Position numbers and translations under genes: made by a program. This document shows positions 1-64,000 of a stretch of 64,000 bases of DNA, piece by piece. Position 1 is the first letter of the stretch. The number at the start of each line of letters is the position of its first letter. The notes under the pieces are model-generated. The model searched no databases. It saw only the letters and a program-made list of their open reading frames with translations, and was not told where the DNA came from. Source of the DNA: Cystobasidium ongulense (Eukaryota > Basidiomycota > Cystobasidiomycetes > Cystobasidiales > Cystobasidiaceae); assembly GCA_022835595.1 (NCBI GenBank), contig BQUP01000009.1, forward strand, positions 248,001 through 312,000, written 5' to 3'.

Positions 1-942
1 AAGTACGTCCATAATGGCCATGGTTCACAGCCTGTGATGTTGAAAATTTGGCCAGCTGCCGGACCAGGTTGATTTGGGTCGTTTGGGTCTAGCAGTTTCT
101 CGTACGCTAAAATGTGTCCGTAGGTTACATTGTCGACGTGGTCCCAATCGCATTGAGCGGAGTTGTCTCCTACTTGAAAGACTGCTTGGCCGTGCTTCAT
201 TACATCTAATCCTTGAGGGATGACCGTAGTGTCTCCGGGTCTAGGAGAAGGAAGAATTATTCACACATTAGTATACAATACACACGTCAGAATAGCAGGG
301 GTTGACCAGCTCACCCTGTAAAGCTAGCAGGCCGAATAGCACAAGTATACATTCCATTCTTGCCATTCGCGTCAATGACGACTCGCTCGCCGACAGCTTT
401 GCTAGCGCCATAGACGGACTTGGCATCGTCTTCCGAAACAGTAGGATAGGTTTCATCGGCGTTTATGATGTGCTTCCCAGAGAAAATAGCAGCTGTGCTA
501 CTAGTGAAGATGAGTTTCTTTACTCCAGCTGCGAGACATGCATCGACGGCGGCTCGAGTACCATGGACATTGACTTTCCATGCAGCTTCTTTAGCACTGT
601 CGAAATGCGATGTAGCTGCTAAAAAGACTGTCTTCGCTCCTGTTGCGCGCAGAGCAGAGTCGATCGACGAGGGCGAGGTGATATCTGATTGAATCCAGTC
701 CCAGTGCTCTGCATGGCGCAGGCGTGTCCGAGACGACGAGTACAGCTTTACTGAGCTTCCGTATCGCTTGTGCAGGTCGCGAAGCAGGCAGCTCCCGAGG
801 AAGCCTGGTCGCAATCCAGTCTCAGTGATGTGTACCAGAACACGTCCACCAAAAGCTCACCCTCGCCGCCGATGACTATGATGGTATGCAGGCCATCTAC
901 AGACGTTGATGCTGTACTACCACCAGCCGATGGATCCGCCAT
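1..942 (-). CDS. ERG26: Sterol-4-alpha-carboxylate 3-dehydrogenase (ERG26), 3' end beyond window
   Basis: NAD-dependent C-3 sterol dehydrogenase that oxidatively decarboxylates 4-carboxysterols during C-4 demethylation in ergosterol synthesis at the ER. Three exons are visible: 861-942, 315-804 and 1-240, with introns of 56 and 74 nt. Joining exons 1 and 2 rebuilds the Rossmann motif GGEGFLG. Further along, YGASKAVGERVV supplies the short-chain YxxxK catalytic pair, and IRPASFTGPGD is the typical 3-beta-HSD segment. Exon 3 continues with GDNSAQCDWDHVDNVTYGH, also typical of the family. About 270 residues are present; the family is roughly 350, so the C-terminus lies left of the window. Start chosen at MADPSAGG because the Rossmann strand begins about 15 residues later. 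Divergently placed from the monooxygenase at 1614. Confidence 0.9.
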
Positions 943-1613
943 AGCTGAGTAGGAGTGATGTTGGGCCAATGCAACACCCATGCAGCTGTTATGCTCGTTG
1001 ATGCATCGCAACAGTGGCAACAGGAGCGGTGTTCGGGAAAAGGAACGTATACCTCTGTCTATCAAGAGACCGGAAACTCCTACTACACGATCTATGGCAT
1101 CTATACACACTCCTCTGGACCTCTGCCAGTGCCAGTGTGCAGACAGACCTCGAAGAAGCCCGATCACGTCGTCGTGTCAATGTCCAGTATCCTGTAAATC
1201 CAGAAGCCTGTACGAGGTACTCGAGTCTGAAGATTGTGGGCTCATCAGGACTACAGTCATGCGGTTCCAGTCGCAGTCTCGGTGCAGACCGTCGAGTCCC
1301 ACTGCTGGCACGTGCCCGGATGCCCAACAAGACAAACTGCAACAATTTTACTCTGGTAACAAGAATGAACAAGCTGCATGGCCTCTGGACAGCGATGACA
1401 CAGAAGAACATCCTGTCAAGATATGTCACGCTCGAGGCCAGTACTGCTACGCGTAAATACTGTATTTCTGAAGAAAGTAAGGCTGGTGGAAGCGGGAAAT
1501 CATTCTGGAGAAGCCGGGCGGGTGCAATGTGGGTCCCGCTGCGGGAGTCGCGACTTGAACATCAGGCGGCTTTCCTTGACTTTGTTGACGTTCAATATTC
1601 CACGACAACAGCC
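943..1613. other. Divergent intergenic region between ERG26 and FAD monooxygenase
   Basis: 671 bp between two genes transcribed away from each other, so it should hold both promoters. Overlapping open frames on both strands (for example 980-1456 plus and 989-1429 minus) show no domain and no consistent start or splice signals. I read them as chance frames. Confidence 0.5.
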
Positions 1614-3297
1614 ATGCCGTCTGTCATCATCATTGGCGCAGGTGCGTAGCTGTCGCAGATATGCCCGTCGCATTCTGCCGGCCCACATCTAACCGATCAC
1701 TGTATCCACTTCACATCTATTGTGTAGGTCTTGCTGGACTGGCAGCTGCCATCTCGATACAGTCTGAAGACTTCCAAGTCACTGTACTCGAATCTACGAA
1801 GGAGCTAACTGAAGTTGGAGCAGGCTTGCAAATCGTAAGCTTGTAAACCTGGAGCCCACACCACCTTACTGAAACAAGAGTGCTCTACTAGACACCCCAA
1901 TCCGTTCGAAGCTTCAAGAAATGGGGAATCGCAGATAGATTAGAGCCTCTAGCAGCGAACCCCAAGACTTTTACTATACACCGTTATTCAGACGGAGCAG
2001 TATTAGCTCACGAAGATGACTGGAGAGGATGGCAAGAAGAGAACTTTGGAAGTGGCGTCTGGGATCTACATCGTTCTGACCTGCAAAAAGCATTGTTTGA
2101 TAAAGCAAAGGAATTGGGGACAAAGTTCGAATTCGGGCTGAGGATCAAGGGAGTTGATTGTGAAAACGGCACTGTCAATCTCGCGGTATGTATCATTCAA
2201 TGATCAAACTAGCTAGCGGAATTCTGATAACAACATGTACAACCATAGGACGGCACAGAATACACGGCCGATCTCATTGTATGTGCCGATGGTCTTCATT
2301 CCGTCGGTCGCGAGGCCATAGTCGGTCGAGCCGATCCACCGCTGCCAACCGGTGATCTAGCCTACAGGATAGTCTTGAACAGATCACACTTCAACGATCC
2401 AGCACTACAAGAATACATGGAGAAGCCAGCTGTCCGCTTATATGCTGGCCCTCTAGCGCATGTGATAATGTATAGTCTGAAGGGAGGAGAAGAATACAAT
2501 ATCGTGTTATTGGTCCCAGATAATCTCCCTCCTAATGTCAGAAGAGCGGAAGGTGATACCGATGAGATGATGGCACTCTTTGAAGGGTGGGACCCCTTAC
2601 TGAGGAAATTCTTGGCTATGGTGACGAAAGTAGATAAGTGGAGATTGATGCATCGTAAGTGGATTTGCTTGATCAATTGCTATACAAGCTGACTCACACC
2701 CACTTACTACATGCAGACAAAGGCTTGGATTCTTGGTATCATCCTAGTGGACGCGTTGCTCTGATTGGAGATGCTGTCCATCCGATGTTGCCATATCTCG
2801 CACAAGGCGCAAATAGCGCGATGGAAGACGGCGTTGTGCTGGGAGAGTGCTTGAAGCGAGTAAGTTTGCTGTCTACCCGACATTTAGTGCGACTGTTACT
2901 ACGAAAGCAGCTAAATTGAGACATTCTCAAACAGGCGAAAACTAAAGAAAACATCCTAGCTGCATTGAAAGTATACGAGCAAATTCGGAAACCTCGCAGT
3001 GACGAGGTCGTAGCACTTACCCATAAACAAAGGCACTGGAATCACTTGGAAGACGGTCCCGAACAAGAGGAGCGTGATAAGCTTATTCAAAGCTCTGGAG
3101 TCAGAAGTCCTGATATGCCTAGTGCTTGGGTTAATTCGAAACTCTGGGGATGTGAGTCTGCGCAAACACTTGGTCAATGATGTTCTTACTGATTCCTGAT
3201 GGTTTCTTTTCCAGTTCTGTGTTCGTATGATCCCTTCGCCGAAGTCGAGAAACAGTGGGATACATTGTACCAGCAGGCGCAAGCAGAAAAAGCTTGA
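1614..3297 (+). CDS. FAD-dependent monooxygenase, salicylate hydroxylase-like
   Basis: Group A flavoprotein monooxygenase that would hydroxylate an aromatic or related substrate with NAD(P)H and oxygen. Seven exons: 1614-1641, 1728-1834, 1892-2185, 2249-2654, 2717-2859, 2935-3151, 3215-3297. Splicing exon 1 to 2 gives the dinucleotide-binding motif GAGLAGLAAAI at the extreme N-terminus. The mid-protein CADGLHS is the DG motif, and GDAVHPMLPYLAQGANSAMED is the FAD ribityl GD motif. Total about 425 residues, normal for the salicylate or 6-hydroxynicotinate hydroxylase group. No signal peptide or membrane segment is seen, so it is probably cytosolic. The actual substrate cannot be read from sequence; neighbours give no pathway. 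Confidence 0.88.
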
Positions 3298-3434
3298 TGA
3301 GGGTCAGCTCTTGCAACAGGTGTTTTGGGCAATACGCAGGGACGGTGCAGGATTGAGGAGGTTGTATACCATGAGCATCTACACAATTTACAATACCTTT
3401 ATCTGCATGCATCTATATAACATACTGAAAAGTC

Positions 3435-4805
3435 TTACTTGCCATCCCAAATGAACATATCTTCAGGAGAGGGTATGATCTTCTTCAGAGCATTGCCATA
3501 GTCGCCGCCATTGGGCAGGCGAAGAAGAGTATGGACATGGAATTTTGCTGGTTCTGTATTATTGAGGAAGACGCCGGAATGATGATCAAATTCTACAATA
3601 ATTGAAGGACTTTGTATACGGTAATAGAAGGGATCGTCATCGCCGAACCCGCCGATCCAGCAGAAATGAGTTTCCTCTGGATAGCTTAAAGCGTGTCTAA
3701 CCTGTTTGGCCCTGACGTTCTTTGGTAAAAATAGGAGATATTCATCTATTATAGCTTCAACTAGCTTTTGCTGCTCTTTGGGCATATCAACGTATCTGAT
3801 TCCTTCATATGGAACGACTCTGTTATCGCGATAAGCACCACAGTAATGCCTTTGATCATCGTGATTCCATCTACCAGGTGGCATTTTCTCATCATGCATC
3901 TTCTCAAAAATTCTAGCTTTCTTCTGTAATTCTGGTGATAGACTTTGCATGAGCTTGAGTCCTAAAGCTTCTTCTCTTTTCAGGATTGTTGTTCCTTTGT
4001 ATTTCCCACTGTCTATTTCATTCGGTTCTGCTCCAGTAAACCATGGCGCGATTACCATTTGTCCTTTGTAGAAGAAGATGTTCAAGCATAGATGATGGCC
4101 GTAGAATTGGAAGCCCCAGGGTCGCTCTACGCTAGGCTTTCCAAACAGAACGAAATTATACGAGTACTCGTTGCAGACGCGTTCGCCTTTTACCAGTTCT
4201 CCTAAGAAACCATTGATCCGCATTGCATTTATGGCTTTCTCATAGCCTTCGGGCGAAAGCGTGGATTTGAGAATGGCAAGGATAGAATCTCTGAGTTCAG
4301 GCGAGATCTCATCTAATCGCAGGCCTTTGTGGGAAATCAGGAACTCTGGATTTGACCATGTCCGCCATTCGGGTGCGTCGATGTGATAGGAGATCTTGGC
4401 GAGCTCTTCGGGAGAAAGTTGGGATGTAAGAGCTTCCACAGATTTTACGATGGATGCGAGATCGACTCCTTGATCTTCAATCGCGTATACTCCGTCTCGT
4501 AGGTTGCCTGTATATCGTTACAACGCGAAGGTGGGTGGTGGACCTCGATCAGCCTCGAGCACGCCGACTTGCAACATAATGCAAGACAGACCATCGTTGG
4601 TGACACCTTTCAGAGGCTCGGTAAGCAGCTTCTTCCAGTGCTCGACGAGAGCGAACAGCCAGGGTGGATTGTGGAGCTCGTTGAACTCGTCGATGTATTC
4701 GTGGGCGTTCTGCTTGCTCAAAGCCTGGAAGCGGGGCGTGTCCAAGTCGGGCAGATATTTCCTGTAAGCTCCGGTAGTCTTGAGAGCTGCTTGAGGTGTA
4801 CTCAT
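3435..4805 (-). CDS. DUF3500 family protein
   Basis: Two exons, 4592-4805 and 3435-4507, giving 428 residues. The 84-nt intron restores GVTNDGNLRDGVYAIEDQG, the family's turn before its central domain. The C-terminal half carries the usual conserved DUF3500 landmarks: GFQFYGHHLCLN, WFTGAEPNE, HFCWIGG and FDHHSG, with several His residues that could bind metal. The biochemical role of DUF3500 is not known to me. Start at MSTPQAAL was chosen as the nearest Met to the conserved N-terminal helix (YRKYLPDLD); upstream in-frame Mets exist. The donor (GTCTGT) is non-consensus. Convergent with the monooxygenase, 137 bp apart. Confidence 0.8.
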
Positions 4806-4973
4806 GGTCACAATCCAGGCTTCGCTTTGTTCGATGCAAGTGCAAGATGAACACAACTCGTTTCCACGCATCGGCGGAGGACCTTCCGGCTGCAAGATGT
4901 CCATTGCCACCAGACTGCTGAAAGCAAGGCGGGGCCTCAAGTGGGTCATATACACCCATCTTTGCTAATCAGA

Positions 4974-7900
4974 TCAAGGAACAACTTTCTGTCTTTCCCG
5001 CTCTAACACGCTCTTTAAGACTGCAGCGCATTCTCCAGCGTCTCCATCACTGCCCGGCCTTCCTTTGGCCTCCCATTCCTTCAGGGAGCCTTCGACAAGC
5101 CGCCTGTTCTCGACTTCGCCGTGCTCGCTAATAAACTTGCAGTACTCTGCTTCTGTCCATTTGTGTATTTCGTGTGGCAGAGGTAACGATCCTCGCACTA
5201 GCAAGTTGTGATATAGAATTTGGACCGGCAAATCTCGTGTTTGTGCGGGATCCGCTAGACTCGACGTTTCAGAGAACAGCAATGGTCTGCGCAGGTGTCA
5301 TCAGCTCAGGATCTCCTCTCATAGTCACAACACAATCATACACACCTGAAAGCTCTGAGTGCTCGGAAATCTCCATCAAGAGACGCCAAGTTCAGCTTGT
5401 AATCGCCTAATAGTTGCGAAATCGCAAATTCAAGTGTTGTGCAATCGGTCGTAAGCTTGAGTTTCCCGCCCTCCCCTAGGGGATGCACAATGGAGGCATG
5501 CAAGACGAATCGCTGAAAGGTGAATTTGCACAACTCCGTAACCCTGCGTATACAATGATCAGCCAAGTTTGGCATTGTGTTCTTATAATACCACTCACCA
5601 TTCAACCTTCATCTCCCCTATCCGAAGCGGCGCAAGCAATTGTCTTCGAATAAAGTTGAGCTTGTCTGTTAATTGTTGCATATACACGCTAACGTTCGTA
5701 GGGTCCATAGGCTTGTTGAAACCCGTCTGATGCATTCTAGCTATGATGGTTGCGATTTCACGTCGAATAGCAGTAGCCAGAGGCGATACTATCTTTAACA
5801 CTGATTGATGCAAGCTCTGTTCGATTTATTGTCAGCGTCGAAACAGTGCTAAGACCAAATGCACGGGCTTACCGCTATCGAGGGTTTGAGTATATCCTGT
5901 ATATGGGGCGGATAAGACGGTATTATACGGTTGAGAGGGGACCAGAAGTGGTATAACGAGGTTGCGACCTCTGCGTTGAGCTGCTGCGCACTGGTGGGCA
6001 GTTGTCCAGCGAGTGAGGTTGCTGTATAGTCCGTGACGACCTGTATCAAATCACATCAGTAAGCTATCTTCGCTTACGTCAGACCAGGTTGAATCAGACT
6101 CACCAATCCTTCCGCTCGGTCTAAAAAGCTGTCTATCGCCTTAACCGCGCTTTTAGCGACGTTTTTCACCAAGAGTGGATCGAAACGAGCTGCATCAAGC
6201 TCATTAGAGAGTACGCGAGCCGTTGTAAGGCCGTCCTGTGAGCCAGGCGGGGATCGTGCACCTCCTGAGAAAGCTGATCCTACAGCTTCATTCATCCTGT
6301 TCGTACTTCGGGACAAATATAGGGATTCAAATGTTGATATGGATCGTAGTATGAGAACCGTTTCCGGACTATGAATGCATAAGGAAAAAATCTTGGTATC
6401 AGTGTCCGATCAGGCTGCATTCTAGTACTCTACTCTATACGAGCATGTTCCGCACCTTTGCTGATTCTGTGCGTAGACGGTATCGCTCTGCAAAGCTATC
6501 TTCGAGAAGAAGTCGTGGAAGAGACGTAAGAAGCGAGGATAGTTGATACTTAACGTTTGCTGGACGAATTGCGATGCTCTAGCTGCTTCTTTGGCTTGTG
6601 ATTCGAAAGACTGCGAGAGCGTGGTCCAGAATGTGAAGGTTGGCTTGTTGTCCAGCACCTGATTCGAGTGTTTTAAATGAGACATTCGCTGGTACGAGCA
6701 CCGTACTAGAATAAGAAGCAGACTCACTGACAACGCGTCATCAAGGAAAGTATTCTGAGTGACCGGATCCCTTTTGAGCTTTAACACTCGCTCCAGGACA
6801 TATACTTTTATACAGCATCCCGCCATATCCTCAATGAGTCCTTCCAGTCTCGCCCACAAGGCAGCCTGGAAATGGGGCAAATTTGAACTTGTAGGTTCTG
6901 TTCTAGCACGGCTCTTATAAAAGACAGACGAAGATGAATTGCCTTGGGGCATTGGTTCGCCTGCTCGAGCCAAAGCATCTCGAGCCAATGCTGTGACATC
7001 GAACGCGTGTCTTATACGGGATTCGATGGCTTCGATTAAGTCTTGGACAAGCGAGGCAACCAAATTTGGGAGAACAGCGAGATTGTATGCCGTTTGCAAA
7101 GATGATGCCAATAGGCTTTGGTTCTGAGTGGTCAGGAAGCAAGTATCAGTTCACGTACAAGTCACTGTGGTGTCCGTTCACCGCCTTACCAATTCCTGAA
7201 GACCTCTTCGCACCATAATCTCCATCTCATCTACAACCCTAGCTCGATTCGCTTCGACAGCTGGAAAGTGATGCACAATAGCTTGGATGTCGCGTAAAGA
7301 TGGAAGTTTGCTTTGCCCTTCTTCCTGACTTTCGGGAGAGTCCATCAGGATGTCTGCAAGGTGACATGCATCAGTTGAAAATGTTAATGACGTTGTGACG
7401 GTGAGATTGATTTCACCACCTACCTAGCTCCGCCAATGTTAAGGCAGCTTCGCTCAAGGCTCTTTCTCCCCCGTCTCTATCCCCCATGTCTTTGGATAGA
7501 GTACCGTTCGGTGTCGTCCGCCCCGACGTGGAGCCAGTCGTCGCTCTTGTCTGAGAAGCACGTGTATTCGCCGCGTTCAGTTCTGCCATTTGCACATCTA
7601 GCCTTCTTGCCAGTACTACAAAGCGACTCGCTCTTCGAGCAAGGTCGCTAGCTCGTTGAAGCTTCGCCAAACGCGTCAAGCTTGTTGACAGTGTATCATA
7701 TGGAAGAGCAATCTTGCGACGCAGTCTATCGGCCGATGATTCAACCTCATCCAGACCACCCCGTATCTGGCGGAGATTCTCTTCAAGTGATGAAACCGAG
7801 CCTGCTTGCACGAGCAGAGCAGAATGATGCGTGTTGATCTCTGACCGAAGCTGCTTGTTCAGATCATCTACCGCGAAAGACAGCTTGGAGAGCGCGGCGG

Positions 7901-8396
7901 AAACGTCGCCTGGCCCGCTACTTGCGCGACTGAAGGCGTTGTAGTGGGCTGGGTTGGAAGCAGCTTGCTTGTCTGCAAGCTTGGTGTGAGCAGCTCCTGA
8001 GGCCGTGTTAGACAATCCCAATTGCTGGAGCGCTTCGAGTGATCGCTTATCCAGAGTCCACGGTTCGGCATCTTCAGCGTCTTCAGCAGCAGCAGCAGCC
8101 TCGTGCGATACTGGTTTGCGCCTGTTACCAACCTCTAGGGACGTAGAAGGTGCTCCAAGAGCGGATGTTGATGCTGTTGTCGCAGTGCCGTTCAGCAGGC
8201 CTTGTGCGAAGCTACGCGGCTCAAATGAAGGTGATAGGAACAAGGCGTAGTCTGGCAGTAAAAGCATCAGCCTATCTTGACTCGTGTACGTGGACTCGGA
8301 TGAACTGCCTACCCAAGTCCTGCATGCTGGCATCTGTATGCCGCTGCTTTGTCGCTGATATGGATTTGGCTTGAAAGAAAGCTGCTCCCTCGACAT
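4974..8396 (-). CDS. COG5: Conserved oligomeric Golgi complex subunit 5
   Basis: Subunit of the COG vesicle-tethering complex for retrograde intra-Golgi traffic. Nine exons: 7424-8396, 7190-7353, 6728-7123, 6456-6658, 6104-6368, 5873-6040, 5599-5816, 5346-5543, 4974-5286; the joined length is 2898 nt, 965 residues. Exon 1 has the N-terminal signature FLSPSFEPRSFAQ and then the long coiled-coil block ending KIALPYDTLSTSLTRL and LQRASDLARRASRF. The C-terminal region shows RFVLHASIVHPLGEGGKL and LPHEIHKWTEAEYC, both typical of COG5. The start at 8396 gives a 43-residue extension before MLLLPDYALFL (8267), which is the alternative start. The intron 6659-6727 is 69 nt without an in-frame stop. Confidence 0.92.
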
Positions 8397-8446
8397 CTTG
8401 CCATGCTATCGCGGTTGACTTCTGACAATTGCACGCCTTCGCTAAA

Positions 8447-9695
8447 ATGGCAACAGAAGCGATAGAGGAAGAGCGAGAAGTGTGAGTGTGAGCACACGGT
8501 GGCTAATAAAGCTGGATCTCAACATGCTCTGTCCTATATCACAGGCTGGAGGCGATTTTGGCCGATGAACTGGAAGGTGGGCATCTGAAGCTTGAAGCAT
8601 GGTATAGAATGCATCTAGCTACGACGTTGATCTCGTAGCTATGTGTCCATGTCATGCGAATGTTCCATTTGCTGATGCGTGTAAGCTATCATCGATATCA
8701 ACAGTGACGTCCGAAGATACTTTGCAAGTGAAAGTCGAGCCTGAAGAAGGCACAACGAGCATTACAGGTGGGCTCGAGGGCACGCCCTGTTATACCAGAC
8801 CTTTTGGACTACAACACTAATCGCTGGAATGCAGTCCTGCTCCTTCTCAAAATCAAGTACACGACAGGCTACCCTGACGAGCTGCCCGAAATCTCGATAG
8901 AAGTCGTTCAAGGCGGACTACCTGAAGCTACAGAGGACAGCGACAGCGATGATGAAGAGGAGGAAGAAGAGGCTTACATGCGAATATCGAAACAAGATAC
9001 AGAGACACTCTTGCAGCGCTTACATGAAGCAGGGCAGGAGAATCTAGGAATGGCAATGGTCTATGCGCTAGTCATGCAGCTCAAGGAGTCCCTTACTGAA
9101 TTGCTGGTCTCCAAGCAAGCGACAAGAGACATAGAAGAGCAAGCAGAACAGATGATATTGCAGGATGTGAGTATCAGTCGCGTGTAATGACTACGACGAA
9201 GGTCATATCGGGGCATCAATCTGATATATATCGTAATTTCTCAAACCATCCAGGCCGATTTGGCAAAACCGAAAGGAATACCAGTTACCCGCGAGAACTT
9301 CGAAAAATGGCAGAAAGCGTTTGAAGCAGAAATGAAAGCACTGCGGAAACGACAGATGGAGGAGGAGTTCAAGACATTACCACCGAAAGGTACGTCACAG
9401 CTGCCCTCATCTATTCCACTCTGCTGTTCTCGAAACGTTTCTATCAAGGAACTGACTTGATTTTTATAATCCTGTTGTACCTACAGAACGGAAAGAGAAG
9501 GAGACCATCGAACTCCGTCTTACAGGGCGGCAAATTTTCGAAACTAAACGAGTCGGTGGAAATGCAGAGGATGATATCGAGGAAGATGAAGCTGCCGAGG
9601 TGGACTACAGCCAGTATGACCGAGAGAATAGATCAGATAATGATGAAGACAACAAGGAGGAAGGTGTACTTCTTGCTGATATCGATAGTGATTAA
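8447..9695 (+). CDS. GIR2: RWD-domain protein, GIR2/RWDD1-like
   Basis: Probable partner of a DRG-type GTPase and Gcn1 in translation control, by homology to yeast Gir2. Six exons: 8447-8481, 8545-8576, 8705-8767, 8835-9166, 9254-9389, 9487-9695, giving 268 residues. The N-terminal RWD domain reads EREVLEAILADELE, then VKVEPEEG and YTTGYPDELPEISIE, where the YPxxxP signature is clear. An acidic run follows (DSDSDDEEEEEE). The C-terminal part has the family landmark LTGRQIFE and ends in an acidic tail. Introns are 63, 128, 67, 87 and 97 nt. Divergent from COG5; only 50 bp separate the two start codons. Confidence 0.87.
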
Positions 9696-10167
9696 TTGCT
9701 TGATGGGATTTAGGCTGGAAAGAAAACAGGGTCAAACGGAATACTGCAAGCATAACTTCTGCAACAAGTCTTTCAATACTCCGCCAGCCCTTCTTGCGTC
9801 GCCTCTGGGCAGCGTGGCAGAGCTTTGTATTGTTCGAATCCTCCTAGAGCGGATGTCCAAGATGAAGTATATTGGTTTTGGGTGACAATTTCGTATCCTC
9901 CGTAAGGCCCGAAACGTTTCATATAGCAAGCACAGCGTTTATGAGCTATTCTTCAATCACTACTCATGATTTCGGGCCGATTTATTAGCACAACTTGCAA
10001 GCTTCATGTATGTCATGTAGGCCATGGCCGTCATCAGATTTCTACCGGCACTGACGGAACAAACAAACTAGTCGGGCTAGATGCAAAATGGTGCAACAAG
10101 CTTCTAACGCATACGCACCTCTTCCCTTCCGTCTATCTAGCCGTTCACTCCACCCCTCACCCTCAAG
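9696..10167. other. Intergenic, no gene seen
   Basis: 472 bp between the GIR2 stop and the F-box-like start, both on the plus strand. It should contain the GIR2 3' UTR and the next promoter. No RNA gene or repeat recognised. Confidence 0.5.
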
Positions 10168-11449
10168 ATGCGGTTTATTGACCTCTCCAATGAGATACTT
10201 GTCCGCATATTTAGATGGGCTGATCCGAGTACCGCGCTCGTTGGCAGAACGATCTGCAAAGCGACTATTGGGCCGGCGAGCAAGCGTCCGTGTCATTCTT
10301 TGTTAATCCCCAATTCGAAGACACTTATCAAGCTCGGGGATTTAGCCAAGCTTGCTGATCAGAGTAGCGCAAGTGAGTTTTCCCTCGTTCGGGCGCACGC
10401 TCTGTATCTCACATACAATATACACTTACACACACACACACAAACTATCTCTCTGCATCCCCACTCGAATCTTTGTCCTGACCTTTCGACGAAAACCTCG
10501 TATATTTACCTCTCCATTTCTGTCAAAAATACCCCTCTTTAAAAAAGGTAATGAATCTCGTTTCTTCAATCAGATTCACATTATTGCCTGCTTGGAGTGC
10601 AGTTGTCCCGTGGATGGTGACCCAAAAAATGTAGTAAATTGTTGCTTTCAAGCTTGGTGCAGTTTTATGCGAAACAACAAACACCTCTTACCGAACTTGC
10701 GTAGGATTGTATTAAGGCCAGTCACTACAATGCGGTTTTGCACAGGCATAGAGAACAATAATGTTCCTTTGGAGAATATTACTGTTATGACCGTGATGTT
10801 TCAAGGATCTCCGAATGCCATTGATCTAAAACATGATGATGGTATTGGTTCATTTTATAGTCTAGCTTCAACGGCCCCAAATCTACGTACTCTTCGTTGC
10901 ATGTTCCAGACTGCCAAATCTATGAAGTGGTGTTATTCTCTAGATCTACAACTTGAAGGTCTTAAGTCACTCGAACGAATAGAATATAATTTCAGCAACG
11001 TATACTGTCGAGCGGGACCCATTGAAGGTGTCCGACAACGCGATATAGAGTATCATCTACGAGTTGTCTTCCTCTTGAAAGCCACCATCCATCTCCAGCT
11101 ACCGAAATTGACAACGGTACGAATTGCTATACCTTGGCTTAGTCCTAGAGGAAGAGGTTGTGAGGGATTGAGGCACTGTATTTTAAATGTCAGAAAAAGT
11201 TCTTTCCTTCCTAAACCCAAAGAACGTCAAGAAATCTTGTTCAAAGATGAACATAAAGATGAATACTATAAACATTTAGCAAATCATGATCAGAGACCAG
11301 CAATTTACGATGTTGAGCAGAGGTATAGTACAAAGCTTGGTCGGATGGACTTAGATTTTGAGATAATAACCAAAGACGAATGGCTTTACCGCTTCGATCC
11401 AGCGAGATGGTGTGTTTACAAGGGGCAGATGCGGAGGCCGTCAATGTAG
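10168..11449 (+). CDS. F-box-like protein
   Basis: Two exons, 10168-10372 and 10548-11449, giving 368 residues. The first residues (MRFIDLSNEILVRIFRWADP) match an F-box helix pair, which normally binds Skp1 and makes the protein a substrate receptor of an SCF ubiquitin ligase. The rest is weakly LRR-like (LPNLRRIVL, LEGLKSLERIEYNF, LPKLTTVRIAIP), as in many fungal F-box proteins, but no known substrate-binding domain is certain. The 175-nt intron is long for this window and carries a short CA repeat. The second exon is more AT-rich than neighbouring genes. The substrate is unknown. Confidence 0.65.
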
Positions 11450-12118
11450 ACATTCAACGAGAGAAAACGGGTTTTAAGCAAGGGCATTTCCTTTTTCTCT
11501 TTGGCTACACCGGCGGAGTTTGTAATATACATCGAGAACTAGAGACTAAAGACGACAAAGGACAGAGAAGAGAGGACAAAGCAGGTTGCTCTTCTTTTCG
11601 AAGGAAGGTGTTAAAATATCATACATCGACTAGTATTTAACTTAGAATGAAAGAAAAAAAAACAGCTGTACCAGCAGAACAGGGAAGAACATTTTGTATG
11701 GATGGGTCTATGCTATAGACTCCTCTTCTGGGTACATTTTTTCAGAAACGAACTTTTGAAAACACGATGGAAAAATCTTCTCACTACTGTTTCAAGGTGT
11801 TCTTGAATTTTTGGGGGAAAACAAAGTATGCAGGTCGATTTCCGGACCCTTCTGAATGAGCTTGTTTTCTTTTTGTTTAGTGTACAATCTTTGAACAAAT
11901 CCGACGACTTTGAGAAAACATGAATTCGATAGCAGTCTTGCCGCTTTTTTTTCGTCTGCGTTTGTTTAACGAGAAGAACTTATTTGCATTCTTTTTGCTC
12001 TCTCAGAAAGCAATTTTCTTTTGTTTGTTTGTGTTTTGGAGTGTAGGCAGTGTGGCGTCGAGTCGACTGGCATGAACATGAAGGAGGTTCTCCTTTGATC
12101 TTTGTCCCTTGACCTATT
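11450..12118. other. Convergent intergenic region
   Basis: 669 bp between two convergent genes. It is AT- and T-rich and probably holds both 3' UTRs and polyadenylation signals. No gene seen. Confidence 0.45.
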
Positions 12119-13368
12119 CTATGCATGTCCCATCACACCCTCTAATCTAGCAGTATACTGATCACCACTTTGGCCAGTATATCTCATAGCCATAGAATCT
12201 TCAAATTCATCTAAGAATCCACCATTATATGAATCATAAGCAGCTTGAACTGGGTTTGGAGTTGTAAACATTCCTGTTCCTGCTAAATTGCTCAAATGAT
12301 GGTTGCTCTGTTGTTGAGATGGATCTAGCATTGGGTGGGCATGCATGCCTTGTTGCATCTGCATTTGTTGTTGCTGAAGATACATCTGTTCTTGTTGCTG
12401 CTGCATATAAAGCTGCTGCTGTTGCATCATTATAGCTTCTTCATTCGAGACATGCTGTCCTTGTCCTTGTCCTTGTCCTTCGACTGATGTATCCTCGTCC
12501 CTCATCATATCCGGTGAATCGTGCTCGAATAAGAAAGGAGCATCTGCATCTGTAGTCGTTGTGAATACGCTATGTGCGCTCGGTGAATTCAAAGAGGAAG
12601 AAGGGTTTGAAGGGTTGTAGGATGGCATTTGAATGTGGCGGAGGCTAGACGAATGGAGGAAAGTTGTAAGGCAGTTAGAACCTTGATCATGTAGGATAGC
12701 CATGAGGTAGAAGGGTTAAAGAAAGCCTACACATGCTTCGAACTAGGATCTACCTGTCCGTTCTCTGGATTTCCAACTGCAATTGTGCCAGTGTAATATC
12801 CGAAACCGTTCATAGCCTTACTTTGAATGCCAGGCGAGGCTGCGGCGCCTAGTCCATTGTTAGCGTATAGATTGAGTGAATGCTGAGGTGAATGCGGCAT
12901 GGCGTCTGCGATACATTGAAACATTAGGCATCAGCATGTCGTGGTTTCATAGTGTGTTTCCCATATTTGGACGTGTTTTACAAAGTACGCGACCCCAAAC
13001 ATCAAGGGAAGGAAAGACTCGACTCACCGAAAGCATGGTAAGCTTGTGGATCAGCGTTGTTCGTTCCATTGAAGGAAGCCATAGTCGGGACATTGACGTC
13101 TGTCTGTGTGTATTTGTAGTGCACAAGAAAGCCATCGATTAGCCGCCTGTCGAAGCTTTTCAATGGGGACAGCACTCACGATGCGCCTCTTGGGCAGCGG
13201 CATGACCCCATGGCCAGCATGAGCAAGAGTAGCCATCTGCTGCTGCTGCTCGCTTGCATTCACGTCCATTCCGCTCTCGTCTGCATCTCTCTTCCTGCCC
13301 AGGTTGCTGGCTGCTGCAAATGGGTTATTGCCAGTATTGCAGCCGCTGGTCCAGCTAGAGTCCTGCAT
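12119..13368 (-). CDS. Gln-rich low-complexity protein, unrecognised
   Basis: Best model has four exons: 13180-13368, 13028-13103, 12822-12905, 12119-12681, giving 303 residues. I recognise no domain. The N-terminus is small and polar with a basic patch (LPKRRI) that could act as a nuclear signal. The middle is Asn/Pro/Ser-rich, and the C-terminal exon has GQGQGQGQ and several Q runs (MMQQQQLYMQQQQEQM) followed by an ordered-looking tail (FLDEFEDSMAMRYTGQSGD). The last intron (12682-12821) is the only combination I found that keeps frame, so exons 3 and 4 are the least certain. Q-rich composition fits a transcriptional regulator or condensate protein, but that is inference only. Confidence 0.55.
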
Positions 13369-14199
13369 GTTTTTGGAGATGAGAGGTAGTCGTGCTAGAC
13401 TGTTCTTGTATGCTGTGCTCTGCAATGAATCTTCTTCAGTTCTCTCTTGTTTGTCCTACTAATGCAACACCTAGTTGGCAGGAGGAAAGCATTTCTCTTT
13501 CGGCCTTTCTGGGCTCGAGGCGACTGCCCCTAATCTCACAGCCGGTGGTGGCAAACCCGAGAAAGACTTGCCAATTGATGGATGGATGTGCAAGCAGGCT
13601 GCATGGGGATGGCATGGATGCACACTGCATACGACATGCTCTCACTTCTCTGTCACTCTGCATATGCGTCTTTCGGGGTGGAATGCGCGCAGGAAAGACT
13701 GCTGAAAAGCTTGCTCGGCTCAACCACCCACAACGCCGCCTACCCGTGGACGCGCTCTCTCGACTTGATGTGGCCGATACATGTGTAGCTGGAGCATGAA
13801 TGCTTCAATTGACTTGCTTCTGCGTGTCGAAAGGTGCCCGGTCTTCCAGGTCTCAGTTCGTTGGATTGCTGCCGATGAGGCCCATAGCATCCGTATACGG
13901 CAGAATGACAGAAATGATGAACAGTGACAGAGCTGGAAGGATAGAGGGTTTCGCGTGAATGCGGCATGGTACTGTACTAGCCTGATCGCGGGAGCCTCGA
14001 GTAAGTATACACCGTCTTCAGTTTCCTGCCTGCCTGCATGCTTCTGCCGCCCACGTGCACTCCCAAGCTTGCCTTTGGAACAGCACCACGATTCCAGTCA
14101 GCTCGTTCCAGTAGGCCATCCGTCTTCGCTGCCATTGCTGCCTCTTCTTGCTGCTGATCCTCGCACCTGTCTGGATTCAGCCCAGCACGCCGCTGCACC
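13369..14199. other. Divergent intergenic region upstream of HIS1
   Basis: 831 bp between divergent starts. Overlapping open frames on both strands show no domain or coherent codon pattern. Presumed promoters of HIS1 and the Q-rich gene. Confidence 0.45.
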
Positions 14200-15815
14200 A
14201 TGGACTTCCTAAGCGAGAGCCTCAAAGGCCGCCTGCTTTTCGCAATTCCCAAGAAGGGTGAGCAGCGAAGACGCTGTAATTATTCGGTGTCGACACATCT
14301 TTGCTCACGCATTCCATCTCCAGGACGGCTATACGAGCACTGCTTGACCCTCCTGTCCGGTGAGCTCGCTATCCTACCCTATGCTGCATGGCGTTGCAGT
14401 TTTTTGACTCGCTTCGACGAGGCTGATTGTGCAAACCTCTTATCTTGGACTGTCGCACCTCATCCATCGCCTGGACGCTGTATATTACTACAATTCACCG
14501 ACTCTCTATTCCTAATCCCGGCGCTGCTTCTCTTCTCTTTGCTGTCAAATCCGACATCCTGTCCGTCCAACAACCCTCCGATCACCTTTTCCTCGACAAC
14601 CGCATTCAACGAATCTCCTGCAACTCCAATGCCAATGCATTTATTCACATGATATTGGACTACATCAGGCGCCGACATCCAGTTCACACGATCCAATAGG
14701 CTCGATGTCTGCCTCGTCCGTAATCACAACTTGGCTCTCGTGTTCCTACCAGCGGCAGATATCCCACGTTTCGTAGGAGAAGGAAATGTAGATCTCGGTA
14801 TAACTGGACAAGATATGGTAGCAGAAGCATCAGCAGCCGAGCTCAATCTCTTATCAAACAACACACCCTCCACAAGTGGTACTACCTCCCCCAATGGCGA
14901 ATCAAACGGTGCATCATCAACTACTGGCAACAATGCTAAATTATCAGATTTAATAGAAGAAGTACTACCATTAGGATTTGGTTCATGCAAACTACAAATA
15001 CAAACACCAGAAAGAAGTAAAGATTGTCAAACTATTGAAAGTCTAGTTGGTAAAAAAATAGCTACTTCTTTCGATGGACTATCTACTCAATTCTTTAAAG
15101 AGTTAGACGCAAAAGTAAACGCTGAAAGAGGTCTAAGTGGTTCTAAAAAATTGAAAACTAAAATTGAATACGTTGGGGGTAGTGTTGAAGCTGCTTGTGC
15201 TTTGGGAGTTGCGGACGGTATCGTTGATTTAGTTGGTGAGTCGGACCCATCTCTGTCCAGCTCCTTCCCCTCTCCTTCCTTTCCAGGCATAGCGATACTG
15301 ACTGCGTCTTTTTCTTGGAATTCCATAGAGTCTGGCGAAACAATGCGAGCAGCAGGTCTTCACGCAATACATACATTAATGAAATCCGAAGCCGTTTTAA
15401 TACGATCAAAACGAAGTCGTACACAAAACAATAATGGAAATGGAAATACAGATGCAGATAGTATTTTGATAAATAAAATAACATCAAGAATAGCAGGTGT
15501 TATAGCAGCTAATAAATACGTATTATGTGAATATAACGTACCTAGAAAATTCTTAGAAAATGCTACTGCTATCACTCCTGGTAGAAGAGCTGCTACCGTT
15601 TCTCCTTTAGATGATCCGGATTGGGTAGCGGTCTCGTCAATGGTCATTAAGAAGAATTTGGCGGATATAATGGATAAATTAACAGAAACTGGAGCTACTG
15701 ATATCTTGGTCATTGGTATTGTGAGTCTTGCCTGTTCCTCCCGACATTCGGACGCTAGAGTATTTTAAGCTAATGACAAATCACTCTATTCTTGCAGAAC
15801 AATTGTCGTGTATAG
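14200..15815 (+). CDS. HIS1: ATP phosphoribosyltransferase
   Basis: First enzyme of histidine synthesis: condenses ATP with PRPP to phosphoribosyl-ATP, feedback inhibited by histidine. Five exons: 14200-14257, 14324-14359, 14669-15235, 15329-15720, 15798-15815, giving 356 residues. HisG hallmarks appear in order: LLFAIPKKGRLYEHCL, RSNRLDVCLVRNHN, FVGEGNVDLGITGQDM, then VADGIVDLVESGETMRAAGLH, which is restored by the 93-nt intron. The C-terminal ATDILVIGI belongs to the HisG C-terminal domain that binds histidine. A Ser/Thr/Asn-rich insertion (about residues 100-125) interrupts the catalytic domain. Intron 2 is unusually long (309 nt). The last exon codes only five residues. Confidence 0.93.
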
Positions 15816-16473
15816 ATAGCGTTTGCTTGACAGAAACGAGCATGTTAATCAACCGCGTATACCAGCAGTGAACTGAACCGTGCAGAAGCAAACCCGGAAA
15901 TATTCCGATATGGCAAGCAAATCGTCCAATAAAAGCCTTCAATGTGTTTAGGAAGACTACACATCGTTTATGTTAGCCTCCATAACCAGTCTTGCTGAAT
16001 TGTTGATCCAAAGCCCTGGTTTCGCTAATCTGCAAATGTGTGGCCAGCTCGGTCGATGCGTATAGCTGCACAGCCAGGGCGAGGCAAGTATCCAACCGAA
16101 ATTTTCCATGCGTTACGATTTTCCTCTACACGCACTCCCCCACTTTCTATCATATCAAACGCCCAGAATTTACTTGATCTCTTGTCCCAACAGGTCCTTC
16201 CAGTTGAATTGACATATCAGGAAGAAGTACATTCTGCTACAAGCTATACATCCCCTGCGGGTGAAGGTATCTTACTAGCAATCACAGCCTCTTAGCGAGT
16301 ATATAGCACAACGCGGCCATACAGCCTACCATCACGTAAGCTAGGTTGATACCTACTCTAGCCTGGTGGCTCTCCTATTGAAGTTGATACCCAACTAAAG
16401 CCACACTCTGGCTCAGAAGCATTCCTGCTTCAAAACAAGGAAATTTCAGCAGCTTTCCCAGTTGCATATAAGG
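15816..16473. other. Intergenic, no supported gene
   Basis: 658 bp downstream of HIS1. One open frame (16038-16295) codes 85 residues with no recognisable domain. I see no splice continuation and leave it uncalled. Confidence 0.4.
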
Positions 16474-17148
16474 ATGTCACAAGTGGAACGCAATCTCAGC
16501 TTCACCGCTGCTCGCAATGGTGCCATTGGTGCCACAACATCCGGCAGTTCAAGACCAAACAGGACTACATCGGCAGGTTATCTACACCCTATTTCGAATA
16601 AGGTAATGATACAGATGGACGAACCTGGACGGAAAGATCCGCTTCCCTGCACAGATACTAGTGGTAGCTGCAGAAGAACCGCTTACAATCTTGCGAGAAA
16701 AATTGTCCGCAAAGTAGCTAAAGTCAAGGGGCCTGCTAAAAACTTGGTTCGAGGTGTCCAAACAAACGCGCGACCAAACGTAAATGTCAATGTAGAAACT
16801 GGGGACAGCTCACCTCCGACTGGCCCTAGCTATAAATCCCCTCCAGGAGGTTGGACCAAATCTCAGCCACTTGAAACAGTTCCAGAGGAGGTGGATGATT
16901 GCCTTCAACGATCTTGCAAGTGTCGAAATAGCCGGCCTCCACTTTCTACTCGTGACCGGGTAGAGGCTATTTCAAACAGGCAAGCAAGCTCTGGCAGAAC
17001 GACAAAGATAGGTAAGGCAAGACCGGAACCATCTCTGCTTCGTCGGACAGGCACTTCGGATTTGACAAAACTCGACCATTACGATCCAAGCTTGGTGGCT
17101 ATCGTGCAAAATCTCACGTCAAACAACAAAGTCCGGCAAAGAAGATAG
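16474..17148 (+). CDS. Hypothetical basic protein, intronless
   Basis: Single open frame of 224 residues starting MSQVERNLSF. It is rich in Ser, Arg, Pro and Asn with a strongly basic segment near residues 70-95 (ARKIVRKVAKVKGPAKNLVR) that could form an amphipathic helix. A Cys cluster (CLQRSCKCRNSR) follows. No domain recognised, no signal peptide. A small basic frame about 800 bp downstream (17934-18110) has a loosely similar Lys/Ile/Val pattern. It may be an orphan gene or a chance frame; the length is the main support. Confidence 0.4.
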   Translation: MSQVERNLSFTAARNGAIGATTSGSSRPNRTTSAGYLHPISNKVMIQMDEPGRKDPLPCTDTSGSCRRTAYNLARKIVRKVAKVKGPAKNLVRGVQTNARPNVNVNVETGDSSPPTGPSYKSPPGGWTKSQPLETVPEEVDDCLQRSCKCRNSRPPLSTRDRVEAISNRQASSGRTTKIGKARPEPSLLRRTGTSDLTKLDHYDPSLVAIVQNLTSNNKVRQRR

Positions 17149-17329
17149 ACATTAGCGATGCTCTTGTAACCCCATTTGGCAGAGCTCTCTTGATGACTCG
17201 TGAGACAAGGATAAGAGTAATCAGAAACATGCTTTTATTTCTACATCTGTAGACCAGGCGACATGCGCGTCGAATCACCTGCTCATTGCTGTTGGCACTA
17301 TCGGCAACCTACCGAAAAGTAGAACCGCC

Positions 17330-17332
<3 letters not shown>

Positions 17333-17365
<33 letters not shown>
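17333..17365. repeat. Poly-C run next to an assembly gap
   Basis: 33 consecutive C bases directly followed by 11 N (17366-17376). The true length of the homopolymer is unknown. Such a run at a contig join is commonly a sequencing or gap-filling artefact, so sequence may be missing or collapsed here. Confidence 0.9.
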
Positions 17366-17376
17366 NNNNNNNNNNN
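17366..17376. other. Assembly gap (11 N)
   Basis: Eleven undetermined bases after the poly-C run. Any reading frame across this point is unreliable. Confidence 0.98.
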
Positions 17377-17747
17377 TGTGGCCTTTTCTGAAAGCTTCAG
17401 TATGCGATATCAATTCTGATGAGCGTTTGCCAGCCCGACTCAACATTTGAAGGTAAAACCTTTGGACTCGTTTGATAGCTGAACATACATAGCTACACAG
17501 CCATGGCGGGATAATCGTCCAACAGAAAAGTCGCTCACATACTCTCCTCGTTATCAGGGTCCTGGCTTTTGCCTCATCTCCCTCCAAACTGTTCTGTACT
17601 CCTGAGCCAGCTGCTTCCAGTCGTGCTACGCGATCCCACCCTAGCACGTTTCTTGAGTCGCTAGCAAGGCACAAGCAAGGCCCTCAAGTATGCAGACGCA
17701 TAATAAAATCACAGACCGAAGGCAAGGAAAGTCGTACAATCCTCTCG

Positions 17748-18110
17748 ATGGCGAACGTCCCTCAACTCAGGCCGAACAGCCGGTAAGCTAAGTACTTGTC
17801 CAGTCTGTGTGTGATTCAATTTGCTTCTCCTGCTGACATCGACACTGTTCATCAAAAGTTCGGCCGTACTAAAGAGGGGCCTCGCAGAAAAGATCAACCA
17901 GCCGCCAAACCCTCAACCCAACGTCTTGGCACAATGAAGCGGCTTGGCAAAATTCCTGTCAAAGTAAAATTACTTACAGGGCAAATCAAAGATGCTGCCA
18001 TCGCGACTGGACATAGAATCGCAGGTAGAGTCGTGAATCCAGTGACTGGTCAGCGGAAAAGATCAATGGATATCGTCTCGCCGCGAGAACAAGGTCGAAC
18101 ATCCCGGTAA
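17748..18110 (+). CDS. Possible small basic orphan protein
   Basis: The surest part is the frame 17934-18110, beginning MKRLGKIPVKVKLL and ending in an Arg/Ser-rich tail. The same frame is open upstream to 17796 without an ATG. A coherent extension would begin at MANVPQLRPNS (17748) and use a 21-nt intron at about 17783-17803 with a GTAAGC donor and CCAG acceptor. That would be extremely short, so it is speculative. No domain recognised. It resembles the basic stretch of the 16474-17148 protein in composition. Confidence 0.3.
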
Positions 18111-18454
18111 TTGCGTGCTACAATGGTAGGGCCCAATGTCATCAACATAGGCAAAACGCCGACCTGCTCGTGCTGCTGATTAGTGGAAATGCTCAGGCCT
18201 TTTTGTACCCCGTTGGTTGTTGAATGTCGCGGAGTAGTTCACATGTAGCTAAGACGGCAATAAAAGAGAGCACTGAAACTGCTATAGTGATTTAACCATG
18301 ATCCAACAAGCACTGACAGCGGAACGCTATGCTACAAAAGGTTTCGAAGCGAGATTGGTCAGACATTCTTTCCTGGTCCAGGGTTGCAAGCGAGCTTGAT
18401 CGTAAGGACCCGTGTAGATTCTGCAACGCATTGCATTGGCCTGGTGTTCGCGAC

Positions 18455-19379
18455 CTAGACTCGCCCATAGAAAAGTGATTCACGGTACTGTACTTTACTG
18501 CCACCCTCGATAGTGCTGAGTATGTCGTGCACCTGTTTGAATAGCGTCTCAGCATTCTTGCACTGCACGTAGCAATTAGGTAACTCACCTCTCTTGGGGG
18601 ATTTAATCCCCAATTCGCAGCTCGTTGCCAGCGTTCAAGTCTAGTCATACCAGCAGATGGTCCATATCTAAAGACACAAACAGGTCAGCCTGGCTTGCTG
18701 TATACAGCTACGAACGTAGCAGCTCACTCAGGATCCAGATCGAAGAGCTTTAGAATAGTTTCGATTTTGTCCTGTTCGTCGGGGTATACTTTAAGTATCC
18801 AGCAGTTTCATTGCATTTCAAGTGTTTGCAAGTGTAGTGCATATATTGAGAGATTCGACAATCATTCGGACACCCGCGTAAATGTGAGGAATGTAAGATT
18901 TGCGATTTCCGATAAAGTGACGGCACGGCGTCCAGCGAGTGGCGGGGTTCAGTGATATTCGACGCGAAGAGATTGGGCAGAACGTCAGTAACGACAGGCG
19001 ACGAGTGGATGCATGCATACATACAGAGAGGCATGCCCTCCAACGCATCTCTAACGACTGCCTTGTAGTGCTTGTCGTACTGCTTTCCTTTAACGTCCAA
19101 GTGGCGCGGTCCATCTTTCGCGGCGTCCCTCTCTACGAATTGGACGTCGTCGTCGTCATTGTCGCTTTCTTCGCTTGTTGCAGGCTTTTGTTCCTTCTTC
19201 AGACTCTTCTTGGGTGCAGCAGCTGCTTTGGCTTTCTTGGTCGTCGCTGCTGCTGTTGCCTTGGATGCTGTGGGAGCGCTCTCGATGATGTTCGACTTGC
19301 CATTCTTGGTGCCCGCTCTGCTCGAGACGCTGCCCTTCTTGGTGCTGGTTGCGCTGGCCAACAGAGTACCTTTCGCCAT
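18455..19379 (-). CDS. DNA polymerase delta small subunit (POLD4/Cdm1-like)
   Basis: Fourth subunit of the replicative polymerase delta, which stabilises the holoenzyme in the nucleus. Four exons: 19025-19379, 18728-18788, 18589-18667, 18455-18562, totalling 603 nt and 200 residues. The N-terminal half is Lys/Ala/Ser-rich and acidic (SDNDDDDVQF), typical of an unstructured, PCNA-facing arm. The diagnostic core is restored by splicing: KLFDLDPEYGPSAGMTRLER then WQRAANWGLNPP, matching the POLD4 DLxxxYGPCxGxTRLxRWxRAxxLGLxPP signature. The tail ends RESLFYGRV. The last intron would be only 26 nt (18563-18588), with a GTGAGT donor, CTAAT branch site and GCAG acceptor. Intron 1 (236 nt) could hide a further small exon. 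Confidence 0.82.
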
Positions 19380-19884
19380 GATTGCTGTATACTTGTGGGT
19401 GTCTAGACAAGCGAGTCCAAGCCGCAAGAATGCCAGCTTTAAAGTGGCAGGCAGGCCAGCGATCGATCATTTCAAGGGCCTTTCCAGGAAATGTAAAGCG
19501 TCAAATAAATAAGCAGAAAGCTAGGCTTAAAGGCAGAATTGTATAATTGCAGTTTCATAAATCTAAGGATGGATGACAAAGGATAATGTAGACTACTGGA
19601 TTGATGTTGGTCATTACTAAAAGATCTGAAAATCCGTCTAAAAGCTGAATAATGTCATGATGAAGTGGATGTACCAGTGTATATCGTAAAGCACAAGAAG
19701 GAATTGAATGAGATAAGACTGCTTTGTTTTCACAGTGGAGTACGAATGTACGTCTAATGAATGTCTAGGTATATATTGTGTATAGCAAGAGCAGCGAAGA
19801 GGAATGCAAGCGAGACCCCTTTGCCAGTAGACCCCAAAGGATCAACAGGCGATCTCGAGGATCGTATGATATGCTGCCATGTAG
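19380..19884. other. Intergenic, no gene seen
   Basis: 505 bp between the stop of the 872-residue orphan and the start of the POLD4 gene, both on the minus strand. It should contain the POLD4 promoter and the orphan's 3' UTR. Confidence 0.45.
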
Positions 19885-22570
19885 TCAATTCGCAATCTGA
19901 GCGCCACGAAGGCTAATGTTGGAATGATTTCCCTCTTGCTCCAGGTCGTCAACTTCGCCCAGTTCAATGATAGCAAGTCGAAGTAATTCAAGCCAACCCT
20001 CTTCATCTTCCTTGATTGGCATATTCTCACCACCATCAACAACAGCATGTTGTTCAGCCATCATTCTCTTTCCAACCCTTCTACCCTCTTTAAGGAGTTC
20101 CCACCCTACTTCAGCGACCCATTCTTCTCCAGTGTGGAAACCTTTCATCGTAGTCTCATACTGCTTCCAAGTGGTATTCCAAAGCTGGTTGGGCATCCTA
20201 AATTCATAATAGCTAGGAATACGAGCTACCAAAGTTTGTAAAAGGATAAGAGGGGGCAGCAGATCCAGCGCTCGAACGAAATTGGGGCATAGCTCAGGAG
20301 CTAGCGATAGATCGTCGACGGCAGCGATAGCTCGAAGTAGCTTAGGTACAGGGTTCGCCGATTCCAAAGCAAAGAATCGAAGGACGACTATAAAGCTAGA
20401 TAGCGCAGTCATTGCCTCTTGCATGGCTTCCCTAGGTAACTCATCCTCGTCATCCGAATCATCCACTTCAACAGGGATGAAACGACCTTTGCAAATAGGG
20501 CACTCTTTATTCTTAGCACAGGCTTGGGAGTTCGGGTTGTCTTCATGGAAAGAAGCAGTAGGAGCTACCAAAGAAAGCGAAGAAACGAATCTCTCTACGC
20601 ATGCTTCGAAAATTTCCACATCGATAACTAGACGAGCTGCGTTTTGAGCAATCGCACTCTCGCGGTGGGTTCCAGCTGGAGGAGAGGGTGATCTCTTGCC
20701 TGCATTGACATGTGCTGAAGTGCCACGTAGACGGCCAATGCCCATGGCGGACATCGATCTTCGCGGCACGGCACTAGCCACGTCAACAACATTGGGAGTA
20801 GAAGCGCCAGATGCATGTCCATTGGCAGGAGTGAAGCCATTAATTGTTGAAGGTGGAGGGCTCGCTCTTCGAGATGGTGCCGATCCCGGACCTACACCAT
20901 GACTATCATCAACCCTTCTAAACGATGTAAGCATCATCATTTTCCAAATAACACTGCTTCCAATTGCGACCTTCCAATTCTGGTGATCTACTTCGGCCAC
21001 GGATAGCCAAGCGAATGTTCGAGACGTAGCAGCTAGTATGGCAGATAAATCCTTCAGGTATGTAGGAACGGAGAGAATGGCATTCGGACCAGTTGTAGCT
21101 GTCATCGAAGGAGGAGCAGGTGTGGGTGTCGAGCTTCGTGATAGAGAAATAGACCGTCCATTCGAAAGTGGGGGAAGGGCCAGACTGCCTCCCATAGCAG
21201 GGGAAGGCGTAGGAGGAGTACTAAGGCCAGTCTCAATAGCACCTTGAACCGTAATGCACTGAACAGTTTCATCCTTGATAGCAGCTAGAATAGGTCCCCA
21301 AATTCGATTGACGAGCAAATCAAGTTTTGTGATCCAAGGGCTCAAAGTATCTCTAACGAACTTAGGCATTTCAGAACCAGGTTGGTGACCATCCGCAGAT
21401 GCACATGCTCGGAGTAGTCCCTTTTTCAATTCCCAAGCTGAACGTAGGATGAGGAAGGAATAACGCTGGCTCAAAGGTGGATTCTCGGCTTCTTTGACCG
21501 TTCGTGGAACGAAAATGACAGTCGGATCGGAAGAGGGAGAGACGATCAATGACTCGAGGCGGGACATGAAGATGCTCAAGGTCTTGAGGACTGCTGATCG
21601 CACAAGGGATCGAAGCAGGTATTGATCGTTGACAGCTAGATGCAATTCACTGGCGGACGAGTATGTAAGCTAATAGATTCCCAAAGAACGGTGTGCAAAC
21701 CAGGCAATGCACTCACTCGGCAATCTTGTTGCCAACCTCTCGAGCACGGTCGACGCGTGGGGCGCATAGCCCCTTGTAAGTGACCAGAGCACTATCGCTC
21801 ATGACAGTCGAGTATCCGGCGGCCGCGGTACTGATAACCGTAGCTGGCGAAGGAAATACCTTGTTCACAGCATCGTTCAAAGCCATTCCAACCTTTGTAA
21901 CATAGCTCGCTTCTAGACCAGAGACAGCGACTCCATTGGGTCCTACAGCGTGAGGTGTAGGGGTGGCGGTCGCACTCGCGGGAACGAGAGGAGACGCGGT
22001 AGCGGGCGTGGTACCCGCGTGAGGTGTAGATCGTCCCGATAGAAGCGAAGAAAGCTGCTTGAGCGACGAATTTCCATTGCCTGTGGGCGCGGGTGAAAGA
22101 GTGCCGCCATTGAGAATAGGCGGACTCATGGGACCGTTTGCTCCAGAATTCAATGAAGAAGACCGTTTGCTTCCATCTCCAGATTTGCTTCTGACTTTTG
22201 GCAAGCTGATATGCATGCCAGAGTGCCCATTGCGATGCTGTCCTTCAGCAGAAGGATTGGGAGATGGCGCAGGTGACGCTGAGCGGGAGCTGGTGGACTT
22301 GGGCAAGGCGAGGGTAGCTTTGAGTCCGACCATCTTGTCGGCTTGAGAGGTTGCTGTTGATTTACGAAGAAGACTAGTGTGTGAAGCGGTTCGAGTCCTT
22401 GGAAGACCGTTGACAGCTGCGTTGGCGGATGCAGCGACGATAGAAGTATCGGGAGACGATGTTGTCGAGGCTGTGGCTGATGAGGGCAGTGAGGAGTCGA
22501 GCGACTCTGCGACGGTGGACAAGGGCTCTGTGACCTTCTCCGGCGACTGCGAGAGGATTGAGTTGTTCAT
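19885..22570 (-). CDS. Large Ser/Pro-rich protein of unknown function
   Basis: Two exons, 21717-22570 and 19885-21649, joined across a 67-nt intron to give 872 residues. I do not recognise the family. The N-terminal about 240 residues are disordered Ser/Thr/Pro/Gly-rich. An ordered, helical stretch follows (LHLAVNDQYLLRSLVRSAVL to the Trp-rich WELKKGLLRACAS), then a second low-complexity insert. Near residue 690 is a Cys group, CAKNKECPICKGRF, that could be a small zinc site. The C-terminal part is helical (LPPLILLQTLVARIPSYYEF). No transmembrane segment. The good codon structure and clean splice make it a real gene. Confidence 0.7.
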
Positions 22571-24311
22571 TCAGAGTGTGTTGATTCACTCGGAGTGTGT
22601 CCCTCTATGGTGAGGGTGTTTTGTGCTCTTCTACACCTCCAAGGTGTCGTTGAGGCGGAGCTCTGTTTGAGGGGAGATGCTCGAGCAGAGCATGCAGGGA
22701 AGGGTGGAAGGGGCTTCCTATGCGTGGAGAGATACACACTGTGCAGAGTGTGAAGTACCTGTCCAGCGCGCGAGGCTCGATGTAGGCGGGATGGGTTGTG
22801 TTTGAACTGGGCTTTATCGATGCAGCCCAGTTAGCCGTCCTTGTCGGATGCGCAGCAGTTTCCAGAGACCTGCAAGAGCGATGTGAGCTGGTGTGCGTTG
22901 GATGTTGTACAGTCAGACCGTACAATTGCAATCAATGCTCCCAGGATTCCAGCGTGTCGGCGGCTGTGGGATCCGTTCCAAACGTCAGTTGAACCGCCCT
23001 TCAGCGGATTGACAATGATAGCTCCAACTCACGACGAGGTGCCTCTCATCGACTGGCGGGACAGTAGTGGTGCTTGCGTGGTGTCGGTGTATACAACCAT
23101 AGATTGGTGCGGTGTGCGGTGTGCGCGGGCGGGTGGGGGAGAGCAAAGAAAGAAAGTCGTTCAAGCGAATCAATCGCCTGGTCGAGGTTGAAGTTTTCGA
23201 ATTCAAACGCAACAATCGTGGCTGTGACTTGGTTCGACTGGATTGCAACTGCGGCTACTCGTACAGCTACGGCTACACTCTGCCTCGTCCACGTACCGCT
23301 GCCATGCTCGACACCACACCGCCTAGTGGCCCTCTGCCTGACTCGTCGCGTGCAGCTTTGTAAACTGAGCGCATGCCTTTCGACACGATGCAAGGTCGAA
23401 GCCATACACTCTGAGGGAACCACGACTGCCGGAGCTAGAATACATGACACAACAAGCGGCCGCAATACACTATGCGTCCGTCTATCACGAGAGGAGAGCA
23501 GGAGCATATGCTGACCTGCGAGACGATGGGCGATGTTTGCATGTGAACCGCACGACCTCCGCTGCTGTACACACTCCGGCGCTGCAAGCGAGTGTACAGC
23601 AGAATCGTCCTGCGCTCCCGCTGCCTTTTATCCTCTCTCTCGCGTGCGCACCACTCACTTCCTGCAGCCAACCTAGTCATGTTTAACGATTTAGGATACC
23701 GAGTGTCTGACCTGACGCTGTCTTGCACTGTGCGGCCTTGTAGCATGCCTTATTCTTAGACGCCTACCTGCCCACAGCGTGGCCTGCTCTGCAGTGGGCA
23801 TAATGCATCCAGTCGACCTTCGAGCGCACCTGTAGGCAAGCTTCCCGATTATCTTTCAGACCTCAGATGGACTTTGAGCGTGCAGAATACTTATGCGACA
23901 GAGAAAAACATACAGGAGCTCAACAAAATTCGATGATGACAGTTGTGTTCTAGTAAGCAGAGTTCGCATGTTACTTGTCATATCATGAGCATAGCATCTA
24001 GCTTTAATTCTTGTGCGCAGCGCCAATCCAATAGGTCAACCGTGTAAAGTAATTGCATTCTGCTGCAACAATTTGAATTATTGTCTCACCGTGACTATCG
24101 ACAGATTTGCTTCACTGTGACTTCCTTCTGCACAATGTAGAAACAGAGTCGTCCTGCTTTGTCAGCGGGTGGCGGCGGTTGCTTTCAAATATGCCAAATG
24201 GCACAGCTCTATAGTCCGCGTTCTTGCTTGACCTTGGGTCAATCCAATTCAGCAGGAATATTCAGCCTGCTTGTATCTACACCAATCTCGTCAACCGCAC
24301 CACCTGTCAAG
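22571..24311. other. Long divergent intergenic region
   Basis: 1741 bp between divergent starts. Overlapping open frames on both strands (for example 23074-23514 plus and 23046-23507 minus) show no domain and no splice logic. Contains an inverted repeat at 23562-23602, listed separately. Presumed promoters and 5' UTRs. Confidence 0.45.
23562..23602. repeat. Short inverted repeat, potential hairpin
   Basis: Left arm CTGCTGTACACACTC and right arm GAGTGTACAGCAG are reverse complements apart from a 2-nt bulge, separated by about 14 nt. It could be a dyad operator for one of the divergent genes or chance. Confidence 0.5.
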
Positions 24312-25883
24312 ATGTCCGAAGCTGCAGAGTTCGGCTTTACCTGCGTTACTTGTCAGCTACAGTTCCAGAGTGCAGCGCTCCAGCGAGAGCATTTCACCAA
24401 GAGCGACCTCCACCGCTACAATGCGAAGCGCAAGGTAGCAGATCTGCAACCCATCACAGCCGAAGTATTCAATGAGAAGATCGCACAGCGTCAGCACCAG
24501 CTCACAATCGAGCAAGAAGCGCAAAAGCAGTCGTGCAAAGCCTGCGTCAAGAAATTCAACTCGAAGAATGCGTATGATGATCATTTGAACAGCAAGAAGC
24601 ATAGGGAGAATGTACTCAAAGCAGTCAAGAACATGTCTGTGGAGGATTTGATGGGCAAGACTCCTTCTGGCGAATCTTCTGATGAGGTCGTTGCGGATGG
24701 AGATGATGCTGCTCAAGCGGTTGCAGAGTCGCCACTCGATGCTGCGACATCATCATCAGCAGCAGCACCATCAGCCGAAGACACCGAAATGACTGCATCC
24801 ACTTCGAAAGCGCAAGCCACCATGCCTCAAATCGAACCCAACTCCTGCCTTTTCTGCCCCCGATCCTTCGACTCGCTTGAGATCAACCTCAAGCACATGG
24901 CGAACAACCATGCCTTTTATATTCCAGATGCGCAATACTGCGTCGACATCCCTGGTCTACTCCAGCAATTAGGTGAAGACATTGCTTTAGGAAACATCTG
25001 CATATTCTGCGGTCATGGTTTCGGAGGATTCGTTAAAGGCGCAGAAAGTGATGCCGAGCTGGTCAAGCGAGCCCATCGTGGTTTACATGCTGTTCGCAAG
25101 CATATGGTCGACAAGATACATTGCCGCATACCCTGGGACACAGACGATCAAAGACTAGAATACTCTGATCATTACGATTTCAGAAGCACATGGGGAGCCG
25201 CTGGCAGTGATGACGAGGAAATGGAAGTTGAAGCTGGTACCGCCGCCGAGTGGGAGGATGAGGATGGTTCAGACATCGATGAAACCGATGAAGTCGTCAT
25301 GGATTACTCTGCTATCCGCAAGAAGACACGCACGCAAGGCGACGATCAACTTGAGACTCGCTTACAACAAGGCGAGAGCGAGTATGAATTGGTCCTACCT
25401 TCGGGCGCGCGCATAGGTCATAGAGCATTGAAGGGCATCTACAAAGCCAACGTTATGCGTAAGTTTCCGGTTGTTTTGCCTGTCTGCTTAATATTCGGAC
25501 GCTTGCTGACAATCACCCTCAAAAACAGCATACCTAGATGTTGCAGAACCCCGGGACAAGATAGCCCGCATCGCAGCAGCCATGACAGCGAAAGCAGCAC
25601 GTCGCGAAGAGCATCATTCAGCGCTTGTACCACGCAAGGATGGTTCCAGTCTAGAAATGGTGGTCGCTCGCAATGCAGGAGAAGCAAGACACGCAAAGAG
25701 AGATACAAAACTTGTTTCTCAACAACGAAAGTGGGACAGGCATGCTTTGAAAGTGGGAATGGTTCACAACAGTCAAAAGCATGTAAGTAACAGGCAGCCC
25801 ACCATGTCTGAAAAGAGTCAACTAGGTAATTTACTGACGATAAACTTTGACCTTCTCAGTACCGAGATTTCTTATTGCAGTAA
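24312..25883 (+). CDS. REI1: Pre-60S cytoplasmic maturation factor, Rei1/Reh1 family
   Basis: Zinc-finger factor that acts on late pre-60S ribosomal particles, helping Arx1/Alb1 release and checking the peptide exit tunnel. Three exons: 24312-25458, 25529-25782, 25860-25883, giving 474 residues. Four C2H2 units are visible: FTCVTCQLQFQSAALQREHF with DLHRYNAKRK, CKACVKKFNSKNAYDDHLNS, CLFCPRSFDSLEINLKHMAN, and CIFCGHGFGGF with a delayed His pair. Asp/Glu-rich linkers follow. The last exon codes only YRDFLLQ, which matches the family's conserved C-terminus NNQKHYRDPLLQ that enters the exit tunnel. Start chosen at MSEAAEFGF; it lies seven residues before the first zinc finger. Rei1 and Reh1 are not separable here. 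Confidence 0.92.
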
Positions 25884-26161
25884 ATCGATTATTGCCAGGC
25901 ATTTACACGTCATGTTTTTCTGTTTCTTTGTTCTGTCCCACTCGTGTAGCAGTCCTAGCGAACTTATTTACATCAGGGATGCTCATTGTGGTTTGGGATC
26001 GCGAAATATGATCCGATTGCCGACAGTATGCTACATGTCCATAGGATGTGACAGCTGAGACAAGGGAATCGTAGAGAACAGATACAGACTATAAGATACA
26101 AGAGTCAATGCTGCTATGAACGAACATTTCTACTGCAAACACACTTCCTTCTGCAAAGGAC

Positions 26162-28114
26162 TCAAATATCCATTTCAAGCTCATCCCAGACCGTCTCAAA
26201 GTCGATAAAGCTCTGTAGCTGATTTCGCTCACGCGCTGAGCGTGCTGTTCTGCTAACCTTGTGCTTCTGACAAGTGACATGTAATGCAGGCTTGTCTAGT
26301 ACCCTGCCAACCTGATCTCCGCTCACTTCTTGACAACTGTGCTTTGGGCGGAAGCTCTCGTCGTGGGTATTGACCGATGCTTCAGCGTTACGACCTAGAG
26401 CACTTTCATCGTCTGTATGTTCCTGCGATGCTAAAGCCGCTGGCATATTGATGATGCACTCAACTGCGTATCGGCCTTCTTCAGCCGATGACGTTGGCAA
26501 AGTTGGCTTGACACGTCTTGCAGAAGGGTTGTGCTTTCTGTGGGACAAGTCAATGCCGGTAGGTTGGATCCTAGACTTTGAAGCACTAGCCATTGTTATT
26601 GCTACTGCTGGTGTCAGGACACCAGAGAGTGGTGAAGAAGTTGGCGAAAAGGCAGAACCTGATCTCTTCCGGCCTGAAATGCTTTCTTTATTGCTCGCGT
26701 AGGAGTTCCCGAGGTCAATTTCTCCTCCAATTTGAATGCAGGCTGTTATTCCAGACGCCTGTACTACACTAGCAGGCGCATCTGTCTCGACTAGCGCGAT
26801 GTCCCCGAACAAAGCTGCTAAGCCATCGAGATACTTATCGTAAGGGGTGAGCTTATTAGTCGGCAAGCCATGAGAGCTCTTCGTCTTTCTTGAGTAGTGC
26901 GAGTTTGATAGGTGCCGAGATCGCTCCAATTCCTTCTGATGCTGCTTCTCTCTCTTCCATTCTTTCCGAATACGTCGTCGAAGAGCATATTGAGCTTGCT
27001 CCGTCTCGCTAAATTCGATAGGTAGTGGCTTATCGGGTGTTCTACTGCCGCCAGTGCTTGTTGAGCTTCCGATGTGCATGGATACAGCCGATGAGGAGAG
27101 CGGTGATTGCGATTGATCCCGTTCGGGTATGGAGATGCTTGCGGTCGTTTGAGTGATGCATTGGTGGCTGCTTGACGTCGAAGAAGGCGGAGAGGGCGAA
27201 TGGGACAGGCCTGGAATCTCATTTGCTGGCGGTGTAGTGGAAGTGTATGATGGAGTCGAAGTCCAGGATGGGGGTAAAGCTGTGCCGGAAGCAGGTGACT
27301 TTTCGTCATCGGAAGTCAAGGAAGTCCCTGCATTCGCTTCAACATTAGGTGAATCGAGTTTCTGATACTCTAGCCAGTGTTCGCGCTCGCGTTTGAGTGT
27401 ACGTCTGTCTTTCTTGGTTAGTCTTCTCTTGTTGATATAAGCAGGAGGACGCGATATCCGCAGTTCGGTATCAGGCATTGTAAATAATAGCGGACGATGC
27501 TGTATTGGAGGAACTTGGTCTATCGGAACTTCCTTGACACCTTCAGCTGATACTTGCATGCGGCGGACGATCTTGACTGTAGCTCCTAACCCATCTGCCA
27601 TTCGATGTAAGGTGTTTATCGAGGCGTCGATCTCCTCGACGCTCATTCCGAGCAGTAGCCCATTATCACAGACTCCAAGTTCGTATATTGCTTCCTATCA
27701 GTCGTGATCAAGCGGTATGAAAAGGTCCAAACACAGGGGAAGAATGAGTCAATGAAAGCTGTTCTCGAGTCATTTTCAAGGACGATAGCCTTACGCCGCC
27801 GCCTTCGAGAAGTCGCCATTTGAGCTGAGAAGTGAGACGTGCGAGCCTGTCAATACTCGGATGTGCTGGGAGGCGAAGCTTGTACTCGATGTGGCCGGAA
27901 AGGTCTTCTTCTGGGATCAGCGAGTGGTGCTGACAGCCGCCGCCGGCTGTGGCGTTGATAGCTGGAGTCTTGTCGCCAGTGGGCGTCAGAAGACGCGAGT
28001 CCCAGGGCTGTCAGGATGCCATACTGTGCTGTCAGCTGATGCAAACCATATGAATAAGTGCACTCAGCTTACGGAAGGCTGTCTAGGTGACTCGGACGTC
28101 GATTCTCCGAACAT
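26162..28114 (-). CDS. Protein with GTPBP1-type N-terminal motif but no GTPase domain
   Basis: Three exons, 28073-28114, 27795-28007, 26162-27694, giving 595 residues. Residues about 60-130 read LKWRLLEGGGEAIYELGVCD then GLLLGMSVEEIDASINTLHR and MADGLGATVKIVRR. This matches the region preceding the GTPase domain of GTPBP1/GTPBP2 (EGxGEAxYELGV...ASxxTLxxMAxxLGA). No G1 (GxxxxGKS), DxxG or NKxD motif follows. Instead come a basic segment (YINKRRLTKKDRRTLKRERE), long Ser/Thr/Pro-rich stretches, and an ordered patch (YLDGLAALFGDIALVETDAP). The C-terminus is FIDFETVWDELEMDI. The function cannot be stated; it may be a diverged translation-linked protein. Confidence 0.72.
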
Positions 28115-28394
28115 GGTGGTACCGCAGGCAAGCGCGAGGACGGAGTGGTGGGAACTAAGCTGGTAATGAGGTTAGTTTCGTATCCGAATGATCATCTTGA
28201 AGGTGTCGAGTTTCAGTGCACAAGGTTGTTGGAAGACAAAGAAAAGGCAGGAAAGTGCCTTCGAGCTCCTCCATCTTCCCGATCACCTCCATGCATACGG
28301 CGCTTTGCTCTACACGACTCCAGCATCCTGTTGTGGTGTTATACCTGCCAGTCTTGCAGCGTTCTCGCACTCTGCTCCTCGATGTACCGCTGAG
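28115..28394. other. Divergent promoter region
   Basis: 280 bp between divergent starts of the GTPBP1-N-like gene and the tyrosine phosphatase. No other feature seen. Confidence 0.4.
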
Positions 28395-29750
28395 ATGGCA
28401 TCCCATAGTCTACCCGCGCCGCTCGCCGCCTTTCAAGCTTCGGCACCATATAGATCCCAAGTACAAGAGATCCTGTCACGAAGGGAAGCTCAGAGGCAGA
28501 CAGTTGCCTTCAGTGACCCAAAGAAGCTGGCAAAGATCCCTTTCAATGTTTTATCTCAAGAGGCTCGTAACGCTTTCAAAGCTAATCATGCAATGTATGA
28601 GCTGAACACAATGCGCAATCGGTATGTATGCACAGCAGACACGCGGCTGGCCAGCCGGAATACTAACGATCCTGTGCTCCTTTCCTGATTCATTAGATAT
28701 TCTGACATTGTCCCATACGATGCGACACGCGTGGTGCTGGGGCAGCGTCCAGCAGAACAGTCATACATTAATGCAAGCTGGATAAAGGAGCCCGTCTCTT
28801 CCCCACGTCACTGGATAGCAAGTCAGGCTCCAACAGATGAAACTGTTCACGACTTTCTGTCACTGTTCCTGCAAGCTCCAAGAGATGCTGCAAGTACCAT
28901 CTTGCCAAAATCGCCACCTAAGGTCATATTGATGCTAACAGCATGCCGGGAGAGCGGTCGTCAGAAGTCAGCAAGATACTGGCCAGACTCTGTCGGACAA
29001 AGCATCGAGTTCGAACAATACATCCCAAGCCTTGTCGAGCAACCCGTCTCGAATTACCAACGGCCGGAAGTGAGATGGCAACAAGGTCCTCTATCCCCCA
29101 TAGCCGTCACTTTCGTTTCCTCCAAACCTTCATCCGAACAGGATGAAAAGCAGCATAGAGGGTGGAGAACGAACGAGCTACTTCTAGCTAGTAATAAAGC
29201 CGAGGTCACGATTTATCAAGTCGAATATTTGGGATGGCAAGACCACGGCGTGCCAGACTCACCTCACGAGGTTCTGCAACTCCTGGAACACATCGATTCG
29301 CTTCTAAAATTCACCGGGCAGGATGGAGCACCTGGTACGCTCGTCACGCATTGTTCTGCTGGTGTCGGCCGAACTGGATCTTTCATCGCAATAGCCTGGT
29401 TGGCTAGACTGCTGGAGGAAATTAAGCAATCAAGTTACAGCAGTATCTCAGCTCTAGAAAAGTGCGCTCAAAAGTCACCTTTGGGGCCTTTACCCCCTCC
29501 ATCATCTGCAACTTCTAGTACTCGCGCGACACATCGATCAGGTGGTCTTCTCCCCTCTTTCCTGCACAAGGACGACAAGCAGCAATTTAATACTACAAAC
29601 ACATCACATGGTGAAACAAACAAGTTTGACTTTGTCATGGCTACCATCGACAACCTCAGAGATCAACGTACTACCATGGTACAAACGCCTAAACAGGTTG
29701 AGTTCGTCTACGAAGTCGCCAAGGTCTGGTGGGAGGAAAATGCCAGATAG
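28395..29750 (+). CDS. Protein tyrosine phosphatase
   Basis: Classical PTP domain protein of 426 residues from two exons, 28395-28621 and 28697-29750. Motifs in order: NRYSDIVPYDATRVVL at the substrate-recognition loop, YINASWI, WIASQAPT, then YLGWQDHGVPDSP as the WPD-type loop with Gln in place of Pro (catalytic Asp kept). The signature loop VTHCSAGVGRTGSF has Cys and Arg intact near residue 295. The Q-loop region DNLRDQRTTMVQTPKQVEF is near the end. About 75 low-complexity Ser/Pro residues are inserted between the signature and the Q loop. Yeast Ptp1-like enzymes act on phosphotyrosine in MAPK or cell-cycle signalling; the target here is unknown. Confidence 0.9.
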
Positions 29751-30221
29751 ATAGAAAATTATATTGGGTATGCAACGACCTACAGACTTCGAGAATGCGC
29801 ACCGATGCGGCGGGTTCTTGTCAGGTTCCTAATTTGAAGGGCCTGTCAGGTAGTTTATATTACCGATTCCTTGGAAGCATCTGCCCGAATCGATCTATGA
29901 TGCTGTTAGCTCCCATCTCGAGCTGGCAAGCAATGTTCTCCGGAATTGGGTACCAAATACTTCAAGAGCGGATACCGGTGCACGCGCTAACAAGTTGGAC
30001 TGCACGCCAACTGGCTCACCGATTGCAGTATTACGATGATACAACATTACATATTGTCTTTCGAATGCGGCTATATGTGGACAAGTGGAAATATTCGGGT
30101 AAATGAGAGTCTAAGTTGTAAGAAGGAAGGGATAGAATTATTTTACATATCTCATGTAGCACGAACCCGCCCTTATTTTGATATGTGAAAAGTTTGATGC
30201 AAGCTAGGCTGGGAATGCAAT
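29751..30221. other. Convergent intergenic region
   Basis: 471 bp between convergent stops. Presumed 3' UTRs; no gene seen. Confidence 0.4.
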
Positions 30222-33200
30222 TCATCTTGATTCATTAATGTACATGTGTGGAGTCGTTGAAGCATTCTGAGATGAGAAAGGGTCATCGCTGCCACGATGT
30301 GAGAGAAGGCTCTCATCTGTGGGAGGATCCACTGACAGCTGCCTCATTGCGGGTGAGAAGCTCACAGGCGAGGTATTTTGATATTGCTGAACCTCTTGTT
30401 GAGCCGGTGTTGCACCCGACCGCGGGGATCTGAGTGGGCTGCCTGTATGCGTGCCCGTAGACAACGGAGATGCATAACTTCGAGAAGGAGTTTGCCGCGA
30501 TGTATCGCCTGTCTCGAGCCTCGTGCGATCTGCACGGGGTGAATCAGACTCTGTCTGTTCTGGCAGTGTCGAGATGGTGTTCGAATGCTTCTTGCGACGC
30601 AATGTGCTTGGACTTCGCATACTTGGCATCGTAAGTTGGACAGGACCAAGTTTGATGCTGTGCGATCGCTTTCTTCTGGGAGCTGCATCCAAGCCAGCTA
30701 ACGAGGTTGGGCGACTGTTGGTTGATCGACGTGGATACGGGTCCTCGTCAAAAGCGAAGCCTCTGCTTGATACGGGTACAAGTCCAGTAGACATATCGGT
30801 CATTCGACGACCTTGTTGAGCCAGAGTCTGCATGGGCAGACCATTGTGCCCCGTTGGCGGATAATCGTCGTGGGACACATACTTTTGACGTTCACGAGCA
30901 GCCGGTAGCATTGGATCGTTTGCAAAGTCGTGATTTGGATCCACCTTTGAGACGTATGCCAGGATGTCGATATCGGTAGCGCGATAGAGGGAATTCCAGT
31001 AGCGCATAAAGTATTTCGGTAAAAGAGAGACGAAGAAGCAGAACAGCATTCCAAACCAGAAATATGCAGAGCTCCAAAGGAAGTAGTTGAGACCATAAAA
31101 GGTTGTCCAGATCCAGCCGGGTTTGATAGCAGCGTACACCGCAGTGTAGCATAGAATGAGGACCGGGCCGACCAGGATGCTGGCCAATACCCACCAATTC
31201 CAGGCGTGCGTGTTCAGTCCATTATAGACGTTGGCGTTGATGACCGCAATGATACACATGACAGTTGAGAATTCGTAGATGTATACCTCGTATCCATCTG
31301 ATCGGGCTGTTGTCGTATCGTAGGCATAAAGAAGGAAGAAGTAGCAGACTCCCGAAGCGTAGATGCCGTCTATCATGTAGATGCAGAATCGCTTGAGGCC
31401 GAACCACTTGTTTTCAATGCCGTAGCGATAGACTTCGGGAACTTGCATTATAACGTGCTGGTCCATGGTACGGTCGAAGATGCCCATTGCTAATACCGGC
31501 AGCAACGTCCAGAACACATTCCAAAAGAGTAGGAGAGTGTATTCGTAGACTGTAGTCGTAGAAAAGGCGCAGTAGAATTGGAAGAAGAAAAGGATGCCGA
31601 TACCGATAATTTCCTTGTAAAAGAAATTACAGATCATTCTGTGGGAGAAACCAAAAGGTGTTAGGATTTTACAGGAAAGGGCGAAATGACCAAGCTGATG
31701 GCTATCGCTCACTCTGAATTCCTCATATAAGACCAGTGACCGTGAATGAAAAGCAATCGGCAGAGGAAGCGGAATTGTGCGATAGCATAATCGGAGGAGT
31801 TGACAGCTTGAAGACCTTCTTCACCCGCAACACCGACACCAACGTCGGCAGCTTGAATCATCGAGACATCGTTTGCACCATCGCCAATAGCCAAGCACAT
31901 TGCACCCAGGCCCTCCTTAACAAGCTTGACGATCAAAGCCTTTTGCAAAGGTGAGACACGGCAGCAGATAACAGCCTTGCATCGAGTCGCCAGATCTAAA
32001 AGGAGTTCCTTGGTGAAGTCTTCTGCAAAAGCGTGTTGCAGCGATGAACCATCAATGACGAGGCCGAAACCGCCAGGCTTTCTGCCGTTGTCCTCATCAA
32101 TGAACTCTGACATGCCAGAAGCGAACGAGTTTCTTCTATGCAGGGAGTTTCTGTTTCTTCGACTGGAAGTTCTTCGCAAGTGTAGACTAGGCCGGCTTTT
32201 CGTCCGCTCCAGGCCAGGAGGTTGATAAACGGCATTTTCGACTTCATTTTGAGCATCGAAGAAATTGACAAGCGCACTCTTGATTTGATCGTATGTCGAT
32301 TTTGGTGTTCCATATTCCCCACCGCGGACGATTATAAGATTCATGTCTCGCGCTAGAAGGTTCGAGCTCATACCGATCGCGATGGCAGTTTCAAGCTTGT
32401 CTCCTGTCGCAACCCAGACCTACCAAAACGGAGGCTTTAGCTTGCAATCAGCAGGAGGCAGAATTGTGCTTCAGACTTACCTTGATACCCGCCCGCTTTA
32501 AATCCGCAATTGCCTCTGGTACGCCATCTTGGAGCTTGTCTTCGATAGCAGTCGCGCCGAGCAGATGAAGATCGCCTTCGATTTCAGCAGAGACTTTCTC
32601 AATTGCATCATCTCGACCATCGATAAGTACGGTCGCGGCATGGAATTTCCTCGACCAGGCTTCATAATCTTCTTCTTGAAGATACTTGTAAGCCAAGGTG
32701 AGTGTACGCAAGCCTGTTGTAGACCATGTGTTAGCTTCTCAGATGACGAAGGTATAAAGGTGTAGCGCGGCTTACCTTCACTAGCAAAATCTTCGAGATG
32801 AGTATCCGTCTTCTTCTTAAATTCGTCGTCGCCTGGCACAAGTCGTTCGAAAATGACATTATCTGCGCCCTTTGCGAATAGAATAATACGTTTATCGTCA
32901 CTATCAAGGGGTCTAAGAAGGACGCTCATTCTCTTCCTAGCACTGGAGAATTCCAGAGTCTGCAAAAGTTCAAATTTCTTGATGCTATCTGAGCCTGGAA
33001 TTTGAAGCTTGAGAATTTCTCTGTCGCGGCCTCGGAAGACAAATCCGACATCTGCAGCGGCTTGCACAAGGGCAGCCTCGTCAGGTGACTGAGCTTTGTA
33101 TTCAATGAGACCCTCTCCATCTTCTGCAGCGAGAACAGTATGGCATAAACCGAGATTATGGAAAAACATGTTGATGCGTTCAGCTTGTGCACCTCCTGCT

Positions 33201-35825
33201 GCAATCGCGCGATCGATAGCAGAGTCATGGAAAGGCGCAACGACCTCTGCCGGCAACTTGGTCTGTTTGGTCTCATCATCACCGGCAGTAGTGGTTTTGC
33301 CAACTCGTGTTTCATCGCCAGAGGAAGAGGAAGTCGAGCGATACACAGATTCTTGATTTTCGAGATCATCTTGACGTTGTGATTGTTCTACAGCTGCCCC
33401 TGCTCCAGGTGCTTTTTTATTCGCTTCCGGAATGACAGTGTTGTCAGGTAGTATATCGTCTCCCTTGTATTCTATTCCTCCAATGGTACAATGTCTAAAT
33501 TGCATAGAGTTCTGGGTGAGTGTACCAGTTTTATCCGAGAATATGTATTCGATTTGACCTAGATCATCCGATAGATTCCAACTTCGAGCAATAGTTCTTC
33601 TCCCAGTGAGCATATATTTGATCTCATCATCACCCCAAATATAGAGCGCTTGTACAGTTCGAACGAATTCGATAGAGATATAAAGTGAGATAGGGACGAT
33701 ATTCTGGAAAGTGATCATTGCGTTTGCGAAGGAAATAAGACCATTGATGTTTGGATTATCGCCTTTCGTGTTTGCACCGTAAAGCCAGTAGGCATTTTGC
33801 GGGTAGTAGCGTTTCTCTAAAATATGGTCACCAATTGCGCACATGATGCACATCAAAGCGAGTAGACCAAGATTCAGGAAACTAAGTTTGGAAAGCTTCA
33901 ATTATCAGTTTTCGTTTCGCATACGAAATCAAGGGAAGAAACAACTGACACCATAGGATTCATGAGGCGTTCAACACGACCTCTTTTTGAAGGTGTGCCA
34001 CCAGAGTTCATAACGATCTTTGTATCTATACCAGTGAAAACCACGACGCCGATGACCCATTCCGTGTTTCTAAGAACGCATCCTCTTAGGAGTACCGTTT
34101 GAAGATTGACAGGTGATATCAGAGGGTGACCATCTTTTCCTAATTGACCATCATGTAATTCGATAGCCGCATTGTATTTGAACATGTTAACATCAGGAGC
34201 TTCAGATTTAATGATGAATTTGGCTTCTGCAGCTGTTTTTGCATTTCTAATGTGTGTCAATTCTGGAACTGCTTCTCTGACTTTTAGATTTGTTTCTCCA
34301 TCAAGATTCTTGGTTTCCAAATAGCAGACATTCTCGTCTTCGGATGTTGCGCAGATAATGATATCTGCTGGAATGGAATCATTATCCCTTAAACGAACAA
34401 AGTCTCCTACTTTGACATCTTCCCATCTTGTTTTCTTCCAGTGTGCTCTATCAGGCGATGATGCGACTTCGGCAGATCCAGTTTTTAGAGCAGCTCCATT
34501 GCCATCGGCGGTTGTAGGACGATGAGTTGCAGAATCTGTAGCTTGCCTAGAATGTGCAGCGTCGTGCTGATCGTCATCCGTGAAGAATGTCTCCACTCTT
34601 TGCACTCCCTTTGGCTGTGAAACGCCATCTGACCCGATCGTACCACCTCGTGCACGTTTCTCCTTTTCGTTACCGGAGGAGCTTTTCTTGCTTCGTACAG
34701 AGACAGCTCTCTTTCGTCTGCCCCACCAATGTGACTTGGGACCGACAAGCGAAGCTCTCTCAGCAGCATCGAAATCATCGGGTGCATCTTCCCCGTTCTC
34801 ATCATGTCGCTGTTGAGCAGCCGCTCTTTCACTTTCTTTAGCTGCTTTACGTGCCGTTTCTCTCTTGCCGATGAATGGAAGGGAGCCTAACCAGGGAAAT
34901 AAGTCACCTAGCCATCTCATACTAACGCCTCTAGCTTTCGGGATAGTAAGATTGGGATTGGTAACATTGGGGCCAGCCAAGACATGGCAGCCGAGGTTAT
35001 TGATAAATCTATCAGATTGATGTCTTTTGACGTCTTCATATCCATCTTTAAGAGCTGTGATCGCGAGAACTACAAGTAACGGCAGTGCAGATAGAGCTGG
35101 TGAGACTTGTGAGAAAGTCGGGAAGAATTGCAAGATGACGAGTACGAGGAAAAAGATATTGGCTATTCTACGGAATTGCTCGAGGAGATTCTTGGGTAGG
35201 AACGTGACGACGTTGTATTTCGAGGTGAGAACCTAGATGTGGCCGCAGACATTTAGTGGAGAGAGTCAGTCAACCTATACGATCCGAGACATGGAGACGA
35301 ATACAGTGCCCCACCTGATTACTTGGATACTGATACGCTTGTAGCGCCTGCTTTCCGACTTTCCTATCGATCTCTGCCTCTGAGGCGCCAGCTTTGAGCT
35401 GCTTCTTTCCCTTTGCGGTCGGCGCCCATATTGTAGGTGGTAAGGGAAGGTCGATGTACACGTCGCGCGGCACTGGAGGGGGTCTATTTGGCTCGAACCA
35501 TGTGAGTGCGTCGAATGAATTGACTGTTGCGCAGGTTGCAGACGAAAGTGTGTGCAGATACGTGAGAGTCGCCTGTCAGCAATTTGCAGGTGTTTCGGGC
35601 ATCGCATGGATGCACGTTGGAGACGTGTTGGGCCGGCAGACACACGAAAGCATCGCACTCCAGCTAACGTGTGTCCGCACAGAGACGACAACGAGACCTA
35701 CCTTTCTTCCAGAATCGGGTCCATGAATTGCCCTGTCCGCGTTTCTTCATCGTCTTTGGCGTAACTTCGACATCTTTGTCTCGCTCGACCTTTGCAGGGG
35801 TCGAGCCCGTCCCGAAGATGGGCAT
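30222..35825 (-). CDS. P4-type ATPase, phospholipid flippase of Dnf1/2 type
   Basis: Transports phospholipids from the outer to the inner leaflet at the plasma membrane or endosomes. Seven exons: 35702-35825, 35315-35523, 33950-35232, 32776-33881, 32481-32713, 31713-32419, 30222-31638, totalling 1692 residues. Landmarks in order: VYIDLPLPP (Dnf-type N-terminus), KYNVVTFLPKNLLEQFRR and IANIFFL in TM1, NLDGETNLK (actuator), MNPMVFLNLGLLAL, IFSDKTGTLTQNSMQFR (phosphorylated Asp), AQSPDEAALV, GDKLETAIAI, GDGANDVSMIQ, and HGHWSYMRNSEMICNFFYK before TM5. The cytoplasmic tail is long, basic and Ser-rich. A charged insert of about 140 residues lies between TM2 and the actuator. The donor of intron 3 is weak (GTCAGT). 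Confidence 0.93.
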
Positions 35826-36591
35826 GGCTGGTCTGCCTGTATACTACGGTAGTCCTTGTAGTGCCAGAAGTCTCCTGCAAGTCCAAATTCTTCCCTGCTT
35901 CGTTCGTCTTCTCTCGCTTCGCTGCTCGATAATGCCTGCTCCGGCAGCCTGGGTAGAGCTATGAGACGGCAATAGCCTGCTCTACACTTAAACACTCGAG
36001 ATATGTCTGTGCCGTATGCGCGTGCACATGCAGCTCCTTCACTTGCTATATGCTATATGGAGTGCGATCCTTCCTTATCCGAAGGGAAATCGCTGCTTGG
36101 GCGGGCTGGCTGGCTGTTTGACGCGGAGTGGCTATGAGACCCGGACACTGAACACGACAGGCCGTCGATATGCTCGCTGTCTGTACTAGGAGCGAGTGTC
36201 CACCGCAGCCCTCTTCTCTTTGCTTCTCCTCCCTCTTCGTCCTGCTCTTGAGTTGGCCTCCAGATGACAGTCGCAGCTGTGTCAGCGCTCGGCCAAGCGC
36301 GACCTGCAGGTGTTAGGCGTCGGAGTTAAGCGACCTCAACGAGAACGGTTCATGATTGGCACTGTCTTTGTATTACTAGGAGTGTGGTGTACTTATTGTT
36401 ACAATTAGGCGCTGTACACTACGCGCGAGTGCTTGCTACTGTACTTCCAAACTTGTTCACAGAAAATGGAAAGATAAACACGTGCGTCGTAATTCCGGAT
36501 TGATATCGAAATGCGTTATAAAGACTACGGTATCCTATCCGCAATTGACCCTTTCCCTGATCCTCTTGGTATTTGATGGACGGAGACCACC
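35826..36591. other. Upstream region of the flippase gene
   Basis: 766 bp between the flippase start and the stop of the degenerate lactamase-fold gene, both on the minus strand. CT-rich stretches near 36210-36250 are compatible with a promoter or 5' UTR. No gene seen. Confidence 0.4.
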
Positions 36592-38233
36592 TCACAACGA
36601 GACACTCTGACCCTCACTCAAAACAGCAAAAGTACTTTTCCCACTTTTACCATTTCTATTCTTTCGTTTAATACTCCCCTGACCTCTCCTAAATTCAACG
36701 CTTCTCCTCTCTGTTCTATCACAAGCTGATTTCAATTGTGTGATAGCTTGAAGTGCTTGTGGTGTTTTGATTGAACTTGCGGGATCCTCGTCTTCGTGAT
36801 CATCGTCGAATGGGGACCCTGTAGTACGTGCTTTGAGACCGTGTATCATTGCGATGCTTAAACTGCTTCGCAATGATTGGTGTACATCCGCAGCTTCCAC
36901 AGGTGAATAGTCTTGTATCTGATTTGCTGCCTTGCTTGAGAAGAGCTATTCGCACGAGATTGCCAGACTTAGACCAGCGTCAAGGTGACTGAGCAAGAAT
37001 GGCAATAGCCCTTACCTTCTTGAAGAAGCTGGTTGCCTCTGGTTTCCCTGCCCAGACTGGGATAAAAGCGAGATCTAGCGGTCCATAGCGACTTTGTACA
37101 TCTTTCCATAATTCGTTGACGGATGTATCCGACTGCCCGCGAGGATGCGCCTTACGGCTTGAGCTTCTACAAATCACCATCATTGAAGTTAGCACACTAC
37201 TCTTATAGTGAACCAGCACTGGCAGTAGGCAATGGCTTGTAAAGACGTCAGAAACTCACGCAACGAAAAGTACTGTCGACTTGGTACCATCTTCCGCCGG
37301 CACTTTCTCAGAAGGAGTATTCTCGTGCTGAACGATCCAATGCGATACTCTTGAAGCCGCATGCTTCGAAGAAGAAGGTACTCCCTTGTCCGCGATGGCA
37401 GGGACTAACGTGACGCGCAAGCTTCTGGTAGCACTGTGTGAGATGACTTCATCTTTGAAAGAGCTGAGTTCGATAATCTGGCGTGATGGAATGCCTGCTT
37501 TGACGAGATTGTGGGATGCACCTATGAATACCAGATATATAGGTCATATTGTCAATATTTTCTCATTGTCCAGATGGCGTGTCTCATTTCCAAGCGAATC
37601 ACGACTCACCTGAAGCAACGATGAATGTCGTCGAGTCACGTTTATGCAATCCTAGCAGTGTGACAGTGTCAAGTTCTTCCAATCTACGAAATGATGTGTA
37701 GCCGAGGATGTGTAAGCACGAGTCACGTGAAGACTTACAAGCCACTAGATGCTTGACCGACTTACTCTGTATGCGATAGGAGGACGTAATGAATCTCAGG
37801 TAGGTCATCTAGATTTCTGATAGATCCACCAAGCGCCGATACTTTGCTGCTTGCTCTGAATCTGCAATACAGTGGATGATCAGTCCAAATTTGTTTTTGG
37901 CATGGCCGGCTTGGGCAAAAACACCTACCGGCCGCAAGACAGCAACGACGACGGGACAGCCCTCTGAGCTCGTCTCGAAGGGTTGAACAGCACATTGATA
38001 GTATCCGCAGGCCTTTTGAACGATTTAATGCCTTGTTCGTTTTTACGGGTTTGTGCCGAGACGCCCACGAATAATTGGACAAGGGCAGTCTTGACCAGCA
38101 GCAAACGCGTCAGACTTGTGGCACGGTAGGGCAGTACTGAAAGAGTGAAAGATATACGAACAGTCTCGCCTAGCCATGTAGCCTGCATGCTTCTGCCCAT
38201 CTTGCTGCTGTTCGAAGTAGAAGTCGACCGCAT
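36592..38233 (-). CDS. NAPE-PLD-like metallo-beta-lactamase-fold protein lacking metal ligands
   Basis: Six exons end at 36592: 37929-38233, 37766-37861, 37610-37683, 37260-37521, 37016-37166, 36592-36930. It aligns along its length with the intact copy at 38752-40668. The metal site is gone: SHNHYDHLD is SHTELEELD, TPAQH is VPAIAD, GGDTGYR is VASSSRKA, AIHHSTF is AMIHGLKA, and LFDPVFS is LFNPSRR. The frame stays open and fold-level motifs persist (ATWLG, YGPLDLAFIPVW, SPVEAADVH), so it looks like a maintained pseudoenzyme, not a decaying pseudogene. Start taken at the first in-frame ATG (408 residues at most). A 20-nt exon at 38427-38446 (MPAPSAL) spliced to 38264 would also keep frame. An intron matching the partner's (after ATWLG) may exist but is not certain. 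Confidence 0.75.
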
Positions 38234-38446
38234 TCTGTACCAGCTTTGTTGATTGCCACCAGATCTAGAGTTTTCGGCAGTTATGGCTTGTAAGCAGGAT
38301 CTGTGGTGAAGCGGTATACAAGCTCGAGAAGTATGCGAGTTCAAGCTATGCTGTATGAAGGTGACTGTGAGGCTGAAGAGAAGAGGATGGAGAAGAGCAA
38401 AGCCCGCTATAGCTCTTCGGTCCTACAGCGCCGACGGAGCGGGCAT

Positions 38447-38751
38447 GCGTGCGCACTTCCGAAGCAACGTTACCGTTGATGATAAATCTGAATTTGTAAA
38501 GCAAGAATTATATCAGAATTGGATACATTCAAGCGAGTCATGGTGAGAGTAGCAAGATGGCTGCATCATGTGTGTCGACAACGCAGGCCTTGCATTGCAG
38601 GAATTAATGATCATGCCTCATTGCTTCGACCTATAAATTTGCACATTTGTCCGAGCGCCTCGATCATCGAGATGTCCATCTACGGTACTAGTACTGACAA
38701 TGCAAGCTGAATGTGCCAATCACGTCTTGCACTGTAACACTGATCCTTTGC
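38447..38751. other. Spacer between the two lactamase-fold genes
   Basis: About 300-520 bp depending on the start used for the downstream gene. It should carry the promoter of the degenerate copy. No additional reading frame supported. Confidence 0.4.
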
Positions 38752-40668
38752 TTACACAACTAAACTCCCCCCAACATCAAGTACGACGAACTCCCCGATT
38801 TCTCCGGTTCCATCTCTCTTCTCTGCGCTGAGACGCCTGAAGCGGACACCGTCTGATGTCTCACACGCTTTCTGTAGAAGCCGAATAGACCATAGAGCTT
38901 CCTCATCTCCAACGAATGTAGAATGATGTATCGCTATACTTGTACGGGCTCGGATGTCTCGGTGCACATCAACTGCATCTTCAGGAGTGAGATGGTTTTT
39001 CCTAGTCCATGCCTCTGGCTTAACCTTTTGTGAGGAGAAAAGGAGGATGGTCGGTCGGATTATACATTGTGGTCTTAACTGAAATGACGACCTACTCTTA
39101 AGCCAAGCTTGTTTAGCCTGGACAGTAAGCCACCACGCCAAACTGGAATAAAAGCCAAATCAATTGGCCCAAATATCTGGCCGATTTCGCTGAATACAGG
39201 GCAGACGGGTCCATTGTTTGAATGACGATATCCAGTGTCTCTGAACGAGGAAATAAGTAGTAAAACTCATCAGGCTACCGCTCTTCAGGACGGTGGCGAA
39301 ACCAGATTTGGCGACTTACCCTCCGTGAAACACGCTCGATACCTTCACATGTCGCTCAGATACTATGCCAGGACTGCCTCCATCTTTCAAGTCATCGTGT
39401 ACGAAAGGTGTCATAGGAGCCAAAGCCTCTTCATGCTGCACTACCCAACTAGACCACAGCGTCTTGTTAAGATCTATCAGCAGTCGACCTGGGGTTCACA
39501 CAAGTCATTGAAAGAGTCAGGATAAGCGGCGCAACTACTAAGACATTTGTCAAACCTCACTGCTGTTGTGCTGTGCAGGCGTGCAGGTGATTTTGATGAC
39601 TCTCTCCGTCCCGAAGTGCAAATCCTCGTTCTCCCACCAATTCTTCTCTCTTATCTGCTGAAGTGATACACCCGCTTCAAGGAGTACCTTGCCACAGCCT
39701 TTCGAGCAACAAATATCAGCTATCAGCTCGACCGAGTATAATCGTTCTCCTAACTCACCTAATGGCACGAAATAAAGCGTTGCTTTAGCGGTGTCGTGCT
39801 CAACTAATTTTCTGATTGTATGAACATCAAGATGATCATAGCTAGTACACGTTTGCCAAAAGTCCAGTTCAGTTGAGAATAATTCCCGAGTCTCTTAGCG
39901 GGCCCAACTCACTGATTGTGTGATACGCAAACAGCATGTATCGTAGGCAAGCTGGACACGCTGCATGGAACTGGTAAACGGCGCTTCGGTCTGATAAGGT
40001 CAGGGTAGTAAAGTGAAATGTCGGCGTGCTTGGCCACGAAGCTGATATAGTCTGATGCGACCTACCCTACGCTACTGAACGGTGACGCTCGATGGCTGAA
40101 CACTGGATCAAAGAGCACATTAATCTCACTCGTTGTGGCTACATCGAGAGCACTTCCAAATTGGACAAGAACAGTCTGTTACGGACGTTCAAATTCAGAA
40201 GGATCATTTTGAGAGTGTAAGAAAGAGAAATCCACTGCATGACCTAGCCAAGTTGCTTGTAAGCTACCATCATCTGCAAATTGCCTGTGACGGGCACCCT
40301 TTTCAGGGAGGGTACCATCCTGAGGCGTGCTGATGAAATAGGGTTTGATGACAGAGATAGCTACGTCCCAAAGTTTGTCAATCTACAAGCATTGTCACTG
40401 TTCACAAAAAAGGCTGTTTTTACAACTCACGCTCGTCAGAATCTTCGCCAGGAGTTGACCTCTCGAACGGCCATTGCCGAAGCTCGCTCCATATAGAACG
40501 CTGAGCTGATGGCCAAGGACAAGTGAAGATACGGTTAGGTCGAGCAGTCTGCGTTGGTTCATCTCGCATCTGGGATGTAGAGGCAGGTGGCGGTGGCAGG
40601 TCGAACATGGTATGTTTTGTAGTCTGCTTCCGAAAGAGTGTGAAGATACGCGTTGTGTATGATTGCAT
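38752..40668 (-). CDS. NAPE-PLD-like metallo-beta-lactamase-fold hydrolase
   Basis: Zinc-dependent hydrolase of the N-acyl-phosphatidylethanolamine phospholipase D-like family. Nine exons: 40431-40668, 40236-40360, 40066-40175, 39913-39990, 39759-39841, 39561-39698, 39320-39488, 39096-39240, 38752-39024, totalling 452 residues. Landmarks: IFTCPWPSA (the family's NPWPS), LQATWLGHA, INVLFDPVFSHRASPFSSVG, then SHNHYDHLD (HxHxDH site, made by splicing), TPAQHNSS, LWSSWVV, GGDTGYRHSN, FGPIDLAFIPVW, LTPEDAVDVH and AIHHSTF. All metal ligands are present. No signal peptide. Substrate unknown; fungal relatives are often only annotated as beta-lactamase-like. Lies upstream of a degenerate paralog on the same strand. 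Confidence 0.87.
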
Positions 40669-41097
40669 GGTCTCAAGGCAGACTGCAAGCAGATCTAGTA
40701 TCCCAGTGAGTAGGGGCGAGCCGTCGGGTGCTGTTGTTATGGAGAGAGGCGAAGCAGCGCGGTGTCTTATAAAAAAGGCTGTCTGCCGGACGAGAGGATT
40801 ATCGCGCGAAGCGTTGTAGAGAGGCAGATGTGCGGTTCGTATGCTACTGAAGAATACTCCCTGTCAATAATAAGTAGGATACGAAAATGCTCATCTCAAA
40901 CCCTATCCTACCGAGATAGTGTGTACCCTCTACCGACTAGACTAACTGTCACGCGTATATACTGAGATGACCGACAAGACTGACTGTCAGGCGTATCTAC
41001 TGACATAACTTCACTGCGGATACTGACAGCGGCGACACATATACCTTCATATGTGCACTTATACATCTACACTTGAAAAGACTGCGGCTAGCTCTAG
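40669..41097. other. Intergenic region with a short tandem duplication
   Basis: 429 bp between the lactamase-fold start and the RNase H-like stop, both minus strand. Contains the imperfect tandem repeat at 40940-41009. Otherwise nothing recognised. Confidence 0.45.
40940..41009. repeat. Imperfect 38-bp tandem duplication
   Basis: Two copies of about 32 matched bases, one beginning GACTAACTGTCACGCGTATA at 40940 and one GACTGACTGTCAGGCGTATC at 40978, spaced 38 bp apart. They lie upstream of the intact lactamase-fold gene and could be paired protein-binding sites. Confidence 0.55.
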
Positions 41098-41923
41098 TTA
41101 CCAAAGACCGGGCCTTGCTCTGTTGGCACCTTGTTTCGCAAGCGAATCTGCAAGTTTATTCTCCTCGCGGGGTAGCCACCTGAATTTGATTTGGACATCG
41201 AAAGCTTCTTCGCATTCATCTACGAAGAACATGAGCTTTTGGAATAGATCGAGGTGCATTGGTGTATTTCCAGCTGTGGTGCGCCAGTTTCGTGCCTATT
41301 CGGATCGATTGAGGGTGAATTCCAAGCAGGTTTCGACAGTCTCACGTCAGTATGCTGAGAGCCAACGCTGCGCACAGTATCAAGTATTCAGTTAGGCTCA
41401 CCTCCCATTTTGGCATCCATTCAACAATGCCTTTCACTACATATTCAGAGTCCATGGCAATTATCCAAATTTGCCCTTCTGCAGAGATACTAGCTCGCTC
41501 ATCGTTCTCTGTTATGCTCTCCTTGAGGAAACTTTCGATGTGCGCATTGTGAAGAGACATGAGACCGCGATGGGCTGCCAAAAGTTCGGCGCGTTGATTT
41601 GTGCGTGGCCCATCAGGGTCGTGACACGGATGAATCGGCAGTGAGGATTGCTGATGTTCTCTGTCGCCAAAAGCGATACCCATGCCGCTGCGGGCTCCTG
41701 GAAAGCCATTATCGAGACATGCACCATCTACGAAGACCACGCGAGTCTTCTGGCATGCAGGGCCAGCATGGCAGCAGATGGCGCGGAAGCGGCCGCAGCA
41801 TGAACAGCTGCAAAACAAATTGACGACGTCCCCATATTGCGCCTCTAACGCAGGACAGATAGTATAATAGCGAGTGTTTTGGCGCTGGTGTTTGCTGCGT
41901 TTATGATCGTCCAAGTCACTCAT
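41098..41923 (-). CDS. Ribonuclease H-like protein (type 1 fold)
   Basis: Two exons, 41402-41923 and 41098-41295, giving 239 residues. The RNase H fold is clear: VVFVDGACLDNG (first Asp), RTNQRAELLAAHRGL (Glu), IWIIAMDSEYVVKGI (second Asp), and after the 106-nt intron FRWLPREENKLADSLAKQGA, where the last catalytic Asp sits. A Cys-rich segment (FCSCSCCGRF, ICCHAGPAC) precedes the domain and could bind a metal. Such stand-alone RNase H-like proteins are common in fungi and would cut RNA in RNA:DNA hybrids. There is no reverse transcriptase or repeat next to it, and it has a normal intron, so I read it as a cellular gene. Confidence 0.85.
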
Positions 41924-42183
41924 TGTGAAACTGTCTTAGGGCCAGAGAGATGGTTTCAAGGATGCATTGACGAAAGCTAGAGCCAAGACGCAGTTCTCTA
42001 GTGAGACGATTCCAGCAGGCTGGTCTCCTCTTCCACTAAGCTGCACAATAGCAGACTTGTGCAACAATAAGCCGTTCGATCACCTTTTGCAGATTGCGGG
42101 TAACGACCAGAAGGAGATAGCGGGGATAGCTTGCACCACGATATGCACCGAGTCCGTCTTATCTGTACTTGCGGGGAATTGCT

Positions 42184-43019
42184 CTACGACATTGCTTGTT
42201 TGTAGGAAGGCAGTCCGTCGCCGTCTTGATCGATTCCAGGCGGTCCTTCGTATTTAGTCAGACCGTCATGTCCTGCTTCAGTCTCTTTGTGATGCTTCTT
42301 GTCCATCTTTTCGTCTATTTGACTCCTGCTTCCTCCGTTCCATTCTTCGCGAATCGGGTTGTTACCTCGGAAAGAGCGTTCCTTAGTCAATTTGGAAGCA
42401 TAGTCGTGGTCCCGCTTGATCTGATCTCTAGAACAGCAACAATCTGCATGGATAGCCTGATTGTAACGATGGTGGAGGGACCCACCTCAATCAGTATTCG
42501 CGTCCAAACAAGATAGGTTTGAATCTAGGCTCGCTCACAAGCAATGTTTCCATCGAAGAACGCGTGATCTTATCAGGAACAACAGCCAGTCCAGTTTCAT
42601 CATACTTTTTCAGCATTTCCGCATCTTGCTCGTCTGTAACCATTGATACGCCTTCGCTATCTTCTCTTGCTGATACTTCGACGCACATGTTAATTGCCTG
42701 GTTTGCAACAAATCAGCAGGTGTATCGTGGAATACTATGAGAACAAGCCCACCTCTATTGCAGCTTCAGAAGCCGCCATATGCGCGATACTGCATTTGCC
42801 TTCCGCCTCTTCAACTTTCGCTATCCTGTCTCTCAGCCGCTCAGCTTCTGCCATCCAATGTGCTTTCAGTCTCTCTCGTGTCGGATTCAGCTTGCTGTCT
42901 GCGGTCACGTTCTGGAACGAGGTTATCGGGTACTCCGCCGGAGCCATATCGAATGCGGTAGCGACTGGAACATCCTGATTGCGAGCCTTCTCTTTGCCTT
43001 TTTTGCTCCAAAATGGCAT
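42184..43019 (-). CDS. Small charged protein of unknown function
   Basis: Three exons, 42753-43019, 42539-42697, 42184-42420, giving 220 residues; all junctions keep frame. No family recognised. The N-terminus is basic (MPFWSKKGKEKARNQ), then ITSFQNVTADSKLNPTRERL and a charged coiled-coil-like helix (MAEAERLRDRIAKVEEAEGK). The C-terminal third is hydrophilic (DEKMDKKHHKETEAGHDG) and ends LPSYKQAMS. No signal peptide or membrane segment. Convergence of three well-formed introns on one frame supports a real gene. It may be a conserved fungal protein that I do not know. Confidence 0.6.
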
Positions 43020-43419
43020 ACTTGCTGCTGTTTTTATCGAGTATGGTAGACACGACTAATTGACAGGAAGCAAGCAGCAAATGCCGCAGAAGCCGATAGA
43101 AATCAACACGGCCGGCAGATCAGTTGGCAGGCAGGATGAAACAAGGAAGGAACGTTGGTGAATAATAGATTGTTGGATTTCATCTGAAGCAATTTGAAGA
43201 GTGAAGGTTGAAAGCTCTAGGTAGGTAATAGATAAAGTGGAACGAGAGAAGCACCTCAAGAAACACTACTATACGACATTGTTTTGCGCAGCAAGAAGGG
43301 CTAAGAAGAAAGGCAGAAGAAAAATAATCGAAGATGAGACAGGGTTGGAAATAAGAGAATGTGTGTAGTTTTGAATGTATTCTAATATGTATCAAGAGAG
43401 AGGAATCCAATCATCACTT
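43020..43419. other. Intergenic, no gene seen
   Basis: 400 bp between the SH3 gene stop and the 220-residue orphan start, both minus strand. AG-rich plus strand; presumed promoter and 3' UTR. Confidence 0.4.
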
Positions 43420-46220
43420 CTAGGCCAAGAAAGTTTTCGCGTCCTCGCTAGCTATCAAGCTCGAAGTTCTCTTCAAGCTTCTAACACTTTGACTTGAAGG
43501 CATATTAAGATTAGATCCTACGCTCAAACGATTATGATTGACGTCTACGACTGATAATCTACCATTGTTGACACCAGCTGTTGATGAAAGGGGTACACCA
43601 CTGAATCTAGGTGATGCTGTAGCAGCTGACATTGTTCTTGGTGTAGAAGGGAACTCTTCAGCTATACTAGATTCTTCTTCCAATGTCGTAAGACGCTTAT
43701 TTGCACCTTCCGAAGGCGACCCTGATGCTTTATTATCCTCTTCATCACCTATTCTAGAAGCATAATCTGCAATATGATAACTCGATCCAAATTGAGGTAC
43801 TGATTCTCTCTTGTTGTTTCCTCCAGCTCCTGCATCATTATTCGCAGCATTCCCTTCATTAGATGAGATCTGAATATCAGGAGCAAAGTTCCTAGAAAGG
43901 GGAGAAGTAACATCGTCCGATACACCTCCGTAGATATCTTCTTCATCGCCACCAGGTAAAGCTACAGATTTAGCTGAAACAGGTGATTTGATAGAAGCGG
44001 GTAGAGGGACATTTCCAGGAATAAGAGAAGCGGGTCTGTTGTTGTTCGAGATATGCGAGTTTCGTTTAGCGTTGGCTGAGGACATTGAGAATCTGGAATT
44101 GTCGCCCATGTCTAGAGGTGGTAGTGTTGGTGCTCTTTGAAGATTGGATGGTCCATTATTGAGTGGGATATCAGAAGCTACTGAAGTGGGCCTTTGCTCT
44201 TGTCCTGCCATGGCGGGCAAAAGTCCACCTGCAGTGCCATTTTCGCCAGGGGTAGTTCCGTTCATCATCGCTTCCAATTCAGGTGTCCATTCCTCGACGC
44301 AATCCCTAGGGAAGACACCTCTAGTAGGAGGTGTACCGTCTCTTTCAGAAGTAGTGAGGTTGCAACCTAAACACCAACCATCGTCATAAGGAACGACAAT
44401 TTGGATTCTATCACCGGGGAAAATGACTAGTTCATCCGGCATAGAAGGTTCGAATATTCTAGTTACGATGTAGGTCTTTCCTTCAGTTGCAGGATCAGCG
44501 AATGGTCCTTGTTGCCCTTCATTGCTACCGTTGTTGGCGTTGGCGGCGAGTAGACCACCTGCAGCTGCACCGGCAGCAGCCAAAGCGGCAGCATTACCGT
44601 TGCTAAGCCCGTTCTGGGATCCATAAGCGTCCATAGCGTTCGAAAGAGCTCTATCCTGATGTTGAGGTAGATGGTCATTGTTATTGAACCCATTGAAACC
44701 ATTGTCGGTAGGGTGACCCATCATGGCAGCATTAGGAGCGCCATTCGAGAAGATAGAACCTTGATGAGAATAATGAGCTTGTTGTTGAGGAGTAGGAGGG
44801 TATGAATCATTTCCACCATATCCACCAGTCATACCGTTATTACCATTCATTGGAGGAGAAGTAGGAGATCCAAGACCTTGCAATCCATTATTGGGTAAAT
44901 GAGAGAAAGAGTTGAAACTATTATAAGGTGATAAACCTCTACCGGCAAAGTTTTCTTGTTCAGCTGATTTTTGGCGATTCATAGATGCAAATCCTGCTGC
45001 TCCTGCTGCTCCGAATGCTTTTTCTTCATTGCCATTTTCGCCCATGGTACCGTATTGCCCTCCATTTTGACCGTATTTCTCGCCGTTGTATCCATTGCCG
45101 CCATTATTGGCAGCGGCGGCGTTAGAAGCTAGATCTTCAAACGAATTGATACGTTGATTGTATCCAGTATTGCCATTCTTATCATTGGCATTGGTAGAAG
45201 CGGCTCCGCCTGCATAAGGGTAGAAACTATCACCCTCACCCAGACCACCATTCGCGAGTCTTGCATTCTTTTTCTTCTTCCAGTATCTCCAGCCGAAGAA
45301 AGCTGCAATGAGGAGTACAGCAACTACAGCGACGATAACACCTGCTATGGTACCTGCGTTGCTTTTGCTACCGGTATCAGATCCGTTGGAATCGTTTGCT
45401 GATGTCGAGTCGGCAATGCCTGATGTGGAGGAAGCGGCAGTGGAAGAAGAAGAGCGGCCTGCACTCAACGGGGCTGTGGTGGACGAAGATGTGCTCGACG
45501 CTGTAGTGCGAACAGACGCAAGACGCGTGCTTGAGGAGGATGGAGATGTGCTTGATGCAGTGGTGCGCGGCACAGGTACGGCCGAAGTGGTCGTCTCTTC
45601 TTCCTCCTCTGTCGAAGTGACAACTGAAGAGCGAGCAGTTGTACGACGAGCAGTTGTACTGCTTTCGGCTGAAGTGGTGGCTACGCTCGTAGGTCTGCCA
45701 CGAACAGGCGCGAGACTGGTCGCTTCGTCTGAAGCTGTAGTGAGCGGTTGGCCTGTGGGCGGGTTGTCGCAGAAAGGAAGTCAGCTTGATTGCCCTGTAA
45801 TCCGTTCACTCGCATCCTCTCCAATGCATCATCCAATCTGCAGGCTCTCGCTTTTCGTTGCCTGCTTTCATGCAAGTGCACGCTTGCTTGGCCAACGCGT
45901 CGCATTCGCCTGGCGGGCCTTCCTCGCAGCAGGTAAACAGAGTGCGGCGGACAAGCACGAGGGGGCAGGCAGGTAGGCGAGCAGATTGCGATAGTGTGCT
46001 TGGAGAGTGCGTGTATGTGGGTAGATGGGCATGTCCTGATACTCACGTCCCAAGGCCGTGGAAGTCTCGTCGTCGTCGACTGCACAGCATGATGAAGTCA
46101 GCCCGGACCGAGCGACGCACGTCAAAAGGTCGAGATGGACCTACCAGCCTGTCGCTTAACCATCTTGTAAGCCATCCTAGCTGCTCGCATGTGAGCGTTG
46201 GAGTCGTGTTGGTGGGCCAT
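43420..46220 (-). CDS. Single-pass membrane protein with cytoplasmic SH3 domain
   Basis: Three exons, 46145-46220, 46047-46079, 43420-45752, totalling 813 residues. Residues about 35-155 are Ser/Thr-rich and likely O-mannosylated outside the cell. A single transmembrane helix follows (AGTIAGVIVAVVAVLLIAAF) with a WRYWKKKKN stop-transfer. The cytoplasmic part is Asn/Gly/Gln-rich, then an SH3 domain near residues 415-480: TYIVTRIFEPSMPDELVIFP, GDRIQIVVPYDDGWCLGCNL and RGVFPRDCVEEW, where ALYDY-like, WW and P-Y positions are recognisable. The layout is like Fus1-type or other SH3 signalling proteins at the cell surface. No N-terminal signal peptide is seen; KRQ near residue 22 could be a Kex2-type site. 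Intron 2 is long (294 nt). Confidence 0.82.
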
Positions 46221-47361
46221 GGTGGATGTTTGATGGTGGTGGGTGGGTGGTCACTGAGCGTAGTCTGGAGGAGGTAGAACGAAGCCGGCCAGCGGGAGAT
46301 GTCGATGAGGGCGAAGAGAGTGTAGTTGTATGGCAGATGGCAGTGCGAATGAGAGACCTGCTTCCCACTCTTCCCTGTGCGTTGTTGCGATGCTTGTGGA
46401 GGGAAGAAGAAGAAGAAGAAGAAAGACGACGCGACTTTGAAGAAGGTGACCTCTACAGACCTTTCAGCTCTGTTGCTTTATCCAGGTAGATGGATGTGGT
46501 CAAGAAGCAGACAGCAGCACACCAGCACGCCTCGACACTGTGCAGCAACAACATCCCCAGCTCAACCTTTCGCTTAGCTTTCGAGCTTCCAAGCTGGTGG
46601 ATCCTCCTCAAGGCATGCGGCGGCGGTCTTTCTGGAATGCGCGTAAACAAACGGACCAACTTGTTTCTCAGCACGATAAGTTACTGTCCTGCTAGAGCGT
46701 GCTGTTGTTGCATCGCTATGCTCTACAGTACACGCTTATCACGCCCATGCTACTGACGATGGAGCTGTCCTCTTGCTCTTCCGGTCTCGCACACACAGCG
46801 GACACCTAACGCCACCACCGCTTTATCCGCCTACCAGAACTGGGGGATGTATGAGTAATACTTTACAGACGTTAGGAAAGCTTTTCAAGCCAGCTGATTC
46901 TATCTACTCGACTGCGAGTGTGTGGTTAAACAGTGTGGCACGCGTGTCATAAAGCGGATATGGGCGTACACTCATCAGTAAGTTTTTCTATCAGCCTACC
47001 ACGTGACCATTCATTCAAGTTACAACAACCTTGCAACGCTCCCAGACACTCAGATCGATGCATGGCCGTGTTATTGTCTTCTTGAATACTCTTTCAGTTG
47101 ATACAACAGCTAGTCCTAACGATTGCAGGGTAGGCATCTAACGAAATATCTACAAGATAATGAACGAATAAACAAAAAACGTAAAACAAAAACAGGTTTA
47201 TTGTAAACATTGTTGGAACGTGACAAGACGTCCAAAACGTAGTTGGCGAGCTACTTTTAGCTCTAACGTTGGTGTGCAAGAATGGGCAGTGCCATTCCAT
47301 CAATGTCGCGCCGAAAAAAGGCGCGAAACTGTGCATGGATGAGATCGTTCGACGTGATCTT
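46221..47361. other. Intergenic region with GAA microsatellite
   Basis: 1141 bp upstream of the SH3 gene and downstream of the degenerate histidine phosphatase. A short GAA repeat lies near 46406-46428, probably in the SH3 gene promoter or 5' UTR. Open frames here have no domain. Confidence 0.4.
46406..46428. repeat. GAA microsatellite
   Basis: About seven GAA units in the plus strand, in the region upstream of the SH3 gene. Position approximate. Confidence 0.6.
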
Positions 47362-48846
47362 CTAACGTATTTTCATAGACGCGCCTTTGTGGCCGCATGG
47401 TCCATTTCGCAGTCTGGCGAGATATTCATGTGACAGACGTGTCCGAATCTGGTTTCGAGTTCGCATCGAATAAGATTCATAGTCAGTATCACATCTTCGC
47501 ACGTTCCAAGGGTAGAAGTACACGTCACTCACTTCTGGACTACACCTTGCCAGGTCCAGTATTGTCTTTCAGTTTTCCTGTCACGGTATTGCGTAGGCAT
47601 AGCCAAAGTACTTTGTTTCTGAGTGCCAGTCATGATAATCTCGGTAATACTGCCTCCAGGAGGGCAGAACTTCTCCTCTTGAGCCATCTGAAATGCATCT
47701 GTCTCCCATCTTAGAGGCTCATGGTACTGTCCCTCGTGTATTGAGAGTGATTGAACTAAAGTACGGATTGAGGCAGGATCACTGATTATTACGATAGTTA
47801 GATCATGTTTAGATGCCCTGGAAAAACGTGTGCCTCCGAGAGAACCATTCCCGACGTTTGTACTCGTGCAGACTCGACTTCTACGACCGTCTCGACAGGC
47901 TTTGTCAAGCTTTGCTTTCGGAGACATCGAGAATTGACCCATGGGGACAGTCAATTCTAAATCGATAGCCGGTCGACAGACCAATGGATGGGCTGACGTG
48001 AAGAGTGTCTCCCAAAATTCAATGCTTTGCTTCTCAAGTAGAGGATCGGTTTCCTGGCCACTCCTGATAGATGGTGTCTCAGTCGGTACATCTCCAACGC
48101 TTGACGCCATTTCCTCCGCTCGTGCTTGATCCTATCAGTCAGTCACAGGACGATAGACAAGTCGCAAAGACAATCTCAACATCAAGCCGGTCACCCTTCG
48201 AAAGAAGAAGAAGAAGAACTCACAAAGATCTTTAATCTTGCATCGACCTCAAGCGGCGGAAGACCGGATTGACCCTCTAGGATAATCTCAACGGTAGACA
48301 AGGCACTTTTAAGATCGCTCGAGAACACAGCACTAATTTGAGTGGTCTTTAGAGTCTCCATAAGAGCATGCGCCTGAGCCACACCCTCTTCGTTGAGAAG
48401 CCAATGTCCAGGATTCTAATTCTCAGAAGAAATACGAATAGTGGAACAGTCAGCTTATACGGGAACATGGACGCAAGACGATGATGACGCACCTGAATAC
48501 CGATAAGACCGTCGCCTTGTGTACTACCGTGTGGGACTAGTAACACGCGAACAGTCTGATGCAAGAGCTTGTGCTCTTTTAAGTTTGGAGGGCGGATAAT
48601 AGGCGGTGGCCAGGCGTCCGGGACCTGGCTTGGCGTAGGAGTGTCTCCACCCCTACAAGGGAGGCTTCTACAGCTGCAGCTGCAGTCTGTATTTGCCAAC
48701 CTGTCACCGACGACGCTGCCGGGTCGTACCATAGGCTGGTTGCGATTCGTATATATCGCCAGAATATCCGGTGAACGAAATGAAAGTCGTTTGTTTGTAT
48801 CATGTCGGAGCGGAGCAGACATTGTGAACCTTGTCGAGGAGTCCAT
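47362..48846 (-). CDS. Histidine-phosphatase-fold protein with degenerate active site
   Basis: Four exons, 48493-48846, 48224-48415, 47533-48131, 47362-47494, giving 425 residues. It aligns with the intact copy at 49482-50682, for example VRVLLVPHGSTQGDGLIGIQ against VKVIWIRHGETADNARHIIQ. The Arg of RHG is Pro; the second-motif Arg of SDLQRARRTAE is missing (SDLKSALSTVE); the acid segment YLGLMEG is DQARAEE; and VTHGGP is VIISDPASIR, so the second His is lost. Only the nucleophile-position His (about residue 106) remains. A 100-residue N-terminal extension, Pro-rich before the domain, is absent from the partner. The last intron is only 38 nt (47495-47532). Probably a pseudoenzyme; binding or regulatory roles are possible. 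Confidence 0.75.
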
Positions 48847-49481
48847 CTGTCGTATGCGATCTTCGCACAATCCGCCGAACGAAGCGTCAGTTTGGTCAGT
48901 CAGTGCTTGATGCAGCAAGTCGGTCTGTCAGTCAGTCAGTCAGGCAGTCATGGAAAGTGAATTGCTTATCGACAATACGCATTCGGGCAGCATACATTAG
49001 CATGCGATTACCAGAATGATAAAGTAGAATCTTTGTTGCATTGTCTTTCCTGAAGTCACTATCGGCGGCGACTGGCCCCTGCTCTCAAAGATGTTTTTCG
49101 TCGACGCCTAAGCTTATAACGGGTGTGCGGAGCACCAGGCAATATAACACGTCTTGCTACTGTACTTTGAACCCAGATGTGATCTGCGGGCCGATGGAGC
49201 TGTACGATCGCTTCTAGGAGCCGCCATAAAAGGTGGAAGTTTTGCTTTGCTGAATCGCCGGGTTTCCGGTGAGCGCTGTTACGCATAAAAGAAGCTGTTC
49301 CAATTCTACCTTTACTTGTAGGGATCATATGTTGGTTCTTCGTGTCACGGTGAAAGGAGGGCAGAATTGAAGGGATCTTATCTATGATTGTCTATCCGTG
49401 TCGGTACTTGTTTTTCTTATGCTTTTCCAATATTCGCTTGAGACGTTGGAATGGATGATTTCTAGTTCATACGCTACTGCT
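48847..49481. other. Spacer between the two histidine phosphatase genes
   Basis: 635 bp with a (TCAG)n microsatellite at about 48927-48950, just upstream of the degenerate copy's start. No gene seen. Confidence 0.45.
48927..48950. repeat. TCAG microsatellite
   Basis: Five to six TCAG units, slightly imperfect (CAGG near the end), upstream of the degenerate histidine phosphatase start. Confidence 0.6.
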
Positions 49482-50682
49482 TCAATCGGTCTTCGTCTCT
49501 TCGTTTACCTCGGTGTGTCCTTGTTGCCACCAAGGCGTTGAATTATCAAGATGGTATTGTCTTTCAGCTGCCGCTTTTTCAGCTGCCGTCGGTCCAGATT
49601 CGCCTGCATCGTCAGTCGAGATATCCGCATCTGCTTCAGTGCCTTCCTTGGGGGCCGAAGAGTCGAGTAAGAGATGTTCTACGTCGGCGTATCTGAATTC
49701 ACGACAAAGATCAATACCATTATAGAAATATGCATGGAACGCATTCATTCATAGAGAGAGACTCAAAGACTCACCTGCTTATCACACCTGACCAGCCAGA
49801 TATAGGCTGCCCAGGTGCAGCTCTTGTTTTAATCATTGTGATTTCCGAAAGTGAGCAATTCCAAACCTTGAATTTCACCTCTTTTGCCATTTTCAAAGTT
49901 TGTTTCTCCCATAGTATGTTCTTTCGATATTGGGGTAAAGCAGACAAGGCTACTTTGACTGGACCACCATGCGTCACGATGAGTACTGTCAAGTCTTGTG
50001 GGGATGAAGGAAGGAGTGGCTTTCGTATCGAGTTCGAAGACGAAGTATCGGTTGATGAAGCAGTGTCGGTTGATGAAGGAGTGCCATTCGCAGAAGAGGG
50101 ACTGGTACGATGTGAACTTTGTGGGAATAAGTCATCCCAGAAATCTAGCAGACGGTCGGTAAAAGTTTGTAGCGGTTCTATACTCGCCAAAACTTTTGGA
50201 GTTCGAGCTTCGTGTGCATGATATAGCTGGCCTTCCATGAGTCCGAGGTACTGTTACACAGAAGGCGAGGGTATGTCAGCTAGCCTTTCCAAAGACCAAT
50301 CAATCGCTTGAAGGGTAATAACATACCTTTTCCTTTATACGCTTGTCGACTACAAGGGGTGTCTCGGCATGATGATCTTCTAATATGATCTCAGCGGTCC
50401 TTCTGGCTCTTTGCAGATCACTCGTGAAGCATATATCAATTTTGACATCTTTCAAGAGCTCTTTGGTAGCCTTAGATTGCTTTATGCCATTATCATTGAG
50501 CGGTGTATCGATGTGACCCTGCTTGTTCGACAGTCGGCTATCGTATCAGCTCCACCTAGTTTTGACGCAGTCTAGGAACAGCAACCGACCTGAATGATAT
50601 GACGGGCGTTATCGGCTGTTTCGCCATGCCTTATCCAGATGACCTTTACTGTTCGCTCGACTGGACTACTTGATGAGCCCAT
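49482..50682 (-). CDS. Phosphoglycerate-mutase-like histidine phosphatase
   Basis: Four exons, 50590-50682, 50327-50518, 49775-50250, 49482-49692, giving 323 residues. Active-site elements are all present: IRHGETADN with nucleophile His19, GHIDTPLNDNG, FTSDLQRARRTAE with the phosphate-binding Arg, YLGLMEGQ, and LIVTHGGPV with the second His. A Ser/Thr-rich insert sits before that last motif. This is the branch-1 histidine phosphatase superfamily (fructose-2,6-bisphosphatase, broad-specificity and TIGAR-like enzymes); the exact substrate cannot be told. Cytosolic by lack of signals. The start at MGSSSSPVERT is ten residues before the first strand. Its donor in intron 1 is GTCGGT, slightly off consensus. 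Confidence 0.86.
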
Positions 50683-51270
50683 CCTGCTTGTGTGCGCAAG
50701 GCGTGATCGACTGCCGACGACGTGCTTTCGTGGGTGATGCACTTTGACAGGCTGAACCGTCCCGCTGAGCACTGTTTATTTTAGTCTATCTTTGAAAGTA
50801 TGCAATGTGATCTTGAGGGCGTAACGGGTATCTGAAAGAGTGTGTTTGCAAGGTCGAGTCGAGTCGAATGGAAGTCAACCCTGTCTGACACCGCGACCGG
50901 GCTTTTCTGTCGCAAAGCGTCTGGTGTGGGAGCTTTGAACACAGCTTTGTTATTCTGGCCAGATGTTTAGCAGTGTGCAGAGTGCGGATTCCAGTCGCAT
51001 TAATTGCATACACGGCAGCCTCTTGCCCATTTTCTAGTCGGTGGCGACAGCTCGAGCTGGAGAGCAAGACTCACTTGCACAAGCTAGAGAGCTGGGCATC
51101 ATACAGCCAACTTGAATGGCAGTTGGATTGTGCATCATCTCTTTGCGCTTGTATGCGAGCAATTGATGCCGATTAGCGAATGTTTACCGACGCGCTTCTT
51201 GAACGCGCGACAGAGGTCCCAAGTTGCCTTCTCACCTTGCACACGACACCAGCGCATCCCAGCAAGCAAT
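50683..51270. other. Divergent intergenic region
   Basis: 588 bp between divergent starts of the histidine phosphatase and the J-protein. No further feature recognised. Confidence 0.4.
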
Positions 51271-52450
51271 ATGAACGACGAAGATCCTGCGAAGGCCTTC
51301 TTCCCCGACCAAGATGAGCCAGATCTATACGGTGCTTTGAATGTATCGGAAGAAGCGACCGCCGACGAGATCAAGAAGAGCTATCGCAAGCTGGCACTTC
51401 AATATCACCCAGACAAGGCATCCAACAGTGCAAACGCAACAGAAGAGGACAAAGAAGCTGCCAATAAAAGATTCCATCAGATCTCTTTCGCCTATACCAT
51501 CCTTTCAGACGAAAAGAGAAGGAAGCGTTTCGATGAAACTGGAAGAACCGACGAGTCCTTCTTTGAAGGTGAAGCGGACTGGAATGCCTACTTTGCAGAA
51601 TTATGGCAGGGTGAAGTCAATGGACAGACGCTGGATGACTTTGTGAAGAGCTACAAGGGTGGGTTACGAGTTTCAAGTACTAGCGCTGAGCAATACTTTG
51701 ACCAGCGGTACTAACGCGTTAATTGCTTATACGCGTACAGGCTCCGATGAAGAGAAAGCGGACATCCTAGCGGCGTACACAGAGTCTGAAGGTTCCCTCG
51801 ACGCGCTATTCGAGAATGTGATGTGCTCAAACGTCCTCGACGACGAGGAGCGCTTCATCTCCATCGTCGAACAAGCCATCAAAACAAAGAGCGTACCAAC
51901 CTTCACAAAGTGGAAGAAGGATGTCAAAGATACAAAAGGTCGTTCAAAACGTAAAGAGGCTGCTAAGAATGAAGCTAAAGAAGCTGAAGAACTAGCTAAG
52001 GAATTAGGTGTCCACGATAAGCTTTTCGGAGGGTCTACTTCAACTGGAAAGGATGCAACAACAGATTCCAAAGGTGGCAAGAAAGGAAAAGCTGCAAATA
52101 GTAAAGGAAAAGGGAAAGGAAATGTCAATGTCAATGATGAAGGAGTAGATGAAGATGCACTTCGAGCACTCATACAATCGCGAAACTCCAAGCAAAACTC
52201 GATGAATTCGCTTATTGAGAAACTAGAAGCTAAATATGGAGCAGCAGATGGAGATCCATTTGATCAGAAACCTAGCAAAGGAAGCAAGAAGAGAACAAAG
52301 AAGGAGGAACCTACTTCAAATCATCAAGAACCTACGGAAGAAGAGTTTGAAGCACTGCAGAAGAAGTTGTTCAGCAAGAAAAAGGAGAGTGATGGTGATC
52401 AAGCTGATGAACCAAAGGCAAAGAAGGCGAAAAAGAGCAAGAAAGCATAA
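51271..52450 (+). CDS. J-domain protein, DNAJC9-like
   Basis: Two exons, 51271-51658 and 51741-52450, giving 365 residues. The J domain occupies about residues 16-85 (DLYGALNVSEEATADEIKKS, YRKLALQYHPDKAS) with the HPD motif intact, so it should stimulate an Hsp70. After it comes FDETGRTDESFFEGEADWNA and a segment around DFVKSYKG, then DILAAYTESEGSLDALFENV, which matches the DNAJC9 family. The C-terminal half is Lys/Glu-rich and ends KKAKKSKKA, consistent with nuclear or histone binding. Human DNAJC9 is a histone H3-H4 co-chaperone; that role is inferred here. The C-terminal codons are more AT-rich than those of exon 1. Confidence 0.88.
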
Positions 52451-53100
52451 CATGTATACTATTGAGCGGTTTCCATCCATTCTTCTAGTATTTTCGTCCA
52501 TCCTTCCGGTTGTTTTGATCTGTGCTCTCGTTGTTGTCGTGTAAAGATTCAAAGTGGCATTCAATGCAGGCTGTATTCTGAGAGACAATTAGCAGTACTG
52601 AGACTAACATCGAATTGCTTATGGTCTGCACTGCATTGCTGATAGTTTATAGTCTAACGAAGTTTGCTACTTATAGCTCAATTGGGTTCATCTAGCCCGC
52701 GAGTTTTCCCACCTTCTCTTCATTCATCCTTTAGACTTGCCGACGTCTTCTCTTCCTTCCCTTTTCACAGATCACTTAGTTTGGTACTGGCCTTCCCTTC
52801 AATGTTGTTTCATAGCATTGTTCCCAATCTGTAACACACAACAAACGAAATAATGTCAGTCAGTGGCTGTCCTCATGCTGGGCCTTGTGCTTACAGGCCT
52901 CGATTGTCAATTGGACGTGGATGGCAGTGTGCAGAGGACAAGTTCCGGTAGTCCGAGGCTTGGACGCATTGCGACTTGCTTCCTGCTGCCCAATGCTAGG
53001 GCATGGCTATGACTTCCGAGGTATCCAGTCTAACACGAGAAGACTTTTAGGGGATCCGTACGGTACCCTCTCTCGCCTTGCAATTGCGAGTATGTTGTAT
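52451..53100. other. Convergent intergenic region
   Basis: 650 bp between convergent stops of the J-protein and AHA1. T-rich stretches fit 3' UTRs. No gene seen. Confidence 0.4.
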
Positions 53101-54631
53101 TCACGAAGCCTGCTGGAAAGTCGGACCTCTGTAAAGGAGCCATCCAAACAGTGCAATCATGCCAGCAGGAAGCAAGACGCTACCGAGAACGGATGCAGTA
53201 GCAGTAAGCAAGAACTTTGCTCTGTCACGCTGTGTCCATGGCTCATAGCCTGGGAGAGCCCAAGGGTGATATGGTGATTTATTGTGTAGGATAGAAGGAG
53301 GTGATTCTTTGGCTAGTACTGACCCTATTTGCTGTTTGTTTCGAAAAAGATTGCACGTTCGTACATTCACAATGAAATCAGCATTTGAGGTCTTCGGTAC
53401 GCTACACCTCAAGCCGAAAGAGGGACTTACCTTTAATGACCTAATGTAGTAGACTTCAATACCTTTTTCAGTCTCTTCTTCTTTGCCCACAGGGACCCCT
53501 TCGAGATCCAGCGACAGTTTTGTAGATCCACTGCCTTGTTCAAGTGATACCTTGAGCGTGCCATAGTGGCCTTCCGGCCAGGTTGGCGCTCGCCATGTTT
53601 GGCTGAAGAAGTCGGGTGGAGAAGCGGCAAGAACCTTGCCTGTAATGTTTCCCCCTGTTGAATACAAGCAATATGAGTATTCCTGTTCACAGAGTGCCTA
53701 TAACAGGCTGGAGGAACTGTTCTTACCGAATAGCGAGACTTCAGCGCCGACTTCAGGCTTAATGGTGGCTTTGTTGCGAGACCATGAAGGCACCTTTGCT
53801 TCGTTTGTGAACAAGTCGAAAAGGTCCGCAGCGGACTAAATGCGAAGAAGCGTACATTCAGTACACTACCGGCTTTTCGATCCAATTTGTAAAAGGAGGA
53901 ATTGCACTGTGCTCACGATCATAAAGTCTTCCTGTTTGGTAATGCGGGTAGTAGTGATGCCCTTTGAAGAAGCTTTGGCGGTGGCGGGGGCTTTAGCGGC
54001 ACCAGATGAAGAGCTCGAAGCTGCGGCTGTCTTGGGTTGCGTAGCAGGTGTGCTCGCACCGCTTCCAGTAGCCGAGGCATTATTGCTGTCATTCTCCGCT
54101 TCGGCGAGCAAGTCCTTTCCGTGCTCAGCAATCATATCCTTTGGCATCTGCTGGAATCTGGACCTCATCTGATCTGCTAGTTGTTTCGAAGCTTCTTGTT
54201 TCAATGCCTGAGCTTCAGAATTGGAGTTGTACGCTGCTGGATCTTCGAATGTATTCTCGAATTGGTATTCGGACTCGTCCATGTCGTGTGATACTTCTAT
54301 TGCTGTGAGTAGCCCTCGTACTGCTGTTCCGTCTGATAGGGTTCCCTCCCAAATGACTGTAATCTTGAGATCATAGATGGTGACGAGCTGCGAGGGAACG
54401 ACGATGCCCATCAGTCAGGAAACAAAGATACGGAAGCCGAGACTCTGAAGCACTTACTTTGCTCTTCCTCATGCCCAAGTCACAGTCACCATCGACATCT
54501 CTGACTTCCACGACGCGAGTCTTGGGCGTCGACAGCTGTCCGAGGTTCTTCTTGAACCACTGAACTGCCCATGGCTGGGTGTTCTTGCTTCGCCAGTGCC
54601 AGTTCTTGAGACCCGAGGACAATCCAGACAT
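53101..54631 (-). CDS. AHA1: Hsp90 co-chaperone Aha1 with C-terminal hydrophobic tail
   Basis: Activator of the Hsp90 ATPase. Five exons: 54458-54631, 53917-54387, 53727-53835, 53431-53654, 53101-53331, giving 402 residues. The N-terminal domain starts LKNWHWRSKNTQPWAVQWFK and continues VTIYDLKITVIWEG. A Ser/Ala-rich linker precedes the AHSA1 domain (DLFDLFTNEAKVPSW, GGNITGKV, WRAPTWPEGHYGTLKVSL, GVPVGKEEETEKG). The last exon then adds about 75 residues, LPGYEPWTQRDRAKFL followed by a hydrophobic stretch (ASVLGSVLLPAGMIALFGWL) near the C-terminus. Yeast Aha1 is about 350 residues and soluble, so this looks like a membrane anchor or a separate short protein read as a fused exon. The 99-nt intron 4 has no in-frame stop. 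Confidence 0.88.
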
Positions 54632-57600
54632 GACGGGGTTGTTGACGTGAATGCTCTGGTGTAGCAAATAAAACGTGGTGGGAAGTGAACAAAGTCAAGC
54701 TGGTTCCAGGTCATCATCATCACTCTCCCATTGCCCGATCATCCTATCCACCTTCTGGCAATTTCCGAGCCACTCAGAGCACAGGCAAGCGTAAGGGCGA
54801 CATGTACGATGGATGCCAATCAGGGACTCTGCCACTATGTATATCGCACATACTATCCGGGGAGTGCCCAGTTCAGTGCAGTGCTCAGAGGCCACCCGTC
54901 AGCTGCATTATCTACAACTTGAAGAGCAACTTGACCAGTCTCGCGAGTGCATGTCAGCCAACCAGGCACCGTTTCTGGACTATTGTGTTGATTGTTAGGT
55001 ACAAATGTACCTGCTGGTGCAACTGCCTGTACCTTGCAGGCTTCGATTCCTACGCCGGGATCTGGCAGGCACATACTGTCTCGGCACGCGCAGGTAGGGG
55101 AGGAAGCAAAATTGCGATAAACCCAAACAGAACCTTTCGCAGCAATGCGCCTATAGCGAAGCCAGCCACTGAAAGACAGCGCCGGCTTGTCCGTTCCCAT
55201 AAGTTGGAATCGAGCTAGGAAGTATATTCGACATGACCTGTCATGTCCTTGAGTGCGCGCGTAAAGAGACGCCGCCGGGAAAGCTCAGTACGGATGGAAG
55301 TGAAGTCATGACTACTGCAAGCCCATTTGTACTGACTCAGAGGATTCCTTACTGTATGTCGGAGCTTGCATTCCGGATGCTGTCAGCCAGTGACTTGCGA
55401 AATGCTAGATGGTTGGACCGAGTCCCGCTGCTTCTCTTATGCAAACAGCACACACAGCAGGTTTTCACTTCTTGCATCTTGCTATATTACTTGTTCTTGT
55501 AGCGCTTCAAAAGGACTTGCATCTCATACCTTGCGGTGAGCGAGTCGAACCGACTATATAGCTAGTCTTGCGGGTCGGGTCGAGGTGTCACGATCTGAGA
55601 GGCTCATGTCTTTTCTCTTTGACAAACTGCAGCCAATTCATCGCGGACCAGCACCTACCCAAGACCACTTCAAAAGACTCTAACTGCAGCTGAGCCTGAT
55701 GTGGTTTCTCTACGTTCTTCGCTTCTTGGTCTGGGGTCTATAACGACGCGAACCTCTCCAACCCTTCCCTTTCAAGTCGCTGAAGATAGTCTGAGTTAGG
55801 CTATCCACCGCAACAAGACCTTCTGCACAGCAATCAGGACCTCTCCAGAATGCTTGGCCTTATTCCCACTCGTATCGACTTCTGGATCTGCAGGGTCCGA
55901 CTTGTGGCGAAGATATCCGAATCTACCTATCGAAAGCTGTACCCAAATCCAACCGAAAGATTGGAGTTCTCATCTTACGCTTGCATGTCCTCTTGCTTGC
56001 TTGTCTACCTCGCAAAACCTGCTGCAAGGCTCCTGATCCCATCCTTCCTACAATTGCAGCTCGAGGCGCTTTCACTTGAATATATTGGCACTTCCTAGGT
56101 TTCGAACTCCTCAAAAGCCTGTCTGCACCCCAATGAGTGGTTGAGAAGCAGTAATATGCCCTTCGAACGTCAATGCGACGATGAGCTGGTTTATCTGGCG
56201 AGGAGAGCGGAAGAATGGTCATTGAGGACGATGCTCGTAGCCAGCTGCTGTTCCAGCGATCCCTCAGGTGTTATTGAACGCCCGTCCACTTTTCTCCTGC
56301 CAGGTGGTGAAGCGTGCATGACAGCCAGGCAGGATGTCTTCCCGTGTACACGAGGCACTGACGCCTACCAGTGATATTGTGATAATGCTGTTAAAGAAGG
56401 TTTGCGACAGCCACGTGCGATGTGAGAAAGCTGACATATCTTCCCACTCAATTTTTGTGGTAACTCCAAGTATTTACGGTCAAATGTGAGACATCGTCAA
56501 CATGGCAGCCCACTTGGCTAATATATTAGTGCACTTCGTACGACGAGTGCCAGAAAGGAAGACGGTACCGTACCGACAGTGCGAAAATGTGCACCAACGC
56601 TGCTTGATGGAAGTTTTGTGCGGCTAACATGGCACTTTGTGCTGTAATGCTGCAATTGCCGTTTCGTTTGATGTGGATGGTCGCCTTCGGCTTCAATGGA
56701 TCCCCGCTCGCTTCGGTCTAGGGCAGGGTTGTCTCAACAACGACACTCGCTGAAAGGCGCTGAAGGTAATTCTTCCTGGCACTTTTGAATGTAGACTCAT
56801 TCTTCACTGAAGTCTCCTTTTACAGCACCAGCATTAGCTGACTTGCTGACAAATTTTCGCCACTCTGGAAAGGTCTTTCCGAATCGCTTTTGCAAGTAAG
56901 TGAAAGCAAAGGCAAGGAAAGGCGAAGAATACAGGTATGCGTACGAGCAGGACGCGTTTCGTTGTGCGAGTGCATATAATCATCGCCGTCACTTCTGGGT
57001 GCACCAATTAACGCGACATTCTCGCCACCCGCCTTCCAAATCCGGCCAATATCTGCTCGATCGGGAAATTGCATTAAAGCACCTTGCGACATCAACGAAT
57101 ATTGAAACGGTAAGACCTTTCTGCACGAAATCGAAAGAAACCTTGTGGTCTGCTGCCACGGAGCACGGAAAAAAGTAGTGCTTTCGACGTTACCAGTGAT
57201 TAACGAAAAAGCTCGACCCTGCATAAAACAATTCCTAGAAGATCCGAATTAACGTACGTGGTTGGAAAGAGCCCTTTTATGGCAGCTCAACCGTACCACC
57301 ACACTTAGTCAAGTCCCAAGCGCAATCGCAGTCTTTGGAAAGCCGTCACACAGCAGTCTATCCATCGTATCGAGCTCGTTTTACATACGACTCTTGCGGA
57401 CTCTATCATCAAAGTTGGAGCAAAGAACAGCTGTGGTGATGAATTAAGCGGTACCCCCGAGACAGGACCCCACCGCAAGGAGAATCGTCAAACGCATACA
57501 GTTCGGTCTCGCTAGCTACAGAGCAATAGCGCATTTCAACCCAGCCGTTCAAGCAAAGGAGTGATATCAAAACGACCACACCTCCCTCCCGTCTCGTTTC

Positions 57601-58447
57601 CATCGCCTTTATACTTGTAATTCACACCTGGAACAGTCACACGGAGTCTGGACCATTCGGCTGCGGACCCCCACCCAGACGGCAACGATACGGGCATCCT
57701 TCGCAACTCGCACTCAAACGCCTCAAACCCGTACCGCTCACAACAAACTCTATTCTACACGGTACTCCAATTACCACACGAGCGCGTGCAGACTCCCCAA
57801 TTCGCGCTGCCCTTTTTGACAGTTCGACCACGAGCAAGACATCCGTGGCTCAGACGACTTTCCTCGACTACATCGCTCTTCAATACGGGCAGCTCTGCCC
57901 AACCCAAATCTTCCATTATCACGCAACGTCAACTTAGGCCTGACCACGCTCTCCTGTACCTCCTTCAGTGCAATCTCCCTCTCACCACCACCATATCGCT
58001 TGTAAAGGCTTCTCATCACTTTTACGGCTACCCGGCACCCTTCCGACCTGCGTGACGGGCAATTAGAAGCAGGCGGCGACCACAACAGTGCCATTGAGGC
58101 CTGTCCAACTCTCGTCGTCGAAACCTGTACCCACTTCTGAGGTACGTCACATTCTTCATCAAGGTAATTTGACGATGCTATCGTGAACCCTACACAAGTC
58201 GACAAGGAAGACAATTTTCTGACATGCAAATCTCACATTTTCACAGGCACTTCACGGACATTATCCTTTACTACACTGCACACCACCTTTGATTTGGTGT
58301 GAAAAAAGCCCGCACGGCAAGCATATTTGCCTCTGTCTCACAAGTTGGCCACTTCTGGAACCGCTAAGCAAGACCTATTCGATTAGAGTCGCATTTCGGT
58401 ACTGTGGTGAACGAATACATCCAAAGCGTATAGCATTCAAAATTGCC
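54632..58447. other. Long region without a supported gene
   Basis: About 3.8 kb between the AHA1 start and the Zn2Cys6 factor start, which are divergent. Several open frames up to 177 codons occur on both strands (for example 54685-55218 plus, 57771-58229 minus). None has a domain, a strong start or splice partners, and opposite-strand frames overlap. A long, complex promoter and 5' UTR for the transcription factor is likely; an unrecognised non-coding RNA cannot be excluded. Confidence 0.45.
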
Positions 58448-60161
58448 ATGCAAGTAGCCATGCCCTTCTCTACTGCTCCGCATACCCCTCAATTCGACGG
58501 AAGCCAATTTTCTCCACTTCCTATCGCTTCATCAAGTGCACAAGCATTATATACCGCGGGAGCGCCTGCAGCAAGTATGCAAGACTCCCAAATGTCAAAT
58601 GATGTCCCTATGTTACCTGCGCAAAGTACCGACCCCATGTACGCCGCTCTTCCAGCATATCGCTTTCCCGCTGGACCTTCGAGGAGTGGATCAGCACCAG
58701 CTACAAACCATACGTTACCAGGATCGCAGCTCTTTGGCTTGAGCAGAAAGCCTGCTCTACCTATAGCACCCAACGCCGATACCTTTCACGAAGATATGGT
58801 TCACTTTTCGCGCAACGTATCTCCTGTGCCTTCGCTGCAGACGTCTACCTCAACTCTCTCTTCTATGAATACTGTCGAATCGCAATCTTTGCTCAAACCA
58901 GCTTTGCCAATTATCACTTTCCCCAGCCCCACTCTGCCTGAATATGAAGCAGAGAATGTCTATCCCTCTGGTATGGTTTCGCAAGCGGAGCCTTTGTATC
59001 ATGCTCAACCTCGAGGACTAGGATATCATGGAAGTCCTGCTTTGTCTGAAACCACGCCGTGGGGGTCTCTATCGCCTATCAAGATAGTGCATAGTCCACA
59101 ACCAGGGATGCCTCAAACTCCGACGGGCCGGTACTCAGACTACAGCGCTTCCCAGAGATTCGACGTCGACTATTCACCTGCAAACATCTCTCCAACCACA
59201 TATCTTCCCTCGTCAGCATACATCCCTTCTTCTGGCGCATTTGCTGGGCCGCCTCTCTCGACTGCAAACATTCCTCGGTCGGCCCCTTCCACTCCACTGG
59301 GCAGGCAAGACGCTCGCTTTATGGGCAAGCCAGGTTGGCCAGCAGCTCAAGCCTTACCGAACCCATTTCCTCTGCATGTGCCGCAGACCGAGCCGCGAAT
59401 GCGAACAGATTTTCGGCCTCCTCAGCCAGCGTATTATCAGCAGCCTGCTCTTGCCAACTCGATGTCTGGGTACTACTCGGCTGGCGAATACGAGCGTGAC
59501 ACTTCGCCTTTGTACATGAGCGTCGACAGCTCAGCATCGACGTCCAAGGTCGACCAACGGTACATACCCTACGCGCGTCCTACGAAAGCTGCCTCGTCTC
59601 AAGGAAAGCGATCACCACCGCGGACGCTCGAGCTGAACACCTCCACCTCGAAGAAGGCAAAGAGGACCATAGATGCATCTCTTGCAAGCAGCCAGGCTCT
59701 GTCCTACTCATCGGAATCGACTATCACGGACAGCAAGCCCAAGCAACAGCGTTGCAAAATAGCGTGTGCAGCCTGCCGCAAGACTCGTCTCAAATGTAAG
59801 TTCGGTGGATTTAGCTGCTGCACATTGCAACGCCCTGCTGATGTACATTTCTTCCCCAGGTGACGGCAGCAGTCCCTGCACTTCCTGCGTTGAAAAACAG
59901 CTGAAAGCTCATCCGAATGCAAGTGAGGCTGAAGCAAAGGCAACCATCCAAGCTGCAGGCACATGCGTGTATGAAAATTTTGTCCGCCGACGCGGCAAGG
60001 GTAAGAAGACAATCAACAAAGAGCAGCAAGGCCCTCAGACTAGTCAGGACCAAGAGAGTAGAAGTGGTAGCTCGGAATATCCCGATGGCCAGATGGCTCC
60101 TCTGCTCAATCACGGGATGGATATTGAAGGTCTCGCTTTTCGGCATTTCAACCAAGTCTGA
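58448..60161 (+). CDS. Zn2Cys6 transcription factor with a C-terminal, extended zinc cluster
   Basis: Two exons, 58448-59795 and 59860-60161, giving 549 residues. The first about 430 residues are Ser/Pro/Gln/Ala-rich and disordered, as in activation domains. Near residue 440 is KIACAACRKTRLKCDGSSPC then TSC, a Gal4-type binuclear cluster start. The sixth Cys comes only after 25 further residues (GTCVYENFVRRRG), where 6-9 is usual. RRRGKGKK after it is the typical basic linker. Start at MQVAMPFS; MPFS at 58460 is an alternative. Acts in the nucleus on unknown targets. The intron falls between codon positions of the third Cys, a common position in this family. Confidence 0.85.
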
Positions 60162-60425
60162 AGTGACTTCAACAGTTATTCTAAAGGTATGGCAGTTCGT
60201 GTAGCGTTCTATGTTTTCGCATTTCGATATAAATATCCGTGCCATTGTCATTGTACCCTTCAACGCTTTCGTCCGCGAGCAATTACATTGCACGCAAGCT
60301 CGAAGTTTTATCTCCCCACCTTTGGATGTCTTCCGTACTATTCTAAGACTTCTTAAGTATCTCTACATTCCGTGAAACTATTCTATCAGGTTCCACTACA
60401 GCTACTAATCATTTTCTACGGGTGA

Positions 60426-61617
60426 CTAGCTGAGTGATAATGCACTTGGACTTGCTGCCTTGCTACTGCCAGCACCATCAGGCCCTGCTGGCTTCTTGAT
60501 GCCCGCATCTCCCGCGTTAAGGAAGTAGAACCACAGCAGAACGGCAAACACAAAGTGCAGAGCTGCTATGGCCAGGACCAGAATCCGGGCTGCTTTGCTT
60601 TGCGCTTGAGCAAGAATTGGGTAGATGCTGTGGAAAGTTCAGACAAGGCGTAAGCTGCTATCTTCTGTTGCAGTGTGGGTTGCAAGCTTACTTTCGAAGG
60701 AGGAAGAAGCCAGATAAGCAAAACGATAACACGGAGAAGCCGAACCTTAGTATGGCGATGGGTGGTATCGATAGCAGAGCCGCAAAGATCCAGATTGTAG
60801 TCGAGTAACTGTTCGGATGATGTGAATCAGCCATACTATTGCGTTGATACAGTTTCGGAGCTGGTAGGACATACCCGTAAATGCAGACCAAGTCTGCCGG
60901 CCGCCGTTCATCTACGCCTGCCCAGTAGCGTATGACTGCCCACATGGCTATGGGCACGGCCAGAGCATAGATATAAACCACTGTGACTGCCACGCTAAGT
61001 GCTGTAAAGTCGTAGCTGTATGCATTGCCGGCTAGGTACGCTTGAATAGAAGACGAGAGCGATGAACTCAGGAAGAGCGCGAAGACGAGGGTTGAAGGGA
61101 CCCAGAAGGGACCGTAGAGATCTGGCTGATTGTTGACTGTGATGTTGAGGTAGTCATCTTTCGGATAGAGCGTCCGCCACGCGCGTTCGAGGACCGTCGG
61201 TGTATCGACGTCGAAGTAGGTCTGCAGCGAGTCCAAGCTGAACCAGCCCCCGCTGCCCGCCTTTGAAGCGCGTCCGAGCTGCTCATTGATGGCTCTGTCT
61301 GGTTCGTAGAGCCTTGCTGTCGCGTCTCCAGCTGGGGACAAGCGTCCACTGGGCGATGCGTCAGGCTGTATTGACGAGCCTGTCCCGAAGTCTATAAGAG
61401 CAAGAAGGCAGTCAGACATTTGTGTTCCTCTATGTTCATTGTGAATGGCCATATCGCACCTCTGAATGCTAGATCGTCGGTTGTAAGCTGTCGTATTGAT
61501 TGTGCCATGCATACAGGTCCAGTCCGTCAGCTCTTCAACGCGCCAACTCCAAGGCGTCCCAGCGGCAACACTCACATGGCCATCTGTATCGGCATCGAAC
61601 ACTTTCTGATACGACAT
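60426..61617 (-). CDS. YIP5: Yip1-domain Golgi membrane protein, Yip5/YIPF1-like
   Basis: Multi-pass membrane protein that binds Ypt/Rab GTPases in Golgi traffic. Five exons: 61576-61617, 60875-61461, 60692-60808, 60426-60627 form the best frame-consistent set with 315 residues (four coding pieces shown; the first intron is least certain). Signature segments: WFSLDSLQTYFDVDTPTVLE, DLYGPFWVPSTLVFALFLSS, VVYIYALAVPIAMWAVIRYW, DLVCIYGYSTTIWIFAALLS, and KAARILVLAIAALHFVFAVL. Five hydrophobic helices are visible, with an acidic or polar N-terminus facing the cytosol, as expected for YIPF1/2. The ORF is also open back to 61629. The N-terminal 30 residues are the weakest part of the model. Confidence 0.85.
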
Positions 61618-62090
61618 TGCTGGATGCACTTTCTTGCAGAGAAGCGGTGCGAAGTCACGATAGCTCGCTCACGTCCAGCAGGTCAAGAGGACAGAAGCGA
61701 CCGGCTGGCTGCATCGTGATTTTACAGACGAAACATCAAAGTGTAAGATTATGTCAGACTGCTAGGTGTGACTGTGTTGGACTTCTATGCTGGCTACAAA
61801 GCGTTCCAAAATGATCAGACCAAAACTCATAGAAACGCTAGCAATACTCAGGGCTTCCAGAAATTATAGACCGTCTCTACTATGCATTACAGCATTATCC
61901 AGCAGTACTGAACCGGGTCTATTGACACAGCCGCCCGGCGGCAGCTCACTACCATTGTACATCAGGTATATCAACAAAGTCTGCAAAGCCATAATTAAGT
62001 CCAAAGACGGAGATGACTTCTGATCAGCAATGATCGATGCCTACACCTGTCGGCCTAGCGTTTGCTGAGCCCTGCGATATGGTATTGATA
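61618..62090. other. Intergenic, no gene seen
   Basis: 473 bp between the Rco1-like stop and the Yip5 start, both minus strand. Presumed Yip5 promoter and Rco1-like 3' UTR. Confidence 0.4.
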
Positions 62091-64000
62091 TTACGCTTGC
62101 TCTGTTGCTATCGAAAGGGTGGTGTCGCTCGTCGTGGTGGGGACCTCTACGTGAGCAGAGCTTGGCGTTACCAGCTTATCGACCGGTATAACCTGAGAAG
62201 GCCCTATGTCTATCTGGATCGCGACATCATCTTGCTGTCTTTCCGCCTCTGTTTCCGCCTGCCAGGCTCCGATATCTGGTGGGTCACCATCCGAGACCTG
62301 TAAAGACAACTGCTGTTAGTAAAGGCGCACACGCTTCTGGCCAGATAGCTTGTTCTCACCTCTGTCCCTTCCCGCTCCGACTGCTGCTTGGCGAATAGCC
62401 AAAGCAGTTCCGCACCATCAGTTTCGCCATTGCTACCCGCTGCCGCTTGCGACAAAGGCAGCGGCCGAGCAGGCTCAGGAGAAGCCTCCATAGAAGTAAG
62501 GGAAGAAGAATCCGAAAAATCAAAAGTTTCCGATGTTTGCGGTGTTTCTCCTCTTGCAGAACCATTTGAATCTAACAGATGACCATATCGGTCTCTTCTG
62601 ACCTTGGTCCAGAAGTCAAGAATGACAACTTGTTCGGGCACTTGATAGCGTAATCCTTGCGATATAATCTCTTCTGGTGAGTGTTTGACCCCTTTGAACC
62701 GTCCCTCCAATGGCACAATCTCGATATCCCCGTTATTGTATGTGTGGGCATCTTTCACTTTGATAAGTTTTTGAGTCTTTAGCACTTTCCGCCGTTGAGG
62801 CTGAAGATATGTAAAGTTAGGTCAGACAGCGGTAACATAATTTTTTTGATGGTCGACTTACGAGCGCCTCGTCTGCATGCGCCGGGCACATAAATCGCCT
62901 TGTTATAGCAGGCATCCCGGCGAGAGGTGGATCCATGCAGTCGAGATGCCAATGATATTCACAGAAATCACATGCCACTATACGCTTATGTTTCTGTTGA
63001 CTTGCAGGCTCTTTACACCGATGGCAAAGTACCGTTCGCCCAAGTTTATCTTTGGTCTTGTATGGATCTCGATCTTCATATCCTCCTTTCCCAGGCTTGC
63101 CTAGACCCGACAAAGGCCGGAACTCGTTCGTATCTACATATTCTCCGTATTGTCCTGTAGTTACTGTGAGGACACAAACATGATCAGCTAGAAGTATAGC
63201 TTGAGATGCCTCTACTGGAAACTTACCATTCTTGAAGCTGTTCTTGATGTCTGAAGGTAGCTCGAAGACCGTAGGATTCTCCGATTCTGCTTTCAGCACC
63301 AACGGTCCAAGAATACCTTTCGGTGGGACCGGCAGTTTCTAGAATCAAAACCAAAGTAAGTCATCTGATCCTGGTGTTGAACTTTGTCGAAAACTTACTC
63401 TTGCGGCTTCGCATACTTTGCAGTACCAGCTTTCAGTAGGAAGCTCATCTAACTCAAGCGGAGGATCAAGACATGCGAAGTGGAAGGAGCGCGGACACCC
63501 ATCGCAGCAAAGAAAATGTCCTTTGCCGCCGCAAGTCTCGCAGTAGTCGTTGTTAGGCTAAATGAGTTACGGAAATTGACAGTGAGATCGATGCAAACGG
63601 CACGATAGACAAGGCTGCTGCACTCACAAGTTGTGCATCATCCATTTCTGCAATGTTGGCTTTGCCAGATGCAGCAATAGCGCCAGCAGCCACAGCAGCA
63701 GCCGTTCTTCTTCCAGTAGCTTTGGGACCCTTTGCAGGGCTGTTGAAACCACGGAACAAGCGGAGCATGCAATACACCTGGTCAGAGAATATACCGAGTA
63801 ACTACTGCATCCTTATAGCTTACCTAAACTTGACATTCTTCTGTCTCTTGGCTCTTGACAGCGGTGCAGTATTTGGAACGACAGGCGTAGCAGGACCTTC
63901 AGAAGCGGACAAGCTTCCTTCCCATCCATCGCTACCAAGAGCTACCATAGCATTGGCTTTTATCTTTGCGGCCCTCTGAACTTTACGACCGTCTGAAGAG
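62091..64000 (-). CDS. RCO1: PHD-finger protein, Rco1-like (Rpd3S complex), 5' end beyond window
   Basis: Chromatin reader of the Rpd3S histone deacetylase complex, which removes acetyl marks over transcribed genes. Visible exons: 63824-64000 (incomplete at the edge), 63628-63739, 63399-63557, 63227-63338, 62862-63154, 62360-62800, 62091-62297. PHD finger 1 is complete: DYCETCGGKGHFLCCDGCPR, SFHFACLDPPLELDELPTES and WYCKVC (C4HC3). A second PHD follows: CHRCKEPASQQKHKRIVACD, FCEYHWHLDCMDPPL and FMCPAHA. Downstream come KVLKTQKLIKVKDAHTYNNG and a Ser/Glu-rich tail. The finger pair with this spacing and the VEL-free C-terminus fit Rco1. The N-terminus and any upstream domain are outside the window. 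The 72-nt intron at 63155-63226 has no in-frame stop. Confidence 0.85.

Follow-up and report, generated by a model that had tools for sequence, protein, structure and literature searches.

Does a duplicated phospholipase gene that has lost its metal site persist as a protein, or is it decaying? The question is raised by a locus of Cystobasidium ongulense at which two NAPE-PLD-like genes, here termed A and B, lie next to one another in a window of 64,000 nucleotides, i.e. the whole stretch of DNA that was analysed. An earlier note on this DNA proposed that the upstream copy is intact and that the downstream copy is a maintained pseudoenzyme.

Results

Gene A is an intact NAPE-PLD/Fmp30-type hydrolase gene

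Genes A and B are minus-strand tandem neighbours separated by 518 bases, with A upstream of B, and the common motifs to which the earlier note had pointed are all present on that strand, reading QATWLG, FGPIDLAFIPVW/YGPLDLAFIPVW and PEDAVDVH/PVEAADVH. No further copies of A or B were detected elsewhere in the window (tblastn, E up to 1). The features of gene A are as follows; human equivalents refer to NAPE-PLD.

38752..40562, minus strand: gene A, NAPE-PLD/Fmp30-type metallo-hydrolase, intact; 9 coding exons, 424 aa, hand-made splice model
40562-40431, 40382-40236, 40175-40066, 39990-39913, 39841-39759, 39698-39561, 39488-39320, 39240-39096, 39024-38752, minus strand: coding exons of gene A
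39832..39920, minus strand: HxHxDH site of A, H154-N-H156-Y-D158-H159, split by the intron 39842-39912
39568..39570, minus strand: A H227, invariant in 11/11 sequences; presumably the equivalent of human H253
39237..39239, minus strand: A D287 in GDTGY, directly after a phase-2 intron common to A and B; taken to be the equivalent of human D284
38994-38992, minus strand: A H345; presumably the equivalent of human H321
38926..38928, minus strand: A H367; taken to be the equivalent of human H343

The region had been bounded at 40668, whereas A starts best at 40562 (MNQRR), inside that limit. The product of A carries an MBL-fold domain (Pfam PF12706, 2.3e-27) and its closest solved relative is NAPE-PLD (PDB 4qn9, 3.8e-43), the match spanning both the metal site and the domain. 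The intact site ascribed to the upstream copy is borne out: A reads SHNHYDHLD across the intron, together with AQHNS, GDTGY, NHLTP and AIHHSTF, and all nine of the positions that we take to be metal-binding or catalytic are present, i.e. HxHxDH, the later His/Asp ligands and the catalytic His. From these residues A is predicted to be an active dinuclear metal phospholipase-D-like hydrolase of the NAPE-PLD/Fmp30 type, an activity that forms part of our best explanation and is graded jointly with our reading of B.

Relatives of A were found at one Parcubacteria locus (genome_contigs), in 105 plasmid records and on one viral contig, with none in two other viral scans; B had no relatives in viral_contigs or plasmids. 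Weak, sub-cut-off NCBIfam matches were obtained for A only, and none for B. Conservation was counted over 11 sequences, comprising A, L001 and nine plasmid sequences drawn from the best 15 of the 105 plasmid records matching A, with L011 left out.

Gene B is an ancient paralogue of A that has lost most of the catalytic residues

36592..38233, minus strand: gene B, paralogue without the metal site; 7 coding exons, 384 aa, hand-made splice model, start codon uncertain, family N-terminal segment missing
38233-38162, 38089-37929, 37861-37766, 37683-37610, 37521-37260, 37166-37016, 36930-36592, minus strand: coding exons of gene B
38165..38167, minus strand: B E23, where 10/11 active homologues have His (WLGH)
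37984-37982, minus strand: B N60, where 11/11 active homologues have Asp (LFDP)
37674..37773, minus strand: B H108-T-E110-L-E112-E113, replacing HxHxDH across the corresponding phase-2 intron 37684-37765
37163..37165, minus strand: B S223, at the D287 position according to the common phase-2 intron and pairwise alignment
36912-36910, minus strand: B D279, at the H345 position
36844..36846, minus strand: B I301, at the H367 position

The two proteins are 28% identical (blastp, E 2e-30), far beyond chance; all six introns of B have the same phase as an intron of A, four of them at the identical alignment column as well. Although B scores under the curated family cut-off for PF12706 (3e-4) and matches 4qn9 at 4.8e-4 (phmmer), profile comparison with the active family by hhalign gives a probability of 99.4% (E 4.6e-21), identifying it as a homologue. 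Synonymous sites between A and B are saturated (pS 0.745 vs pN 0.503 over 306 aligned codons); a 'reliable' subset of 142 codons gives pS 0.748 and pN 0.385 and, since this subset is biased towards identity, the values for all 306 codons are the ones quoted. A and B are thus ancient tandem paralogues. RIP-type mutation of the pair was considered and set aside, the TpA/ApT and CpA+TpG index of both genes resembling the window.

Long tRNase Z carries one dead half, and the closeness of A and B on the same strand would suit a similar arrangement in which a single transcript, read through or fused, comprises them both. We regard this as very improbable, in that A closes with a C terminus like that of the family, followed by a stop (FVVLDVGGSLVV, compared with FQVLDFGEMVVL at the end of the Parcubacteria relative), and a candidate start codon is available to B.

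Where A has HNHYDH, B has HTELEE (SHTELEELD across the corresponding intron), and between 1 and 3 of the nine positions are kept, depending on the alignment. The earlier description of HTELEE together with loss of the other ligands is therefore correct for the motif but too sweeping otherwise, as the first His (H108) is kept and two later ligands are alignment-dependent. For the H227 position, hhalign gives Ala178 and MAFFT gives H188, the latter at the cost of inserting 10 residues and deleting 9. For the D287 position, the shared intron gives S223, and three alignments (joint MAFFT, hhalign, and phmmer with 4qn9) give D235 (37129-37127). Loss of HxHxDH and of the H367 position is independent of the D235 question. 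The pattern H-x-[HDE]-x-[DE]-H is absent from every unspliced frame of the B gene, a scan that is also blind to A's own intron-split site. Contiguous Asp-His codon pairs on the minus strand of 38500-36592 occur only at 37881, inside a model intron, and at 36801. Judged by contiguous pairs, with a less than exhaustive scan of junction-spanning ones, simple alternative splicing therefore does not recreate the motif.

The acidic nature of several replacements would fit a pocket that has been rebuilt rather than killed, in which E23, E110, E112, E113 and D279 would bind a different cation (for example Ca2+, Mg2+ or a basic headgroup), either in sensing or in some other chemistry. Glu occupies four of ten positions taken to line the site, and acidic residues five of the ten, vs 4.9% and 9.9%, respectively, in B overall (binomial 0.0010 for Glu and 0.0016 for acidic residues, computed after the pattern was noticed), and three alignments would add D235. 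The argument is, however, post hoc, with Ile at the H367 position and, by hhalign, Ala at the H227 position, and the acidic side chains would have to converge in the structure; we therefore consider a rebuilt pocket decidedly improbable.

The frame of B is open and appears constrained

The 1155 coding bases of the B model are free of stops and frame breaks and have lost none of their splice sites, in agreement with the open frame noted earlier, although seven coding exons, starting at 38233, were modelled rather than six. The splice sites of B were hand-picked with the layout of A in view, which favours both the intron agreement and the open frame, and the first donor (GTTCGT) is weak. With respect to codon usage, the frame of B scores best in 7/7 exons, its level lying within the spread of 14 ORFs from the window; A itself scores below all 14 training ORFs, with its own frame best in only 4/9 exons, which makes this score a weak witness.

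At its N terminus B lacks positions, including the F-x-N and W of the family segment, that are conserved in 9-11 of the 11 active relatives. A search upstream, over the 592 bases 38751-38160, gave no significant match to the N terminus of A: in the three frames, 211, 387 and 40 shuffles out of 500 scored as high.

A frame break at this end of B was also considered, based on an other-frame peptide upstream of QATWLGE that is faintly like the N-terminal helix of A; it was rejected because shuffles often reach its score (281/2000 local, 345/2000 global).

The missing segment, together with the weak first donor and the sub-cut-off Pfam score, would be expected if B were a dying pseudogene, i.e. 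a copy shortened at its N terminus that had been under constraint until not long ago and whose present decay has yet to show as stops. We judge this unlikely given the intact coding bases, and because the catalytic residues of B have gone ahead of other invariant positions: 14/18 family-invariant non-catalytic positions are kept, compared with 3/9 catalytic positions as aligned (Fisher p 0.039) or 1/9 with the H227 and D287 positions counted as lost (Fisher p 0.0027), the columns being limited to A residue 84 onward because B has nothing before. With the conservation cut-off relaxed to 10/11, the same contrast has p values of 0.134 as aligned and 0.0072 with both positions counted as lost. Simulated neutral decay starting from A residues 84-424 likewise argues against a dying gene, none of 3000 runs (500+2000+500) retaining an intact frame when at least 7/9 of the residues were lost, or when at least 8/9 were. 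At only 4/9 residues lost, 2/3000 runs were still intact, so that the simulation weighs less heavily against loss of the site of B in fewer steps.

A second tandem pair in the window

Only one other tandem paralogue pair was detected in the 64-kb window, encoding histidine phosphatases (50682-47532).

49775..50682, minus strand: gene C, histidine phosphatase, intact copy with RHGET, RARRT, EKYLGLMEG and THGG; model incomplete at its 3' end
47532..48732, minus strand: gene D, emptied copy with PHGST, KSALST, no EKYLG, and ISDP; 344 aa, open, start uncertain

Gene C matches PF00300 at 4.3e-31, and 64 PDB sequences match it with E no higher than 0.001, the best being 3e9c. Gene D matches PF00300 at 7.1e-12, and none of its PDB matches is significant, the top one having E 0.13. 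The neutral simulation for this pair starts from a 253-residue model of C. Unexpectedly, C and D repeat the pattern of A and B, with the intact copy upstream and the emptied copy downstream.

Discussion

Gene B combines loss of the catalytic motif with retention of a coding gene, and at the level of its sequence it is most likely a retained pseudoenzyme rather than a young pseudogene. The earlier proposal of a maintained pseudoenzyme gains from the open spliced frame, the matching intron phases, the window-like codon usage, the saturated synonymous divergence with a still alignable protein and the neutral-decay simulation; it falls short of proof and has to accommodate the absent N terminus. 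Our best explanation, held with moderate confidence, is that A is an active hydrolase and that B is an old tandem duplicate that keeps the family scaffold and a coding gene, has lost the metal site and acts non-catalytically. That B is a retained non-catalytic protein, taken by itself, we consider probable.

Comparison with characterised members of the family places A close to human NAPE-PLD (4qn9) and yeast Fmp30p, with which it shares HxHxDH and a similar metal site and domain; B is without the site. PMC13392021 describes Fmp30p as a mitochondrial PI-hydrolysing phospholipase D of yeast with HxHxDH, an H265N mutant of which gave no rescue and little to no PA, and reports that the mitochondrial targeting sequence and transmembrane helix are both retained only in budding yeast. 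Adjacent NAPE-PLD duplicates have precedent in that PMC4244089 describes two copies, both with the key catalytic residues and both active in vitro; the adjacency is as in A and B, but both copies are complete there, whereas most of the residues are lost in B.

If B is translated and folded, as we infer, its role would be non-catalytic. The likeliest mode would be pairing with A, NAPE-PLD being a dimer according to PMC4819959; such pairing would tune the activity, stability or membrane access of A. Alternatively, B may hold a lipid in the old pocket. Granted that B is a retained non-catalytic protein, we hold action through A to be possible rather than probable. The analogy for partner binding is with CPSF73/CPSF100, since PMC4819959 also describes CPSF100 and INTS9 as inactive and as heterodimerising with the active CPSF73 and INTS11. 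The suggestion in the earlier note that B may bind or regulate its active partner, or may compete for substrate, likewise draws on analogy with CPSF100 and INTS9 and on the NAPE-PLD dimer. These pairs likewise combine an active MBL-fold enzyme with an inactive paralogue, but they belong to RNA processing and to another branch of the fold, and the A-B pairing is putative. In trypanosomatid deoxyhypusine synthase, PMC3663545 has a dead paralogue raising the activity of its partner 3000-fold in a heterotetramer; the likeness to B is a functional analogy only, as the enzyme is unrelated.

The intact copy lies upstream in each of the two tandem pairs detected across the 64 kb, which represent two unrelated families, NAPE-PLD and histidine phosphatase, and the C/D pair raises the question of how frequently an emptied copy is retained among the tandem duplicates of this lineage. 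A speculative and rather improbable extension is that the arrangement recurs across the genome, with tandem duplication followed by retention of the downstream copy, emptied of its catalytic site, to serve as a protein partner. A genome-wide bias of this type, if true, would be new, whether arising via selection for dead partners or via a frame-sparing, duplicate-specific mutational process.

Dead MBL-fold partners are already known in RNA processing (CPSF100, INTS9); for the NAPE-PLD/Fmp30 lipid branch, no report of one appears among the best-matching papers listed, as judged by titles, hit counts and abstract openings. If B does tune A, this Fmp30p-related phospholipase would have a control point that involves no catalysis; Fmp30p itself has recently been linked in yeast to coenzyme Q and mitochondrial PI.

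Gene models and family membership

Both members of the NAPE-PLD-like pair were given hand-made splice models with GT-AG at every intron and intron lengths of 48-93 bases.

Features of the pair and its surroundings
40562 to 38752, minus strand: gene A, the upstream, intact copy; 9 coding exons, 424 aa, hand-made splice model
38233 to 36592, minus strand: gene B, the downstream copy; 7 coding exons, 384 aa, hand-made splice model
41345-41935, minus strand: ORF with an RNase H domain (PF00075, 2.2e-10), upstream of gene A
3438-4517, minus strand: DUF3500 protein (strong match, 1.7e-119; family of unknown function)

The earlier note had placed the upper limit of the pair at 40668; with the same donor and acceptor, the long frame that opens near there runs into a stop, whereas a start at 40562 gives none. 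The start of gene B is uncertain (38162-38233 and upstream; the donor, GTTCGT, is weak), and its first intron (72 bases) can be read in frame without a stop, making a form 24 aa longer possible. The small introns, together with eukaryotic genes elsewhere in the window (among them those for a PHD-finger protein, DnaJ, Aha1 and a P4 ATPase), give the window a fungal look.

Gene A belongs to the NAPE-PLD/Fmp30 branch of the metallo-beta-lactamase fold, as an ordinary and apparently active enzyme (2.3e-27 against PF12706; 3.8e-43 against human NAPE-PLD, 4qn9). Nine positions, D116, H154, H156, D158, H159, H227, D287, H345 and H367, are those that we take to bind metal or act in catalysis. All nine are present and do not vary among the 11 active homologues compared (gene A, one Parcubacteria protein and nine plasmid-borne proteins).

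Gene B is a true paralogue of gene A, with 28% identity (E 2e-30) and a match to the active-family profile at 99.4% probability (E 4.6e-21). All six gene B introns have the phase of a gene A intron, four lying at the identical alignment column and two being offset by 3 and 11 columns; this agreement is partly built in, because the gene B splice sites were picked by hand with the gene A layout in view, although they are genuine GT-AG pairs and the intervening frame was not selected.

Catalytic site of gene B

The catalytic site of gene B is mostly lost. As the earlier note had claimed, HxHxDH is absent, HNHYDH in gene A being replaced by HTELEE with the first His alone retained; other motifs change from WLGH to WLGE, LFDP to LFNP, NHLTP to QDYSP and AIHH to AMIH. 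Its further claim, that the other His/Asp ligands are missing, holds for most of them, two positions differing by alignment. The D287 position is Ser according to the shared intron (between GG and D in gene A, between A222 and S223 in gene B) and pairwise alignment, and D235 according to joint MAFFT, hhalign and the phmmer match to 4qn9; the H227 position is Ala178 by hhalign and H188 by MAFFT, using a paired insertion and deletion. Thus, depending on alignment, 1 to 3 of the 9 catalytic positions are kept, compared with 14/18 family-invariant non-catalytic positions (Fisher p 0.039 with 3/9 kept, 0.0027 with 1/9; with the conservation cut-off relaxed to 10/11 homologues, 0.134 and 0.0072, respectively).

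Maintenance of gene B

Divergence between genes A and B over 306 codons is saturated at synonymous sites (pS 0.745; pN 0.503). Neutral decay was simulated from the gene A coding sequence (residues 84-424) at three indel rates in 3000 runs. Loss of at least 7/9 catalytic positions was reached at about 0.58 substitutions per site, with ~10 stops on average; the frame was then intact in 0/3000 runs and free of stops in one. Intact frames numbered 0/3000 at 8/9 losses and 2/3000 at just 4/9. Loss of the gene B site therefore most likely took place under continued selection on the protein. Codon usage is supportive yet weak: gene B scores 0.10 per codon (14 long ORFs of the window, scored on themselves, span 0.01-0.31) and its frame scores best in 7/7 exons, but gene A itself scores -0.03, its own frame being best in just 4/9. 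The description of the downstream copy as maintained is favored by its open frame; counting against it, the first donor site is weak, and the gene B model lacks the N-terminal family segment, which a search of 592 bases failed to locate.

Possible roles of gene B

The gene B product may pair with the gene A product, or hold lipid. CPSF100 and INTS9 are described as inactive proteins of the same fold, each forming a heterodimer with an active partner (CPSF73 and INTS11, respectively), and human NAPE-PLD is a dimer in its solved structure (PMC4819959); dead paralogues acting as allosteric activators are reported from other systems (PMC3663545; PMC10211241). Yeast Fmp30p is reported to act in mitochondria as a phospholipase D directed at PI; in its H265N mutant, altered in HxHxDH, PA production is slight or absent (PMC13392021). 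If gene A is likewise mitochondrial, gene B would depend on gene A, or on some other signal, to reach the same place, a weakness of the pairing model, given that nothing in the gene B model matches the first 83 residues of gene A. Alternatively, gene B may have a rebuilt acidic pocket with putative cation binding: four of 10 site-lining positions are Glu (binomial p 0.0010, post hoc), and the lost catalytic positions are now mostly acidic (E23, E110, E112, E113 and D279; 38167-36910, minus strand).

The NAPE-PLD duplicates of C. elegans are adjacent, like genes A and B, but both are reported active (PMC4244089), whereas the site of gene B is mostly lost. Among the best 64 of several thousand literature matches, there was no paper on a site-free NAPE-PLD-type paralogue.

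A second tandem pair

An all-vs-all comparison of 1105 stop-to-stop ORFs of at least 35 aa (E up to 1e-4, overlapping ORFs excluded), which short-exon or more diverged pairs could escape, gave paralogue matches at two places only in the window, A/B and a histidine phosphatase pair, C/D.

Features of the second pair
50682-49775, minus strand: gene C, intact histidine phosphatase with RHGET, RARRT, EKYLG and THGG (PF00300, 4.3e-31)
48732-47532, minus strand: gene D, emptied copy with PHGST, KSALST and ISDP, without EKYLG (PF00300, 7.1e-12); open spliced frame

The motif changes in gene D mean that 4/5 residues of what we take to be the catalytic set are lost; it had no significant match among PDB sequences. 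Genes C and D are 27% identical (E 5e-22); their two introns coincide in the alignment, each being of phase 0, and the middle exon has 192 bases in either gene. Their divergence over 251 codons (pS 0.768, pN 0.505) is accompanied by 0/2000 intact frames in neutral-decay runs from gene C. In both pairs the intact copy lies upstream of the emptied one; the second pair was unexpected, and two of two is too few for a rule. The likeness of C/D to A/B is the observation that we rate first to follow up.
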